From Hyphomicrobiales bacterium (GTDB lineage: Bacteria; Pseudomonadota; Alphaproteobacteria; Rhizobiales; Kaistiaceae): DNA of 64,000 nucleotides. A program made the position numbers and the translations under genes. The notes below the pieces were generated by a model. That model did not search any database. It had not been told where the DNA came from and saw only the letters and a list, made by a program, of their open reading frames with translations. This document shows positions 1 through 64,000 of the stretch, piece by piece. Location of the stretch: positions 434,001 to 498,000 of the forward strand of contig JAFKKF010000006.1 of assembly GCA_017305635.1 (NCBI GenBank). Reading direction: 5' to 3'. Every line of letters begins with the position of its first letter. Position 1 is the stretch's first letter.

Positions 1-825
1 CGCCGCCCAGCGGAACGACTGCGGGAAGGAGAAGGCGCCGAGCATCGGCGTGCCATCCGGCCGGTCGTAGGTCTCGGCCGAGGTGACCGGCGCCGAGACC
101 GCGAGGAGGCCCATTGCGTCCCTGGCCAGCGGGCTCGCCGAGAGGTCCGCCTGCTTCGAATCGAGGACGGTGTGGCCGGTCGCGTCGATCAGCGTGATCG
201 TGCCGGTGCGCTGGAAGGGGTGTCCGGCGACGAGGCCGCGGATGCGGCCGAGGTCGATGCGCGCCGAGAAGACCGCACGCGCATTGGCGATGGGCGATTG
301 CAGCGGCAGCATCACCGTAGCCAGCCATTTGTCGGCCTCGGGTATGTAGCTGACGGTGACCGCGCGCCAGTCGCCCTTCTTCAGGAAGGCGGCGGCGTCC
401 TCCGGCGGCGTGCGCAGTATCGTCACCGGGGCGAGGCCCTTCGCCAGGAGGTCGTTGGCGAAGGCGTCCTGCGTCACGACCAGCGGCAGCTTGCCGCCCT
501 CGATGGTGATCTGCAGGGCGACGATGTCCTTCAGGTCGGCAATGCCGTGGGTGAGCAGCGAGATCTTTTCCTGGATGCCGAGGCCCTGCTCGTCGACGGC
601 GTTGCGGACGAGGATCAGCGGCGCCATCCAGGCATGCTCGAATATGTCGTCGATCTCGTCGGTCACCTGGCGCGCGGTGGTGACCAGCTGGTCGTTGGCC
701 GAGCTCTTCATCTCGTCGCGGGCAATGCGGATGAGCGACTGGCCGGCAATGAGGAGAGGAATGATCGCGATGACGATCGCGAACAGGAGAAGCTTGTTGC
801 GAAGGTTCAACCGCGGCAGGGTCAT
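1..825 (-). CDS. Membrane sensor protein with extracytoplasmic Cache-like domain, C-terminus cut off
   Basis: The reading frame is open from an ATG at 825 to the left edge, giving about 275 residues with no stop. A short basic N-terminus is followed by one hydrophobic helix (about residues 11-30, ending PLLIAGQSL) and then a long non-hydrophobic region with the alternating pattern of a double-Cache sensor, including LIDATGHTVLDSK. That layout (one N-terminal membrane helix, then an extracytoplasmic ligand domain) is usual for chemoreceptors, histidine kinases, diguanylate cyclases and class III adenylate cyclases, so the missing C-terminal half should hold the output domain. It starts 21 bases after the stop of the PKD-repeat gene with GGAG just upstream, so it is very probably the third gene of that operon. 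The output type cannot be told from this window. Confidence 0.75.
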   Translation of the reverse strand, partial: MTLPRLNLRNKLLLFAIVIAIIPLLIAGQSLIRIARDEMKSSANDQLVTTARQVTDEIDDIFEHAWMAPLILVRNAVDEQGLGIQEKISLLTHGIADLKDIVALQITIEGGKLPLVVTQDAFANDLLAKGLAPVTILRTPPEDAAAFLKKGDWRAVTVSYIPEADKWLATVMLPLQSPIANARAVFSARIDLGRIRGLVAGHPFQRTGTITLIDATGHTVLDSKQADLSASPLARDAMGLLAVSAPVTSAETYDRPDGTPMLGAFSFPQSFRWAA

Positions 826-846
826 CCCCGGCTCCGGGCGCGGAAG

Positions 847-3800
847 TTACGGCCTTTGTCGCGCGTGAATGTGCACCGTAGTCGAAGCCGTGCCGCATGC
901 AAGGCCGCTCGTGTCCGAGACGGTCAGCGTCACCGGATAGTCGCCCTCCGCCAGGAAGGTGTGGCGCACCCGCTCGCCGAGCTCGCTCGACCCGTCGCCG
1001 ATGGTCCAGCTATGGGCCAGCGCCTCGCCATCGGGGTCCCACGAGGCTGAGCCGTCGAGGAGCACCGCGTCGTTGGCGCCGCCGATGAAGACTTCGCGGT
1101 CCTTGCCGGCATCGGCCACCGGCGGCGCGTTCACCGCCACCATGGCCTCGTCGGTGACCGAGGAGCAGGTCGAGCCGGCATCGTCGGTGACAGTGAGCTT
1201 CACGCCGTAGGTGCCGGGCTTGGCGAAGGCGTGCCGGACTTTCTCGCCATCGAGCAGCGCGCCGTCGCCGAAGTCCCAGCGGTAGCGAATGAGCTTGCCG
1301 TCGGCATCCGCGGATCCGGAAGCATCGAACGTGACCGCCGAGCCGGGGCAGGCGCGCTGGTCGGGGCCGGCATCGGCATGCGGCGGCTGGTTGACGTGGA
1401 TCATGCCGGTCACCAATTGCCGGCTGTTGGCGAGGCCCCTGCCGTCATCCTCGAGGAGGCCGAGGCTGTAGCGGCCGGGTTTCAGGTAGGCGTGGGCGGC
1501 ATCGGCGGTAGCGGCCGTCGCGCCGTCGCCGAAGCTCCAGGCGTAGCTCGCGGCATTGCTGCCCGCCTTCCAGGCGACCCGTTCGCCGACGCAGGCGACC
1601 GCCGGCCCGCTGATCGCCGGCGCCGGCGGCGGGTTCACGGTGACCTTCACCCCGGCGCTCGCCACCGAATTGGCGAGGCCGGCGCCGTCATCGACGGTGA
1701 GCTTCGCCGCGTAGGTGCCGGGCGCGCGGTAGCGGTGGGCAGCGTGGATTCCGTCCGCCTTCTCGCCGTCGCCGAAATCCCAGTGATAGGCGTTGATGGC
1801 GCCATCGGCGTCGTGGGAGGCGGAGGCGTCGAAGACCGCCTCCTGGTCGACCGCCACGGCGCGATCGGCGCCGGCATCGGCGACCGGCGGGGCGTTGATG
1901 GTGATGAGGTGGCGGGCGGAGACCTCGCGGCAGGCCGGCGCTTCCGAATCGCTCGCCAGCGTGAGCGCCACCTGGTAGGTGCCGGGCTTCGCGTAGCGGT
2001 GGCTCGCCGTCGCGCCTTCGGCGCCGGTGCCGTCGCCGAAGTCCCAGTGCCAGCCGGTGATCCTGCCGCTCTCGGTGGTCGAGGCAGTGGCATCGAAGCC
2101 GGCATCGTCGCCGAGCGGCAGCGCCGCCGGTGCCTTGATCACGGCGACGGGGCCGGCGATCACGCGCACCGCGATCTCGGCGGTGGAGGCGGAATCGCAG
2201 ATGCCGATCTTCTCGCCCTCTATGCGCAGGAATGCCCGATAGGTGCCGGCCTTGTCGTAGATGTGCGAGGGCTTCTCGCCGCCGCCGACCGCGCCGTCGC
2301 CGAAGTCCCAGGCATAGCTGTTGACGACGCCGTCGACGTCGGTCGAGGCGGAGCCATCGAAGACCGTCTCGGTGCGGGCGCAGGCCAGGATGCTCGCCGG
2401 CGCGCGGGCAATCGGACCCTGGTCGACGCGGATCGCGATCTGCGCCGAGGCGCTGTCATTGGCGAGGCCCGAATCGTCCTTGACCGTCAGCGTCACCGGA
2501 TAGGTGCCGCCCTTCAGGTAGGTCTTGGTCGGATTGACGATGTCGGCGCCGGTCCCGTCGCCGAACGTCCAGGCATATTTGAGGACGCTGCCTTCCGGAT
2601 CGCGCGACTTCGACCCGTCGAGGACGACGATGTCGCCGGTGCAGACGCGCTTGTTCTCGCCGGCCACCGCGACCGGCGGGCGGTTGATGCGGACCGAGAT
2701 CGCGGCGGTCGCGGCCGCATTGGCGAGGCCGGTGCCGTCATCGACGGTGAGGATCACCGGATAGGTGCCGCCGGCGGCATAGGTATGGGCGATGACCGGC
2801 CCGCTGCCGGTGGCGCCGTCGCCGAAATTCCAGGCATAGGCGAGCGGGTTGCCATCGGCATCGACCGATTTCGTGCCGTCGAAGGTGACGGTCGAGGAGG
2901 CCGTCACGATGTCCGGGCCGGCATCGGCCACCGGCTGGTGGTTGACGGTGATGGTCACCGCGTCGGTGGCGAGCGCATTGGCGGCGCCGCTGTCGTCGGT
3001 CACCGTCAGGCGCGCGGTATAGACGCCGGGCTCCCTGAAGGTGCGCGTGACCTCCCTGCCTTCCAGCGGCTCGGACTGGTCGCTGAAGTCCCAGCGGTAG
3101 CCGATGATCTTGCCGTCGGTGTCATAGGAGCCGGCGGCGGAGAGATGGATCTCGGCGCCGGGCACGGAGGCGATTGCGGCGCCGGCATCGGCGACGGGTT
3201 GAGCGTTGATGAAGACGCTGGTCTCGGACCAGTCGACGGCGGCGGGCTGGCCGGTATTGTCGGCGACCTTCAGGCGGACGGCATAGGTGCCGGGCTTCTG
3301 GAAGGCGTGGCGCGCCATCTTGCCGGTCGCCGTCGTCCCGTCGCGGAAATCCCAGTCATATTCGGCGATCGAACCGTCGGGATCGAGCGAGCGGCCGGCA
3401 TTGAAGGTGAGCGCCTCGCCCGGCGCGCCGACGAGGTCGGGTCCGGCATCGGCGATGGGCACCGCGTTGACGATGACGGTAAGATGGTCCTCGGCGGTGT
3501 TGCGGATGGTCTTCGAGGCATCGGTGACGACGAGCTTCACGTCATAGGTGCCCGGGCGGTCATAGACGTGCTTCGGTTTCGGGCCGTCGCCGGTCTTGCC
3601 GTCGCCGAAATCCCAGGCATAGAGCGAAATGCTGTCGTCCTTGTCGCTGGAGGCCGAGCCGTCGAACTGGACCTCGCTGGCAGTGACCAGCTGGTCCGGT
3701 CCGGCGACCGCCACCGGCGGCTCGTTGACGCGCACGCTGGCGGCGTCGGAGACGGTCTTCGTCCGGGTGCCGGAATCGTCGGTGACCGTGAGGGTCGCGG

Positions 3801-6708
3801 TATAGGTGCCGGACCTGGCGTAGGCATGGGTGACCGTGGCGCCCGATGCCCTGGCGCCGTCGCCGAAGTCCCATTCATAGGCAACGAGCCTGCCGTCGCG
3901 GTCGAGGGAGCGTGTGCCGTCGAAGGTCAGTGCCTCGGCTATGGCGCCGGAAAGGTCCGGACCGGCATTCGGTACCGGCGGGTCGTTGACCGTGACGAAG
4001 AGGTGATCCTCGGCCGTGTTGCGGATGGTCTTAGAGGCATCGGTGACGGTGAGCTTCACGTCATAGATGCCGGGCTTCGCAAAGGCGTGGCTCGGCTTCG
4101 GTCCTTCGGCCTTCCCGCCGTCGCCGAAATCCCACTGGTAGAGCGCGATGCTGTCGTCCTTGTCGCTCGATGCCGAGCCGTCGAAGAAGGTCTCCTCGCC
4201 GATGGCGACACGCTGGCCGGGCCCGGCGGCCGCCACCGGCGGCTCGTTGACGCGCACCCTGGCGGTATCGGAGACCGACTTCGTCGCCGTGCCGGAATCG
4301 TCGGTGACGGTCAGCGTCGCGGTATAGGTGCCGGACTTGTCATAGGCGTGGGTCACCGTGGCGCCTGACGCCCTGGCGCCATCGCCGAAGTCCCAGTCAT
4401 AGGCGATGAGCTTGCCGTCGCGGTCGAGAGAATGGCTGCCGTCGAAGGTGAGCACCTCGTCGATCGCGCCCGAGAGATCCGGGCCGGCATTCGGCACGGG
4501 CGGGTCGTTGACCGTGACGAAGAGGTGGTCCTCGGCGGTGTTGCGGATGGTCTTCGAGGCATCGGTGACGATGAGCTTCACATCATAGATGCCGGGCTTG
4601 GCATAGGCGTGGCTCGGCTTCGCGCCCTCGGCGGTCGCGCCGTCGCCGAAATCCCACTGGTAGAGCGCGATGCTGTCGTCCTTGTCGCTCGATGCCGAGC
4701 CGTCGAAGAAGGTCTCCTCGCCGATGGCGACGCGCTGGTCGGGGCCGGCGGCGGCGACCGGCGGCTCGTTGACGCGCACCTTCAGCGTGTCGGAGACGCT
4801 CTCGGTCTTCGTCCCGGAATCGTCGGTGACCGTGAGGGTCACCGTATAGGTGCCCGACTTCTCGTAAGCGTGGGTGACCTTCCCCCCGCTTGCCTTCGCC
4901 CCGTCGCCGAAGTCCCATTCATAGGCGGTGATCCGGCCGTCACGGTCGAGCGAGGCGCCGCCGTCGAAGGCCAGCACCTCGGCAATCGCGCCGGACTGGT
5001 CGGCGCCGGCCTCGGGCACCGGCGGGTCGTTGACGATGACGGTGAGCTGATCGTCGGCGCCGCTATTGGCGACATTGGAATCGTCGGCGACGTGGAGCTT
5101 CACCGCATAGGTGCCGGCCTTCTCATAGGCGTGCTTCGCGACCTGTCCGGTTGCGGTGGCGCCGTCGCCGAAGTCCCAGGCATAGGCGCTGATCGAGCCG
5201 TCGGGATCGGAGCTCGCGCTTGCGTCGAGCGTGGTCTCCTCGCGAACCGCGATGCGGCGGTCGGCGCCGGCATCGGCGACCGGCGGGGCGTTGACGCGCA
5301 CGGTGAACTGCTCGCTCGCCGTATTGCAGGGATGGCCGGAATCGTCGGTCACCTTGTGGGTGACGGTATAGGTGCCGGGCTTCGCCCAGGCATGCTCGAC
5401 CCGGTCGCCGGTCGCCGACTGGCCGTCGCCGAAGTCCCAATCGTTCCGCGCCACCTTCCACTTGCTGGCGGTCGAGGGCGTTCCGTCGAAGGCGACCGTC
5501 TCGCCGGCGCCGAAGGAGATGCGCTTGTCAGACTTCGCGACGGGCGGGCGCTTGACGAAGACGGGGAGCGCCCTGGCGGCGCCGTTGCCGAAGAGCGGGC
5601 TGCCATCGGTCACTTCGAGGATGGCGGTGTAGTGCCCGTCCTCGGCATAGTCATGGGTCACGCTCGGACCGGTGGCGGTCGTGCCGTCGCCGAAGCGCCA
5701 ACGGAGGGCGAGCGGGGCGCCCTCCGGGTCGCTCGAGAGGCCGCCGGCAAAGCGCACGCTGGTGCAGCTTCCCATGGAATCCTGGAGCGCGACGGCCTGC
5801 GGCCGCGCGTTCAGCGGCAGGATGCGCGGCGGCAGCACGAAGGGGAGGAGCTTGCCGTCCTCTCCGATGACATAGAAGGTCGTGTCGTTCGGATATTCGC
5901 GGCCGCCGGAAATGGTGAGGGCTGCTTCCGTCGTATCGGCGGGCAGCTCGACCGTGGTCTCCTTCCAGTCGCCCTGGCCGGAGGCGACGAGCGGATAGGT
6001 GACGAACCTGGTGTCGAGGTTCACCGTGCCGAAGGCGGCGTCGAAATTGCCGACCTTCACCTCCTTCGTTCCAGGCGGGACGAGGAACTTCACCTCGGTC
6101 AGCACGCCGCGGCTCGGCATGCGCACGGTCGGCGAATAGGAGAAGACCTGCAGGCCGGCGGGCGCGACATTGGCGTCGGCGGCCGTGCTCATGGTGACGT
6201 CGAAGACGTTGCCGTTGACGCCGGTCAGCGCATCGACGAGCAGGCGGAAGACGATGCGGTCGCCGGCCGGCGTGCCCTGGCCGGGATCGAGCTCGGCGAT
6301 GGTCTGCCAGGTATCGTCCACCTTGCGGTCGCGGCGGAAGGTCTTCTCGCCGAGAAGCGTGCCGGCGGTCATCTCGTCCTTCGACAGTTCCTGCGGCCCG
6401 GCCGCGCCCGGCACGAAGGCGCCCGGCCCGCCGAAGACGGCGAAGCGGGTCGCCGTGGTCAGGTAGCGCTTGTCGACCTGGTCATGGGCGCCGCCGGTAT
6501 CGGGATCGAAGACGCGCAGGTAGAGCTTGCCCGCGGTCGCCGCCGGCACGCTCAGATAGATCACCTGGTGGTGGTCGTTGTCGCCCTGCTTCGGCGTCGC
6601 CCATTTGCCGTAGTTGATGAGCGCCGGCGCGTCGCCGGGCGTGTCGGCGCCGGTGGCAGGGGCCACGGCTGCGAGGAGGACCAGACCGGCGGCGAGGGAC
6701 TTACGCAT
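847..6708 (-). CDS. Giant exported protein with about 19 tandem PKD-like repeats
   Basis: The start chosen is the ATG opening MRKSLAAGLVLLAAVAPATG, a good Sec signal peptide; an upstream in-frame ATG would add 33 residues with no such character. The mature protein (about 1,930 residues) has an N-terminal domain of about 300 residues that I do not recognise, then 19 consecutive PKD-like beta-sandwich repeats of about 80-88 residues. Their landmark is YxWDFGDG, followed by HxYxxxGxYxVxLxVxD and an NxPPVADAG linker. Repeat 11 (WDFSDQ) and repeat 19 (WTIGDG) are the most degenerate. PKD domains usually mediate protein-protein or polysaccharide contacts outside the cell; no enzyme domain or membrane anchor was seen. 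The gene lies 31 bases after the LysM/FecR gene and 21 before the Cache sensor, so all three are probably one transcript. A scaffold or ligand-binding part of an envelope-sensing system is an inference. Confidence 0.9.
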   Translation of the reverse strand: MRKSLAAGLVLLAAVAPATGADTPGDAPALINYGKWATPKQGDNDHHQVIYLSVPAATAGKLYLRVFDPDTGGAHDQVDKRYLTTATRFAVFGGPGAFVPGAAGPQELSKDEMTAGTLLGEKTFRRDRKVDDTWQTIAELDPGQGTPAGDRIVFRLLVDALTGVNGNVFDVTMSTAADANVAPAGLQVFSYSPTVRMPSRGVLTEVKFLVPPGTKEVKVGNFDAAFGTVNLDTRFVTYPLVASGQGDWKETTVELPADTTEAALTISGGREYPNDTTFYVIGEDGKLLPFVLPPRILPLNARPQAVALQDSMGSCTSVRFAGGLSSDPEGAPLALRWRFGDGTTATGPSVTHDYAEDGHYTAILEVTDGSPLFGNGAARALPVFVKRPPVAKSDKRISFGAGETVAFDGTPSTASKWKVARNDWDFGDGQSATGDRVEHAWAKPGTYTVTHKVTDDSGHPCNTASEQFTVRVNAPPVADAGADRRIAVREETTLDASASSDPDGSISAYAWDFGDGATATGQVAKHAYEKAGTYAVKLHVADDSNVANSGADDQLTVIVNDPPVPEAGADQSGAIAEVLAFDGGASLDRDGRITAYEWDFGDGAKASGGKVTHAYEKSGTYTVTLTVTDDSGTKTESVSDTLKVRVNEPPVAAAGPDQRVAIGEETFFDGSASSDKDDSIALYQWDFGDGATAEGAKPSHAYAKPGIYDVKLIVTDASKTIRNTAEDHLFVTVNDPPVPNAGPDLSGAIDEVLTFDGSHSLDRDGKLIAYDWDFGDGARASGATVTHAYDKSGTYTATLTVTDDSGTATKSVSDTARVRVNEPPVAAAGPGQRVAIGEETFFDGSASSDKDDSIALYQWDFGDGGKAEGPKPSHAFAKPGIYDVKLTVTDASKTIRNTAEDHLFVTVNDPPVPNAGPDLSGAIAEALTFDGTRSLDRDGRLVAYEWDFGDGARASGATVTHAYARSGTYTATLTVTDDSGTRTKTVSDAASVRVNEPPVAVAGPDQLVTASEVQFDGSASSDKDDSISLYAWDFGDGKTGDGPKPKHVYDRPGTYDVKLVVTDASKTIRNTAEDHLTVIVNAVPIADAGPDLVGAPGEALTFNAGRSLDPDGSIAEYDWDFRDGTTATGKMARHAFQKPGTYAVRLKVADNTGQPAAVDWSETSVFINAQPVADAGAAIASVPGAEIHLSAAGSYDTDGKIIGYRWDFSDQSEPLEGREVTRTFREPGVYTARLTVTDDSGAANALATDAVTITVNHQPVADAGPDIVTASSTVTFDGTKSVDADGNPLAYAWNFGDGATGSGPVIAHTYAAGGTYPVILTVDDGTGLANAAATAAISVRINRPPVAVAGENKRVCTGDIVVLDGSKSRDPEGSVLKYAWTFGDGTGADIVNPTKTYLKGGTYPVTLTVKDDSGLANDSASAQIAIRVDQGPIARAPASILACARTETVFDGSASTDVDGVVNSYAWDFGDGAVGGGEKPSHIYDKAGTYRAFLRIEGEKIGICDSASTAEIAVRVIAGPVAVIKAPAALPLGDDAGFDATASTTESGRITGWHWDFGDGTGAEGATASHRYAKPGTYQVALTLASDSEAPACREVSARHLITINAPPVADAGADRAVAVDQEAVFDASASHDADGAINAYHWDFGDGEKADGIHAAHRYRAPGTYAAKLTVDDGAGLANSVASAGVKVTVNPPPAPAISGPAVACVGERVAWKAGSNAASYAWSFGDGATAATADAAHAYLKPGRYSLGLLEDDGRGLANSRQLVTGMIHVNQPPHADAGPDQRACPGSAVTFDASGSADADGKLIRYRWDFGDGALLDGEKVRHAFAKPGTYGVKLTVTDDAGSTCSSVTDEAMVAVNAPPVADAGKDREVFIGGANDAVLLDGSASWDPDGEALAHSWTIGDGSSELGERVRHTFLAEGDYPVTLTVSDTSGLACGTASTTVHIHARQRP
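3471..5033 (-). repeat. Three tandem copies of a two-PKD unit of about 520 bp
   Basis: Inside the PKD gene, repeats 4-9 are alternating A/B modules. The A modules share SLDRDG and GDGA[RK]ASG; the B modules share SASSDKDDSI and SKTIRNTAEDHL. The same DNA landmark recurs at 3502, 4021 and 4543, a period of 519-522 bp (173-174 codons). Copies run at about 5033-4512, 4511-3990 and 3989-3471 and are far more alike than the flanking repeats. This points to recent in-frame duplication of a two-domain unit. Confidence 0.85.
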
Positions 6709-6739
6709 ATTGACCAGGATCCGTTGGTTGTCGCGGTCG

Positions 6740-9085
6740 CTACTGGATGTCGAAGACCTTGCGGTTGCCGGCATCGTCTTCGAGCTCGATTCGGCTGAGG
6801 CGGGCAAAAGGTATGTCGTCGGCGGGCACCTGCAGCGTGCCCTGGTAGAGCTTCGCCGGACGGTTGTAGCGAAGGTATCCGGTGTAGGTCTTGTCGCCTG
6901 CGGTGACGGTGACCGGCGCCGCCTTGGCGAGACCGGAGGCGTCCTCGGCGACGACCTCCACGGTCAGCGCCGGCACGCCGCCATTGGCGCCGATCGCCAT
7001 GGCGGTGGAGACGAGCTTGGGCGGGTCGGCGTCGAGCTTCACGCTCGACTTGTCGAGGGTGACGTTGCCGGCGACGTCGGTGGCGGTCAGCTCGATGAGA
7101 TTGTCGCCGGCGACAAGCGTGACGATCTCGTCGAAGCGTCCGTCCCGCAGCGCGACCGGCCTGCCGTTGATCGAAAGGGTCGCGCCCGGCTCGGTGCGGC
7201 CGGCGACGTGGAGCGCCGTCTCCGAGGTGAGCTGCGGCAGGAACTCGTCGAGCGTGATTTCCGGCGGCGTGCGGTCGGCGGTGGCGGTGAAGTCCTCGGT
7301 CGTCGTGAAGCCCGAGGGCGCGATCACGGCGAAGGTGAGCTTGCCGCCTTCGCCGGCGACCGGCACGTTGACGTGGAAGATGCCGCCGGCGTCGGCAACG
7401 GCGGAAGCGCGCACGGCGGCGCCGTCGCGAATCTCGATGGCCGCGTTCGGCGTCGTCCGGCCGGCGAGCGAGAGCGTGTCGCTGCTGGTGACGAAGTGGA
7501 GCGGGGCGATCGCCTTGACCGTCGCATCGAAGGCGACGAGCGAGGCCTCGTCGGGCGTGTAGGTGAAGAGGCGTTCGCGCGTGGTCTTGTTGCCGGCCGG
7601 ATCGGTGGCGACGAGGGTGAGCCGGTTGGCGCCTTCGGCCGCGGTGAGCGCGACGCCGTAGGTGCCGTCCTTGCCGATCGGGACGGCGGCGCCGTTCACG
7701 GTCAGCGTGGCGCCGGGCTCGCTCTCGCCGGTCACCTCGACCTCGGCCTTCCTCAGGATCGCGCCCTCCGCCGGCGCGTCGATCTTGAGGAAGGGCGGGG
7801 TGTCGTCGGGCGAGACGGTGAAGCGGTGGACCGGGCTGCGCGCGCCGGGCAGGCCGAACTGGTCGAGGGCGGAGACGCGCCAGTAATAGTCGCCGACCGG
7901 CAGCGGCCCGACCTTGTCCTTGGTGCCGTCGAGGCCGAAGCCGTTGGCGACCACCTTCTCGAAGCGCTGGTCGGCGGCGACTTCCAGCCAGTAGCCGGCG
8001 GCGCCGTCGACCGGCCCCCAGGCGATCTCCGGCTCGGTCACGAAGACCGGGCCTTCGTTCGCTGGCGCGAGCGGGGCCGGTGCCGGCAGGACCGCCACGG
8101 CCTCGCGGGGCTTGGCGCCCTTGCCGACGATGGTGCCCTCGTTCCTGCCGAGGATGACCTGGTCGCCGCCGGCGGAGACCTTGACGACCTTGTCGTCGTA
8201 ATTGGTGAACTTGGCGCCGCCCTTGCCGTTCGACACCCAGAAGTCGCCGGAATCGATGCTTGCCGAGACCTGAGGTATGTCGACGGTGAACTTCGTCCGG
8301 TCCTTGTCATCGTTGAGGACGGCGTAGAAATCGCCTTCGACGAGGCTCACCTTCGCCTCCTGCGTCTTCTGCAGCGGGTCGAAGCGCATCTCCTTGATGA
8401 TGGCATTGGAATTGGCGTTGAGCCGCAGCCGGCTGGCGTCGCGGAAGGTGATCTGCGCGGTCGAGTCGGAAAGGGTGCGCACCTTCTCCTCCTCGATCAG
8501 CACGGCGCGGAGGGCGAGGTCGCGCCAGGACAGGTCTTCCGGCCGCTGGCCCTCGACATTGCCGGCGCGGTCGGAGACGAGGGCCTCGGCGGCGATGTCG
8601 CGCTGCGCCTCGGCCTTGGTGAGCGCCGTCACCGCCTCCTCGAAGGAGGCGAGCGCCAGCTCCTTCGTCGCGGTCCATTGCCGGGCAAGACGCTGGACGA
8701 GGGCCTTCTCATGCAGGTCGACGGCGCGGCCGATCTCGTCCGGCGCGAAGATCTGGGCGCCGGCGGCATTGGCCTTCTGGATCTGGCCGAGGGCCTCGAT
8801 CAGCGCCTTGTTGGCCGACGAGATCTCGTTGACCGGGATCGTCAGCTCCATGCCGGGATGGAGATCGGCGACGGAGTGGATGCCCGAGCTCTTCAGGATT
8901 TCCGGCCAGAGGTCGGGGTCGCTCAGGTACTTGTCTGCAACCTCGCGGATGGTCTGGTCGCTGCCGATCACGACGGTGATCGTCTCTTCCGCCGCGCGCG
9001 CAAGCGTCGCCGGGCCGACCGCGGTTGTGGTAATCACCGCGGAGACCAGGAGATTCAGTGCCGCCCTGCATATCCCGCGGAGCAT
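6740..9085 (-). CDS. Exported LysM-FecR-Ig-like protein
   Basis: The start is an ATG giving MLRGICRAALNLLVSAV..., a signal peptide ending near ARAAEE; a TTG four codons upstream is the alternative. Neither has a clear Shine-Dalgarno. Domains in order: a LysM-like motif just after the signal (IREVADKYLSDPDLWPEI, then LHPGMELTIPV); a helical stretch; a FecR-type domain at about 190-320 (ITFRDASRLRLNANS, VSLVEGDFYAVL, ASIDSGDFWVS); a fibronectin-like segment with YYWRVSALD; then Ig-like modules marked by GATLTVNG, GATLSINGR and LVATDPAGN. LysM normally holds a protein on peptidoglycan, and FecR domains sense or relay signals in the periplasm. It is the first gene of an operon with the PKD-repeat protein and the Cache sensor. 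A structural or sensing role at the wall is inferred; no enzyme motif was seen. Confidence 0.85.
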   Translation of the reverse strand: MLRGICRAALNLLVSAVITTTAVGPATLARAAEETITVVIGSDQTIREVADKYLSDPDLWPEILKSSGIHSVADLHPGMELTIPVNEISSANKALIEALGQIQKANAAGAQIFAPDEIGRAVDLHEKALVQRLARQWTATKELALASFEEAVTALTKAEAQRDIAAEALVSDRAGNVEGQRPEDLSWRDLALRAVLIEEEKVRTLSDSTAQITFRDASRLRLNANSNAIIKEMRFDPLQKTQEAKVSLVEGDFYAVLNDDKDRTKFTVDIPQVSASIDSGDFWVSNGKGGAKFTNYDDKVVKVSAGGDQVILGRNEGTIVGKGAKPREAVAVLPAPAPLAPANEGPVFVTEPEIAWGPVDGAAGYWLEVAADQRFEKVVANGFGLDGTKDKVGPLPVGDYYWRVSALDQFGLPGARSPVHRFTVSPDDTPPFLKIDAPAEGAILRKAEVEVTGESEPGATLTVNGAAVPIGKDGTYGVALTAAEGANRLTLVATDPAGNKTTRERLFTYTPDEASLVAFDATVKAIAPLHFVTSSDTLSLAGRTTPNAAIEIRDGAAVRASAVADAGGIFHVNVPVAGEGGKLTFAVIAPSGFTTTEDFTATADRTPPEITLDEFLPQLTSETALHVAGRTEPGATLSINGRPVALRDGRFDEIVTLVAGDNLIELTATDVAGNVTLDKSSVKLDADPPKLVSTAMAIGANGGVPALTVEVVAEDASGLAKAAPVTVTAGDKTYTGYLRYNRPAKLYQGTLQVPADDIPFARLSRIELEDDAGNRKVFDIQ

Positions 9086-9209
9086 GGACACAACCAAAAA
9101 TTGTCAATCTTGCCCGTATGTATGCGATGCAAGCATGACGCCATGACGAAAGCCAGATGAATCCGCAACCATCGATGGTGATGGTGAAGGCAGTGGCCCA
9201 GGGCCGAGC

Positions 9210-10868
9210 TCAGCGCTGGGCCTCCCGCCAGTCGGCAGCGACGTGGAAGGGCGCATTGGAGGGCGCGAGCGGGGTGCGGCCGAGGATAAGGTCGGCGGCC
9301 TTCTCGCCGATCATGATGGTCGGGGCATTGAGGTTGCCGTTGGTGATGCGCGGCATGATCGAGGAATCGACCACGCGCAGCCCCTGGGTCCCGAGCACGC
9401 GGGTGGCGGGATCGACCACGGCGCCGGGGTCGCCGGGCGCGCCCATCCTCGCGCTGCCGCAGGGGTGGAAGGCGCTCTCGACGCGCTCGCGGATGAAATC
9501 GTCGATGGCCGCGTCGCTGGTGACGCCGGCGCCGGGCTGGATCTCACGGCCGCGATAGGGGTCGAAGGCGGACTGCCGGAAGAGCTCGCGGGTCAGCCGC
9601 ACGCAGGCGCGCATCTCCTCCCAGTCCTCGGCCACGCTCATGTAGTTGAAGCGGACGCGCGGCGCCTCGCGCGGATCGGCAGAGCGGAGCGTCACCGCGC
9701 CCCGGCTCTTCGAGCGCATGGGCCCGACATGGGCCTGGAAGCCATGCTCGGAGGCGAGCTTGTTGCCGTCATAGTCGGCGGCAAGCGGTACGAAATGGTA
9801 CTGGATGTCAGGATATTCGATGCCGGCCCGGCTGCGGATGAAGGCGCCGGCCTCGAAATGGTTGGTGGCGCCGAGGCCGCCATGGGTGAGCAGCCAGGTG
9901 GCGCCGATCTGGCCGCGGGCGAAGAGGCCGAGCGAGGAATAGAGCGTGATCGGCAGCTTCGAGGCGAACTGGAAATAGAACTCCAGATGATCCTGGAGGT
10001 TGGCGCCGACGCCCGGCCGGTCGGCGACGACCGCGATGCCGTGCCGGCGGAGCTCCTCTCGGGGCCCGATGCCGGAGAGCTTCAGGAGCTGCGGCGAATT
10101 GATCGGCCCGGCGGAGAGGATCACCTCGCGCGTTGCGGTGGCGACATGCTCGTCCTCGCCGATCCGGTAGCGGACGCCGGTCGCGCGCGTCCCGTCGAGG
10201 ACGATGCCGGTGACCAGTGCATGGGTGACGAGACGCAGGTTCGGCCGGCGCAGGGCGGGCTTCAGGTAGGCGTTGGCCGTGCTCGCCCGGCGGCCGTGCT
10301 CGACGGTCATGTCGAGGCGGCCGAAGCCCTCCTGGCGATAGCCGTTGAGGTCGGCGCTCTCGGCATAGCCCGCCTGCCGGCCGGCTTCGATGAAGGCGCG
10401 GTAGAGCGGGTTGGTGAGCGCGCCATAGCGCGTGCCGAGCGGGCCGGCATCGCCGCGATATTCGTCGCCGCCCTCGGCGCGGTGCTCGGCCCGGCGGAAA
10501 TAGGGGAGCACGTCGCGATAGGCCCAGTTGCGCGCGCCCATCTCTTCCCACGCGTCGAAATCGAGAGCGTGGCCGCGCACGTAGACGAGGCCGTTGATGG
10601 AGGAGGAGCCGCCGATCACCTTGCCGCGCGGCAGGTTGAGCATGCGGTTGCCGAGATGGGGCTCGGGCTCGGTATGGTAGCCCCAGTTGTAGCGCGAACT
10701 GTTCATCGGAATCGACAGCGCGCTCGGCATCTGGATGAAGACCGAGCGATCCGAGCCGCCATATTCCAGCACCAGGACGCGATTCTTCGGATCCTCGCTG
10801 AGCCGCGCCGCGAGCACCGACCCGGCGGACCCGGCGCCGACGATGATGAAGTCGTAGGCGTCGGTCAT
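9210..10868 (-). CDS. betA: Choline dehydrogenase (GMC oxidoreductase)
   Basis: An FAD-dependent GMC oxidoreductase of 552 residues, the usual BetA length, oxidising choline to betaine aldehyde. The N-terminal ADP-binding motif [18 protein letters not shown] is at about 6-23, the GMC signature [19 protein letters not shown] at about 84-102, and the C-terminal active-site region HPCGSARMG is followed by [18 protein letters not shown]. It lies downstream of the betI-betB fusion on the same strand and is separated from it by a miniature hairpin repeat, so the two probably share a transcript. Other GMC alcohol dehydrogenases are close in sequence; the neighbourhood makes choline the likely substrate. 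Confidence 0.93.
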
Positions 10869-10896
10869 GGGATGCGTGCCCCGTCGCGGCCGTCAC

Positions 10897-11031
10897 GCGC
10901 CCCCTCCACCGGCTTCGCCGGTCCCCCTCCCCCGTAAACGGGGGAGGAACCTCCCTCACCTGGCGCGCGATCTGGTTCCTCCCCTGCGAAGCGGGGGAGG
11001 GGGACCATGCGAAGCATGGTGGAGGGGGCGC
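10897..11031 (+). repeat. Miniature hairpin repeat, copy 1, with 14-bp terminal inverted repeats
   Basis: The element begins GCGCCCCCTCCACC and ends with the exact reverse complement GGTGGAGGGGGCGC. Inside are nested hairpins: ACCGGCTTCGCCGGT, CCTCCCCCGTAAACGGGGGAGG-like, CCTCCCCTGCGAAGCGGGG, and ACCATGCGAAGCATGGT. It fills the betB-betA gap. Three more copies in the same orientation lie downstream in this window. Confidence 0.9.
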
Positions 11032-11049
11032 CCACTTCCCGGCCCATCA

Positions 11050-13122
<2,073 letters not shown>

Positions 13123-13137
13123 GGTCGGCCTCTTGTT

Positions 13138-13159
13138 TGATTGATCGGATAATCAATCA
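13138..13159. promoter_or_regulatory. Candidate BetI operator upstream of betI-betB
   Basis: A perfect inverted repeat of 8-bp arms, TGATTGAT and ATCAATCA, with a 6-bp spacer, starts 15 bases upstream of the betI-betB ATG. The ten bases ATCAATCAGC recur in the same intergenic region near choX. Position, symmetry and the adjacent repressor domain suggest an autoregulatory operator. Confidence 0.6.
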
Positions 13160-13241
13160 GCAAAATACCGGATGCAACAGGTATTCGCGAGCCCTTGCGT
13201 GGCGCTCCATTGTGCAGCACGGCATGAAATTCATTCGCCCG

Positions 13242-13258
13242 TTGAACGATCAATCAGC
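13242..13258. promoter_or_regulatory. Candidate second BetI-type site upstream of choX
   Basis: TTGAACGATCAA is an inverted repeat (TTGA, 4-base centre, TCAA) and overlaps ATCAATCAGC, which is identical to part of the palindrome near betI. It lies about 130 bases upstream of choX in the divergent betI/choX region, so the same repressor may control import and oxidation. Confidence 0.45.
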
Positions 13259-13390
13259 TACTATTGGCCCGTGGCACCATGCGGCTTGTGAGTTGGGGGC
13301 CGAGACGGTTTGTTTGGACTGGGGATCGGCAGGCCGGGCCTGTACGATCCGGGACGAACGGGCGATCAGCAATACAAGGGGAGATTCCTA

Positions 13391-14338
13391 ATGCATCGCA
13401 TGACCCGCGCGACGGCGGCCTTCGCCATCCTCGCGCTCTCGACCGCCGCGGCCTTCGCCGGCGATTCCGACGCCTGCAAGAAAGTGCGCTTCGCCGATGT
13501 CGGCTGGACGGACATCACCTCGACGACGGCGCTCTCGTCGCGCATCCTCGAAGGGCTCGGCTACCAGCCGAGCAACCAGGTCCTTTCGGTGCCGGTCACC
13601 TACAAGTCGCTCAGCAACAAGGACATCGACGTCTTCCTCGGCAACTGGATGCCGACCATGGAAGCCGACCGGAAGCCCTATGTCGACGACAAGAGCGTCG
13701 AGGTGCTGCCGACCGCCAACCTCGAGGGCGCCAAGTACACGCTCGCGGTGCCGACCTACACCTTCGATGCCGGGCTGAAATCCTTCCAGGACATCGCCAA
13801 GTTCAAGGACAAGCTCGCCGGCAAGATCTACGGCATCGAGCCGGGCAATGACGGCAACCGCCTGATCCTCGACATGATCGACAAGGACCAGTTCGGCCTG
13901 AAGGGCTTCGAGCTGGTGGAGTCGAGCGAGCAGGGCATGCTCGCCCAGGTCGAGCGCGCCACCAAGCGGAACGAGGACATCGTCTTCCTCGGCTGGGAGC
14001 CGCACCCGATGAACTCCAAGTACAAGATGAGCTACCTGTCCGGCGGCGACGACGTGTTCGGCCCGGACTATGGCGGCGCCACCGTCTATACCAACGTGCG
14101 CGCCGGCTATGTCGGTGAATGCCCGAACGCCGGCAAGTTCATCACCAACCTCAAGTTCACCCTGCCGATGGAGAACGAGGTGATGGGCAAGATCCTCTTC
14201 GACGGCGAGGAAGCGCCGAAGGCGGCCGAGGAATGGCTGAAGGCCAACCCGGATGCGTGGGCCGCCTGGCTCGACGGCGTCACCACCTTCGACGGCAAGC
14301 CCGGCCTCGACGCCGTCAAGGCGAGCCTCGGGCTCTGA
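13391..14338 (+). CDS. choX: Choline ABC transporter, periplasmic binding protein
   Basis: A 315-residue OpuAC/ProX-type binding protein for choline or glycine betaine. The start is the ATG preceded by AGGGGAG and opening MHRMTRATAAFAILALSTAAAFAG, a clear signal peptide; the longer upstream frame has no such character. The mature part opens with CKKVRFADVGWTDITSTTA and contains DVFLGNWMPTM and VFLGWEPHPM, typical of the quaternary-amine binding family, where aromatic residues cage the trimethylammonium group. It heads choXWV and is transcribed away from betI-betB, with candidate BetI sites between. Choline rather than betaine as main ligand is inferred from the neighbours and its resemblance to rhizobial ChoX. 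Confidence 0.92.
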   Translation: MHRMTRATAAFAILALSTAAAFAGDSDACKKVRFADVGWTDITSTTALSSRILEGLGYQPSNQVLSVPVTYKSLSNKDIDVFLGNWMPTMEADRKPYVDDKSVEVLPTANLEGAKYTLAVPTYTFDAGLKSFQDIAKFKDKLAGKIYGIEPGNDGNRLILDMIDKDQFGLKGFELVESSEQGMLAQVERATKRNEDIVFLGWEPHPMNSKYKMSYLSGGDDVFGPDYGGATVYTNVRAGYVGECPNAGKFITNLKFTLPMENEVMGKILFDGEEAPKAAEEWLKANPDAWAAWLDGVTTFDGKPGLDAVKASLGL

Positions 14339-14371
14339 GGCATGGGCGGGCGGTGATCGTGTTACGCATCA

Positions 14372-14508
14372 GCGCCCCCTCCACCGCCCTGTGGGCGGTC
14401 CCCCTCCCCCGTAAACGGGGGAGGATCCTCCCTCATCACGGACGCGACCTGGTTCCTCCCCTGCGAAGCGGGGGAGGGGGACCATGCGAAGCATGGTGGA
14501 GGGGGCGC
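14372..14508 (+). repeat. Miniature hairpin repeat, copy 2
   Basis: Same element as copy 1: GCGCCCCCTCCACC at the left, GGTGGAGGGGGCGC at the right, with the CCCGTAAACGGG and CCTGCGAAGCGGGG hairpins in the same order. The first small hairpin differs (CCGCCCTGTGGGCGG). It lies between choX and choW, where an RNA hairpin could lower permease expression relative to the binding protein. Confidence 0.9.
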
Positions 14509-14533
14509 GGCCTTTCGCCGGCGGGACCGGCAC

Positions 14534-15382
14534 ATGCTTGACTGGCTGACCTCGCACAAGCTACCCCTCGGCGTCTGGGTCGCCGCGGCGATCGACTGGA
14601 TCACCACCAACGCGCAGGGCTTCTTCGACGTCGTCACCCTCGTCCTCGGCGGGGCGCTCGACGGCATCATGGCCGTCCTCCTGTTCATCCCGCCGCTCCT
14701 CTTCGTCGCGCTCGCGGCGCTCGGCACCTGGCTCCTGCACCGGTCGATCCCGCTCGCCCTCGGCGTCCTCCTCGGCCTCCTCCTCATCATCAACCTCGGC
14801 TTCTGGCAGGCGACCATCGAGACGCTGACGCTGGTCCTCTTCGCCACGATCGTCAGCGTCCTCGTCGGGGTGCCGGTCGGCATCGCGGCGGCCCACCGGC
14901 CGTGGCTCTACACGGCCATCCGCCCGATCCTCGACCTGATGCAGACGATCCCGACCTTCGTCTACCTGATCCCGACGCTGATCCTCTTCGGCCTCGGCAT
15001 GGTGCCGGGCCTGATCTCCACCGTGATCTTCGCGATTCCTGCGCCGATCCGGCTGACCCATCTCGGCATCTCCTCGGTCCCGGCGCAGCTCGAGGAAGCC
15101 GGCCAGGCCTTCGGCGCCACCAGGCGGCAGCTGCTCTGGAAGGTCGAACTGCCCTATGCGCTGCCGACCATCATGGCCGGCGTCACGCAATGCATCATGC
15201 TCGCCCTTTCCATGGTCGTCATCGCGGCGCTGGTCGGTGCCGACGGCCTCGGCAAGCCGGTGGTGCGCGCGCTCAATACGGTCAATGTCGGCATGGGCTT
15301 CGAGGCAGGCCTCGCCATCGTCATCCTCGCCATCCTCCTCGACCGCGTCTGCAAGCGGCCCGAATGGCGGAGCAGGCGCTGA
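14534..15382 (+). CDS. choW: Choline ABC transporter, permease
   Basis: A 282-residue ProW/OpuAB-type inner-membrane permease with about six hydrophobic helices. The cytoplasmic coupling loop is visible as QLEEAGQAFGATRRQLLWKVELP, the EAA motif that contacts the ATPase. It follows choX after a hairpin repeat, and its TGA overlaps the ATG of choV (TGATG), so translation is probably coupled. Length and motifs fit the glycine betaine/choline class with no missing parts. Confidence 0.92.
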   Translation: MLDWLTSHKLPLGVWVAAAIDWITTNAQGFFDVVTLVLGGALDGIMAVLLFIPPLLFVALAALGTWLLHRSIPLALGVLLGLLLIINLGFWQATIETLTLVLFATIVSVLVGVPVGIAAAHRPWLYTAIRPILDLMQTIPTFVYLIPTLILFGLGMVPGLISTVIFAIPAPIRLTHLGISSVPAQLEEAGQAFGATRRQLLWKVELPYALPTIMAGVTQCIMLALSMVVIAALVGADGLGKPVVRALNTVNVGMGFEAGLAIVILAILLDRVCKRPEWRSRR

Positions 15383-16563
15383 TGGCCGCGGTCGAGTTCC
15401 GCAACGTCGACATCGTCTTCGGGCAGGCGCTCGCGGGCGCCCTCGCCATGCTCGACCGCGGCGCCGGCCGCGACGAGGTGATCGCGGCGACGCAATGCGT
15501 GCCCGGCGCGATCGACGTGAACCTCAAGGTCGAGCGCGGCGAGATCTGCGTGCTGATGGGCCTGTCGGGCTCGGGCAAGTCGACGATCCTGCGCGCCATC
15601 AACCGCCTCAACACGGTGGCGCGCGGTTCGGTCTCCGTCGAGTTCGAGGGCCGCCGGATCGACGTCACCACCTGCGATGCGGCGACGCTCCGCGATCTGC
15701 GCATGCGCGCCGTCGCCATGGTGTTCCAGCAATTCGCGCTGCTGCCGTGGCGGACGGTGCGGGAGAATGTCGGCTTCGGCCTCGAGATCCGTGGCATGCC
15801 GGCGACGGATCGGGCGCGGATCGTCGACGAGAAGCTGGCGCTGGTCGGCCTCTCCGGCTGGGCCGACAAGTTCTCGCACGAATTGTCCGGTGGCATGCAG
15901 CAGCGCGTCGGGCTCGCCCGCGCCTTCGCCACCGATGCCGACATCCTCCTCATGGACGAGCCCTTCTCGGCGCTCGACCCGCTGATCCGCGACAAGCTGC
16001 AGGACGAACTGCTCGAGCTCCAACGCCGATTGAAGAAGACCATCGTCTTCGTCTCCCACGACCTCGACGAGGCGCTGAAGCTCGGCAACACGATCGCGAT
16101 CCTCGAAGGCGGGCGCGTGGTGCAGAACGGGACGGCGGAGGACATCCTGCTCCGTCCGGCCAATGCCTATGTGGCCGAGTTCGTGAAGCACATGAATCCG
16201 CTGAACGTGCTCCGCGGCACCTCGGTCATGACGCCGGCTTCAGCCTTGCCGCGAGAGGATGGGCACGTGCTCATCGCCGATGGCGCCATCCGCATCCGCG
16301 TCGATGCCGAGGAGCGTCCGGTCGGTGCGGTCCTCAACGGGCGCGAGGCGCGCCTCGCCACCACCGATGCCGAGACCGGCGAGCTCACCGCAGCCGATTC
16401 CGACATGATCATCGCGCCGGTCGACCTGACGCTCCGCGCCGCCATCGCGCTGAAGAGCCGGACCGAGCACCCGATCCTGCTGGTCGACCAGCTCGGCCGC
16501 CTCGCCGGGCTGTGCGGCCACGAGGAGATCTATTCGGGGCTCTTGCGGAGGGACCGGGGGTGA
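15382..16563 (+). CDS. choV: Choline ABC transporter, ATP-binding protein with CBS-like tail
   Basis: The ATPase of the ChoXWV importer, 393 residues from the ATG that overlaps the choW stop (an in-frame ATG 18 bases upstream is the alternative). Walker A is GLSGSGKST, the Q-loop MVFQQFALLPWRT, the signature LSGGMQQRVGLARA, Walker B DILLMDEPFSALD, and the switch His is in VSHDLDEALKL. The C-terminal 110 residues (DLTLRAAIALKSRTEHPILLVD) resemble the CBS-like regulatory tail of OpuA/ProV ATPases, which sense ionic strength in that family. Just after the stop begins a miniature hairpin repeat. Confidence 0.92.
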   Translation: MAAVEFRNVDIVFGQALAGALAMLDRGAGRDEVIAATQCVPGAIDVNLKVERGEICVLMGLSGSGKSTILRAINRLNTVARGSVSVEFEGRRIDVTTCDAATLRDLRMRAVAMVFQQFALLPWRTVRENVGFGLEIRGMPATDRARIVDEKLALVGLSGWADKFSHELSGGMQQRVGLARAFATDADILLMDEPFSALDPLIRDKLQDELLELQRRLKKTIVFVSHDLDEALKLGNTIAILEGGRVVQNGTAEDILLRPANAYVAEFVKHMNPLNVLRGTSVMTPASALPREDGHVLIADGAIRIRVDAEERPVGAVLNGREARLATTDAETGELTAADSDMIIAPVDLTLRAAIALKSRTEHPILLVDQLGRLAGLCGHEEIYSGLLRRDRG

Positions 16564-16572
16564 CCGCGTCGG

Positions 16573-16692
16573 GCGCCCCCTCAGTCGGCTTCGCCGACAG
16601 CTCCCCCGTAAACGGGGGAGCATCCGGAGAGGCCGCGGATCCTCCCCTGCGAAGCGGGGGAGGGGGACCGCCGAAGGCGGTGGAGGGGGCGC
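16573..16692 (+). repeat. Miniature hairpin repeat, copy 3, left flank of the DUF559 gene
   Basis: Begins GCGCCCCCTC and ends GAGGGGGCGC, with hairpins AGTCGGCTTCGCCGACA, CTCCCCCGTAAACGGGGGAG and CCTGCGAAGCGGGG inside. Over about 120 bases it differs from copy 4 at only two positions (near 16640), so these two are the most recent pair. Confidence 0.9.
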
Positions 16693-16726
16693 ATGAAGGG
16701 CGCGACGGCGCCGGGGGCCCTGCCTG

Positions 16727-17245
16727 ATGCGCGCGCCGAAGAAAACCTTTGCCCGGGCGCGTCGGCTGCGCGGAGAGATGAGCCTTCCCGAAGTGCTGCT
16801 TTGGCGCGTCCTGCGGGGAAGTCGCGTCGGGGATCTGCGCTTCCGTCGGCAGCATCCGGTGGGACCGTACATTCTCGACTTCTACTGCGCGTCGCATCGA
16901 CTGGCGGTAGAGGTCGATGGTGCCGGACATGACTTCGGGCAGCGTGCGTTTCATGATGAGCGTCGGGGAGCTTGGCTGAGCCGTCAGGGCGTCCGCATCG
17001 TCCGCCTTCGCGCAGCCGATGTCCTCGACGAAGCCAATCTCGATAACGTTGTCGGCGCGATCCTCGTTGCTGCGGGCGCCCCCTCAGTCGGCTTCGCCGA
17101 CAGCTCCCCCGTAAACGGGGGAGCATCCGGAGAGGCCGCAGGTCCTCCCCTGCGAAGCGGGGGAGGGGGACCGCCGAAGGCGGTGGAGGGGGCGCCGGAC
17201 GGCCTCCGCAATTCCCAGTCGGCCACCAAGGAACTCACACCATGA
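16727..17245 (+). CDS. DUF559 (Vsr-like) endonuclease-domain protein
   Basis: Residues about 10-115 match the DUF559/very-short-patch-repair-like nuclease fold: RARRLRGEMSLPEVLLWRVL, then LRFRRQHPVGPYILDFYC and LAVEVDGAGHDF, which carry the D...ExDG...H arrangement of the PD-(D/E)XK active site, and a closing VRIVRLRAADVL. The domain ends near NVVGAILVAAGA. The remaining 50 or so residues are read through copy 4 of the hairpin repeat and end in a TGA overlapping the ATG of the next gene, so they are probably an accident of the repeat. The gene stands alone between choV and a betaine-pathway gene, flanked on both sides by almost identical repeats in direct orientation. Its biochemical role is unknown; a nuclease acting on the repeats is inference. 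Confidence 0.8.
   Translation: MRAPKKTFARARRLRGEMSLPEVLLWRVLRGSRVGDLRFRRQHPVGPYILDFYCASHRLAVEVDGAGHDFGQRAFHDERRGAWLSRQGVRIVRLRAADVLDEANLDNVVGAILVAAGAPSVGFADSSPVNGGASGEAAGPPLRSGGGGPPKAVEGAPDGLRNSQSATKELTP
17076..17195 (+). repeat. Miniature hairpin repeat, copy 4, right flank of the DUF559 gene
   Basis: Almost identical to copy 3 (two substitutions in about 120 bases) and in the same orientation, so the pair forms direct repeats around the DUF559 gene. The DUF559 reading frame stays open through the whole element, which therefore supplies the protein's tail. Confidence 0.9.
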
Positions 17246-19752
17246 ACTCAACAGCCCGCGTGGTGGTGATCGGCGGGGGCGTGGTCGGCGTGTCGACCCT
17301 CTACCACCTCGCGAAGAAGGGCTGGTCCGACGTCATGCTCCTCGAGCGGAAGGAGCTGACCTCCGGCTCGACCTGGCATGCGGCGGGGCTGCTGCCGCTC
17401 TTCAACCTCAGCTACTCGGTCGGCCAGATCCACAAATATTCCGTCGGCCTCTATCAGAAGCTGGAGGCCGAGACCGGGCAGCATGTCGGCTTCCGCCAGG
17501 TCAGCAACATCCGCCTCGCCCGCACGAAGGACCGCTTCGACGAGTACATGTACTATGCCGGCGTCGCGCAGACGATCGGCGTCAAGGTCAACATCCTGAC
17601 GCCGGCCGAGGTCAAGGAGATCTGGCCGCTCTGCGAGACCGATGGCCTCATCGGCGCCATCCAGCATCCCGATGACGGCTACATCCAGCCGGCCGACCTC
17701 ACCCAGGCGCTGGCGAAGGGCGCGCGCGCCATGGGCGCCGCCATCCATCGCAACACCACCGTCACCGGGATCGATCGCCTGCCGACCGGCGAGTGGCGGG
17801 TGCGCACCGACAAGGGCGACGTCACCTGCGAGCACGTCGTCTCGGCCTCGGGCAATTTCGCGCGTCGTACCGGCGCCATGGTCGGGCTCGATGTCCCGGT
17901 CATGCCGGTCGAGCACCAGTACATCGTCACCGAGCCGCATCCGGAGATCGTGAAGCGCCGCGCTGCGGGTCTGCCCGAGATGGGCGTGCTCCGTGAATCC
18001 GATTCCTCCTGGTACATGCGCGAGGAGAATGGCGGCCTGCTCCTCGGCCCTTACGAGATCGGCGCGCCGGCCTGCTACGTCGACGGGCCGAGCGACGAAT
18101 CCGAATACGAGCTCTTCCAGGAGGACCTCGACCGGCTGCTACCGCATATCGAGACGGCGATCGCGCGCGTGCCCGCCTTCGGCGAGGTCGGCGTCAAGAA
18201 GGTCTATAACGGCGCCATCGCCTATACGCCCGACGGCTCGCCGATTGTCGGCCCGGCCTGGGACGTGCCGAACTTCTGGCTGAACGAGGGCCATTCCTTC
18301 GGCGTGACGGCGGCCGGCGGCGCCGGCTGGCAGCTTGCCGAATGGATCGTCGAGGGCGAGCCGACCATCGACATGCTCGGTGTCGATCCGCGCCGCTTCG
18401 GTCCCTATGCCTCGCGCGGCTACCTCAAGACGAAGAACGAGGAGGCCTATGCCAAGGTCTTCACCATCCACTATCCGGACGAGGAGCGCACGGCGGCCCG
18501 GCCGCTGAAGACCTCGCCGGTCTACGATCGCATGAAGGCCCTCGGCGCGGTCTTCGGCACGGTCTATGGCTGGGAGCGGCCGGGCTGGTTCGCGCCGCCC
18601 GGCTATGCGCTCACCGAAGCCGACCTCGCCCGGCCCGACGTCCTCCTCAACGAGAATTTCGCCGAACCCAGGCCTGGCGAGGCGGTGCGCGAGAAATGGA
18701 GCTTCCGCCGCTCCAACTATTTCCCCTTCGTCGGCGAGGAATGCCGGAACGTCCACGAGAATGTCGGCATCCAGGACATGTCGCCCTTCGCCAAGGCGAT
18801 CGTCTCGGGGCCGGGGGCGCGCGACTGGCTTGATTCGATCCTCGCCAACCGCATCCCGAAGAACCGCGGCCGCATCGCGCTCTGCCACCTCTTGACGTCG
18901 CGCGGCGGCGTGCGCTCGGAGTTCACGGTCTACGAACGGGCGCCGGGCGAGTTCTATCTCGTCTCCGCCGGCGCGCTCGAGCGCCACGATCACGACGTGC
19001 TGCGGAAGCTCCTGCCGGCCGATGGCAGCGTCGCCTTCCGGCCGGTCACCGAGGCACGCGGCGTCCTCGTCGTCGCCGGTCCCAATTCGCGGAAGGTCCT
19101 GCAGAAGCTCACCGACGCCGACCTCTCCCACGCCGCCTTTCCGTGGCTGACCGGCCGGCACGTCTCCATCGGGCCGGTGGCGCTCGATCTTCTCCGCGTC
19201 AATTTCGTCGGCGAGCTCGGCTTCGAGCTGCACCACCCGATCGAGGTGCAGAACACGCTCTTCGACCTCGTCTGGCAGGCGGGCGAGGAATTCGGCATCC
19301 GGCCCTTCGGCATCAAGGCGATGCTGGCGCTCGCCGTGGAGAAGTCCTATCGCCTCGTCGGCCGCGAGCTGTCGATCGAGTACGCGGCTTTCGAATCCGG
19401 CCTTGACCGTTTCGTCCATCTGAACAAAGGCCCGTTCCTCGGCAGCGCGGGGCTGACCGCGTGGCGCGAGCGCGGCTTCGCCAACCGCTTCGTCACCCTG
19501 GAGGTGCATGGCATCACCGACGTCGATGCGCGCGGCTCCGAGCCGATCCTCCTCGACGGCGAGATGGTCGGGCGCTGCACGTCCGGCGCCTATGGCTGGC
19601 GGGTGGGGAAATCGCTGGCGCTCGGCATGGTGCGGCCGGACCTCGGCGAGGTCGGCCAGGAGCTGACCATCCAGATCCTCGGCCAGCCCTACCGGGCTAC
19701 CGTCATTCCGGAATCGCCCTATGATCCGGACAATCTCGCTCTGAGGAGTTGA
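17242..19752 (+). CDS. Dimethylglycine/sarcosine dehydrogenase-type FAD-GcvT protein
   Basis: An 836-residue two-part flavoenzyme. Residues 1 to about 370 are a DAO-type FAD domain (VVVIGGGVVGVSTLYHLAKKG; TSGSTWHAAGLLP, the region of the covalent-flavin His in the DMGDH family; GWQLAEWIVEGEP near the end). A linker domain follows, and from about residue 430 a GcvT-like tetrahydrofolate domain (FVGEECRNVHENVGIQDMSPF, GFELHHPIEVQN) with a C-terminal barrel. Such enzymes remove an N-methyl group and pass the C1 unit to tetrahydrofolate. Its place directly before gbcA (4-base gap) suggests dimethylglycine as substrate, giving sarcosine for SoxBDAG. Sarcosine cannot be excluded from sequence alone. 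Confidence 0.88.
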   Translation: MNSTARVVVIGGGVVGVSTLYHLAKKGWSDVMLLERKELTSGSTWHAAGLLPLFNLSYSVGQIHKYSVGLYQKLEAETGQHVGFRQVSNIRLARTKDRFDEYMYYAGVAQTIGVKVNILTPAEVKEIWPLCETDGLIGAIQHPDDGYIQPADLTQALAKGARAMGAAIHRNTTVTGIDRLPTGEWRVRTDKGDVTCEHVVSASGNFARRTGAMVGLDVPVMPVEHQYIVTEPHPEIVKRRAAGLPEMGVLRESDSSWYMREENGGLLLGPYEIGAPACYVDGPSDESEYELFQEDLDRLLPHIETAIARVPAFGEVGVKKVYNGAIAYTPDGSPIVGPAWDVPNFWLNEGHSFGVTAAGGAGWQLAEWIVEGEPTIDMLGVDPRRFGPYASRGYLKTKNEEAYAKVFTIHYPDEERTAARPLKTSPVYDRMKALGAVFGTVYGWERPGWFAPPGYALTEADLARPDVLLNENFAEPRPGEAVREKWSFRRSNYFPFVGEECRNVHENVGIQDMSPFAKAIVSGPGARDWLDSILANRIPKNRGRIALCHLLTSRGGVRSEFTVYERAPGEFYLVSAGALERHDHDVLRKLLPADGSVAFRPVTEARGVLVVAGPNSRKVLQKLTDADLSHAAFPWLTGRHVSIGPVALDLLRVNFVGELGFELHHPIEVQNTLFDLVWQAGEEFGIRPFGIKAMLALAVEKSYRLVGRELSIEYAAFESGLDRFVHLNKGPFLGSAGLTAWRERGFANRFVTLEVHGITDVDARGSEPILLDGEMVGRCTSGAYGWRVGKSLALGMVRPDLGEVGQELTIQILGQPYRATVIPESPYDPDNLALRS

Positions 19753-19756
19753 AGCC

Positions 19757-21001
19757 ATGACCGCCGCAGAGACCATGCTGCGTGCGCTGCGCGACCGCCG
19801 GGAAGGCTATGCGCTGACGCAACCCTTCTATACCAGCGCGGATTTTCATCGCGTCGAGCTCGACCATCTCTTCCACCAGGAATGGATGTTCGCCGGCCAT
19901 GATTGCGAGGTGGCCAATCCCGGCGATTACTTCACGCTCGTGGTCGGCGACTATCCGCTGATCGTCACCCGCGACAAGGCAGGCCAGCTCCACGCGCATC
20001 ACAATACCTGCCGGCACCGCGGCTCGCAGCTCTGCGACGCGCCGCGCGGATCGGTGAAGCGGTTCGTCTGCCCGTACCACCAGTGGAGCTACGATCCGGA
20101 CGGGAGCCTCGTCCGCGCCAAGGCGATGAACCTGCAGCCCTTCGATCCGAAGGAGTTCTCGCTGAGGCCGGCCCATATTGAAAGCGTCGGCGGCTACATC
20201 TTCGTCTCGGTCGCGGCCGATCCGCCCGACTTCGCGCCGTTCCGCGACATGGTCGAATCCTATTTCACGCCCTTCGACCTCGCGAACGCCAAGGTCGCCT
20301 TCGAGGATCGGATTGAGGAGAACGGAAACTGGAAGCTGGTGCTCGAGAACAACCGCGAGTGCTACCACTGCGCCGGCTCGCATCCCGAACTCTGCCGCAC
20401 CTTCCCGGAAGCGCCGTCCTTCATGCGCACCACCAACAACCAGGGCGAGGGCGTCATCGAGCAGTTCTGGAAGGCGGTCGAGGCGGAAGGCCTGCCGAGC
20501 CGCTTCCGCATCGCCGAGAGCGGGCAATATCGGGTCTCGCGCATCCCGCTGATGAACCACGCGCGCTCCTACACGATGAGCGGCGAGCCGGCCGTTGCCA
20601 GGCGCATGGGCCGGGTGCCCGACCGCGAGCTCGGCTCGCTGATGTTCTTCCACTTCCCGACGACCTGGAACCACTTCCTCGGCGACATGGTGATCTCCTT
20701 CCGCGTGCTGCCGCTCGGGCCGCACAAGACCGAGCTGGTCACCAAGTGGCTGGTCAACAGGGACGCGGTCGAGGGCGTCGACTACGACCTGAAGACCATG
20801 ACAGAGGTGTGGGTGGCGACCAATGCCGAGGATGCCGAGCTGGTGGCGCGCAACCAGCGCGGCATCAACAGCCCGGCCTACGAGCCGGGTCCCTATTCGC
20901 TCGACTACGAGGACGGCGTCATCCAGTTCATCGACTGGTATGCGCGGCTGATGGAAGCGCGCATCGGCGGCGGCACGGGACGGCTGAAAAGCGTCGCCTG
21001 A
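19757..21001 (+). CDS. gbcA: Glycine betaine monooxygenase, Rieske oxygenase subunit
   Basis: A 414-residue Rieske non-haem iron oxygenase. The Rieske cluster ligands are Cys85-x-His87 (TCRHRGSQLC) and Cys105-x2-His108 (VCPYHQW). The mononuclear iron site is in ENNRECYHCAGSHPEL with His204 and His209. AGGYIFVS-like (GGYIFVS) and KWLVNRDAVEGVDYD are close to the Pseudomonas GbcA pattern. It would oxidise one N-methyl of glycine betaine to formaldehyde plus dimethylglycine. GbcA needs the ferredoxin reductase GbcB, and none is encoded nearby, so electrons must come from elsewhere. Stachydrine demethylase is the nearest alternative; context favours betaine. Confidence 0.9.
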   Translation: MTAAETMLRALRDRREGYALTQPFYTSADFHRVELDHLFHQEWMFAGHDCEVANPGDYFTLVVGDYPLIVTRDKAGQLHAHHNTCRHRGSQLCDAPRGSVKRFVCPYHQWSYDPDGSLVRAKAMNLQPFDPKEFSLRPAHIESVGGYIFVSVAADPPDFAPFRDMVESYFTPFDLANAKVAFEDRIEENGNWKLVLENNRECYHCAGSHPELCRTFPEAPSFMRTTNNQGEGVIEQFWKAVEAEGLPSRFRIAESGQYRVSRIPLMNHARSYTMSGEPAVARRMGRVPDRELGSLMFFHFPTTWNHFLGDMVISFRVLPLGPHKTELVTKWLVNRDAVEGVDYDLKTMTEVWVATNAEDAELVARNQRGINSPAYEPGPYSLDYEDGVIQFIDWYARLMEARIGGGTGRLKSVA

Positions 21002-21073
21002 CGCTCCGCGCCCCGCGGGGCTTGCCCGCCGGCAATCGGGGTCTATCCTGACGCGCGGGGGCTTGGCGGAGCG

Positions 21074-22006
21074 ATGGAGGCGATGGTGCCCTTCCGGCTT
21101 GTCCTCCTCGCAGCGGCGGCGCTCCTCGCCGTCGCGGCCTCGGCGCCGCCGGCCCATCCCTGGCGCCTCGCGCCTTTCAAGGACGATCTCTTCGCCTATC
21201 GCAACGTGCTCGCGAGCGAATTCGGCGGCGATTACCTGCGCATCGAATACGACAAGAAGCGCGACATGGACGACCGCTCGCAGGCGCCGCAGAAGGCGAG
21301 GCCGGAATATGTCTCGCTCGAGGTCCGCGCGGTGCAATCGGACCAGGTGCTCCGCACCGGCGGCATGACGATCCGCTATGTCGGCGTCGGGCAGGTCATC
21401 GGCGGCGCCAAGGCGATCGTCATCAACATCCACGGCTTCGGCGACGACCGCTTCACCGGCGTCAACGACTGGACCTATGGCGGCAACCAGAACCGGCTGA
21501 AGAACCTGATGGCGCGGAACGGCGGCGCCTATCTGTCGGTCGATTTCTCGCCGCTGACGGCGCGCGCCGTCGCCGAGGTGAAGGCGCTCATCCTCGAATA
21601 TGCCGAGCGCTCGCCCGGCGCGCCGATCTTCCTCGAATGTATCTCGCTCGGCGGGCGCATCTGCTGGGCGCTGGCCCGCGACGCCCAGGTCGCGCCGCTG
21701 CTCGGTGGCCTCGTCCTCCTCTCGACGGAGGATGATGCGCGCTTTCTCGCCGCTGCCAAGACGGCCGATCCGAAGTCATGGATCCCGGTCTTCATCGGCC
21801 ACGCGACGCTCGATCCGATCTTCCCGTGGAAACCGCGCGAGGCCTTCTTCCGCCGCTTCAAGGCGGCGCTTCCCGGCTATCCGATCGCGCTGACGCTCTA
21901 TGTCGGCGGCGCCCATGGCGCGCCGGTCCGCATGATCGACTGGCGGCTGGTCCTCAACCGCATGCTCGACCAGCGCGAGGCGCTGCGCGCCCTTCCGCCA
22001 AACTAG
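21074..22006 (+). CDS. Exported alpha/beta-hydrolase-like protein
   Basis: A 310-residue protein with a signal-like N-terminus (FRLVLLAAAALLAVAASAPPAHP). It has an alpha/beta-hydrolase outline: IVINIHGFGDDRFTG as a candidate oxyanion loop, FLECISLGGRI as a nucleophile-elbow-like segment (Ser present but the first Gly of GxSxG is Cys), FIGHATLDPIFPW where the acid would lie, and LYVGGAHGAPV with a candidate His. The substrate is unknown. It is convergent with soxG and the two stop codons overlap (22003-22006), so there is no room for a terminator. Whether it belongs to betaine catabolism is not shown. Confidence 0.7.
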   Translation: MEAMVPFRLVLLAAAALLAVAASAPPAHPWRLAPFKDDLFAYRNVLASEFGGDYLRIEYDKKRDMDDRSQAPQKARPEYVSLEVRAVQSDQVLRTGGMTIRYVGVGQVIGGAKAIVINIHGFGDDRFTGVNDWTYGGNQNRLKNLMARNGGAYLSVDFSPLTARAVAEVKALILEYAERSPGAPIFLECISLGGRICWALARDAQVAPLLGGLVLLSTEDDARFLAAAKTADPKSWIPVFIGHATLDPIFPWKPREAFFRRFKAALPGYPIALTLYVGGAHGAPVRMIDWRLVLNRMLDQREALRALPPN

Positions 22007-22512
22007 GCGTATTCTTCCGCCGCCTCGCGCAACAGCCCCTCGACGTAGGGCGCGAAGGAGCGCCAGACCTCGATGCGGAACCCATCCGCCGCCGTCCGCC
22101 AGAGCACGATCTCGGCCTTGGCGAAGACCGTGCGCGTGCACATGCCGACCGGGAATGCCTCCGGGTGGAGGTCGAGCGGATTGAAGGCGTTGACCACCGT
22201 CGCCGCCCGCGGCCCGCCGACCGAGAGGGCGACCTGCCGGTCGGATATGTCGACGACGCTTGCCGGTGCTCCCGTCAGGGCCGCGCCGATCTCGGAAGCG
22301 ATCCGCTCGCCGTCGCCGTCGGGGGCAAGCAGCAGCCATTCGTCTGGTCCCAGCCAGAGGGCAGCGCGCGGCGGCACGGACGCGGCGCGGCAGGCATCGC
22401 GGGGCAGGGCGACGCCGAAAGCGCGGCCGATCAGCGGGATCGCCGCCTCGCCGCCGCGCACGACGAAACGCGTCGCGGGAGGCAGCGTGGTGATGGTGAC
22501 GAGTTCAGCCAT
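22003..22512 (-). CDS. soxG: Sarcosine oxidase gamma subunit
   Basis: The 169-residue small subunit of heterotetrameric sarcosine oxidase. Characteristic segments are LWLGPDEWLLL, VVDISDRQVALSVGGPRA and VFAKAEIVLWR. The gamma subunit has no cofactor of its own and stabilises the complex. Its ATG lies 8 bases inside the end of soxA, so it is the last gene of soxBDAG and translationally coupled. Length is slightly short of typical (about 180-200) but the core is complete. Confidence 0.88.
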   Translation of the reverse strand: MAELVTITTLPPATRFVVRGGEAAIPLIGRAFGVALPRDACRAASVPPRAALWLGPDEWLLLAPDGDGERIASEIGAALTGAPASVVDISDRQVALSVGGPRAATVVNAFNPLDLHPEAFPVGMCTRTVFAKAEIVLWRTAADGFRIEVWRSFAPYVEGLLREAAEEYA

Positions 22513-25500
22513 CCAGCCGCTTGCCCTCCGGATCGTAGAAGACCGGATCGGTCACCGTCGCCTCCTGCGCCGTGCCGTCCAGCGCCGGCACGAAGAGCTT
22601 CATCCCCTTCCGCGCGCGGCCGCCGGAAACGAGGGCGAGCGCGATCGACCGGCCGAGCGCGGCGCTCGCATAGGAAGACGTCACGTGGCCGAGCATCCTC
22701 ATCGGCACCGGCGCGTTCGGGTCCTCGACGACCTGCGCGCCTTCCTCCAGTGTCACCTTCGGATCGGTAGCCAGCAGCCCGACCAGCTGCTTGCGGTCGG
22801 CGAGCTGCATGTCGGGGCGGGCCAGCGAGCGCTTGCCGACGAAATCCGGCTTCGTCTTGCCGATCATGCCGTCGAGGCCGAGGTCGGCCGGGATCACCGT
22901 GCCGTCGCTCTCCTGGCCGACGATGATGTAGCCCTTCTCGGCGCGGAGCACGTGCATCGTCTCGGTGCCGTAGGGCGCGATGCCGTGCGCCTGGCCGGCG
23001 GCATGGACGGCCTCCCACACGGCGCGGCCGTGGCGGGCCGGCACGTTGATCTCGAAGCCGAGCTCGCCGGTGAAGCTGACGCGGAACAGCCGCGCCGGAA
23101 CGCCGGCGACCTTGCCGAGCCGAACGCTCATGTGGGGCATGGCGTCCCGCGCGATGTCGATGCCGTCGACCAGCGACACGATGACGTCGCGCGCCTTCGG
23201 CCCCTGCACGGCGATGACCGCCCATTGCTCGGTGGTCGAGGTCAGCCAGACCTTGAGGTCCGGGAACTCGGTCTGGAGATAGTCCTCCATGTGGTGAAGG
23301 ACACGCGGCGCGCCGCCGGTCGTGGTGGTGACGTGGAAGCGGTCCGGCGCCAGGCGCCCGACGACGCCGTCATCCATGATGAAGCCGGCCTCGGTCAGCA
23401 TCAGGCCGTAGCGGCAGCGGCCCGGCTCGAGCTTGGTCCAGGCATTGGTGTAGAGGCGGTTCATGAACTCCGCCGCATCGGGGCCGACGACCTCGATCTT
23501 GCCGAGGGTCGAGGCATCGAAGATGCCTGCGCCCTCGCGCACCGCGCGGCACTCGCGCGCGACCGCTTCGTGCATGTCCTCGCCGGCCTTCGGGAAATAC
23601 CAGGCGCGTTTCCAGAGCCCGACATCCTCGAAGACGGCGCCGTTCTCCGCCGCCCAGGAATGGATCGGCGTCCGGCGCACCGGCTCGAAGAGGTCGCCGC
23701 GCGCGGCGCCGGCGATCACGCCGAAGGTCACCGGCGTATAGGGCTGGCGGAAGGTCGTGGTGCCGACGGCGGGCACGGCCTTGCCCAGTGACGTGGCGAC
23801 GAATTCCAGCGCCGTCATGTTCGACGTCTTGCCCTGGTCCGTCGCCATGCCGGTGGTCGTGTAGCGCTTGACGTGCTCGATGGAGCGGAAGCCCTCGCGC
23901 AGCGCCAGCGCCAGGTCTTTCACCGTCACGTCGTTCTGGAAATCGACGAAGGCGCGCTTGGGGATCTTCCGCCTGGGCAGCGCCCCCTCACCCGCCACAT
24001 CCCGGCCCCGCTCCGCATCGCCCGGCTGGGACGACCTCTCGCCACCGGGAAGAGGGGCGGCCGGCGCATCGCCTGAAACGGTGGCGGAAACAGCCGGGCT
24101 TCGTCTCGCCGCTGCCGCGGCTTCCCTTCCCGCCGCGTGTCCTTCCCCGATGCAGGCGTCGAGCTCGTAGGTGCCGCGGCAGCCGCCGGCCGAGCGTTCG
24201 CGCTGCGCCGAGGTGCCGGGCACGAAGGCGCCGAGCGCCTCGTCGTAGCGGAGCTTGCCGCGCGACTGGGAGAAGAGATGCACGGCGGGAGTCCAGCCGC
24301 CGGACATGAGGATGAGGTCGCAGCTGACATGGTCCTCGGGACCGCCGCCGACGGGCGCGAGCCGCGCCGAGTGGACGCGGCGGCGCCCCTCGGTGCCGAT
24401 GATGGTGGTTGCCGGATGCACCACGATGCCGGCCGCGCGTGCCGCATCGACCAGCGGCCCGGGAGGCGCGGCGCGGGTGTCGGCGATCGCCGCGATCGCG
24501 ATGCCGGCAGCGGCGAGGTCGAGCGCCGCACGGTAGGCGGAGTCACCATCGGTGATGACTACCGCGCGCGTGCCCGGCCTGACGCCGTATCGGTTGAGGT
24601 AGGTGCGCGCCGCCTCGGCGAGCATGATGCCCGGCCGGTCGTTCTGCGGAAAGGCGAGCGGGCGCTCGATGGCGCCGGCGGCGAGCACCACCTCCTTCGC
24701 CCGCACCTGCCACAGTCTTTCGCGAGGCTGGCGTGCTCCGGGGGCGGCGAGGTGATCGGTGATGCGCTCGGCGAGGCCGACGAAATTATGCGCGAAATAG
24801 CCGAAGCCCGTGGTGCGCGGAAGAACGACCGCGTCGCGACGGCCAAGGGCAGCGAGCGATTCCGCGATCCACTCCGTCGCGGCCTTGCCGTCGATGGTCG
24901 CCCCGGGATCGTGGAGGAGCGAGCCGCCAAATTCCGGCTGCTCGTCGCAGAGGATCACCCGCGCGCCCGCCTCGGCGGCGGCCAGCGCCGCGGCGATGCC
25001 GGTCGGCCCGCCGCCGATGACCAGCACGTCGCAATGGGCATAGAGCTGCGCATAGCGGTCGGGATCGGGCGCCTTCGGCGCGCGGCCGAGGCCGGCGCTG
25101 CGGCGGATCGCCGGCTCATAGACCTTCGCCCAGAAGCTCCGCGGCCACTTGAAGGTCTTGTAGTAGAAGCCCGCCGGGAAGAGCGGCGAGAGCAGGTCGT
25201 TGACCGCGCCGAGGTCGCGCTTCAGCGACGGCCAGCGGTTCTGGCTGATGGCGGTGAGGCCCTCGTAGATCTCGACCTGGGTGGCGCGCAGGTTCGGCAC
25301 CTCGCGGCCGCCGCCGCGGTCGACCGTGACGAGGGCGTTCGGCTCCTCGGCGCCGGCGGCGACGATCCCGCGCGGGCGGTGGTACTTGAACGAGCGGCCG
25401 ACGAGATGGACGCCGTTGGCGAGCAGCGCCGAGGCGAGCGTGTCGCCGGCCTGGCCGGTGTAGGCCATGCCGTCGAAGGTGAAGCGGATCGGCTTCCCAC

Positions 25501-25540
25501 GGTCGATCCGCCCGCCGGCGGGAGTGCGGAAGGGGGTCAC
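22505..25540 (-). CDS. soxA: Sarcosine oxidase alpha subunit
   Basis: The alpha subunit (1,011 residues) that binds NAD and tetrahydrofolate and helps convert sarcosine to glycine, 5,10-methylene-THF and peroxide. The start is a GTG whose bases overlap the soxD stop (GTGA); the frame stays open upstream through soxD, but that part is not SoxA. Domains: an N-terminal 2Fe-2S-like fold (FTFDGMAYTGQAGDTLASALL), a NAD/FAD domain (VLVIGGGPTGIAAALAAAEAG, ILMSGGWTPAVHL), and a GcvT-like domain from about 580 to the end (FDASTLGKIEVVGPDA, GELGFEINVPARHG). Between them, residues about 476-521 are a Pro/Gly/Arg-rich linker, part of which is encoded by a hairpin repeat inserted in frame. FVDFQNDVTVKDL then resumes the family pattern. 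Confidence 0.92.
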   Translation of the reverse strand: MTPFRTPAGGRIDRGKPIRFTFDGMAYTGQAGDTLASALLANGVHLVGRSFKYHRPRGIVAAGAEEPNALVTVDRGGGREVPNLRATQVEIYEGLTAISQNRWPSLKRDLGAVNDLLSPLFPAGFYYKTFKWPRSFWAKVYEPAIRRSAGLGRAPKAPDPDRYAQLYAHCDVLVIGGGPTGIAAALAAAEAGARVILCDEQPEFGGSLLHDPGATIDGKAATEWIAESLAALGRRDAVVLPRTTGFGYFAHNFVGLAERITDHLAAPGARQPRERLWQVRAKEVVLAAGAIERPLAFPQNDRPGIMLAEAARTYLNRYGVRPGTRAVVITDGDSAYRAALDLAAAGIAIAAIADTRAAPPGPLVDAARAAGIVVHPATTIIGTEGRRRVHSARLAPVGGGPEDHVSCDLILMSGGWTPAVHLFSQSRGKLRYDEALGAFVPGTSAQRERSAGGCRGTYELDACIGEGHAAGREAAAAARRSPAVSATVSGDAPAAPLPGGERSSQPGDAERGRDVAGEGALPRRKIPKRAFVDFQNDVTVKDLALALREGFRSIEHVKRYTTTGMATDQGKTSNMTALEFVATSLGKAVPAVGTTTFRQPYTPVTFGVIAGAARGDLFEPVRRTPIHSWAAENGAVFEDVGLWKRAWYFPKAGEDMHEAVARECRAVREGAGIFDASTLGKIEVVGPDAAEFMNRLYTNAWTKLEPGRCRYGLMLTEAGFIMDDGVVGRLAPDRFHVTTTTGGAPRVLHHMEDYLQTEFPDLKVWLTSTTEQWAVIAVQGPKARDVIVSLVDGIDIARDAMPHMSVRLGKVAGVPARLFRVSFTGELGFEINVPARHGRAVWEAVHAAGQAHGIAPYGTETMHVLRAEKGYIIVGQESDGTVIPADLGLDGMIGKTKPDFVGKRSLARPDMQLADRKQLVGLLATDPKVTLEEGAQVVEDPNAPVPMRMLGHVTSSYASAALGRSIALALVSGGRARKGMKLFVPALDGTAQEATVTDPVFYDPEGKRLDG
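23980..24060 (-). repeat. In-frame miniature repeat inside soxA
   Basis: This stretch begins GCGCCCCCTC and closes with GAGGGGCGG, near-inverted ends like those of the intergenic repeats. Inside is a hairpin, CCTCTCGCCACCGGGAAGAGG. At 81 bp it is exactly 27 codons and reads, on the soxA strand, as APLPGGERSSQPGDAERG and so on, a Gly/Arg/Pro/Glu-rich run typical of translated alphaproteobacterial palindromic repeats. It sits in the interdomain linker, where an insertion would be tolerated. Confidence 0.7.
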
Positions 25541-25818
25541 CGCGGAATCTCCGGCCGCTTCTGGCCCGCCTTGTAGGAGGCGACGAACCTGTCGCTGACC
25601 GTGTCGCGGGCGGCGTTGAAGAAGCGCCCGCAGCCGTGGATGTGGCGCCAGCGCTCGAAGTGCAGGCCCTTTGGATTGTCGCGGAGGTAGAGGTAGCTCG
25701 CCCAGTCCTCGTCGCTGAGCTCGGCCGGCCTTTGGGCGCGCTCGATATGCGCCGGACCGGCATAGCGGAACTCGATCTCGGGCCGATCGCCGCAATGGGG
25801 GCAGGGAACGATCAGCAT
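25537..25818 (-). CDS. soxD: Sarcosine oxidase delta subunit
   Basis: A 93-residue zinc-binding subunit. The known zinc ligands of the family fall in place: Cys6 and Cys9 (VPCPHCGDRPEIEF), His59 and Cys63 (HIHGCGRFFN). It starts at an ATG inside the soxB stop (TGATG) and ends inside the soxA GTG (GTGA). These overlaps on both sides fix its limits, and longer frames here are extensions into soxB sequence. Order B-D-A-G is the standard soxBDAG operon. Confidence 0.95.
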   Translation of the reverse strand: MLIVPCPHCGDRPEIEFRYAGPAHIERAQRPAELSDEDWASYLYLRDNPKGLHFERWRHIHGCGRFFNAARDTVSDRFVASYKAGQKRPEIPR

Positions 25819-27071
25819 CAGTGGGCCACCGCGGCGGCCGCCGCTTCGTCGATGAGGCGACCGGTGCGGAAGCGGTCGAGGGTGAAGGGCGCGGCGATCG
25901 GGTGGGGCTCGCCCCGCGCAACCGTGGCGGCGAAGACATGGCCAGAGCCCGGCGTCGCCTTGAAGCCGCCCGTGCCCCAGCCGCAATTGACGTAGAGGCC
26001 GGCGACCGGCGTCAGCCCGATGATCGGCGAGCGGTCGGGCGTCACGTCGACGATGCCGCCCCAGTTGCGGAGCATCCGCATCCGCCGGAATTCCGGGAAG
26101 AGTTCGCAGATCGCGTCGAGCGTGTGCTCGGCGACGTGCAGCCCGCCGTTCTGGCTGTAGGAGACATAGGCGTCGGTGCCGGCGCCGATGACCAACTCGC
26201 CCTTGTCCGACTGCGAGATGTAGGCGTGCACGCTGTTCGACATGACCACGCAGGGGAAGACCGGCTTCACCGGTTCGGAAACCAGCGCCTGGAGCGGATA
26301 GCTTTCGATCGGCATGCGCACGCCCGCCATGGCCATGACGACGCTCGTGTGGCCCGCGGCGACGACGGCGACCTTCTTCGCGCCGATGAAGCCGCGTGTC
26401 GTGTCGCAGCCCGTCACGGCACCGTCCGCACCCCGTCTCAGGCCCGTCACCTCGCAGTTCTCGATGATGTCCACCCCCATCCCGTCGGCGCCGCGAGCAT
26501 AGCCCCAGGCGACGGCATCATGGCGGGCGGTGCCCCCGCGGCGCTGCAGAGCGGCGCCGGTCACCGGGTAACGGATGTTCCTGCCGATGTTGAGCGGAGG
26601 ACAGAAGCGCTTCGCCTCCTCCGGCGACAGCCATTCGTTGTCGATTCCGTTCAGGCGGTTGGCGTAGATATGCCGTTTCAACACCTGGTTGTCATGGACC
26701 GAGTGCGCGAGCATCATGACGCCGCGCGGCGAATACATGACGTTATAGTTAAGCTCCGCTGAAAGACCTTCCCAAAGCTTCAGCGCATGCTCATAAATTG
26801 CGGCGCTTTCGTCCTGGAGGTAGTTGGAGCGGATGATGGTGGTGTTGCGGCCGGTATTGCCGCCGCCCAGCCAGCCCTTCTCCAGGACGGCAACGCTCTG
26901 AATCCTATGTTCTTTTGCGAGATAGTACGCGGTCGCGAGGCCGTGGCCGCCGGCGCCGACGATGACGACGTCATATTCCCGCCTGGGCTCGGGCGAACGC
27001 CATTGCCGCGGCCAATTCCTGTGGCCGGACAAGGCGTTACGGGCAAGCGAGAAGATCGAATAGCGGGACAT
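25818..27071 (-). CDS. soxB: Sarcosine oxidase beta subunit
   Basis: The 417-residue catalytic subunit, oxidising sarcosine with FAD and handing electrons to FMN. The FAD motif is [21 protein letters not shown] (about 35-55). [20 protein letters not shown] and [12 protein letters not shown] are signature SoxB segments. His184 in [13 protein letters not shown] occupies the region where the family attaches FMN covalently. The C-terminus has [17 protein letters not shown] and [16 protein letters not shown], closing the flavin site. It is the first gene of soxBDAG; its product would yield glycine, ending the choline route seen in this window. Confidence 0.95.
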
Positions 27072-27142
27072 CTGGCTTCCGGCGGGACGACGCTGCCGAC
27101 TTTACCGATGGCCGCCTTGAATCGCCAGCATTTCCGCCGGTT

Positions 27143-27970
27143 TCAGGGACCTATCCGGGCCCAGGCGCCGACGATGCGTGGCAGGAAGATGCAATTGCCT
27201 CCGGTGAGCGCGGCCGAACGCAGCCGTTCCGCCATGGTATCGACCCCGACCTCCTCGGCGCCGGCAATGCCGAACTGGGTCATCCAGGGAAGCAGGCTGC
27301 GGAGCGTCTGCGCCGCGAATTCGTAGCCGACCGCGTCGGCGCCGCCCTCGATCCGGCAACTGCCGACGAGGCTCGGTTCGAGGTTGGCGGCGCGCATGGT
27401 GGCATAGAGGCGGGAGCCCATGTTGGGCTCGATGCCGACCTTGCGATAGGTCCCCGTGATCCATGCAACGCATTGATCGAGAAGCGGCATTCCGGGCTCG
27501 GCGCCGGCGGAGTTCACGTCCATCTCGATGAAGGCGACGATGCCGCCTGGCTTGAGACGGCCGATCAGCTCGCGGATCGAGCCGGGAGCGTCGGTGAGAT
27601 ACATCAGGATGAAGCGCCCGATGACGGCATCAAACGGCCGGTCGCTGCGGAAGGCGTGCAGGTCGGCGGCCTCGAAGCGCAGCCAGTCATAGCCGGCGCC
27701 GGCGGCCCTGCGGCGGGCCGATTCGAGGGCCTCGCCGGCCCGGTCGATGCCGACGACCTCGCCGGAGGAGCCGACCAGCCGGGCGGCGATCATGGAGACG
27801 TCGCCGGCCCCGCACCCGATGTCGAGAATGCGCATGCCCGGCGAGATTCCGGCGCGCCGGAGGACGTCTTCCGTGGGTTCGGCGAAGATCTCCGCCTGTC
27901 GCTCCAGCCTTGCCAGTTCAGCCTCGGAATGGCCGAGAACATAAGTGCGGGTCGCTGCGGAATCGGACAT
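27143..27970 (-). CDS. Class I SAM-dependent methyltransferase
   Basis: A 275-residue methyltransferase. Motif I is RILDIGCGAGDVSMIAA (about residues 45-60), the acidic residue binding the SAM ribose is in VVGIDRAGEAL, and FDAVIGRFILMYLTDAPG and GRLKPGGIVAFIEMD are later core motifs. This resembles ubiquinone/menaquinone-type and small-molecule methyltransferases; the substrate is unknown. The ATG at 27970 is chosen because MSDSAATRTYVLGHS leads straight into the family pattern; in-frame ATGs 12-15 bases upstream are alternatives, and longer frames run through the intergenic region. It is 71 bases from the start of soxB on the same strand, so it could lead the sox transcript. A link with betaine methyl groups is only suggestive. 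Confidence 0.8.
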   Translation of the reverse strand: MSDSAATRTYVLGHSEAELARLERQAEIFAEPTEDVLRRAGISPGMRILDIGCGAGDVSMIAARLVGSSGEVVGIDRAGEALESARRRAAGAGYDWLRFEAADLHAFRSDRPFDAVIGRFILMYLTDAPGSIRELIGRLKPGGIVAFIEMDVNSAGAEPGMPLLDQCVAWITGTYRKVGIEPNMGSRLYATMRAANLEPSLVGSCRIEGGADAVGYEFAAQTLRSLLPWMTQFGIAGAEEVGVDTMAERLRSAALTGGNCIFLPRIVGAWARIGP

Positions 27971-28214
27971 GGGCACGGGCATCATCGGGAATGGTGGAAG
28001 CCGCTTTATACGCAGCGGCGCGTTTCCGATCAAAGCATTGCGACGCAACAAAGCAAAGCCGTCGCCGCAATTATGGGCAGAAACGACAGATCGAGTCGAT
28101 TTGTTAAAGGTTGGGAAGCTTCTGGAAAGTAAAGTCCGACAATGATTGATGCAAAAGTCGACCGGCGTGCAGGGGGGATGCCCCGCCGGCGGCGATGTTG
28201 CCTGGAGAACTGAC

Positions 28215-29084
28215 ATGTCTGTCGTCGAGCGCATGGTCCAGACGAGCCACGCCGAGATCGCGGTTGCCGAGACTTCCGGCAAGGGCTTCCCGGTGGTGCT
28301 GATCCACGGAAATTCGAGCTGCAAGGAGGTGTTCCGCAACCAGCTGGCGGGGCCGCTCGGAGAAACCAACCGGGTCGTCGCCATCGACCTTCCCGGCCAT
28401 GGACGGTCGAGCAACGCCTTCGACCCGGCACGGACCTATTCGATGCCCGGCTATGCCTCGGCCATGATGGAGGCGCTGGCGGGGCTCGGGATCGACAAGG
28501 CGGTGGTCGTGGGCTGGTCGCTCGGCGGCCATGTCGGCCTCGAGATGATGCCGCTCTTCGAAGGGATGGCCGGCCTCATGATCATGGGCACGCCCCCGGT
28601 CAGCCACGGCGTCGAGGCGATCCAGAAGGGCTTCCAGCCGACGCCCTCGCTCCTGCTGGCCGGCAAGAAGGATTTCACGCCCGAGGACGTGCAGGCCTTT
28701 GCCGCGATCACCTGCGGCGCCATGGCGGATGCGGGGCTCCGGCGCGCCATCGAACGCACCGACGGCCTGGCGCGCAGCATGAACTTCGAGAGCCTGCTCG
28801 CCGGCAAGGCGTCGGACCAGCGGCAGCTCGCCGAGAATTCGCGGGTTCCGCTGGCGATCGTGAACGGATCGGAGGATCCGATCGTCAACGTCGACTACAT
28901 AGGCAGCCTCTCCTACCAGAATCTCTGGGAGGGACAGTGCTTCGTCCTCAAGGGACTCGGGCACGTTCCCTTCCTCGAGGCGCCGAAGGTCTTCAATCCG
29001 ATCCTCGGCCGCTTCGTCACCGACATGGAGAAGCAGGTCGCCATGCCCGCTTCCGGGCGCCGGCGGAATGTCGCCGCCGCCTGA
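28215..29084 (+). CDS. Alpha/beta hydrolase
   Basis: A 289-residue alpha/beta-hydrolase. LIHGNSSCKEVF carries the oxyanion HGN, VVGWSLGGHVGLEM the nucleophile elbow GWSLGG with Ser, NGSEDPIV the catalytic Asp, and LGHVPFLEAP the catalytic His. The ATG chosen is preceded by TGGAGA and opens MSVVERMVQTSH; the longer frame adds 23 non-conserved residues. No signal peptide, so it is cytoplasmic. The family includes esterases, epoxide hydrolases and haloperoxidase-like enzymes; the substrate cannot be given. It is divergent from the methyltransferase, with about 240 relatively AT-rich bases between that should hold both promoters. Confidence 0.85.
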   Translation: MSVVERMVQTSHAEIAVAETSGKGFPVVLIHGNSSCKEVFRNQLAGPLGETNRVVAIDLPGHGRSSNAFDPARTYSMPGYASAMMEALAGLGIDKAVVVGWSLGGHVGLEMMPLFEGMAGLMIMGTPPVSHGVEAIQKGFQPTPSLLLAGKKDFTPEDVQAFAAITCGAMADAGLRRAIERTDGLARSMNFESLLAGKASDQRQLAENSRVPLAIVNGSEDPIVNVDYIGSLSYQNLWEGQCFVLKGLGHVPFLEAPKVFNPILGRFVTDMEKQVAMPASGRRRNVAAA

Positions 29085-29292
29085 CGAGCGGTGGCGAGGC
29101 CGGATTCCGGGCGGGCGTAGGCCCCGCCGCCGCTGCCTCGCCGATAAAATTGCGGCAGCCGAGCCGGAAATCTCGCGAAAATCCGCGTCCGGGGCAGCCG
29201 TGCGGTCGTCCTGAACGATATTTTCATCAATCGGTCGGCAATATCCGGCGCGCAATTCGCGAAATCCGCCTGCCCGAGAGCGACCTGACTAA

Positions 29293-31614
29293 ATGAAGCT
29301 TTTCAGCCGAGACCAGGAAAAGCCCGTCGTCCCGCTCGACATCTATGCGTCGCTGGTGGACGCGCTCTACGACGTTCGGCAGTCGCTGTTCCTCGGCTCG
29401 CTGGCGTCGGCAATCGCAGCGCTGCTGACCGCCTGGAAGGCGCAGGACTGGGTCCTCCTCGTCATTGCCATAGCCATCGTCGGCGTCGCGTGGCTGCGCA
29501 CGCTGGACATGCAGAACTACGCCAAGCTGCGCGACACGCTGCTCGACCGCGAGGCGCTTCGCGTCTGGGAATACCGCTACGTGGTCGGCTCCTCCGTCCA
29601 CGTGGCGCTGCTCGGCGCCTGGGTACTCGCCGCCTTCGTGCTGACGGGCGACCCGTTCATCCGGCTGTTCGCCTTTTCCGGCGCGCTCGCCTTCATGATC
29701 GGCATATCGGGCAGGAACTTCGCCAGCGACCTCCTCGTCACCTCGCAGATCATCTGCGCGGCGATCCCGATGAGCGCGGCGATATTCGTCGCTGGCGGCT
29801 GGTACCTCGCCATCTTCGTCCTCCTCCTCCTGCCGTTCTTCGCGGCGGTGCGACTGATCTCCAACCGCCTGCGCCAGACGCTCCTCGACGCGGTCATCGC
29901 GACGCGCGACATGACGATGCTCGCGATGCGCTTCGACACCGCGCTGAACAACATGCCGCATGGCCTCGCCATGTTCGATTCCGAGGGGCGGCTCGTGGTG
30001 GCGAACAACCGGCTGATCGAGCTTTTCGACCTGCCGAAGGGCCTCGACGTCAACGGAATGACGGCGCGCGAGCTGCTCACCCACAGCGTCGGTGCGGGCC
30101 AGGCTCCGCACCTCGACGTCGAGCACTTCATCTCCGATTTCGAGGCCCACCTCGCCGGCGTGATGGGCAGCATCTTCGTCGAGATCCGCGACGGCCAGAC
30201 GCTGGCGCTGACCCGGCAGCGGATGGAGAACGGCGGCTCGGTGGTGATCGCCGAGGACATAACCGACCGGCGGAAGGCCGAGGAGCGCATCCACCACCTG
30301 GCGCACTACGATTCGCTCACCGACCTGCCCAATCGGACCTATCTTCACGACGCCCTCCAGCGGATGCTTTCGGACATGCGGCGGTCGGGACCGCTGGCGA
30401 TCCTCTTCGTCGACCTCGACCAGTTCAAGCAGGTCAACGACACGCTCGGCCATCCGCGAGGCGACGAGCTGCTGCGCGCCGTCGCCGGGCGGCTGCGCGG
30501 GCTCCTGCGGCGGAGCGACGTGGTGGCGCGCTTCGGCGGCGACGAGTTCGTCGTCCTGCAGTCGCCGGTGCGCTCGACCGCCGAGGCGACGGAGCTGGCG
30601 GACAGGATCGTCGAGCAGCTCTCGTATCCCTACCAGATCGACGGCCACCAGATTGTCATCGGCGCCAGCGTCGGCATCGCCATGGCGCCGCGCGACGGCG
30701 TCGATGCCGATTCCCTTCTCAAGAATGCCGACATGGCGCTCTATCACGCCAAGGTCGGCGGGCGCGGCGCGTGGCGGTTCTTCGAGCCGGAAATGGATGC
30801 GCGCGCCCAGGCCCGCCGGGCGGTGGAGCTGGATCTCCGCCGCGCGCTCGCGGAGGGCGAGTTCGAGCTGTTCTTCCAGCCGCTCCTCAACCTGCGCACC
30901 ATGCGCGTGACCACATGCGAGGCGCTTATCCGCTGGCGCCACCCGCAGCGCGGCATGGTGCCGCCGATGGAATTCATCCCGGTGGCGGAGGACATGGGCC
31001 TGATCATAGAGATCGGCGACTGGGTGCTGCGCCAGGCCTGCCTCGAATGCATGCGGTGGCCGAGCGACGTGCGCGTGGCGGTCAACCTCTCGCCGATCCA
31101 GTTCCGCCGCGACAACCTCCAGGTCGTGATCGCCCAGGCGCTTGCCCATTCGAAGCTGCCGGCGAACCGGCTCGAGGTCGAGATCACGGAATCGGTGCTG
31201 CTGCAGGACGTCAAGAAAGCGCGCGAAATGCTCGAGCAGTTCGCCGAAATGGGCGTCCGGGTGTCGCTCGACGATTTCGGCACCGGCTATTCGGGGCTCA
31301 GCTACCTGAACAGCTTCCCGTTCCACAAGGTGAAGATCGACCGCTCCTTCGTGCGCAGCCTGGATGGCGACGAGCGCGCGCTGACGCTGTTGCGGGGCGT
31401 CGCCAACCTGACCGCCTCGCTCGGCATGACGGTCACCGTCGAAGGCGTCGAGACCGAGGCGCAGCTCGCGACCCTGGCAGCCGAGCCGGCGATCGACGAG
31501 GCGCAGGGCTATCTCTTCAGCGTGCCCATTCCGGCGCGCCAGATCCGCGAGCTGCTCGCCTCGTCGCGGCCCGGCTGGGCGGCAATCCAACCGCCGGTCG
31601 CGCGCACCGGCTGA
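29293..31614 (+). CDS. Membrane-bound diguanylate cyclase/phosphodiesterase (PAS-GGDEF-EAL)
   Basis: A 773-residue c-di-GMP enzyme. The N-terminal 185 residues form about four to five hydrophobic helices with little loop sequence. A PAS-like segment follows (ALNNMPHGLAMFDSEGRLVVANNR, VIAEDITDRRKAEE). The GGDEF domain has an intact active site (ARFGGDEFVVL, near 412) and the metal Asp in FVDLDQFKQVND. The EAL domain is also intact: CEALIRWRHP (near 542), VNLSPIQF, EITESVLL, SLDDFGTGYSGLSYL, VEGVETEAQ. It may therefore make and break c-di-GMP, with the sensory half choosing. It stands alone between two gaps of 200-260 bases. The PAS and membrane part might sense redox, light or a small ligand; this cannot be told. 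Confidence 0.93.
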   Translation: MKLFSRDQEKPVVPLDIYASLVDALYDVRQSLFLGSLASAIAALLTAWKAQDWVLLVIAIAIVGVAWLRTLDMQNYAKLRDTLLDREALRVWEYRYVVGSSVHVALLGAWVLAAFVLTGDPFIRLFAFSGALAFMIGISGRNFASDLLVTSQIICAAIPMSAAIFVAGGWYLAIFVLLLLPFFAAVRLISNRLRQTLLDAVIATRDMTMLAMRFDTALNNMPHGLAMFDSEGRLVVANNRLIELFDLPKGLDVNGMTARELLTHSVGAGQAPHLDVEHFISDFEAHLAGVMGSIFVEIRDGQTLALTRQRMENGGSVVIAEDITDRRKAEERIHHLAHYDSLTDLPNRTYLHDALQRMLSDMRRSGPLAILFVDLDQFKQVNDTLGHPRGDELLRAVAGRLRGLLRRSDVVARFGGDEFVVLQSPVRSTAEATELADRIVEQLSYPYQIDGHQIVIGASVGIAMAPRDGVDADSLLKNADMALYHAKVGGRGAWRFFEPEMDARAQARRAVELDLRRALAEGEFELFFQPLLNLRTMRVTTCEALIRWRHPQRGMVPPMEFIPVAEDMGLIIEIGDWVLRQACLECMRWPSDVRVAVNLSPIQFRRDNLQVVIAQALAHSKLPANRLEVEITESVLLQDVKKAREMLEQFAEMGVRVSLDDFGTGYSGLSYLNSFPFHKVKIDRSFVRSLDGDERALTLLRGVANLTASLGMTVTVEGVETEAQLATLAAEPAIDEAQGYLFSVPIPARQIRELLASSRPGWAAIQPPVARTG

Positions 31615-31875
31615 TCATGGCATCCGTGTCCCGCCGTCCGGACCTGCGCGCCGCGCAGGCGACCCCCCGTGCGTGTCGTTCCTGGATGCGTTGTGCCTTT
31701 CTGAAACGAAATCGAAGGGCGCCGACCGGCCTGTCCTGAAATACAACGATAGCGAGCAATGGCAGCATGGCTGCATCGCACTTTTGCTTAACGTTAATGC
31801 TTCAGTCGAGGGTAAATAAACGTTAAACTTCTCGGGGTGCGGTCGGGGGGCTTCGACCACACCGAGGAGGCAGGC

Positions 31876-32631
31876 ATGAGTGCGGTAGCGTTGGACGGCC
31901 CTGGGTCGACCTTTACCGACCGGATATTCGAGCTCCTCAACGTCGCCGATTTCCGCCGTGCCGATTCGGATGCGGACCGCGAGGAGATCTTCCGGCTTCG
32001 CTATTCCGCCTATCTTGCCGAGGGCGGCATCGCAGCGAATTTCGAGAAGCGCTTCACCGATCCCTATGACGACCTCGGCAATGCGTGGATATTCGGCGTC
32101 TACATCGACGACAAGCTGGCGAGCTCGATCCGCATCAACGTCGCCACCAAGGACTTTGCGGACCTGCCGAGCCTTGGCGTGTTCCCGGAATTCCTCATGC
32201 CGGAACTGGAAGCCGGCAAGATCATCGTCGATCCGACGCGTCACGCGGTCGATCGCGATGCGGCGGCGCGTTATCCCGGCCTTGTCTACATGACGATGCG
32301 CCTCGGCTGGATGGCCGCGGCCTATTTCAACGCCGACATCCTGCTCGCCGCCGTGCGCTCCGAGCACCAGGCCTTCTACCGGCGAGTCGGTGGTCATCGT
32401 GTCGTCTGCCCGGCGCGACCTTACCCGCTCCTCCACAAGCCGATCAGCCTGATGACGCTCGACTACCAGGCGGGGCGGGGCCGGGTGGAGCATCGCTACC
32501 CGTTCTTCCGCTCGACCAATTTCGAGCGGCGCATGCTGTTCGAGCGCCTGCAGGGCGGGGCCGTCCCCGAAAGGGCCTATGCCGATCGCGAGCTGACGCT
32601 CGCTGCCGATCCCGTCCGCCTGGTCCGCTGA
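31876..32631 (+). CDS. FeeM-like N-acyl amino acid synthase / acyltransferase (GNAT fold)
   Basis: A 251-residue protein resembling the N-acyl amino acid synthase FeeM group, which shares the GNAT fold with acyl-homoserine-lactone synthases. Landmarks are EEIFRLRYSAYLAEGGI near the N-terminus, DDLGNAWIFGVYIDDKLASSIRI as the central beta strands, KIIVDPTRHAVDRDAA and AAVRSEHQAFYRRVGGHRV. FeeM enzymes take an acyl group from acyl carrier protein and join it to an amino acid; the natural products may be signals or membrane lipids. The start is the ATG after GAGGAGGCAGGC. It precedes the small cNMP-binding protein by 87 bases and could be the first gene of the signalling block. The exact acyl acceptor is unknown, and the family assignment is from pattern memory. 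Confidence 0.6.
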   Translation: MSAVALDGPGSTFTDRIFELLNVADFRRADSDADREEIFRLRYSAYLAEGGIAANFEKRFTDPYDDLGNAWIFGVYIDDKLASSIRINVATKDFADLPSLGVFPEFLMPELEAGKIIVDPTRHAVDRDAAARYPGLVYMTMRLGWMAAAYFNADILLAAVRSEHQAFYRRVGGHRVVCPARPYPLLHKPISLMTLDYQAGRGRVEHRYPFFRSTNFERRMLFERLQGGAVPERAYADRELTLAADPVRLVR

Positions 32632-32718
32632 GGCGGCCTCCCGCCGGCGCGCTTTTCCCTTATTGACCGGCGCCGCCGGGCCGGCGACATTTTGCCGTCG
32701 CCGACGCGGGAGGGGTTG

Positions 32719-33219
32719 ATGGACGACGTCGATCGTCGTGCCTTCATTGGCGCCATGCCCATCTTTGCCGAGACGCTCGATGATGAGGCGCTGGATCACC
32801 TGGCCGCCGAGAGCTCGCTCGCCTTCTTCCCGCGGGGCAGCTTCCTCATGTCCGAGGGCGAGTTCGGCAAGGCGATGTTCGCGGTGGTGAGCGGTTCCGT
32901 CGCCGTCACCCTCGCCGATCCCGACGGCCGCGCGCACGAGGTCGCGATCGTGGAGCCGCAGAGCATCGTCGGCGAGATCGCGCTGGTGACCGGGCAGCGG
33001 CGGAGCGCGACGGTGGTAGCCAATAGCGACGTGGTCGCGGTCGCCATCCCGAAATATGCGCTGGAGGAGATGTTCGCGAAGTCGCCGGGCCTGGTCGACC
33101 GGCTCGGCGACATGCTCGCCGGCCGCCAGGCCGGCCTGCGGCGGGTCGAGGCGGAAGCTGCCGAGGAGCGTGGCATGGCCGCGCGGCTCCGCCGCTTCTT
33201 CTCGCGGTCCCGGCGCTAG
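32719..33219 (+). CDS. Small cyclic-nucleotide-binding protein without DNA-binding domain
   Basis: A 166-residue protein made almost entirely of one cNMP-binding domain. The phosphate-binding cassette is VGEIALVTGQRRSATVV, with the Glu that binds ribose and the Arg that binds the cyclic phosphate, so it should bind cAMP or cGMP. The start is the ATG after GGGAGGGG. After the domain comes only a short Arg-rich tail (ARLRRFFSRSRR), no helix-turn-helix and no kinase or channel domain. It is 7 bases upstream of the CHASE2 adenylate cyclase, so ligand maker and binder are co-transcribed. It could be a feedback regulator of the cyclase or a partner-binding receptor; which is inference. Confidence 0.85.
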   Translation: MDDVDRRAFIGAMPIFAETLDDEALDHLAAESSLAFFPRGSFLMSEGEFGKAMFAVVSGSVAVTLADPDGRAHEVAIVEPQSIVGEIALVTGQRRSATVVANSDVVAVAIPKYALEEMFAKSPGLVDRLGDMLAGRQAGLRRVEAEAAEERGMAARLRRFFSRSRR

Positions 33220-33226
33220 TTCCGGC

Positions 33227-35446
33227 ATGGTTCGCGCCTTCCTCCGTGCCGGATGGCTCTACTGGGTGCTGGTCGCGGTGGTGCTCGCCGGCGCGGTGGT
33301 CGTCCGGCTCGCCGATCCGTTCTTCGTCCAGGCGCTGCGGCTGATCGCCTTCGATTCCTACCAGCGGCTCGAGCCGGCGCGCTTCGATCCGGCGCTGCCG
33401 GTGAGGATCGTCGACATCGACGAGGATTCGCTCGCCAGGGTCGGGCAATGGCCGTGGGCGCGCACGACCATGGCCGAGCTTGCCCGCAAGCTCGCCGGCG
33501 AGGGCGCGGCGGTGGTCGCCTTCGACATCCTCTTCTCCGAGCCCGACCAGACCTCGCCCGAAGTGGCGATGAAGGTGCTCACGCCCGAGGAAGCGAAGGT
33601 GCTCGAGCCGGTGATCGCCGGACGGGAAACGCATGACCAGGCCTTCGGCAAGGCGGTGGCCGAAGTGCCCTCGGTGCTTGCCGTGGCCCTGACCAACCGG
33701 GTGACCGGGCCGATGCCGGCAAAGGCGGGCTTCGCCATAGCCGGCGACGATCCGGGGCCGTTCGTCGCGACCTTTGCCGGGGTCACCGGCAACCTGCCCG
33801 CGCTCGACAAGGCGGCGGCCGGCCTCGGCTCGATCAACTGGATACCGGACCGCGACCAGGTCATCCGGCGGGTGCCGCTCATGTACCGCCAGGGGACGGA
33901 ATACGTGCCCTCGCTGGCGCTGGAGGCGCTCCGCGTCGCGCAGGGGGCGAGCACCTATATCCTCAAGGCGTCGAATGCCAGCGGCGAGACGGCGTTCGGC
34001 CAGGCGACCGGCCTCAACCACATCAAGGTCGGCGACCTCGAAGTGCCGACCGACGCCGACGGCGGGATCTGGCTGCAGTTCCGCCCGTCCAATCCGGGCG
34101 CCTACATCCCCGCCTGGAAGGTGCTCGCCGGCGAGAACGATCCGGCCGAGGTGGCCGGGCGGATCATGCTGATCGGCACCAGCGCGCCGGGCCTGATCGA
34201 CCTTCGCGCGACGCCGCTCGATGCGGTCATACCGGGCGTCGAGATCCACGCCCAGGCGATCGAGCACATGCTTGCCGGGCGGGCGCTGACGCGGCCCGAC
34301 TATGCCGTGGCGGCCGAGCTTGCCGTGGTGATCATCCTCGGCCTCGCCGTCTGCTTCGTCCTGCCGCGCATCCGGGCGCTGAATGCGGCGATCCTCGGCC
34401 TGTCGGTGGTGGCGCTGGTGCTCCTCGGGGGATGGGCGCTCTATCGCTATGCGGGCCTTCTATTCGATCCGACCTATCCGGCGCTTGCGCTCTTCATCCT
34501 CTTTGCCGCGGCGACCGCCTATATCTATCGCCGCGTCGAGATGCAGCGCGGCGAGGTGCGGCGCGCCTTCAGCCACTACGTGGCGCCGGCGGTGGTCGAG
34601 CGGCTCATCGCCAATCCGGAGAAGCTGGAGCTCGGCGGCGAGGTGCGCGAGCTGACGCTCCTCTTCTGCGACGTGCGCAACTTCACCTCGATCTCCGAGA
34701 CGATGACGGCGCACGAGCTGACCCGCTTCATCAACACGCTGCTGACGCCGCTCAGCGACATCATCCTCAAGCACCGCGGCACCATCGACAAGTACATGGG
34801 CGACGCCATCATGGCCTTCTGGAACGCGCCGCTCGACGACCCCGACCATGCCGAGCACGCGATCCTGGCGGCGCGCGAGATGGCGGCGAGCATGGGCGTG
34901 CTGAACGCGCGCTGGCAGGCGGAGGCGGACGCCGCCAGCCGGCCGTTCAGGAAGGTCGCCATCGGGATCGGCGTCAATTCCGGCAATTGCTGCGTCGGCA
35001 ACCTCGGATCGCTCCGGCGCTTCGACTATTCGGCCATCGGGGACGACGTCAACGTCGCCTCGCGCTACGAGGGCCTGTCCAAGACCTACGGGCTCACCAC
35101 CGTCATCGGCGAGGCGACGGTGATGCGGCTGCCGAAGCCGGCGGTGCTCGAGCTCGACCTGATCCGCGTCAAGGGAAGGGCGCAGCCGACGCGCATATTC
35201 ACGCTCACCGACACGGTCGCGGAGGCGGGGGTGGCGGAGCGCCTGCTACCGCCGCATGCCGCGATGATCGCAGCCTACCGGCAGAAGAAGTGGGACGAGG
35301 CGGAGGAAGCGATGCAGGCCTGCCAGTCGATCGGGATCGCCGCCCTCGAGCATTTCTACGCCACCTATCACGCGCGCATCGCCGGATGGCGGGCAGCACC
35401 CCCGCCGGCCGACTGGGACGGCGCCTTCACGGCGACGGAAAAATAA
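33227..35446 (+). CDS. CHASE2-domain membrane adenylate cyclase
   Basis: A 739-residue class III nucleotide cyclase. One N-terminal helix is followed by an extracytoplasmic CHASE2 domain (about 30-345: VRIVDIDEDSLARVGQWPW, AAVVAFDILFSEPD, GRIMLIGTSAPGLIDLR), three close hydrophobic helices (about 360-430), and a cytoplasmic cyclase domain from about 465. Both metal Asp residues are present (LLFCDVRNFTS and DKYMGDAIMAFWNAP), with the adenine-choosing Lys (DKYMGD) and Asp (IGDDVNVASR) and the transition-state Asn and Arg in the last motif. ATP is thus the likely substrate. The start is an ATG 7 bases after the cNMP-binding gene; the frame also stays open back into that gene. CHASE2 ligands are unknown. 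The nearby FecR and beta-barrel genes suggest an envelope signal. Confidence 0.93.
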   Translation: MVRAFLRAGWLYWVLVAVVLAGAVVVRLADPFFVQALRLIAFDSYQRLEPARFDPALPVRIVDIDEDSLARVGQWPWARTTMAELARKLAGEGAAVVAFDILFSEPDQTSPEVAMKVLTPEEAKVLEPVIAGRETHDQAFGKAVAEVPSVLAVALTNRVTGPMPAKAGFAIAGDDPGPFVATFAGVTGNLPALDKAAAGLGSINWIPDRDQVIRRVPLMYRQGTEYVPSLALEALRVAQGASTYILKASNASGETAFGQATGLNHIKVGDLEVPTDADGGIWLQFRPSNPGAYIPAWKVLAGENDPAEVAGRIMLIGTSAPGLIDLRATPLDAVIPGVEIHAQAIEHMLAGRALTRPDYAVAAELAVVIILGLAVCFVLPRIRALNAAILGLSVVALVLLGGWALYRYAGLLFDPTYPALALFILFAAATAYIYRRVEMQRGEVRRAFSHYVAPAVVERLIANPEKLELGGEVRELTLLFCDVRNFTSISETMTAHELTRFINTLLTPLSDIILKHRGTIDKYMGDAIMAFWNAPLDDPDHAEHAILAAREMAASMGVLNARWQAEADAASRPFRKVAIGIGVNSGNCCVGNLGSLRRFDYSAIGDDVNVASRYEGLSKTYGLTTVIGEATVMRLPKPAVLELDLIRVKGRAQPTRIFTLTDTVAEAGVAERLLPPHAAMIAAYRQKKWDEAEEAMQACQSIGIAALEHFYATYHARIAGWRAAPPPADWDGAFTATEK

Positions 35447-35549
35447 GACTGGAGGCTCTATGATTTCGGGGTTTGTGATTCCGGCGTTCGTCTCCTACCT
35501 GACCCCAGGCGCGGGCGAATGCTGGAATCGGCGCTTCCGGAGGCGCATC

Positions 35550-35565
35550 TGTGACCGGGATCACA
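35550..35565. promoter_or_regulatory. Perfect CRP-type palindrome
   Basis: TGTGACCGGGATCACA is a perfect match to the CRP-family core TGTGA-N6-TCACA. It lies about 100 bases after the adenylate cyclase stop and 58 bases before the DUF3307 start, in the only non-coding gap there. A cAMP-bound CRP-family regulator, encoded elsewhere, is the likely binder; neither small cNMP-binding protein nearby has a DNA-binding domain. Confidence 0.65.
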
Positions 35566-35623
35566 GCCCGGCCAATGGCGCGGGCCCATAGTCGGAGTGC
35601 GGGGTCATGAGGGGAGCTGAAAA

Positions 35624-36019
35624 TTGACCGACCCGTTTGCCGGGTTGCTGGTGGTGATGATCGTACTGCAGATCAAGCACTTCATCTGCGACTACCCGCT
35701 CCAGACCGCGTACCAGCTCCGCAACAAGGGCACTTACGGGCACCCCGGCGGCATCATCCATGCCCTGATCCACATGGCGGGGACCTCCGTGTCGTTCCTC
35801 GTCGTGCAGCCGACGCTGGTGCTCGGCGCCGGCCTCCTGGTGGCGGAGGGACTGGTCCACTACAATGTCGACTGGACCAAGGAGCAGCTCAACCGCCGCC
35901 TCGGCTACACCGCCGCCAATAACGGCTTCTGGTGGGCGATCGGGGCCGACCAGCTCATCCACCACCTGACCTACAGCGCCATTGGCGGGACGCTCGTCTA
36001 CCAGATGCTCGTGCTCTAG
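35624..36019 (+). CDS. DUF3307 membrane protein
   Basis: A 131-residue hydrophobic protein with about three to four membrane helices. IKHFICDYPLQTAYQLRNKG and GGIIHALIHMAGT are the conserved K/H/D and H motifs of the DUF3307 family, often found on phage and plasmid genomes as well as chromosomes. GADQLIHHLTYS near the end is a second His-rich conserved motif. The function of the family is not known to me. The start is a TTG after GGGGAGC; no ATG is available in frame nearby. A CRP-type palindrome lies 58 bases upstream, suggesting cAMP control. Confidence 0.7.
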   Translation: MTDPFAGLLVVMIVLQIKHFICDYPLQTAYQLRNKGTYGHPGGIIHALIHMAGTSVSFLVVQPTLVLGAGLLVAEGLVHYNVDWTKEQLNRRLGYTAANNGFWWAIGADQLIHHLTYSAIGGTLVYQMLVL

Positions 36020-36078
36020 GTCATTCGGTCTTCGCTCTTGCGGACGGAAAACCGCTTCGCGCCTTTCCTGAAAACGCT

Positions 36079-36459
36079 CTAGATCCGGCGGTTCATCGCG
36101 CGCAGCCTGACGACGAGGGCGCGCATGACGTCGAGCGCGAAATAGGGCGAGTCCTGGATCAGCTGGATGAAGCGCTCCTCGTCCAGCGCGACGATCTCGC
36201 AATCCTCGATGGCTACGACGGTGGCGCTGCGCGTCGACTGGTCGATGAGCGCCATCTCGCCGAAGATCCCACCCGGTCCGATCTCCTCGACCTCCGCGCC
36301 ATGGACGCGCACCTCCGCCCTGCCGCGCTTCAGGAGGTACATCTCGGCGCCGACCGCGCCCTGTACGACCATGCTGCTGCCGGCGGGAACCCGGCGCACG
36401 GGGAGGTCGGGGCGGTCGAGGGCGCGGAAGGTGGCGTTGCTCGGTTCGCTCGGCGCCAT
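36079..36459 (-). CDS. Single-domain cyclic-nucleotide-binding protein
   Basis: A 126-residue protein consisting of one cNMP-binding domain. The cassette FGEMALIDQSTRSATVV keeps the ribose-binding Glu and phosphate-binding Arg; the strand before is GAEMYLLKRGRAEVRV. There is no helix-turn-helix, so it is not a CRP transcription factor. It is downstream of the TPR/beta-barrel gene (21-base gap, same strand). It is the second such protein within 4 kb and convergent with the DUF3307 gene. As with the first, its partner is unknown. Confidence 0.85.
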   Translation of the reverse strand: MAPSEPSNATFRALDRPDLPVRRVPAGSSMVVQGAVGAEMYLLKRGRAEVRVHGAEVEEIGPGGIFGEMALIDQSTRSATVVAIEDCEIVALDEERFIQLIQDSPYFALDVMRALVVRLRAMNRRI

Positions 36460-36480
36460 CGGCAGCTCCCGGCGGTGGCC

Positions 36481-37656
36481 CTAGCGGCGGGCGACGATGG
36501 AGAGGGTCACGGCGTGATTGTCGTAGCTGTACTGCGCCTGGCTCGAATCATTGTGCTGGAATTCGTATTCCAGCCGGATGTCGGTCTGGGGCGACAGCAG
36601 GTTCGAGAAGATCATCGCCGCGCCGGGGGCGAGAAGCCAGTCGTTGCGGCCGGGCTCGCCATCGCGATCATTGGCATCGGCATAGGCGCGGTTGGCGAAG
36701 CGGAACGAGGCGCCAAGGGTCAGCCAGTCGGTGACCCTGGCATCATATTCGAACCTGCTGCCCCAGCCGGTATAGCGGCCGGGCGTGACCTGCTGCAGTT
36801 CCCACCAGTATTGCGTGGGCGCCCAGCCGTTTCCGTTGATGCCGTTCCAGCGGAACCACGGCTCGACCCAGAACACGTCGCGGTCGCTGAAGATGTCCTT
36901 GTGGGCCCAGTGTCCGGCGACCTCGGCGTACCAGCCATCTGTGCTGACCCCGACGTCGCCGTAGGAGCGATAGCCGGCCCGCACCCGCGCCCATTGATAG
37001 GCGCCGTCGAGATAGCCCTCGACGCTCGCCCCGAGGTTCACCTCGGAATAGAAGTAGTCGCCGCCGAGTCCGGCAACGGCGCCGCCGACGAAGGGGCGCG
37101 CCGCCATCATCGTGCCGTTCAGGTCGAGGATCGGGCCGATGTCGAACATCGCGACCATGTAGTCGAGGTCGTTGAAGTTGGCGTGGGTATCGGCATAGGC
37201 GGTCATGGTCGTCCGCCAGCGCTGGCCGAACCAGTTGCGCTCGTCGCGGACGCGGCCCCTGGCGTAGAAGGTCCAGTCGCTCTGCGGGTTGCCCGGGTCC
37301 ATGTACTGCGAATACTGGCCGCTCGGCTCCAGGAAGGCGTTGGAGTTGTATTGCGTGCCGATCTCGACGGTGGTCTGGGTCTCGGCCGGCTGGATGATGC
37401 GGCGAACGCGCTGCAGGCCGGCCTTGGCCGCGGCATTGCCGGGATCATTGGCGAGGATGCGCTCATAGGCGGCGAGCGCCAGGCGCCACTTCTTCTGCCC
37501 TTCCGCGACCAGCGCGTATTGCAGGTTGACCTCGGCATCGGTCGGATTGGCGAGCACGCCCTGGTAGGCCGCGGCAAGGGGATCGGCTGAAGCCGGGCAC
37601 GCAAGAGCCGCCAACGCGGCCAGCGATGCGGCGAGGAACAGACCCCGTGACTTCAT
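36481..37656 (-). CDS. Exported TPR plus outer-membrane beta-barrel protein
   Basis: A 391-residue protein with signal peptide (MKSRGLFLAASLAALAALACPASA). Residues about 30-95 form TPR-like helices (LQYALVAEGQKKWRLALAAYERILANDPGN). From about 110 on, alternating aromatic strands with turns (FYARGRVRDERNWFGQRWRTT, FEYDARVTDWLTLGASFRF) and a C-terminal HAVTLSIVAR strand suggest a beta-barrel in the outer membrane. This layout resembles the TPR-barrel proteins often seen next to FecR and CHASE2-cyclase genes. The start is placed at the signal-peptide ATG, 16 codons after the first in-frame start. It is divergent from the FecR gene. Export or anchoring of a partner is possible but not shown. Confidence 0.75.
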   Translation of the reverse strand: MKSRGLFLAASLAALAALACPASADPLAAAYQGVLANPTDAEVNLQYALVAEGQKKWRLALAAYERILANDPGNAAAKAGLQRVRRIIQPAETQTTVEIGTQYNSNAFLEPSGQYSQYMDPGNPQSDWTFYARGRVRDERNWFGQRWRTTMTAYADTHANFNDLDYMVAMFDIGPILDLNGTMMAARPFVGGAVAGLGGDYFYSEVNLGASVEGYLDGAYQWARVRAGYRSYGDVGVSTDGWYAEVAGHWAHKDIFSDRDVFWVEPWFRWNGINGNGWAPTQYWWELQQVTPGRYTGWGSRFEYDARVTDWLTLGASFRFANRAYADANDRDGEPGRNDWLLAPGAAMIFSNLLSPQTDIRLEYEFQHNDSSQAQYSYDNHAVTLSIVARR

Positions 37657-37784
37657 GAAGAGAGCGACCCCTGCTGCCGGCAAAGCGTAAAGAGCACCAT
37701 CCACCTTGGCAATTGCAGGAAAGTCACAGCGGAGGTGAAAAGATGGCCCTGCCTATGAATTCAGCAAGCTTTGCGGGCTGCCGG

Positions 37785-37812
37785 TTATTGGCCGTCCGCG
37801 CCGTAGTAGAAT
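37785..37812 (+). promoter_or_regulatory. Candidate promoter of the FecR gene
   Basis: TTATTG and TAGAAT are separated by 16 bases, a fair match to -35 and -10 boxes, and lie 27 bases before the FecR ATG. The flanking divergent gap is richer in A+T than its surroundings. Confidence 0.35.
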
Positions 37813-37839
37813 AGGATCGTCCCGGACCTGGTTCGGGAG

Positions 37840-38580
37840 ATGCTCGTGTCCGCTAGATTCTGGCGCCTATCCCTCCTTGCGGCGGCCGCGATCGGCATGG
37901 CCGTCACGCAGCCGGCGCTTGCCGCGAAGGTAGGGGTGGCATCGGCCGTCCAGAACGAGGTGACCGACGGCGCGAGCGGACAGCGCATGTCGGCCGGCAG
38001 CCAGCTCTTCGAGCAGCAGGTCGTGAAGACCGGAGCCGCCAGCTCGGCGCAACTCCTCTTCCTCGACCAGACCAGCCTGTCGCTCGGACCGAAGGCGCAG
38101 GTCAAGCTCGACAAGTTCGTCTATGACCCGAGTCGCAAGACGGGCGACGTCGTGCTGGCGGCGACCAAGGGCGCCTTCCGCTTCGTGTCGGGCACGCAGG
38201 ATCCGCGCAGCTACCAGATCAAGACGCCGGTCGCGACCATCGCGGTGCGCGGCACGATCGTGGACGGCTATCCCGCCAATGGCGGCATGCTCTTCATCGT
38301 CCAGGAGGGCAAGGCCAAGATCGGCGGCCACTGGCTGAAGGCCGGGCAGGCGATCTTCTTCTCGGCGAAGGGCGCGGCTACCGGCCCGTTCACGCCGGAC
38401 GGGCGCTTCTATGCGGTCGCCGGCTCGATGCCTTTCCCGCTCTACGGGCAGGACATCGGCGAGATCATCGAGCACATCAACCAGCCCGACAGCAATACCG
38501 ACATCCTCGACCAGATCCGGCCGTCGCGTAACTGCCCCGGCTATTACGACGGCGAGAGCCAGGTCTGCTATTTCGACTAG
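37840..38580 (+). CDS. Exported FecR-domain protein
   Basis: A 246-residue protein with a signal peptide (FWRLSLLAAAAIGMAVTQPALA). A FecR domain follows (AAKVGVASAVQNEVTDG; QQVVKTGAASSAQLLFLDQTSLSLGPKAQVKLDKF; YQIKTPVATIAVRGTIVDG). FecR domains read or relay periplasmic signals. There is no membrane helix after the signal peptide, so it is periplasmic or outer-membrane associated, unlike the inner-membrane anti-sigma type. No sigma factor gene is adjacent. The ATG has GGGAG directly against it, so a GTG two codons later, with better spacing, may be the true start. It is divergent from the TPR/barrel gene, and similar trios with CHASE2 cyclases recur in proteobacteria. Confidence 0.85.
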   Translation: MLVSARFWRLSLLAAAAIGMAVTQPALAAKVGVASAVQNEVTDGASGQRMSAGSQLFEQQVVKTGAASSAQLLFLDQTSLSLGPKAQVKLDKFVYDPSRKTGDVVLAATKGAFRFVSGTQDPRSYQIKTPVATIAVRGTIVDGYPANGGMLFIVQEGKAKIGGHWLKAGQAIFFSAKGAATGPFTPDGRFYAVAGSMPFPLYGQDIGEIIEHINQPDSNTDILDQIRPSRNCPGYYDGESQVCYFD

Positions 38581-38589
38581 CGCGACGCG

Positions 38590-40017
38590 TCAGCCGAGCT
38601 TGGCCATGACATGGCGGACGACCGAATAGTCCTCGAGCGCGTAGATGCTGAGGTCCTTGCCGTAGCCGGACTGCTTCATGCCGCCATGGGGCATCTCGCT
38701 CGCCAGCATGAAATGGCAGTTGATCCAGGTGCAGCCATATTGAAGCCGCGCCGCCACCGCCATGGCCTTGCCGACGTCCTTCGTCCAGACCGATGAAGCG
38801 AGGCCGTAGTCGGAATCGTTTGCCCAGGCGACCGCGTCCTCCGGATTCGAGAAGCGCGTGACGGAAACGACCGGGCCGAAGACCTCGCGCTGCACGATCT
38901 CGTCTTCCTGGCGGGCGCCGGCGATGACGGTCGGCTCGTAGAAGAAGCCGTTGCCGGCGGCGGGCCGGCCGCCCGTCGTCACCTCGACATGCTTCAGGGC
39001 GCGGGCGCGGTCGACGAAGCCGGCGACACGGTCGCGCTGGCGCGCCGAGATGAGCGGCGGAATCTCGTTCTCGCTGTCGTCGACACGGTCATAGGCGATC
39101 GTGGCGGCGGCATCCGACAGGCCGGCGACGAGCCGGTCATAGACGCCCGCGCCGGCATAGATGCGGCAGGCGGCGGTGCAGTCCTGCCCGGCATTGTAAT
39201 AGCCGAACATGCGCACGCCCTCGACCACGGCGTCGATGTCGGCATCGTCGAAGACGATGACCGGCGCCTTGCCGCCAAGCTCGAGGTGGGTACGCTTCAG
39301 CGATCGCGAGGCGGCCTCCAGGACCTTGTGGCCGGTGGCGATGCTGCCGGTCAGCGAGAGCATCGCGACCTTCGGGTGGTTGATCAGTGCGTCGCCGGTG
39401 GTGGCGCCGCGGCCCACGACGACGTTCAGCACGCCTTCCGGCAGGATATCGGCGGCGAGCTCGGCAAGCCGGAGCGTCGTCAGCGGCGTCTGCTCGGAGG
39501 GCTTGATCACCACCGTATTGCCGGCGGCAAGCGCCGGACCGAGCTTCCAGGCGGCCATCATCAGCGGGTAGTTCCACGGCGCGATGGAGCCGACCACGCC
39601 GATCGGATCGCGGCGGATCATCGAGGTATAGCCGGGGAGATATTCGCCGGCGGCGGATGCGGTTGTCACGCGGCAGGCGCCGGCAAAGAAGCGGAAGACG
39701 TCGACGATCGCCGGCGTCTCGTCGCGCAGCACGGCGTGCTTCGGCTTGCCGCAGTTCCCGGCCTCCAGGGCGGCGAGTTCGTCGGCATGCTGCTCGATGC
39801 GGTCGGCGAGCCTGAGGAGCAGGGCGGCCCGCTCGGCGGGCGTCGTGCGCGACCATCTCCCGAAGGCGCGGTCAGCGGCGTCGACGGCGTCGTTCACCTG
39901 TGCCGGCGTCGCTTCCGGCACGGTGACGATGGTCGCGCCGGTGCGCGGGTCGAGAACGGCCTCGCCCTCGCCTTCGCCGGTCACGAGCTTCGAGCCGAAG
40001 AGCATCCCGACCTGCAT
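38590..40017 (-). CDS. Gamma-aminobutyraldehyde dehydrogenase-type ALDH
   Basis: A 475-residue NAD(P)-dependent aldehyde dehydrogenase, near the length of PatD (474). Key residues: [11 protein letters not shown] in the cofactor site, the general base Glu in LELGGKAP, nucleophile Cys in [11 protein letters not shown] (the QDC pattern of aminoaldehyde dehydrogenases), and [12 protein letters not shown]. It would oxidise 4-aminobutyraldehyde from putrescine to GABA. It is the last gene of the polyamine transporter operon, 10 bases after the PotC-like permease. No putrescine aminotransferase is present, so the aldehyde source is elsewhere. Confidence 0.87.
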
Positions 40018-40027
40018 TGTTCCTCTC

Positions 40028-40837
40028 CTATTTCCCGGCGCCGGCCACCTGGTCGCCTTCGCGCGCCATGTAATAGGCGGCGAGGATGGGCAGGAAGGTC
40101 AGCGCGATGACGATGACGGCGACGACATTGGTGACCGGCCGCTGGCGCGGGCGCACCAGCTCCGACAGCATCCAGATGGGGAGCGTGGTCTGCTGGCCGG
40201 CGGTGAAGGTGGTGACGATGACCTCGTCGAAGGAAAGCGCGAAGGCGAGCATGCCGCCGGCGAGCAGCGCCGTGGCGATGTTGGGCAGGACGACGAGGCG
40301 GAAGGTCTGGAAGCCGTCGGCGCCGAGGTCCATGGAGGCCTCGACCAGCGAGGGCGACATGCGGCGGAAGCGGGCGACCGCATTGTTGTAGACGACCACG
40401 ATGCAGAAGGTCGCGTGGCCGAGCACGATCGTCCAGAACGAGAAGGGGATGTCGGCGAGGTCGAAGGCGGCGCGGAGCGATATGCCCGTCACGATGCCGG
40501 GCAGCGCGATGGGCAGGATGAGGAGGAGCGAGATCGCCTCGCGGCCGAAGAATTTCGTGCGCGCGAGCGCGGCGGCGGCGAGCGTGCCGAGTACGAGCGC
40601 GACGAGGGTCGAGAGCGCCGCGACCTGGAGGGAGAGGCCGAGGGCGTCGAAGACGTCCTGGCGCTGCCAGGCGACGGCGAACCATTTCAGCGTCAGGCCA
40701 GGCGGCGGGAACTGGAACGAGCGGTCGTCGGTGGTGAAGGCGTAGAGCAGGATGAAGGCGAGCGGGACGTGGATGAAGAGGAGGCCGAGGGCGGCGGCGA
40801 TCTTCAGGCCGAGGGGCGCGCGGGCGGTGTCACGCAT
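40028..40837 (-). CDS. Polyamine ABC transporter permease, PotC/PotI type
   Basis: A 269-residue inner-membrane permease with about six helices. The EAA coupling loop is [25 protein letters not shown], standard for the PotC/PotI type. GILLYAF-like start ([20 protein letters not shown]) is typical. The ATG opening MRDTARAP is chosen; a longer frame reads into a hairpin repeat and has no family character. The repeat separates it from the PotB-like gene by about 240 bases, though both are on the same strand. Confidence 0.88.
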
Positions 40838-40871
40838 GGTGCAGCTCGGAGATTGCCGCAGAGGACGCCAA

Positions 40872-41048
40872 TCCCTCCCCGGAACGGGGAGGGGGGACCG
40901 CGCGATAGCGCGGGGGGTGGGGTTGCGGGTCACCAGGCGTCACGGCCGGGTATCTGGAGGGAGCGACGCCGCCGAGCGGGCCGCATCCCCACCCACCATG
41001 CCTTCGCTCCGCTCCGGCACGGTACCCCCTCCCCGTTCCGGGGAGGGA
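40872..41048 (-). repeat. Inverted-repeat element between permease genes
   Basis: The outer arms, TCCCTCCCCGGAACGGGGAG and its near complement ending CGTTCCGGGGAGGGA, each also fold on themselves. Between the arms are about 130 bases including CGCGCGATAGCGCG. It fills the gap between the PotB- and PotC-like genes. The sequence differs from the four repeats in the betaine cluster but has the same G-run/C-run hairpin design. Confidence 0.8.
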
Positions 41049-41076
41049 TGGGCGCCCGCGATCCACGTCCTGTGCG

Positions 41077-42021
41077 CTAGAGCGCATCGAAGGCTCCCAT
41101 GCGCTTGGCGATGGCGAGCAGCAGCCCCATGATGACGATGGGAACGACCGAGAAGGCAGCGGCGAGCGGCACGTTTCCGGCCGTGCCCTGCTGGATGTAA
41201 ACGACCTGGCCGAGGATGAGGGAGGAGGGGCCGACGATCTCGGGGACGATGTAGTCGCCGAGGGTCAGCGAGAAGGTGAAGATGGCGCCGGCGACGATGC
41301 CGGGCAGCGCCAGCGGCAGGATGACCCGGCGGAACGTCTGGCGGGGGCTGGCGCCGAGGTCGCCCGAGGCCTCGATCAGGTTGCCGGGCACGCGCTCCAG
41401 CGCGGCCTGTACTGGCAGCACCATGAAGGGGATCCAGAGGTAGAGGAAGACCAGCACCATGCCGATATAGCTGGTCGAGAGCGACGGCCCCCCGATCACC
41501 GGGATGGCGAGCACGGCGTCGAGGAGCGGGCGCAGGCCGACGGCATCGAAGGTCCAGCCGATGGCGCCTTCCTTGGCGAGCAGCAGCTTCCACGCATAGA
41601 CCTTCACCAGGTAGCTCGACCAGAGCGGCATCATGATGAGCAGGTAGAAGGCGGCCTTCGTGCGACCGCGTGCATAGCGGGCGGCGTAGTAGGCGATGGG
41701 GAAGGCGACGATGACGGCGAGAATGGTCACGGTCGCCGCGATCGTCACCGTGCGGATGATGACGTCGAGATTGGCCGGCTGGAGGAGCTGCCGGAAGGTC
41801 GCCAGCGTCGGCTCTCGCACGACCACGCCGGAGAAGTCGTCGATGGAGAAGAGGCTCTCGGCGAGCAGCGCGAAGAGCGAGCCGAGATAGACGACGCCGA
41901 GCCAGAGCAGCGGCGGCACGAGGAGGAGAAGCAGGTAGAAGCCGCGCCGGGCGAGGAGGACGTCGGAGATGCGCCGGAGCAGGCTGTCGCCGGGCATGCC
42001 GAGGTCGGCCGCCGCGCTCAT
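41077..42021 (-). CDS. Polyamine ABC transporter permease, PotB/PotH type
   Basis: A 314-residue permease with about six membrane helices. The EAA loop reads NLIEASGDLGASPRQTFRRVILPLA, and YLWIPFMVLPVQAALERVP is the adjacent motif typical of PotB/PotH. The N-terminal helix LLLLLVPPLLWLGVVYLGS follows a short cytoplasmic stretch. Its ATG overlaps the stop of the ATPase gene (ATGA), so the two are coupled. The inverted-repeat element comes right after. Confidence 0.9.
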   Translation of the reverse strand: MSAAADLGMPGDSLLRRISDVLLARRGFYLLLLLVPPLLWLGVVYLGSLFALLAESLFSIDDFSGVVVREPTLATFRQLLQPANLDVIIRTVTIAATVTILAVIVAFPIAYYAARYARGRTKAAFYLLIMMPLWSSYLVKVYAWKLLLAKEGAIGWTFDAVGLRPLLDAVLAIPVIGGPSLSTSYIGMVLVFLYLWIPFMVLPVQAALERVPGNLIEASGDLGASPRQTFRRVILPLALPGIVAGAIFTFSLTLGDYIVPEIVGPSSLILGQVVYIQQGTAGNVPLAAAFSVVPIVIMGLLLAIAKRMGAFDAL

Positions 42022-43055
42022 GCGCTCTCCATGAGGTGCAGAGCCTCGCGCGCGAAGCTCGCCCGCACCGCGATACCCTCGCCGATGGCGGCGCCGGCCG
42101 CCGGTATGCTCGCGACAAGCGGTCCGAAGTCGGCACGCATCTCCACGCGCCGCATGGCGCCGTGATAGAGTACCTCGGTGACCGTTGCGGGCACGGTGAT
42201 GCGGTCGCCGGGGAGGGTGGCCGGATCGGCGAGCACGATCTTCTCCGGGCGGATGCTCGCCTCCCTGGCCGTGCCGGTCCAGGACTTCACGACATCGGCG
42301 GCGATGACGTTGGAGCCGCCGACGAAATCGGCGACGAAGCGGGTGCGCGGGCGCTCGTAAATCTCCTCGGGCGCGGCGACCTGGACGATGCGGCCCTCGT
42401 TGAAGACGGCGACGCGGTCGGCCATGGAGAGCGCTTCGCCCTGGTCGTGGGTGACGAAGACGAAAGCGAGGCCAAGGCGGCGGTGGAGGCCCTTCAATTC
42501 GCCCTGCATCTCCTCGCGGAGCTTGAGGTCGAGGGCGCCGAGCGGCTCGTCGAGGAGGAGGACCCTCGGCTGCACGACGAGGGCGCGGGCAAGCGCGACG
42601 CGCTGGCGCTGGCCGCCGGAAAGCTGGCCGGGCCTGCGGGCTTCCATGCCGGCGAGCTTGACGAGGGCGAGCGCCTCGCGGCCCTGCAATTCGCGCTGCC
42701 GCCGCGGCACGCCGCGGATGCGGAGCCCGTAGCAGACATTGTCGAGGACGTTCATGTGCGGGAAGAGCGCATAGTCCTGGAAGACCGTGTTGACCGGCCG
42801 GCGATAGGCGGGGACGCCGTCGACGGCCTGGCCGAAGATGGCGATGGTGCCGGCGGTCGGCTGCTCGAAGCCGGCGATCAGGCGGAGGCACGTCGTCTTG
42901 CCCGAGCCGGAAGGGCCGAGCATCGCAAAGAACTCGCCCGGCGCGATGTCGAGGTCGACGCCGTCGACGGCGCGCACGTCGCCGAAATGGCGGGATACGC
43001 CGCGGAAGGAAACAGCGGCGGGGCCAGGCGCTTCGCGCGCCGGCCCCGCCTTCAT
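42018..43055 (-). CDS. Polyamine ABC transporter ATPase, PotA/PotG type
   Basis: A 345-residue ATPase. Walker A is GPSGSGKTT, the Q-loop NTVFQDYALFPHM, the signature LSGGQRQRVALARA, Walker B VLLLDEPLGALD, switch His in VTHDQGEAL. A C-terminal TOBE-type domain (IRPEKIVLADPATL, GAMRRVEMRADFG) is as in PotA. The start is the ATG opening MKAGPAREAPGPAAVSF; upstream in-frame sequence belongs to the end of the binding-protein gene in another frame. It drives import through the two permeases that follow. Confidence 0.92.
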   Translation of the reverse strand: MKAGPAREAPGPAAVSFRGVSRHFGDVRAVDGVDLDIAPGEFFAMLGPSGSGKTTCLRLIAGFEQPTAGTIAIFGQAVDGVPAYRRPVNTVFQDYALFPHMNVLDNVCYGLRIRGVPRRQRELQGREALALVKLAGMEARRPGQLSGGQRQRVALARALVVQPRVLLLDEPLGALDLKLREEMQGELKGLHRRLGLAFVFVTHDQGEALSMADRVAVFNEGRIVQVAAPEEIYERPRTRFVADFVGGSNVIAADVVKSWTGTAREASIRPEKIVLADPATLPGDRITVPATVTEVLYHGAMRRVEMRADFGPLVASIPAAGAAIGEGIAVRASFAREALHLMESA

Positions 43056-43077
43056 GGTTGCCGCAGGTGCGGCCAAG

Positions 43078-44235
43078 CTACTGCCCGCCGACGATGGCGA
43101 TGTAGTCGGTCGCCCAGCGCGAATAGGGGACGCAGGCTTCCTGGGTGGCGCATTTGCCGATCGGCGTCTTCCAGAACTTGATCTGGTCGAACTTGTCGTA
43201 GCCGTTGGTGACGCAGCCGGCATCGGTGAGCAGCTCATTGCCCTTGCAGGCGGCGGGCACGGCCGGCACCGAGCCGAACCAGGCGGCGACGTCGCCCTGC
43301 ACCTTCGGCTCGAGCGAATGCTGCATCCACATATAGGCGCAGTTCGGATGCGGCGCGTCGACGTGCATCATGGTCGTGTCGGCCCAGCCGGTGGCGCCTT
43401 CCTTCGGGATGACCGAGGCGATCGGCTTCTTGTTGGCCTGGAGCAGGTTCACCTGGTAGGGCCACGAGCCGGAGGCGACGACGCCCTCGTTGGTGAAGTC
43501 GTCGGTCTGCACTGTCGCATCGTGCCAGTAGCGCTGGATCAGCGGCTTCTGGCCGCGCAGGAGGTCGAGGACGGCCTTGTACTGGTCCTCGCTCAGCTCG
43601 TAGGGGTCCTTGATGCCGAGCTCGGGCTTCTTCGACATCAGGTAGAGCGCGGCGTCGGCGATATAGATGGCGCCGCTATAGGCCTGGACGCGGCCCTTGT
43701 TGGACTTGCCGTCGGGGAGATTCTGCTCCTCGAAGACGACGCTCCACGAATCCGGCGCCTTATCCTTGAACGCCTCGGTATTGTACATGAGCACGTTCGG
43801 GCCCCACTGATAGGGCGTGCCGTAGTGCTTGCCGTCGACGGTGTGCCAGGGCGCGTCCTGCAGGCGCGGGTCGACGTTCGACCAGTTGCCGATCAGCGCG
43901 GTGTTGATCTCCTGCACCTTCTTGCCGGCGACGAGGCGCAAACTCGCATCGCCGGAAGCGGTGACGAGGTCGAAGCCGCCGCCGTTCATCAGCGTCACCA
44001 TCTCGTCGGAAGTGCCGGCGACCTTGACGTTGACCTTGCAGCCGGTCTGCTTCTCGAAATCGGTCACCCAGTCATAGGCCTTGTCGGTCTCGCCGCGCTC
44101 GATGTAGCCGGCCCAGGCGACGATATCGACCTCGCCCTCGCCCTTGCCGACTTCCTTCAGCACCTCGGCATTGGCGGGCAGGACATAGGCGAGCGCGACC
44201 GCGGTGGCGGTCAGGATTCTGAGGCTTGCGCGCAT
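43078..44235 (-). CDS. Polyamine ABC transporter binding protein, PotD/PotF type
   Basis: A 385-residue periplasmic binding protein with signal peptide (MRASLRILTATAVALAYVLPANA). VDIVAWAGYIERGETDKAYDW opens the mature fold, GGFDLVTASGDASLRLVAG and PYQWGPNVLMYNTEAF are PotD/PotF landmarks, and HPNCAYMWMQH lies near the hinge. The C-terminal part has several Cys residues (CKGNELL, AGC, KCATQEAC) which could form disulfides. It is the first gene of the operon, as usual. Putrescine, spermidine or a related amine is likely; the aldehyde dehydrogenase in the operon favours putrescine. Confidence 0.88.
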   Translation of the reverse strand: MRASLRILTATAVALAYVLPANAEVLKEVGKGEGEVDIVAWAGYIERGETDKAYDWVTDFEKQTGCKVNVKVAGTSDEMVTLMNGGGFDLVTASGDASLRLVAGKKVQEINTALIGNWSNVDPRLQDAPWHTVDGKHYGTPYQWGPNVLMYNTEAFKDKAPDSWSVVFEEQNLPDGKSNKGRVQAYSGAIYIADAALYLMSKKPELGIKDPYELSEDQYKAVLDLLRGQKPLIQRYWHDATVQTDDFTNEGVVASGSWPYQVNLLQANKKPIASVIPKEGATGWADTTMMHVDAPHPNCAYMWMQHSLEPKVQGDVAAWFGSVPAVPAACKGNELLTDAGCVTNGYDKFDQIKFWKTPIGKCATQEACVPYSRWATDYIAIVGGQ

Positions 44236-44349
44236 GAAAGCTCTCCCTCTGGCGCCGGCCGCGGCGCCTTCGCATCCGTCCGGCCCGGCATGGCAAAGTG
44301 TGCCGCGAGGCGATTTCGCCCGCAATTGCTAAAATCGGACGGCTCGCGC

Positions 44350-45447
44350 CTAGGTCGCGGCCCGCCGGTTCGCGCGCAGCGCTCCCTTCCGTCCGGCGGC
44401 GGGGCCATCGCCGACGCTGTCGCGTATGAGGAGCGTGCAGGCGAGGTGCGTGCGCGCCGGCGGCGGGGGCGGTGCGCTGCGGTCCATGCGCTTGACGAGG
44501 TTCTCGCCGGCAAGGCGGCCGAGCTCGCTCCGCGGCTGCAGGACGGTGGTGAGCGCCGGATCGTAGATGCCGGAATATTCAATGCCGTCGAAGCCGGCGA
44601 CGGAGACATCCTCCGGCACCGACAGGCCGCGGTCCTTCAGCGCCTTGATGAGGCCGAGGGCGCCTTCGTCGCTCGCCGCGAAGACGGCGGTCGGACGATC
44701 GGCCAGCGCGAAGAAGCGCTCGGCGCCGCGGCGGCCCGAGGCCGGGTCGAAGCCGCCCGGCCATATCAGCGCCTCGTCATGGGCGATGCCGGCCCCGGCG
44801 AGGGCGTCGCGATAGCCCTTGATGCGCTCGGCTGCTTCCGGATGGCCGTGCGGGCCGGTCAGGTGGGCTATCCGCCGATGCCCGCGGCCGATCAGGTAGC
44901 GGGTCATCTCGGCCGCGGCGGCGCGGTTGTCGATCCCGATGAGCGGCAGGTCGGGGCAGCCGGGCACCTCGTTGCTGACCAGGGTGATGGGGATGGTGCG
45001 GTCGAGCTGGATGAAGTCGGGGTGCGGCAGGCGGCCGGTGAAGAGGAGGAGGCCGTCGACCTGGCCGCTCCGCACCAGGCGCTCGTAATGGGCCTCGCGT
45101 TCGGGATCGTTGCGGGTATCGCCGAAGATGACGCCGTAGCCGTGCTCGGAGAGGACGTCCTCGAGCGAATTGATGATCACGTTCCAGAACGAATTGCCGA
45201 GGCCGGGCAGGAGGACCAGCACCGTCTTGGTGGAGCGCGCGCGCAGGTTCCGCGCCGTGGCGTTGGGCGTGAAGCCGGTGGCGCGGATCGCGGCGAGCAC
45301 GCGGGAACGGGTCTCCTCGGTCACCTGGCCGGGATTGCCGATCGCCCGGCTGACGGTCGCCGTGGAGACTCCGGCGCGCCGGGCAACGTCGTGGATGGTC
45401 ACCGGCCGCGACGGCGGCGGGGGAGCCGGAGGAATACGTCTGGTCAT
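44350..45447 (-). CDS. LacI-family transcriptional regulator
   Basis: A LacI/GalR repressor of 365 residues from the ATG opening MTRRIPP; a further ATG 19 codons upstream has GAGGAAGG almost touching it and is the alternative. The helix-turn-helix VTIHDVARRAGVSTATVSRA leads into the hinge NATARNLRARSTKTV. The sugar-binding core has GVIFGDTRNDPEREAHYERL, LIGIDNRAAAAEM, GHRRIAHLTGP and VSVAGFDGIEYSG. It is divergent from the sugar transporter genes, and two sites fitting the LacI consensus TGNAANCGNTTNCA lie in the gap. That makes it the likely repressor of that operon; the inducer is unknown. Confidence 0.92.
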   Translation of the reverse strand: MTRRIPPAPPPPSRPVTIHDVARRAGVSTATVSRAIGNPGQVTEETRSRVLAAIRATGFTPNATARNLRARSTKTVLVLLPGLGNSFWNVIINSLEDVLSEHGYGVIFGDTRNDPEREAHYERLVRSGQVDGLLLFTGRLPHPDFIQLDRTIPITLVSNEVPGCPDLPLIGIDNRAAAAEMTRYLIGRGHRRIAHLTGPHGHPEAAERIKGYRDALAGAGIAHDEALIWPGGFDPASGRRGAERFFALADRPTAVFAASDEGALGLIKALKDRGLSVPEDVSVAGFDGIEYSGIYDPALTTVLQPRSELGRLAGENLVKRMDRSAPPPPPARTHLACTLLIRDSVGDGPAAGRKGALRANRRAAT

Positions 45448-45543
45448 CTGAAGGTGTCGCCCCGAGAGCCCGACGGTCGCCGTCGGGCGCCCATGGATAA
45501 ACATCCCTTCCTCGATACTTCAAGCCGGAGTCGTAGCGGGTGC

Positions 45544-45557
45544 TGTAAACGATTTCA
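45544..45557. promoter_or_regulatory. LacI-type operator, distal
   Basis: TGTAAACGATTTCA fits the LacI-family consensus TGNAANCGNTTNCA at all fixed positions. Its centre is 94 bases from that of the second operator, about nine helical turns, which would suit looping between two repressor dimers. Confidence 0.65.
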
Positions 45558-45606
45558 ACTATTGGATCGGATAAGTCCTATTCAATCATCTCCGGGATTT
45601 TCGGTA

Positions 45607-45634
45607 TTGACAGCCAATGGGCCGCAGCTAGGAT
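45607..45634 (+). promoter_or_regulatory. Candidate sigma-70 promoter of the sugar transporter operon
   Basis: A perfect TTGACA is followed after 16 bases by TAGGAT. The proximal LacI-type operator starts three bases after the -10, overlapping the expected transcription start, where a bound repressor would block initiation. Confidence 0.6.
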
Positions 45635-45637
45635 CGA

Positions 45638-45651
45638 TGTAATCGATTACA
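45638..45651. promoter_or_regulatory. LacI-type operator, proximal
   Basis: TGTAATCGATTACA is a perfect 14-bp palindrome with the central CG typical of LacI/GalR sites. It sits immediately downstream of a TTGACA/TAGGAT promoter and about 87 bases upstream of the binding-protein gene. Confidence 0.75.
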
Positions 45652-45738
45652 CGCTTGAGCGTAGTGCGGTATGAAATTTGTATGTTTTGCTGCATTGCGA
45701 AATCGGGCGCGAAACATCTTCTAGGGAGGAAGAAAGAC

Positions 45739-46989
45739 ATGAAGATGCGTAGCATGTTGCTGGCCGCCACCGCGATGATCATGGGTTCCGTCGCGGCGCA
45801 GGCAGCCGAGCTGGAGGTGATCCACTGGTGGACGTCGAAAGGCGAGTCGGCGGCGGTGGCGGAATTCGCCAAGGCGCTCGACAATGACGGCCAGGGCGAC
45901 AAGTGGAAGGACAGCGCCATCGCGCTCGGCGAGACGGCGCGCGCCACGGTGATGCAGCGCGTGCTCGGCGGCGACCCGCCGGCCGCCGCGCAGTTCAATC
46001 CCGGCCGCCAGTACGAAGAGCTGATCAAGGGCGGCAAGCTCCTCGATCTCACCGACCTCGCCACCGAGGGCAAATGGGCCGACGTCATCCGTCCGAAGGC
46101 GATGCAGACCGCCTGCCTGGTGGACGGCCACTGGTGGTGCGTGCCGGTCAACATCCATTCCAACTACTGGGCCTGGTATTCGAAGCCGGCTTTCGAGAAG
46201 GCCGGCCTGCCGGAGCCGCGCAACCTTGCCGATTTCGTCAAGGATGCGCCGAAGCTGAAGGAGGCGGGCATCATTCCGTTCGCCATTGGCGGCGACGGCA
46301 ATGGCTGGCAGATTCAGCTCCTCTTCCAGGACATGGTCACGGAAGCGCTCGGCGTCGCCAAGCGTGACGAGATGTACACCAAGAAGAGCGCCGAAATCGC
46401 CGGCGGTCCGGAGATGAAGAGCGTCTTCGAGCAGCTTCGGGCGCTGAAGCAATATACCGACGATGGCTATGCCAACCGCAACTGGAACGACACGACCAAC
46501 CTCGTGATCACCAACAAGGCCGGCCTCCAGGTGATGGGCGACTGGGCGCGCGGCGAGTTCGCGGCGGCCGGCATGACCGGCGTCAAGGACTTCGGCTGCA
46601 TGATCGGCCTCAACGAGGACAAGCCGGTGGTCTCCACCGACGGTGACATCATCCTCTTCTTCAAGCAGGACAATCCCGACGTCGAGGCGGCGCAGAAGCG
46701 CCTCGCCAACCTGCTCATCAGCCCGGCGGTGCAGGTCGCCTTCAACAATGCCAAGGGCTCCATGCCGGTGCGCGGCGACGTCGACCTCGGCACCGCCGAT
46801 CCCTGCATGCAGAAGGCGCTGAAGGCGGTGGAGGACCCGGCCAAGATCGTGACCGCGACCAACCGGTTCATCACCGAGAACACCAACCAGCAGATCAACG
46901 AGCTGGTGGCGCAGTTCTTCGCCGACGACTCGGTCACGTCCGAGGACGCGACGGCGAAGTTCGCCGACATCATCGGCAATTCCGACTGA
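45739..46989 (+). CDS. Sugar ABC transporter, substrate-binding protein
   Basis: A 416-residue family-1 sugar-binding protein with signal peptide (MKMRSMLLAATAMIMGSVAAQA). The start follows GGGAGGAAGAAAGAC. EVIHWWTSKGESAAV, GGDPPAAAQFNPGRQYEEL and PVNIHSNYWAWYSK resemble glucose/mannose-type binding proteins. FMTEN-like C-terminal FITENTNQQINELVAQFF is usual. It heads the operon and is followed by two strong RNA hairpins, which would leave more message for it than for the permeases. The sugar is unproven; a monosaccharide is likely. Confidence 0.88.
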   Translation: MKMRSMLLAATAMIMGSVAAQAAELEVIHWWTSKGESAAVAEFAKALDNDGQGDKWKDSAIALGETARATVMQRVLGGDPPAAAQFNPGRQYEELIKGGKLLDLTDLATEGKWADVIRPKAMQTACLVDGHWWCVPVNIHSNYWAWYSKPAFEKAGLPEPRNLADFVKDAPKLKEAGIIPFAIGGDGNGWQIQLLFQDMVTEALGVAKRDEMYTKKSAEIAGGPEMKSVFEQLRALKQYTDDGYANRNWNDTTNLVITNKAGLQVMGDWARGEFAAAGMTGVKDFGCMIGLNEDKPVVSTDGDIILFFKQDNPDVEAAQKRLANLLISPAVQVAFNNAKGSMPVRGDVDLGTADPCMQKALKAVEDPAKIVTATNRFITENTNQQINELVAQFFADDSVTSEDATAKFADIIGNSD

Positions 46990-47001
46990 TACGGTCCCGC
47001 C

Positions 47002-47035
47002 GCGAGGCGCTGCCCGGCGGGCAGCGCCTCGCTTT
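47002..47035 (+). terminator. Intra-operon hairpin with short T run
   Basis: A perfect 13-bp stem, GCGAGGCGCTGCC and its complement, closes a 5-base loop and is followed by TTT. It lies just after the binding-protein stop and before the permease genes. It probably acts as a partial terminator or a 3' RNA-stability element. Confidence 0.65.
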
Positions 47036-47040
47036 CCGGG

Positions 47041-47078
47041 ATACGATCCCCGTCCCCGCGCGGGGGCGGGGTCCGTAT
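47041..47078 (+). repeat. Second inverted repeat between binding protein and permease
   Basis: ATACGATCCCCGTCCCCGCG pairs with the following half ending GGTCCGTAT over almost its full length, with three mismatches. It has no T run. Placed directly after the first hairpin, it adds to the barrier between the binding-protein message and the rest. Confidence 0.6.
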
Positions 47079-47119
47079 CCGCGCTTCCTTCCGATGCAGC
47101 AGGCGGCACCGACCGGCCG

Positions 47120-48016
47120 ATGATGGCTCACGCGACCCGACGCAGGCTCCCGATCCAGGCGGTCGCCGGCACCGTGCCGATGATCCTCGTTTCGGTCGGC
47201 GTCTTCATCATCGGGATCGGCGCCTCGGTTCTCTGGTCCTTCACCTCGTCCAAGCTCTTTCCCGCCTACGACTTCGTCGGGCTCCAGCAGTACCGGCGCC
47301 TGTGGGCCGACGCCCGCTGGCTGATCTCGGTCAACAACATCTGGATCTTCGGGCTGCTCTCGATCGCCTGCAACATGGTCTTCGGCTACCTGCTCGCGGT
47401 CTTCATGGACCAGCGCATCCGCCAGGAGGACACGTTCCGCTCGATCTTCCTCTATCCCTTCGCCATGTCGCTGATCGTCACCGGCCTCGTCTGGCAATGG
47501 GCGCTCGACCCCAACCTCGGCCTGCAGCAAACGGTCCGCAACTGGGGCTGGACGGATTTCAGCTTCGCCCCGCTGGTCGATGCGAAGACGGCGATCTACG
47601 GGCTCGTCGTCGCCGGCATCTGGCAGGGATCGGGGGTGACCATGGCGATCCTGCTCGCGGGCCTGCGCGGCGTCGACGCCGAGATTTGGAAGGCCGCCAG
47701 GGTCGACGGAATCCCGACCTGGCGCACGCACCTCTTCATCGTCGCGCCGATGATGCGGGGTGCCTTCGCCACCGCCTTCGTCCTGCAATGCGTGGCGGTG
47801 GTGCGCGTCTACGACCTCGTCATCGCCATGACCGGCGGCGGCCCGGGCATCGCGACGACCATGCCCGCGGTCTATGTCATCCAGATGATCACCGTCCGCC
47901 AGAACGTCGGCCAGGGCATGGCGGGGGCGACGATGATGCTGCTCCCCATTCTCCTGGTGCTCGCCCTCGGCGGAATCCTCGCCTGGCGGCGGAAGCGCAA
48001 GGGGGTGGCGGCATGA
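47120..48016 (+). CDS. Sugar ABC transporter permease (MalF/UgpA type)
   Basis: A 298-residue permease with about six helices. The EAA loop is EIWKAARVDGIPTWRTHLFIVAPMM (subunit-1 form). The N-terminal helix is VPMILVSVGVFIIGIGASVLW. It follows the binding protein after two hairpins, and its TGA overlaps the ATG of the second permease (ATGA). Confidence 0.9.
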   Translation: MMAHATRRRLPIQAVAGTVPMILVSVGVFIIGIGASVLWSFTSSKLFPAYDFVGLQQYRRLWADARWLISVNNIWIFGLLSIACNMVFGYLLAVFMDQRIRQEDTFRSIFLYPFAMSLIVTGLVWQWALDPNLGLQQTVRNWGWTDFSFAPLVDAKTAIYGLVVAGIWQGSGVTMAILLAGLRGVDAEIWKAARVDGIPTWRTHLFIVAPMMRGAFATAFVLQCVAVVRVYDLVIAMTGGGPGIATTMPAVYVIQMITVRQNVGQGMAGATMMLLPILLVLALGGILAWRRKRKGVAA

Positions 48017-48945
48017 GCGCGGCAGACGTCGCGGCGCCCGGTGCCACCGCGGCCGGGCCGGATGTGCTGGCGGAGCCGCGCGGCCCGAAGCCGCGACGCA
48101 TCTCCGTCGGGCGGATCGGGCTCTACGCCTTCCTCGTCATGTCGGCGATCTTCTTCCTCGTGCCGCTCTACATCATGATCGTCACGTCGCTGAAGGGCAT
48201 GCCGGAGATCCGCCTCGGCCATCTCTTCAACCTGCCGGCGGAGCCGACCCTCCAGCCGTGGGTCGACGCGGCGTTCAGGGCCTGCACCGGCCGCGACTGC
48301 TTCGGCCTCAGTCCGGGCTTCATCAACTCGGTGAAGATCACCGTGCCGAGCGTGATCATCTCGATCGTCTGCGCCTCGCTGAACGGCTACGCGCTGACCT
48401 TCTGGCCCTACAAGGGCGCCAGCTTCCTCTTCGGCGTGCTCGTCTTCGGCGCCTTCGTGCCCTACCAGGTGGTCATCTATCCGCTGATCATCGGGCTCTC
48501 CACCGTCGGCCTCTTCGCGACGCTGCCCGGCATCATCATCGTGCACACCATCTTCGGCATGCCGATCCTGACGCTCCTCTTCCGCAACTTCTACGCCTCG
48601 CTGCCGGTGGAATTGTTCAAGGCCGGGCGCATCGACGGCGCCGGGTTCTGGCGCATCTTCTTCCACATCATGCTGCCGATGTCGGTGCCGATCACGGTGG
48701 TCGCGGTCATCCTGCAGGTGACCGGCATCTGGAACGACTTCCTCTTCGGCATCGTCTTTGCCGGACGCAACAACTGGCCGATGACCGTGCAGCTCAACAA
48801 CATCGTCAACACGACCACGGGCGTGAGGGAATACAACGTCAACATGGCCGCCACGATCCTCACCGCGGCGGTGCCGCTCATCGTCTATTTCGTTTCCGGG
48901 CGGTGGTTCGTGCGCGGCATCGCGGCCGGCGCGGTGAAGGGCTGA
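48013..48945 (+). CDS. Sugar ABC transporter permease (MalG/UgpE type)
   Basis: A 310-residue second permease. After a proline- and alanine-rich N-terminus come six helices, and the EAA loop is ELFKAGRIDGAGFWRIFFHIMLPMS. It starts inside the previous stop codon, so the two permeases are made in step. WNDFLFGIVFAG near the end is typical of MalG-type permeases of the glucose/trehalose group. It is followed after 4 bases by the ATPase. Confidence 0.9.
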   Translation: MSAADVAAPGATAAGPDVLAEPRGPKPRRISVGRIGLYAFLVMSAIFFLVPLYIMIVTSLKGMPEIRLGHLFNLPAEPTLQPWVDAAFRACTGRDCFGLSPGFINSVKITVPSVIISIVCASLNGYALTFWPYKGASFLFGVLVFGAFVPYQVVIYPLIIGLSTVGLFATLPGIIIVHTIFGMPILTLLFRNFYASLPVELFKAGRIDGAGFWRIFFHIMLPMSVPITVVAVILQVTGIWNDFLFGIVFAGRNNWPMTVQLNNIVNTTTGVREYNVNMAATILTAAVPLIVYFVSGRWFVRGIAAGAVKG

Positions 48946-48949
48946 GGCG

Positions 48950-50026
48950 ATGGCAGAAGTATCCGTCCGCGACCTCGAGGTCAGCTTCGGCCACCTGAAG
49001 GTCCTGAAGAGCCTGAACGTCACTGCCAATGACGGCGAGTTCCTCGTCCTCCTTGGCCCGTCGGGCTGCGGAAAATCGACGCTCCTGAACGCCATTGCCG
49101 GGCTCCTCGACATATCCGGCGGGCAGGTCTGGATCGGCGGGCGGAACGTCACCTGGGAGGAGCCGAAGGACCGCGGCATCGGCATGGTATTCCAGTCCTA
49201 CGCGCTCTATCCGCGCATGACGGCGGAGGGCAACCTCGCCTTCGGCCTTCGCATGGCGGGCGTTGCGCGCGACGAGATCGCGCGGCGCGTCGCCAAGGCG
49301 GCGGCGCTCCTCCAGATCGAGCCGCTCCTCAAGCGCCGGCCGGCGGAGCTCTCCGGCGGCCAGCGCCAGCGCGTCGCCATCGGCCGGGCGCTGGTCCGCG
49401 ACGTCGGCGTGTTCCTCTTCGACGAGCCGCTGTCGAACCTCGATGCGAAGCTGCGCGGCGAACTGCGCGTCGAGATCAAGAAGCTCCATACCGAGCTCGG
49501 CTCGACCATGGTCTATGTCACCCACGACCAGATCGAGGCACTGACGCTCGCCGACCGCATCGCGGTGATGAATGGCGGCGTCATCCAGCAGCTGGCGACG
49601 CCGAAGGAGATCTACCGGCGGCCGGTCAACCGCTTCGTCGCCGGCTTCGTCGGCTCGCCGTCCATGAACTTCGTCAGCGGCACGGTCAGCGGCGACGGGA
49701 TCGTGCTTGCCGACGGACAGCGCGTCGGCCTCGCCGGCTATGAATTCGCCGCTCTGCCGGGCGAGGGCCGGCGCGCGGTGCTCGGCATCCGGCCGGAGCA
49801 GATCGACATCCGCCCGGCCGCCGACGGTACCGCCGGCATGAAGCTCGCCGTCTCGGTGGTCGAGCCGATGGGCGCCGACACGCTCGTCTGGACCAATGCC
49901 GGCAGCGATGCGGTCTCGGTGCGTGTCGGCCCGGATGCGAGCTTCGCCCCCGGCCAGGTTCTCGACGTTTCCTTCCAGCCTGCGGTCGCCTCGCTCTTCG
50001 ATGCCGAGAGCGGCGCCCGCCTCTGA
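48950..50026 (+). CDS. Sugar ABC transporter ATPase (UgpC/MsmK type)
   Basis: A 358-residue ATPase of the CUT1 sugar group. Walker A GPSGCGKST, Q-loop MVFQSYALYPRM, signature LSGGQRQRVAIGRA, Walker B VFLFDEPLSNLDA, switch His in VTHDQIEALTLAD. The C-terminal MalK-like regulatory domain has LGIRPEQIDIRPA and VSVVEPMGADTLVW. It lies 4 bases after the second permease and completes the transporter. This type often serves several sugar importers. Confidence 0.92.
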   Translation: MAEVSVRDLEVSFGHLKVLKSLNVTANDGEFLVLLGPSGCGKSTLLNAIAGLLDISGGQVWIGGRNVTWEEPKDRGIGMVFQSYALYPRMTAEGNLAFGLRMAGVARDEIARRVAKAAALLQIEPLLKRRPAELSGGQRQRVAIGRALVRDVGVFLFDEPLSNLDAKLRGELRVEIKKLHTELGSTMVYVTHDQIEALTLADRIAVMNGGVIQQLATPKEIYRRPVNRFVAGFVGSPSMNFVSGTVSGDGIVLADGQRVGLAGYEFAALPGEGRRAVLGIRPEQIDIRPAADGTAGMKLAVSVVEPMGADTLVWTNAGSDAVSVRVGPDASFAPGQVLDVSFQPAVASLFDAESGARL

Positions 50027-50057
50027 GACTTCCCGCCCCAACCAGAACGGCCACGTC

Positions 50058-50819
50058 ATGAAGAAATACCGGATCTCCTTCCAGCTCTACAGCGCGCGCA
50101 AATTCCCGCCGATCGAGGCCCATATCGAGGCGCTCGCCGCGATCGGCTTCGACGCGGTCGAGCCTTTCGGGGGCGCCTACGGCAATGATCCGGCGGGGCT
50201 CCGGAAGAAGCTCGACGCGGCCGGCCTCGCCTGCCCGACGGCCCATGTCGCGCTCGACCTTCTCGACACGGACCGCAAGGCCGCCATCGGCGTCGCCGAG
50301 GAGCTCGGCCTCGAGACCGTCGTCGTGCCCTATCTCGTCGCCGAGAAGCGGCCTGCCGATGCGGCCGGCTGGAAGGCGCTCGGCGCCCGCCTCGCCGAAC
50401 ATGCCGCGGCGCTCGCCGAGAAGGGCTTCAAGCTCGCCTGGCACAATCATGATTTCGAATATGCCGCGCTGCCCGACGGCTCGCGGCCGATCGAGCATCT
50501 GCTTACCGGCAAGGGAGTAGGCTTCGAGGCCGATATCGGCTGGATCGCGCGGGCCGGCAAGGACGCCGGCGCCGAGATCGCCACCTACGGGCCGAAGATC
50601 GCTGCCTTCCACGTCAAGGACCTCGCGCCGGCCGGCACTGCCGTCGATGATGGCTGGACCGATATCGGCGCCGGCACCATCGACTGGAAGGCTCTCCTTC
50701 CCGGCATCGAGAAGTCGGCGAGCGACCTTCTCGTCTTCGAGCACGACAATCCGTCCGACTGGCGCTCCTTCGCCTCGCGCTCCTTCGCCTACGTCTCGAA
50801 GCTCGTCGGGAGGGCGTGA
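50058..50819 (+). CDS. Sugar phosphate isomerase/epimerase-like TIM barrel
   Basis: A 253-residue AP-endonuclease-2-type TIM barrel. FQLYSARKFPPIEAHIEALAAIGFDAVEPFGG at the N-terminus, LAWHNHDFEYA in the middle and DIGWIARAG, AFHVKDLAP and FEHDNPSDW toward the end carry the acidic and His residues that bind the divalent metal. Proteins of this kind act as isomerases, epimerases or dehydratases on sugars and inositols. The ATG opening MKKYRISF is chosen; the upstream in-frame start lies inside the ATPase gene. It is 3 bases before the dehydrogenase gene, so the two likely process the imported sugar. Confidence 0.85.
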   Translation: MKKYRISFQLYSARKFPPIEAHIEALAAIGFDAVEPFGGAYGNDPAGLRKKLDAAGLACPTAHVALDLLDTDRKAAIGVAEELGLETVVVPYLVAEKRPADAAGWKALGARLAEHAAALAEKGFKLAWHNHDFEYAALPDGSRPIEHLLTGKGVGFEADIGWIARAGKDAGAEIATYGPKIAAFHVKDLAPAGTAVDDGWTDIGAGTIDWKALLPGIEKSASDLLVFEHDNPSDWRSFASRSFAYVSKLVGRA

Positions 50820-50822
50820 GCC

Positions 50823-51974
50823 GTGGCGAAGCAGGCAGGCATCGGCATCATCGGCTGCGGCACCATATCGGAGGCCTATCTCCGGCTCGCGCCGAACTTC
50901 GCCAACCTCAAGGTCGTCGCGGTGGCGGACATCGTGGCGGCCGCCGCCAGGACGCGCGCCGAGCAGTTCGGGCTCCGTGCCCTCGGCGTCGACGAACTGC
51001 TCCGCGACGAGAGCATCTCCACCGTCATCAACCTGACGGTACCGGCAGTCCACTACGAGGTCAGCCGCAGCATCCTCTCGGCGGGCAAGAATGCCTATTC
51101 CGAGAAGCCGCTGGCGCTCACCGCGGCCGACGCGAGGAAGCTCGTCGCCGAAGCCGACCGTCGCGGGCTGAAGCTCGGCGGTGCGCCCGACACCTTCCTC
51201 GGCGCCGCCGGGCAGGCGGCCCGGCGCATGCTCGACAAGGGCGCCATCGGCGACGTCATCGCGGGCTCCGCCCATGTCATGGGCCACGGCATGGAGCACT
51301 GGCACCCGCAGCCCGGATTCTACTTCAAGCCGGGCGGCGGGCCGGTCTTCGACATGGGGCCCTATTACATTACCGCCCTGGTCAACCTCCTCGGCGCGGT
51401 GAAGGGCGTCGCCGCCATGGCGACCAGGGGCTTCGCGGAGCGCACCGTTACCGCCGCGGGCCCGATGACCGGCCAGAAGATCAAGGTGAGGACGCCGACG
51501 ACGATCAGCGCGGTGCTCGAATTCGCCTCGGGCACGCAGATCACCTTCGGCGCGAGCTGGGACGTCTGGCGCCACGGCCACCAGAATCCGATCGAGCTCT
51601 ACGGCACCGACGGCACCATGCTGGTGCCCGATCCGAACTTCTTCGCCGGCACGATCTCGGTCACCGAGAAGGGCAGCGAGTACCGCGAAGTGGAAACCGG
51701 CGGCGAGGCCTTCGGTGCCGCCAACTGGCCCTTCGGCGGTCCCTTCACGCGCGCCAACTACCGGATGCTCGGCGTCGCCGACCTTGTCGATGCCGCGGCC
51801 AAGGGTCGCGAGCCGCGCTGCTCGGGGCGGCTCGCCGCCCATGTCGTCGAGGTGATGGAGTCGATCCTCGTCTCGGCGGCCGAGAAGCGCTTCGTCAAGC
51901 TGCGCTCGAGCATCGAGCGGCCGGCACCCCTGACCGCGGCGGACGCGAAACGCTTCGCCGCCCGCACGGCCTGA
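50823..51974 (+). CDS. Gfo/Idh/MocA-family oxidoreductase
   Basis: A 383-residue NAD(P)-dependent sugar dehydrogenase-like enzyme. The nucleotide-binding GIGIIGCGTISEAYLR is at the N-terminus, YSEKPLALT holds the family's conserved EKP, and GGGPVFDMGPYYITALVNL carries the catalytic region (in many members a His lies two turns away; here Tyr-Tyr-Ile). The start is a GTG. It ends the sugar operon. Substrate would be the imported sugar or its keto form. About 300 bases later lies a strong terminator, which may close this transcript. Confidence 0.88.
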   Translation: MAKQAGIGIIGCGTISEAYLRLAPNFANLKVVAVADIVAAAARTRAEQFGLRALGVDELLRDESISTVINLTVPAVHYEVSRSILSAGKNAYSEKPLALTAADARKLVAEADRRGLKLGGAPDTFLGAAGQAARRMLDKGAIGDVIAGSAHVMGHGMEHWHPQPGFYFKPGGGPVFDMGPYYITALVNLLGAVKGVAAMATRGFAERTVTAAGPMTGQKIKVRTPTTISAVLEFASGTQITFGASWDVWRHGHQNPIELYGTDGTMLVPDPNFFAGTISVTEKGSEYREVETGGEAFGAANWPFGGPFTRANYRMLGVADLVDAAAKGREPRCSGRLAAHVVEVMESILVSAAEKRFVKLRSSIERPAPLTAADAKRFAARTA

Positions 51975-52370
51975 GGCGAAGTCATCGACAGGCTTTCAAC
52001 CGCTTGTTAACTGGCCCGGCATTCGCGCTTGCATCGCCGGAGCGGAGTTCCTACCATCCTCCTAGTTCGGTGATTCGAAGCAATTTTCGCCATCGAGTCG
52101 CCGGGTGCAGAACAGGTACATGCGTTAGATCATTTCGACCTGCTGACCAGTTATTCTGACGATCTTATTCGGTTAAGTTTTATGCTCGGCTTTTTAGCCC
52201 CGGGCGCAGAAATGTTAGACAAGGTTCTTGCCAGACCGACCCAGCCGCCGGCCATGAGCCGGCGGTTTCGTTTTTTCAGGGGTCCGCTGCCATGACCATC
52301 CCGGCGCCGGATTTGCACTGTCTTCCCGTGAAACCTATCGTCTGACGGTTTCATCAGGAGAATCCACGCC
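51975..52370. other. 396-base gene-free region with strong terminator; possible small RNA
   Basis: No gene of usual type fits here, and base composition is clearly richer in A+T than around it. It contains CCGGC/GCCGG stem arms near 52018-52043, an anti-Shine-Dalgarno-like CATCCTCCTAG near 52064, an AT-rich patch GGTTAAGTTTTATG near 52171, and a classic terminator at 52245-52276. A 37-codon frame from the ATG at 52181 runs through the terminator hairpin and has no recognisable content. Either this is the long 3' end of the sugar operon or a small RNA of up to about 250 bases. Confidence 0.4.
52245..52276 (+). terminator. Rho-independent terminator
   Basis: CCGCCGGC pairs perfectly with GCCGGCGG around a 5-base loop CATGA and is followed by TTTCGTTTTTT. 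This is the strongest intrinsic terminator seen in the window. It is 271 bases after the dehydrogenase stop, unusually far for its own 3' end. Confidence 0.85.
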
Positions 52371-52832
52371 ATGCTTCCGGCGATCCGCAGGTTCCTCGCC
52401 GAGATCATGGGCGCCCCGGAGCCGCGCCCCTTCACCGAGGACGACCTCCGGCTGTCGGCGGCGGCGCTTCTCTTCCACGTCATCGCGGTGGACGACAACG
52501 TCACGCCGGACGAGCGTGCGAGGCTCCATGACCTCCTCAAGGAGCGCTTCGCCCTTGGCGACCGCGACACGGATGCGCTGATCGCGGCGGCGAAGACTGC
52601 AGACGACGAGGCGGTCGATCTCTACGGCTTCACCAGCGTGCTGAAACGCCATCTCGACGAAAGGGAGCGCGAGCGCATCATCGAGATGATGTGGCAGCTG
52701 GTATTCGCCGACGGCGAGGTCCACGAATTCGAGGAGAACGTCCTCTGGCGCGTGGCGGAGCTGATGGGCGTTTCGTCGCAGGTGCGGATCCGCCTGAAGC
52801 AGTCGGCGCGCGCGACGGCGGCCGGACAATGA
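52371..52832 (+). CDS. TerB-like (tellurite-resistance / DjlA N-terminal) domain protein
   Basis: A 153-residue all-helical protein. AALLFHVIAVDDNVTPDERARLHDLL and MMWQLVFADGEVHEFEENVLWRVAEL are the paired acidic repeats of the TerB fold (xxD...T/V...E), which may bind a metal. The start follows CAGGAGAATCC. TerB-like proteins are linked to tellurite resistance and membrane stress, but many single-domain copies have no known role. A glutamine amidotransferase gene follows after 4 bases. Confidence 0.85.
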   Translation: MLPAIRRFLAEIMGAPEPRPFTEDDLRLSAAALLFHVIAVDDNVTPDERARLHDLLKERFALGDRDTDALIAAAKTADDEAVDLYGFTSVLKRHLDERERERIIEMMWQLVFADGEVHEFEENVLWRVAELMGVSSQVRIRLKQSARATAAGQ

Positions 52833-52836
52833 CGTG

Positions 52837-53571
52837 ATGCCGCAGACCAAGCCGCCCGTACTGATCGTCCTCCACCAGGAACATTCGACGCCGGGCCGCG
52901 TCGGGCTCTGGCTGAGGGCGCATGGCCATCCCCTCGACATCCGCCGGCCGCGCTTCGGCGACAAGCTGCCGGAGACGCTTGCCGGCCATGCCGGCACGAT
53001 CATCTTCGGCGGACCGATGAGCGCCAATGACGACGAGGACTATATCCGCGCCGAGACCGACTGGGTCGGCGTGCCGCTCGCCGAGGGCGCGCCGTTCCTC
53101 GGGCTCTGCCTCGGCGCGCAGATGCTGGCGCGCAACCTCGGTGCTTCCGTAGGTCCCGATCCGCAAGGCCGCGTCGAGATCGGCTACTACCCGATCCGCC
53201 CGACCGAGGCGGGGCTCAAGCTGATGACCTGGCCCGACCAGGTCCATCATTTCCATCGCGAGGGATTCGCGCTGCCGGCCGGCGCGACGCTGCTTGCCGA
53301 AGGCGAGGTCTTCCCCAACCAGGCCTTCTCCTATGGCGACCAGGTCTACGCCTTCCAGTTCCATATCGAGCTGACCATGGCGATGGTCGGACGCTGGACC
53401 GGCCGCATCGGCGAGCGCGCGCAGCTTCCGAACGCGCAGGGCACTGCCGCGCATCTCGCCGGCCGGGCGCTGCACGACTGGAAGACGGCGGCTTTCCTCG
53501 ACCGCTTCCTTGCCCATTGGCTCGCCACCGACCGCCGCCCTGGTGCGGGCACTGCCGAGGCGGCGGAATAG
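52837..53571 (+). CDS. Class I glutamine amidotransferase-like protein
   Basis: A 244-residue GMP-synthase-like GATase domain. The nucleophile Cys is in FLGLCLGAQMLA, and the partner His and Glu are in AFQFHIELTMA. An oxyanion region IIFGGPMSAND is as expected. It is not fused to a synthetase domain, so the ammonia acceptor is unknown; stand-alone members often act on gamma-glutamyl compounds or are of unknown role. The ATG at 52837 is chosen; a GTG one codon earlier is possible. Its end is 2 bases from the end of the convergent polyprenyl synthase gene. Confidence 0.85.
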   Translation: MPQTKPPVLIVLHQEHSTPGRVGLWLRAHGHPLDIRRPRFGDKLPETLAGHAGTIIFGGPMSANDDEDYIRAETDWVGVPLAEGAPFLGLCLGAQMLARNLGASVGPDPQGRVEIGYYPIRPTEAGLKLMTWPDQVHHFHREGFALPAGATLLAEGEVFPNQAFSYGDQVYAFQFHIELTMAMVGRWTGRIGERAQLPNAQGTAAHLAGRALHDWKTAAFLDRFLAHWLATDRRPGAGTAEAAE

Positions 53572-53573
53572 GC

Positions 53574-54473
53574 TCAGGCTTTCCGTTCCGCGGTAAAGCG
53601 GGCGGCGGCGGCGAGGATATCGCCCTCGGCACCGAAATGGCCGACGAGCGCCACGGCATCGGCGGAAACGGCGGCGAGCAGCGCGCGCGACGCCGCGACC
53701 CCGTCCCTTGCGACCATCGTCGCCTTGCCGCGTCCGGCATCCTTGCCGGTCGCCTTGCCGGCGGCTTCGGCGGAAGCGGTGACGTCGAGGAGATCATCGG
53801 CAAGCTGGAAGGCATGGCCGAGCAGCGCACCATAGTCGCGGAGCCGCCTCCGCTCCTCTTCCCGGGCACCGCCGAGCACGGCGCCGGCTTCCGCCGCGAA
53901 GCGGAAGAGCGCGCCGGTCTTCATCGCCTGCATGCGGGCGATCGCGTCGCGGTCGAAGGCGGCGCGCTCGGCGGCGAGGTCGAGCGCCTGGCCGCCCGCC
54001 ATCCCGCCGAGGCCGGAGGCGCGGGCGAGCATGGAGACGAGGGTCGCGCGGATGCCGCCATCGGCCTCGAGGCTCGCCAGGATGTCGAAGGCCATGGTGA
54101 GCAGCGCGTCGCCGGCAAGGATCGCGGTCGCCTCGTCGAAGGCGCGATGCAGGGTCGGGCGGCCGCGGCGCAGGTCGTCGTCGTCCATCGCCGGCAGGTC
54201 GTCGTGGACGAGGCTGTAGGCGTGGACGCATTCGAGCGCGGCGGCGGCCTCGGCAACCGCCGGTCCGGCGGCGCCGAAGAGGCGCGCGGATTCGATCAGG
54301 ACGAAGGGCCGGAGACGCTTGCCGGGGGAGAGTGCCGCGTAGCGCATGGCCTCGCGCAGCCGGTCCGGCCGGGCGATCTCGCCCGCGAGCGCCGCCGGTG
54401 CGAGAAGCCGGTCGAGGGCGGCGTCGGTCGCGTGGGCGGCTTCCGCCAGCCGGTCGTGGAACGTGTTTTCCAT
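53574..54473 (-). CDS. ispA: Polyprenyl (farnesyl/geranylgeranyl) diphosphate synthase
   Basis: A 299-residue trans-prenyltransferase building farnesyl or geranylgeranyl diphosphate for quinones, carotenoids and cell-wall lipids. The first Asp-rich motif is VHDDLPAMDDDDLRRGRPT, the second FQLADDLLDVT; the substrate Lys/Arg lie in GKRLRPFVL. The two residues before the first motif (YSLVHDD) are small to medium, fitting short products. The ATG opening MENTFHDRLAE is chosen. It is divergent from mtgA, with the ATTGCAC motif seen twice in the short gap. Farnesyl versus geranylgeranyl cannot be settled by eye. Confidence 0.88.
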   Translation of the reverse strand: MENTFHDRLAEAAHATDAALDRLLAPAALAGEIARPDRLREAMRYAALSPGKRLRPFVLIESARLFGAAGPAVAEAAAALECVHAYSLVHDDLPAMDDDDLRRGRPTLHRAFDEATAILAGDALLTMAFDILASLEADGGIRATLVSMLARASGLGGMAGGQALDLAAERAAFDRDAIARMQAMKTGALFRFAAEAGAVLGGAREEERRRLRDYGALLGHAFQLADDLLDVTASAEAAGKATGKDAGRGKATMVARDGVAASRALLAAVSADAVALVGHFGAEGDILAAAARFTAERKA

Positions 54474-54577
54474 GGAGCACGGCAATGACGGCAAAGCCGG
54501 GCAGCGGTCAACTGCGCTCGATTGCACTTCGACTGCAGTTAATTGCACCTCAACACGCGGCCGGCTATGCCGGAGGC

Positions 54578-55282
54578 ATGGCCACCGCCGCGAGCACCGA
54601 GGAGCCCGCCGCCCGCCGCCCGCGCCGCCGCTGGTGGCGGATCGCGGCCCGCGTCCTGCTGGTCCTCGTCCTCATCCCGCTCGTCCTCGTGCCGGTCTAT
54701 TGGGTGGTCCCGCCGGTCTCGACGCTGATGATCTACGACCGGCTCTTCGGGCCGGTTTCGCGCACCTGGGTGCCGCTCGAGCGGATGGCGCCCTCGCTGC
54801 CGGCCTCGGTGGTGATGTCGGAGGACGGCAAGTTTTGCGATCATTGGGGGGTCGACTGGGGCGAGCTCACCAAGGTGATCGACAGGCGCAACGGGCCGAA
54901 CCGGGGCGCTTCCACGGTCACGATGCAGGTGGTGAAGAATCTTTTTCTTTGGACTTCGCGGAGCTACATCCGCAAAGGCCTCGAAATACCGCTCGCCCTC
55001 TATGCCGACCTTGTCTGGTCGAAGCGGCGGACGATGGAAATCTACCTCAACATCGTCGAATGGGGACCGGGAATATTCGGGGCCGAAGCCGCCGCGCAGC
55101 GCTATTTCAAGCGTTCCGCCAAGGACTTGACCGCCCAGCAGTCGGCCCTCCTGGTGGCCGCCCTGCCCAATCCGATCGACCGCAACCCCGCCAAGCCGAG
55201 CCGGTTCATGCGCATCCGGGCGCAGGTGATCGCCACCCAGGCCCGCGCCGCCGGAGCCTATATCAATTGCCTCGGGCTCTAG
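54578..55282 (+). CDS. mtgA: Monofunctional biosynthetic peptidoglycan transglycosylase
   Basis: A 234-residue family-51 glycosyltransferase that polymerises lipid II. One N-terminal helix (VLLVLVLIPLVLVPVYWVV) anchors it in the inner membrane. The catalytic Glu is in VVMSEDGKFCDHWGVDW, followed by RGASTVTMQVVKNLFLW and KRRTMEIYLNIVEWGPGIFGAEAAAQRYF, all signature motifs. No transpeptidase domain follows, which separates it from class A PBPs. The start is the ATG after GGAGGC. rpmF follows after a 44-base gap. Confidence 0.93.
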   Translation: MATAASTEEPAARRPRRRWWRIAARVLLVLVLIPLVLVPVYWVVPPVSTLMIYDRLFGPVSRTWVPLERMAPSLPASVVMSEDGKFCDHWGVDWGELTKVIDRRNGPNRGASTVTMQVVKNLFLWTSRSYIRKGLEIPLALYADLVWSKRRTMEIYLNIVEWGPGIFGAEAAAQRYFKRSAKDLTAQQSALLVAALPNPIDRNPAKPSRFMRIRAQVIATQARAAGAYINCLGL

Positions 55283-55326
55283 ACCGTTCTATAAGCCCGG
55301 CACTTTGTTTCCGAGGATGATCTAAA

Positions 55327-55512
55327 ATGGCAGTTCCAAAGCGAAAGACCTCGCGCATGAAGCGCGGCTTCCGGCGGTCCGCCGACGCGCTCAAGAAGCC
55401 GAGCTACGTCGAGGACAAGGACTCGGGCGAGCTGCGCCGTCCGCACCACATCGACCTGAAGTCGGGCATGTATCGCGGCCGGCAGGTGCTCGAGCCGAAG
55501 AGCGAAGCCTGA
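55327..55512 (+). CDS. rpmF: 50S ribosomal protein L32
   Basis: A 61-residue basic protein opening [20 protein letters not shown], the invariable L32 start, and ending in the alphaproteobacterial form [12 protein letters not shown]. There are no zinc-binding Cys residues, as usual in this group. A terminator lies 70 bases after the stop. Confidence 0.97.
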
Positions 55513-55580
55513 CCAGAGCTTCCCGCTCTGGCCTGCGAAGCGCTTTTCCTTCCGGAAGAGCGACAAATCAAGACGGGACG

Positions 55581-55604
55581 GGCCGGCCGTGCGCCGGCCT
55601 TTTT
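55581..55604 (+). terminator. Rho-independent terminator of rpmF
   Basis: GGCCGGC and GCCGGCC form a 7-bp stem with a 5-base loop, then TTTTT. A weaker CCAGAGC/GCTCTGG hairpin lies 50 bases earlier, directly after the stop, without a T run. Confidence 0.8.
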
Positions 55605-55676
55605 CGTTGGCGGGGCTTCCATGTATGATCGCCGCCGCCGAGTCGGGCTGCGGTCGGCCGGGGAACGGGGAAACGG

Positions 55677-56096
55677 ATGTTCTACATCACGCCGCTGATG
55701 GTGATCCCGCTGGTCATCTTCAACATCGTCGCCTTCATCTGGGGGCACGACGTGTGGTCGACCGAACTGCTCGGCCTGACCATGCTGTCGGGCCAGCGCT
55801 GGGCCTTCTCGCTCGAGGACCTGATGGTCCTCGTCGGCGTCGTCTGCCTGTTCTTCGAGATCCTCAAGTCGACCGGCTCGACCACCCGGATCATCACCAA
55901 CCACATCTTCTCGACCATCATCTTCATCGTCTACCTGATCGAGTTCCTGGTGGTCGGCTACGCCGCGCATTCGGTGTTCTTCCTCCTGATGATCCTCGCC
56001 CTCTTCGACGTGGTGGCCGGCTTCACCATCACCATCAAGACCGCCTCGCGCGACGTGACCTACAGCCGGGGCGAAGGCACGCCGCCGGCCATCTGA
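55677..56096 (+). CDS. Four-helix integral membrane protein of unknown function
   Basis: A 139-residue protein with four membrane segments: about 7-24 (LMVIPLVIFNIVAFIWG), 47-63 (LMVLVGVVCLFFEILK), 76-95 and 98-118. A short loop WSTELLGLTMLSGQRWAFSL joins the first two, and the charged C-terminus KTASRDVTYSRGEG should be cytoplasmic. I do not recognise a named family, though similar proteins are common in this group. It is preceded by the rpmF terminator, so it has its own promoter. The next gene begins 79 bases later on the same strand. Confidence 0.75.
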   Translation: MFYITPLMVIPLVIFNIVAFIWGHDVWSTELLGLTMLSGQRWAFSLEDLMVLVGVVCLFFEILKSTGSTTRIITNHIFSTIIFIVYLIEFLVVGYAAHSVFFLLMILALFDVVAGFTITIKTASRDVTYSRGEGTPPAI

Positions 56097-56175
56097 GCGT
56101 TTGCGCGACCATGCCGCCGCCGGCCTCCTGCCGGGCTCGGCGGTTCCTCAAGAGCTTCCGGCAACAGGTGCGGCC

Positions 56176-57885
56176 ATGATCGCCCCGCCTTCCGATTCGT
56201 CCGCCGGCGCGGTGCCGGGCGATGCCGTCCGCGAGATCCTGACCGCGGTCGGCGAGGTGGTCTATGACTGGTCGATCGCCGACGACAGTATCCGCTGGGG
56301 CGCCAACGTCCTCGACGTGCTCCGGGTCTCCGAGATCGGGCGGATCGCGACGGGGCGCGCCTTTTCCGGCCTGCTCGACGCGGAGAACCTGACCAGCCGC
56401 CACGATGCGGTGATGAACGGCACCGAGGTAGATGCCGGCGAGGGCGTGCCCTACCAGGTGCAATATTCCCTGCTCGCCGGCGGCGACAGCCGGGTGCGGC
56501 TCTGGATCGAGGACATGGGCCGCTGGTACGCGGGGCCCGACGGACGGCCGTTGCGCGCGCACGGCGTGCTCCGCGTCATCAACGACCGCCACGAGCGCGA
56601 GCAGCGCCTCGCCTTCCTGTCGCGCTTCGACGAACTGACCGGCTACTTCAACCGCTCGCATCTGATCGCGACGCTCGGCGATGCGCTCGGCCTTGCCGCC
56701 CGGACGCGCCGCCCGATCGCGTTCATGGTGGTGGCGATCGACAATTTCGGCGCGATAAACGGGGCCTACGGCTTCGAGGTCGCCGACCGGATCTTCGCCG
56801 CCGTCGCCCATCGCATCAAGGCGGAGCTCCGCGAGGGCGACGCGATCGGGCGCTTCACCGGCAACAAGCTCGGCCTGATCCTCATGAACTGCGAGGAGCG
56901 CGACATGGTCGCGGCGGCCGAGCGCTTCCACGCCGCGGTGCGCAACGAGGTGATCACCACCGAGGCGGGCTCGGTGGCGCTGACCGTCGGCATAGGCGGC
57001 GTCGCCCTGCCGCGCTACGGGCGTACGCCGGTCGAGGCCATGGCGCGGGCGCAGGAGGCGCTCCACCTGGCGCGCCAGCGGGGCAGCGGGCATTTCGTCG
57101 CCCATGCCCATTCGCCGGAGATACAGGCGGAGCGGGCGCACAATCTCGTCCTGTCGCGCGAGCTGGTCGCCGCCCTCAACGAGAAGCGGCTGCGGCTCGC
57201 CTTCCAGCCGGTCCTCGACACGGCGTCCCGCCGGCCGGTCTTCCACGAAGTCCTGGTCCGTCTGGAGGATGCCGAAGGCGGCATCGCGGCGGACAGCGAG
57301 TTCATCGCGGTCGCCGAACGGCTCGGGCTCGTACGGCTTATCGACTACCGCGTCCTCGACCTCGCGCTCGAAGCGCTCGCGGCGGCGCCGGCGCACCATC
57401 TCTCCGTCAACGTGTCGGCGGGAACCATCGGCGACAGCGAGTGGCTCGCGCGCCTCTCGGGCGCCATCTCGGGCAAGCCGGACCTGGCGTCGCGCCTGAT
57501 CGTCGAGATCACCGAGACGGCGATGATCGCGCATGTCGAGGAAGCCGCGCGGTTCGTCGCGCTGCTGCACGATCTCGGCTGCCGGATCGCCATCGACGAC
57601 TTCGGCGCCGGCTTCTCCTCGTTCCGCCATCTCCGCGACCTCGGCGTGGATATCGTCAAGATCGCCGGTGCCTTCGTCGAGAACCTGCCGCGCAGCCGCG
57701 ACGATCAGGTCTTCGTGCGTGCCCTCGTCGACATAGCCCGCAATCTTGGCATGACCACCGTCGCGGAATGGGTGGCCGACGAGGAGACGATCGCGATGCT
57801 GCGCGGGATCGGCGTCGACATGCTGCAGGGGCGGCTGGTCGGCGCGCCGCGGATGGACCTGGCGGGCGACGCGCCGGCGCCGTGA
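56176..57885 (+). CDS. EAL-domain protein with degenerate GGDEF
   Basis: A 569-residue soluble protein with an N-terminal PAS-like sensor (about 20-150: GEVVYDWSIADDSIRWG, FSGLLDAENL), a GGDEF-like domain and an EAL domain. The GGDEF signature is replaced by RFTGNKLGLIL (near 225), so it cannot make c-di-GMP; it may bind GTP as a regulator. The EAL domain keeps most catalytic residues: HEVLVRLED (EAL is EVL, near 356), VNVSAGTI, EITETAMI, IDDFGAGFSSF and LQGRLVG, so phosphodiesterase activity is plausible. The ATG after GCGGCC is chosen; the longer in-frame start lacks family support. It contrasts with the fully intact GGDEF-EAL protein at 29293. Confidence 0.85.
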   Translation: MIAPPSDSSAGAVPGDAVREILTAVGEVVYDWSIADDSIRWGANVLDVLRVSEIGRIATGRAFSGLLDAENLTSRHDAVMNGTEVDAGEGVPYQVQYSLLAGGDSRVRLWIEDMGRWYAGPDGRPLRAHGVLRVINDRHEREQRLAFLSRFDELTGYFNRSHLIATLGDALGLAARTRRPIAFMVVAIDNFGAINGAYGFEVADRIFAAVAHRIKAELREGDAIGRFTGNKLGLILMNCEERDMVAAAERFHAAVRNEVITTEAGSVALTVGIGGVALPRYGRTPVEAMARAQEALHLARQRGSGHFVAHAHSPEIQAERAHNLVLSRELVAALNEKRLRLAFQPVLDTASRRPVFHEVLVRLEDAEGGIAADSEFIAVAERLGLVRLIDYRVLDLALEALAAAPAHHLSVNVSAGTIGDSEWLARLSGAISGKPDLASRLIVEITETAMIAHVEEAARFVALLHDLGCRIAIDDFGAGFSSFRHLRDLGVDIVKIAGAFVENLPRSRDDQVFVRALVDIARNLGMTTVAEWVADEETIAMLRGIGVDMLQGRLVGAPRMDLAGDAPAP

Positions 57886-57905
57886 CGCGCGGCGGCCGCG
57901 CGCCG

Positions 57906-58490
57906 TCAGCCCTTCTCGGAAAGTCTGTCGAGGCGCTTCTGCACTTCCTCGAGCTGGCGCTTCAGCGCGTCGAGGTCGCCCTCGCCCTTGGCCGGCGTCT
58001 CGGCGCCGCCGGTGCGCGGCGTCGCCTCCTGGCGGCCGGCAGCGCCGAAGGGCAGGAACATGCGCATGGCCTGCTCGAACATCTCGGTGTTGCGGCGGAC
58101 CTGCTCGCTGATCCCTTCCATGCCCGAGGGCGTGAAGGCGCTGGCAATGTCGTTGCGGAACTTCTCCTGCTCGCGGACGAGCGAATCCAGCGAGAAGTCG
58201 AGATAGGTCGGGATCAGGTTCTGGATGGAATCGCCGTAGAAGCGGATGAGCTGGCGGAGGAACGTGATCGGCAGCAGGTTCTGCCCCTTGTTCTCCTGCT
58301 CGAAGATGATCTGGGTCAGGACCGAGCGGGTTATGTCCTCGCCGCTCTTGGCGTCGTAGACGACGAAGTCCTCGCCGCTCTTCACCATCTCGGCCAGGTC
58401 TTCGAGGGTCACGTAGGTCGAGGTGCCGGTGTTGTAGAGGCGCCGGTTGGCGTATTTCTTGATGGTCGTCGGCTCTTTGTCCTTTGCCAT
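57906..58490 (-). CDS. phaR: Polyhydroxyalkanoate synthesis repressor PhaR
   Basis: A 194-residue DNA- and PHA-binding regulator. The conserved N-terminal part IKKYANRRLYNTGTSTYVTLEDL is the PhaR DNA/PHB-binding domain, followed by FVVYDAKSGEDITRSVLTQII. The C-terminal 35 residues are a charged helix (LDALKRQLEEVQKRLDRLSE), a probable coiled coil. In known systems it represses phasin and PHB genes until granules titrate it. It is divergent from phaA, the usual rhizobial order. The ATG opening MAKDKEPTT is chosen. Confidence 0.93.
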   Translation of the reverse strand: MAKDKEPTTIKKYANRRLYNTGTSTYVTLEDLAEMVKSGEDFVVYDAKSGEDITRSVLTQIIFEQENKGQNLLPITFLRQLIRFYGDSIQNLIPTYLDFSLDSLVREQEKFRNDIASAFTPSGMEGISEQVRRNTEMFEQAMRMFLPFGAAGRQEATPRTGGAETPAKGEGDLDALKRQLEEVQKRLDRLSEKG

Positions 58491-58647
58491 CTGCCTTGCC
58501 TTCCCTGCTGAACGGCAGCGACCGGCCCCCCATGACCCGGCATCCACCTAAGCCCCTAGACGATAGGAGCATTTCCGTGGCTGCGCCAAGGATTTTGTGC
58601 AGCGCCCAAGAAACGCGCACCGCAACGCAAAGCCGCGCAGGCCGCGA

Positions 58648-58676
58648 TTGACACGCGGTGCGCGGCTGTCTGTACT
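58648..58676 (+). promoter_or_regulatory. Candidate phaA promoter
   Basis: TTGACA is followed after 17 bases by TGTACT, in the 231-base gap between phaR and phaA, 46 bases before the phaA ATG. The spacing is ideal and the -35 is perfect. Confidence 0.6.
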
Positions 58677-58721
58677 CTTCCCGGAAACCCGGCTGCGTCG
58701 GGAAGGCCTAAGGAGCGAACC

Positions 58722-59900
58722 ATGGGTGCCAACGATATCGTCATTGCCAGCGCCGCCCGCACGGCGGTCGGGGCCTTCAACGGCGCCTTCGCCAATACGC
58801 CGGCGCACCAGCTGGGCGCGACGGTGATCGCCGAGGTCGTCAAGCGGGCGGGCGTCGCGCCGGAGGAGGTCGACGAGGTGATCCTCGGCCAGGTGCTGAC
58901 CGCCGGCGAGGGCCAGAACCCGGCGCGCCAGGCCGCGATCCGCGCCGGCCTGCCCAAGGAGACGACGGCCTTCGCGCTCAACCAGCTCTGCGGCTCGGGG
59001 CTGCGCGCGGTCGCCCTCGGCCTCCAGCAGATCAAGTCGGGCGACGCCAAGGTCGTCGTCGCCGGCGGCCAGGAATCGATGTCCATGGCGCCGCACTGCG
59101 CGCATCTTCGCGGCGGCGTGAAGATGGGCGACTTCGCCATGGTCGACACCATGATCAAGGACGGCCTGTGGGACGCCTTCAACGGCTACCACATGGGCAC
59201 GACCGCGGAGAACGTCGCGCGCGAGTTCCAGATCACCCGCGAGACGCAGGACAAGTTCGCGGTCGCCTCGCAGAACAAGGCCGAGGCGGCGCAGAAGGCG
59301 GGCAAGTTCAAGGCCGAGATCGTTCCCTTCGTCGTCAAGGGCCGGAAGGGCGACACCGTCGTCGAGAACGACGAATACATCCGGGCCGGCGCCAACCTCG
59401 AGACCGTCGCCAAGCTGAAGCCGGCCTTTTCCAAGGACGGCACGGTGACGGCGGGAAATGCGTCGGGCATCAACGACGGCGCCGCCGGCGTGGTGCTGAT
59501 GACGGAGGCCGAGGCGGCGAAGCGCGGCATTGCGCCGCTCGGGCGCATCGTGTCCTGGGCGACCGCTGGCGTCGATCCGGCGGTGATGGGCACCGGGCCG
59601 ATCCCGTCGTCGCGGAAGGCGCTCGCCAAGGCCGGGTGGAAGGCCGAGGACCTCGACCTCATCGAGGCGAACGAGGCCTTCGCCGCGCAGGCCTGCGCGG
59701 TCAACAAGGAAATGGGCTGGGATCTCGGCAAGGTCAACGTGAACGGCGGCGCCATCGCCATCGGTCATCCGATCGGGGCCTCGGGCGCGCGCGTCCTCGT
59801 CACGCTTCTCTACGAGATGCAGAAGCGCGGCGCGAAGAAGGGCCTCGCGACGCTCTGCATCGGCGGCGGCATGGGGGTCGCGCTCTGCGTCGAGCGCTGA
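58722..59900 (+). CDS. phaA: Acetyl-CoA acetyltransferase (beta-ketothiolase)
   Basis: A 392-residue thiolase joining two acetyl-CoA into acetoacetyl-CoA, first step of polyhydroxybutyrate synthesis. The acyl-carrying Cys is in [11 protein letters not shown] (about 89), the catalytic His in [17 protein letters not shown] and the second Cys in [11 protein letters not shown]. The start follows AAGGAGCGAACC. It is the first gene of phaAB; the synthase phaC is not in the window. Degradative thiolases are close in sequence, but phaB next door settles the role. Confidence 0.95.
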
Positions 59901-59964
59901 GGGAATCCGGATTTTTTCGGATCGCGCCACGTCAACGAGCGCGACCGTCAGGAGGGAACGAAGA

Positions 59965-60693
59965 ATGGCTGGAGTGGCGATCGTCACGGGGGGGACGCGC
60001 GGCATCGGCGCGGCCATCGCGAAGGGATTGAAGGCGGCGGGCTATTCCGTCGCCGCGACCTATCACGGCAATGACGAGGCGGCGGCGAAGTTCAAGGCCG
60101 AGACCGGCGTCGCCACCTACAAGTGGGACGTCGCCGATCCGGCCGCCTCGGCCGATGGCGTCAAGCGGGTCGAGGCCGATCTCGGGCCGACCGAGGTGCT
60201 GGTCAACAATGCCGGCATCACGCGCGACACCATGTTTCACAAGATGACCTTCGAGCAGTGGTCGGCGGTGCTGAGGACCAATCTCGATTCGATGTTCGCC
60301 ATGACCCGTCCGGTGATCGAGGGCATGCGCGACCGCAGCCGCGGGCGCATCGTCAACATCTCCTCGATCAACGGCCAGAAGGGCCAGATGGGCCAGGCCA
60401 ACTATTCCGCCGCCAAGGCCGGCGTCATCGGCTTCACCAAGGCGCTGGCGCAGGAGAATGCCAGGAAGGGCATCACCGTGAACTGCATCTGCCCCGGCTA
60501 CATCGATACCGAGATGGTCCAGGGCGTGCCGCCGAAGGTGCTCGAATCGATCATCGGGCAGATCCCGGTCGGCCGCCTCGGCAAGGCCGAGGAGATCGCC
60601 GGGCTGGTCGCCTATCTCGCTTCCGATGCCGCCGCCTTCATGACCGGCGCCGTGCTCACCGTCAATGGCGGGCAGTACCTCGCCAACGGCTAG
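59965..60693 (+). CDS. phaB: Acetoacetyl-CoA reductase
   Basis: A 242-residue short-chain dehydrogenase reducing acetoacetyl-CoA with NADPH to (R)-3-hydroxybutyryl-CoA. The cofactor motif is VTGGTRGIGAAIAKGLKAAG, the NNAGI and INGQKGQMGQANYSAAKAG segments carry the Ser/Tyr/Lys catalytic set, and QIPVGRLGKAEEIA is typical of PhaB. The start follows AGGAGGGAACGAAG. Its TAG abuts the TAG of the convergent gene (TAGCTA), with no space between. Confidence 0.94.
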   Translation: MAGVAIVTGGTRGIGAAIAKGLKAAGYSVAATYHGNDEAAAKFKAETGVATYKWDVADPAASADGVKRVEADLGPTEVLVNNAGITRDTMFHKMTFEQWSAVLRTNLDSMFAMTRPVIEGMRDRSRGRIVNISSINGQKGQMGQANYSAAKAGVIGFTKALAQENARKGITVNCICPGYIDTEMVQGVPPKVLESIIGQIPVGRLGKAEEIAGLVAYLASDAAAFMTGAVLTVNGGQYLANG

Positions 60694-62523
60694 CTATTCC
60701 GGCAGGCCGGCGAGGCGCAGCCCCTCGATGTAGCGGTCGAGGAGCTTCGGCTCCATGAAGCGGAGCGCGGAGCGGACGGCGGCAAGCGTGATGCCGCTGC
60801 GCCCGGCAACGAAGGAAGCGAGCGTCTCGCGCGCCTCGGCGATCCGCCCGGCGCTTGCCAGGAACACGGTTAGATCGCGCCAGGCCCAGGTCATGCCGCC
60901 CCTCTCGTGCATGGCGCGGCGGGTGCGTTCGATCGCTTCGGCGTAGCGGCCGAGCGAAAAATTCGCCAGGCCCATGCCGATGAAGGAATTGAAGCTGAAC
61001 GGGTCGAGCGGGCTCAGCCGACGCGCCCGTTCGAAGGCCTCGATGGCGCTTTCCGGCTCGCCGCGATAGACGCGGATGAAGCCGAGCCGCGTCCAGGCCC
61101 AGGCCTGGTTGGGATCGAGCGCAAGCGCCCGGTCGGTGAAGAACTGCGCCCGGTCGAGGTCGGCGAGGACGAGGGAACAGGCGGTCGCCAGCGCAGTCAG
61201 CGCCATCGGGTCGTCGCCGATGCTGTGCGTCGCTTCCTCGATCAGGCGCCTGCCTTCGGCGCGCGTCGCCTCCGTGTCGGATGCCCAGTTATAGACGATG
61301 TGCTGGCCGCGGGCCCAGGCGGCGAGCGCGGTGGCACGGGCGTAGCCGGGATCGAGCCGGCGCGCCTCGTCGAGAAGGCGGATGGCCTCGAGGTTGTCGT
61401 CGTAGCGATTGGCCCAGAGGTGCGGCAAGGCACGCAGCACCAGGTCGTAGGCGGCGAGGTTCTCCGGCCGCTTGCCGCGGGCGAGCGCGATCTCGGCGGC
61501 GCGGATCGAGGGCTGGATGGCGCCGGCGACGCGCTCGGCAATCTCGTCCTCGAAGTCGAAGAGGTTGTCGAGGACGCCGTCATAGCTGTCGGCCCAGAGA
61601 TGCGTGCCGCGCACCGCGTCGATCAGCTGGGCGGTGATGCGTACGCGATTGCCGGCCTTGCGCAGGCTCCCTTCCAGGATGTAGCGCGCGCCGAGCTCGC
61701 GCGAGATCTGGCGGACGTCCTTCGGCCGGTCCTTGTAGGCATAGGCGGAGTTCCGCGCGATGACGGTGAAGTCGCGCACGCGCGAGAGCGTCGCCGTCAT
61801 TTCCTCGACGATGCCGTCGGCGATCGAGCCGGCGACCGGGTCGCCGGACATGTTGTCGAAGGGAAGGACGGCGATGGAGGGATGGTCGCCCTCCACGCCC
61901 TCCGTCGGCCCGCGGGCCGCCTGTGGCGGGGCCGCCGGCGCGATCGGCTGGCCGAGCGGGCGGTGGCCCATGCCGATGGCGGTGGAATCCGCCGCCATCT
62001 CTTCGCCCGGCATCCGCCAGAGCCAGACCTCGAACTGCTCGTCCATGCCCTTCAATTCGACCCATTGCGTCCGGTCGAAGGCGGCGGCGAGGTCCTTGGC
62101 GAGCTGCCAGCGTACCGAATGGGTGATGGCGATGCCGCCCGGCTGCGCCACCTGCTGGAGGCGGACGACGAAGCCGACGGCGGCGCCGAAACGGTCGTTG
62201 CCCTCGACGAAGACGTCGGCGAGGCCGATGCCGACGCGGAACACCATCGGCCGGGCGCGGCCCTCGTTGCGCCGGCCCATGGCGACCTGGAAATCGATGC
62301 CCCAGCGGACGCCGTCCTCGACGCTCGCGAACTCGATCAGGCCGCCATCGCCCATCATCTTGAAAAGATTGCCGCTATGAACCTCGACGGAGGGCTCGAG
62401 CACCTGGGCGCGAACCTCCGCGAACTCGGCCAGCATGCCGCGCTCGTCCGCCTCCATCAGGCGCGTCGAGCCCGCCACGTCGAGCGAGGCGAGGACGGTG
62501 AGCCGGCGCGGCGAGACGCGCAT
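60694..62523 (-). CDS. Class III cyclase-like domain fused to TolB-like and TPR domains
   Basis: A 609-residue protein. The N-terminal 165 residues resemble a class III nucleotide cyclase: LASLDVAGSTRLMEADERG holds the first metal Asp, LFKMMGDGGLIEF the second, and VVRLQQVAQPGGI the last motif, where Arg is kept but the usual Asn is not obvious, so activity is uncertain. A TolB-like domain follows (SIAVLPFDNMSGDP, SRELGARYILEGSLRKAGNRVRI, LWADSYDGVL). From about 370 on come TPR helices (IEAFERARRLSPLDPFSFNSF). This layout is widespread in Hyphomicrobiales with no known ligand. It stands alone, convergent with phaB. Confidence 0.88.
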   Translation of the reverse strand: MRVSPRRLTVLASLDVAGSTRLMEADERGMLAEFAEVRAQVLEPSVEVHSGNLFKMMGDGGLIEFASVEDGVRWGIDFQVAMGRRNEGRARPMVFRVGIGLADVFVEGNDRFGAAVGFVVRLQQVAQPGGIAITHSVRWQLAKDLAAAFDRTQWVELKGMDEQFEVWLWRMPGEEMAADSTAIGMGHRPLGQPIAPAAPPQAARGPTEGVEGDHPSIAVLPFDNMSGDPVAGSIADGIVEEMTATLSRVRDFTVIARNSAYAYKDRPKDVRQISRELGARYILEGSLRKAGNRVRITAQLIDAVRGTHLWADSYDGVLDNLFDFEDEIAERVAGAIQPSIRAAEIALARGKRPENLAAYDLVLRALPHLWANRYDDNLEAIRLLDEARRLDPGYARATALAAWARGQHIVYNWASDTEATRAEGRRLIEEATHSIGDDPMALTALATACSLVLADLDRAQFFTDRALALDPNQAWAWTRLGFIRVYRGEPESAIEAFERARRLSPLDPFSFNSFIGMGLANFSLGRYAEAIERTRRAMHERGGMTWAWRDLTVFLASAGRIAEARETLASFVAGRSGITLAAVRSALRFMEPKLLDRYIEGLRLAGLPE

Positions 62524-62724
62524 CTTGGGTGGGTTCCCCCGGGTGATCTGGCGGCGATTTGGCGCGGGAGTTTCTTAGGAAAGCGCGCCCCCCGCAAGAC
62601 GGTCCGGCCGACAAAATCCCTTCGGCATGAAAGACATGCCGCAATGAGGCTTCCTTTTGGGGGCATCCTCGCCTATATGGGCGCCGCCGGACAGGCCCGG
62701 CCCCCGGCCTTAAGGCAAACCCCC

Positions 62725-64000
<1,276 letters not shown>

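Follow-up and report, generated by a model that had tools for sequence, protein, structure and literature searches.

DUF559 nuclease genes inside matched hairpin pairs suggest a very small mobile element in Kaistiaceae and other proteobacteria

Among the described systems, the REPtron comes close to the locus considered here. It consists of a single RAYT gene, coding for a Y1 HUH enzyme, between inverted palindromic repeats (REP/REPIN) that lie mostly in intergenic DNA; many gene-less copies are dispersed, and the repeat type is matched to the gene lineage. This mechanism is known for GTAG REPs (PMC2817692, PMC3733652). The CGTC REP families of alphaproteobacteria are dispersed palindromes for which a 2013 survey found no dedicated transposase (PMC3733652). 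Miniature elements of the MITE type are likewise short and gene-less, with inverted ends and positions near genes. On the side of the enzymes, the repair nuclease Vsr, the VsrA protein of Caulobacter (CCNA_02930), which is a stand-alone protein with a DUF559 domain, and the EDxHD homing endonuclease I-Bth0305I are the relevant comparisons. The accessible text of the VsrA study reports no flanking repeats (PMC12907096), and no report linking DUF559, COG2852 or PF04480 to repeats was found in the open-access literature.

The locus lies in a window of 64,000 nucleotides, the whole stretch of DNA analysed, and all coordinates are positions in that window on the forward strand. A DUF559 nuclease ORF of 172 aa, PD-(D/E)XK-like and predicted to have a Vsr/EDxHD fold, occupies 16727-17245 on the + strand (PF04480, E = 1e-27), with the domain itself at 16745-17068 (C20:450745-451068 in contig coordinates). 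It is bracketed by two 120-bp hairpin repeats, termed R1, at 16573-16692 and 17076-17195 (both +), which are directly oriented, 503 bp from start to start, and differ at two positions only (16637 G/A and 16639 A/G in coordinates of the left copy). A choV-like ABC ATPase gene ends at 16563 on the left, and an FAD/GCV_T dehydrogenase gene starts at 17242 on the right. The sequence-only reading had described the repeat pair in these terms and had placed the unit between choV and the next betaine gene; both descriptions hold, as does its mention of two further copies in the same orientation nearby, which are dispersed solo R1 units without gene upstream of the DUF559 gene at 14372-14508 and 10897-11031 (both +). 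An Rfam scan of the window gave no match. A long sarcosine-oxidase-alpha-like ORF of 1144 aa is located at 22505-25939 (-) within the betaine degradation cluster.

The ends of the R1 repeat are inverted (GCGCCCCCTC / GAGGGGGCGC), and each repeat is a mirrored pair of arms with the tails outward, in which an arm comprises a GC-rich tail (GCGCCCCCTC) and two hairpins. The right arm of the left unit (16640-16692, +) reads hairpin, hairpin and GGAGGGGGCGC tail toward the gene, and this 53-bp arm is common to all units. Folding of the R1 unit as DNA gives four short hairpins, two per arm (-49.9 kcal/mol), in place of the three internal hairpins counted earlier. The strict arm motif, GGGGAGGGGGACCN{7,13}GGTGGAGGGGG, with its window instance at 16657, has 92 copies in the own genome (G000), where the motif read backwards occurs 0 times. 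The flanking pair is 98% alike, the best other genomic copy reaches 94%, and most full-length copies are ~80% alike.

The DUF559 unit shares with the REPtron the single gene between inverted palindromic repeats, the mostly intergenic location, the many gene-less dispersed copies and the matching of repeat type to gene lineage. It would function in the manner of a REPtron without being one, as it has neither a Y1 enzyme nor a GTAG tag. In place of a Y1 HUH enzyme it encodes a DUF559 nuclease of the PD-(D/E)XK-like kind (PF04480), its arms are larger and consist of one or two hairpins and a G-rich tail, and RAYTs are absent from the host family. R1 resembles the CGTC REPs in being a dispersed palindrome with no dedicated transposase known, but neither the CGTC tag nor the 8-9 bp stem format is present; because the tag is absent, R1 is a parallel to the CGTC repeats and not a proven answer to them. 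With MITEs the R1 units have in common that they are short and gene-less, end in inverted repeats and lie near genes; no related DDE transposase was recognised for them, nor was a target-site duplication at the diverged junctions compared.

The predicted structure of the window DUF559 protein (pLDDT 88.6) matches the fold of a Neisseria endonuclease-like protein (3hrl, Z 14.7), I-Bth0305I (3r3p, Z 11.8, with a sequence-profile match of E 1e-3) and Vsr (1cw0, Z 10.3; 1vsr, Z 9.3). TnsA of Tn7 is a distant fold match, with a Z of 6.8 that is inside the range of common folds. Invariant catalytic-type residues in the DUF559 homologues are E22, D51, E62, D64 and H68, and the model suggests that the likeness to I-Bth0305I comprises both the catalytic-domain fold and these conserved acidic and histidine residues. 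Unlike I-Bth0305I, DUF559 is present without intron, intein or extra DNA-binding domain and is situated between dispersed hairpin repeats in intergenic spacers; homing by it is putative. The common fold also extends to VsrA. This is in contrast to the genomic setting, in which no cytosine methyltransferase stands beside the window gene, whose immediate neighbours are the ATPase and the dehydrogenase, and in which the repeat association is the defining feature. Most homologous DUF559 pairs tested have a dN/dS of 0.06-0.16, so the protein is maintained and the gene is under purifying selection; the recent pair in G015 has a dN/dS of 0.29, resting on very few changes. Two degraded DUF559 copies, one frameshifted (G006:C19:53270-53577) and one with an in-frame stop (L196), still have inverted arms on their flanks.

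The DUF559 ORF of the window reads through the right-hand R1 repeat, with the last ~59 codons beyond the domain and mostly inside the repeat. The repeat-coded tail seen in the sequence-only reading is present as an open frame, but it is peculiar to the window copy: the ORF continues past the domain for 177 nt here versus 24-27 nt in the closest family homologues (G001, G005). As a functional feature the tail was rejected, since it is not conserved among these homologues.

The own genome contains three DUF559 genes, each next to hairpin repeats of a different type. Two of the genes have repeats on either side, and the third has them solely on its 5' side. Across 28 Kaistiaceae genomes, matching repeats were found on both sides of 45/56 stand-alone DUF559 genes versus 5/275 controls, and matching flank repeats were present at 66 of the 79 named alphaproteobacterial loci, which come from Sphingomonas, Caulobacter, Brevundimonas, Phenylobacterium, Mesorhizobium and others. 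A pooled strict test, with genes whose two spacers each measure 80 bp or more as controls, found flank-to-flank repeats at 109/135 stand-alone DUF559 genes versus 1/115 controls (p = 4e-44). The single control match is a crude-caller ORF inside the gene of a tandem-repeat PKD-like protein, namely the 1986-aa protein with many tandem PKD-like repeats at 847-6807 (-) of the window. Inverted arms are present at 108/135 DUF559 loci; their inner ends are ~28 bp from the domain, and the outer span from arm to arm has a median of 488 bp. About 20% of the DUF559 genes have no matching flank repeats, and three large proteins with a DUF559-like domain have no such repeats on their flanks.

In a phylum-wide sample that includes non-alphaproteobacteria, DUF559 genes frequently border on repeats that read CCCTCACCCC..CCCTCTCCC-loop-GGGAGAGGG, and similar repeats of hairpin and tail adjoin DUF559 in other proteobacterial classes. 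In Caulobacter vibrioides DSM 9893 (L177), a DUF559 gene is located between CCTCCCCC..GGGGGAGGTGTCGGCGAAGCCGACGGAGGGGG arms, and the unit is therefore present in a laboratory-model species. In the relative G007, of which about half of the genome (1.6 Mb) was covered in 20-kb stretches, all eight DUF559 genes adjoin dispersed repeats with 1-62 places, versus a control median of 0. One-sided repeat adjacency alone is nevertheless modest evidence, because 26% of the spaced control genes of G007 also adjoin repeats with 5 or more places (p = 0.001).

The repeat type follows the DUF559 lineage and not the genome. Across genera, similarity of the DUF559 proteins correlates with similarity of their flank repeats with a Spearman coefficient of 0.49 (shuffled, 0 +/- 0.018), a value for which each non-family locus was counted as its own genus and which hence includes some same-genus pairs; removal of pairs with similar neighbourhoods leaves 0.48. 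In a comparison among siblings within a genome, from which shared-neighbourhood pairs were removed and which is independent of genus counting, the flank resembles that of the nearest foreign homologue over those of the siblings by 41:6 (p = 2e-7). A single repeat family for all DUF559 genes was rejected in view of the three flank types in the own genome, which amends the earlier reading with its one family; each DUF559 lineage has a repeat of its own. Such co-variation of gene and flank can arise, at least partly, from linkage alone.

The result with dispersed copies goes beyond linkage, and is partly confounded by phylogeny. Among 389 genomes across the class, the R1 motif is present in 6/7 genomes with a window-type DUF559 (a match of at least 130 bits) versus 3/382 others (Fisher p = 1e-10, kinship ignored). 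All nine genomes with the motif have some DUF559 match, and in one of them, G162, two inverted R1 arms precisely enclose a DUF559. Another motif, GAGAGGGN{1,3}GGGGTGAGGG, is found in 68/130 genomes with a strong DUF559 versus 16/267 without (p = 4e-25, kinship ignored). G006 and G007 have R1-like copies, but no R1-type DUF559 and no DUF559 flanked by R1, and the sole DUF559 of G006 is frameshifted and of another type. G150 contains a window-type DUF559 and lacks the exact R1 motif. In the phylum sample, flank type and genome copy number of the TGAGGG motif are only weakly related (p = 0.04).

Comparison of filled and empty sites bears on movement of the unit. DUF559 units are found at unrelated sites, with similarity ending just outside the arms (G008 vs G010, G003 vs G004, and three copies in G005). 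G015 has a 944-bp unit at two places, 94% identical, and the flanks of one of these sites (G015:C3) are joined directly in G022 and G025. The glcE-glcF junction measures a few bp and has no repeat in four sister-genus species, and is compact in a fifth genome; it is filled with DUF559 and arms in G014, G015, G020 and the own genome. Likewise, the metF-metH junction is a short bare spacer in several species and contains arm-DUF559-arm in three. Since the empty junctions at both loci are devoid of the repeat, gene and arms arrived together. A third site lacks the gene in G023 but retains a single arm of the right type there, while no arm is present in G013 and G026. No target-site duplication is evident by eye between filled and empty states of metF-metH and glcE-glcF, where the junctions are too diverged for such a duplication to stand out.

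The choV-dmgdh junction, where the sequence-only reading had hoped for a clean empty site, did not provide one, as G007 and G006, without DUF559 there, carry other, unrelated hairpins; gene-less and repeat-less junctions came from the other loci instead. The palindromic repeats in this spacer in G007 (G007:C1:23638-23875; L123) and in G006 (G006:C21; L062) are mutually unrelated, and the repeat in G006 looks to be of the GTAGGGCGGGTTAGC type. The metF-metH junction of G016 and G023 (L252, L253) contains an apparent small type II toxin-antitoxin pair, Phd/YefM-like and PIN-type. With this pair in two species and arm-DUF559-arm in three sister species, the junction looks like an insertion hot spot. 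At glcE-glcF, an unrelated small gene of ~520 bp is found in G026, G013, G016, G023, G017 and G019 (L242-L247).

Several explanations of the association must be weighed. It could reflect ordinary hairpin terminators or repeat-rich spacers, with DUF559 genes merely sitting in long spacers that accumulate hairpin repeats, and indeed about a quarter of the wide-spacer genes in G007 have a dispersed repeat of some kind next to them, on one side or both. The strong form of this explanation is refuted by the 1/115 matching pairs among controls with equally defined spacers, and lineage specificity is not expected from it, which makes it very improbable. Mobilisation of the repeats by a RAYT or other HUH transposase, among whose repeats DUF559 landed by chance, would draw on the mechanism established for GTAG REPs (PMC2817692, PMC3733652). 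Nevertheless, the Y1 transposase domain (PF01797) is absent from the own genome and 26/27 relatives, the one genome left having a 40-position fragment that contains a stop. RAYTs absent from 27/28 genomes cannot explain the repeats there and were rejected as mobilisers for Kaistiaceae; the R1 unit sequence has neither GTAG nor CGTC tags, and DUF559 genes are associated with repeats far more often than other genes are. We regard this explanation as scarcely credible.

A linked passenger is the more serious rival. DUF559 would then be a Vsr-like repair or defence nuclease, and the repeats, spread by other means, would provide homology for transfer of the gene and be co-inherited with it in the absence of functional interaction. 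The functional tie of Caulobacter VsrA to a cytosine methyltransferase, with a proposed part in very-short-patch repair as a mismatch-repair nuclease (PMC12907096), is in line with such a role, as is the capacity of linkage to produce gene-flank co-variation. Against it, unlinked dispersed R1 copies track R1-type DUF559 across the 389 genomes, gene and arms reach new sites jointly, and no other mobilising gene was seen, RAYTs being absent in the family in a search aimed at Y1_Tnp; on balance we consider the passenger unlikely. A free-standing homing endonuclease that targets a gene-less repeat and copies itself in by double-strand-break repair, leaving the repeats unmoved, is suggested by the fold and profile relation to I-Bth0305I. 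The single arm of fitting type that G023 retains at the orthologous site without the gene and the closer resemblance of the flanking direct copies to each other than to other genomic copies, which fits recombination between repeats, point the same way. However, the empty glcE-glcF (five genomes) and metF-metH (several genomes) junctions carry no repeat, and the dispersal of gene-less copies is left unexplained, so that homing only is quite improbable.

We consider it fairly probable that the DUF559 gene and the surrounding hairpin repeats form one mobile unit, in which the nuclease cuts its cognate arms and spreads them in the manner of a REPtron. At the level of sequence, comparison among genomes establishes the association of gene and arms, its lineage specificity, the insertion of whole units into sites bare in relatives, purifying selection and the lack of RAYTs in Kaistiaceae, and the status of gene and arms as a unit is well supported; movement of the repeats by the nuclease is what we infer. 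The element would comprise one gene, for a nuclease of the Vsr/EDxHD fold, enclosed by inverted hairpin arms whose outer ends are typically ~450-600 bp apart, with gene-less copies of the arms dispersed in large number through the genome. The nuclease may recognise its cognate hairpin/tail sequence and cut or nick the arm, either as an extruded hairpin or as duplex, after which break repair or recombination would copy arm-gene-arm units to new sites, and gene-less arm pairs could be copied in trans. Such an element would operate like RAYT/REP with an unrelated enzyme and by a homing-like mechanism; we know of no strand-transfer activity for a single-domain nuclease. The RAYT-like role that the sequence-only reading had proposed for DUF559 is supported by comparison, in that DUF559 genes of relatives are flanked by repeats far beyond chance and R1 is not equally abundant where the matching DUF559 is missing, the two points on which that reading had said it could fail, while mobilisation by the nuclease stays conjectural.

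DUF559 nuclease genes inside matched hairpin pairs suggest a mobile element that is very small, so far undescribed and powered by a DNA-cutting enzyme outside the known transposases. The association ties a widespread family of genes without assigned function, lineage by lineage, to the dispersed hairpin repeats of its bacteria, and it offers an alternative or a supplement to reading DUF559 in Caulobacter as a Vsr-like repair enzyme. It is possible, at a confidence that we would put just short of even, that nucleases of the DUF559/Vsr fold supply the enzyme missing so far for a very large class of palindromic repeats in proteobacteria. Each lineage would cut its own hairpin arms and in this way copy both arm-gene-arm units and gene-less arm pairs, as one-gene elements of ~0.45-1 kb that contain neither transposase nor recombinase nor reverse transcriptase. 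Should the nuclease move its repeats, the purpose of many DUF559 genes would be explained, a major class of bacterial repeats would gain its enzyme, and the units would be among the smallest autonomous mobile elements; once shown to do so, such an element would be categorically new.
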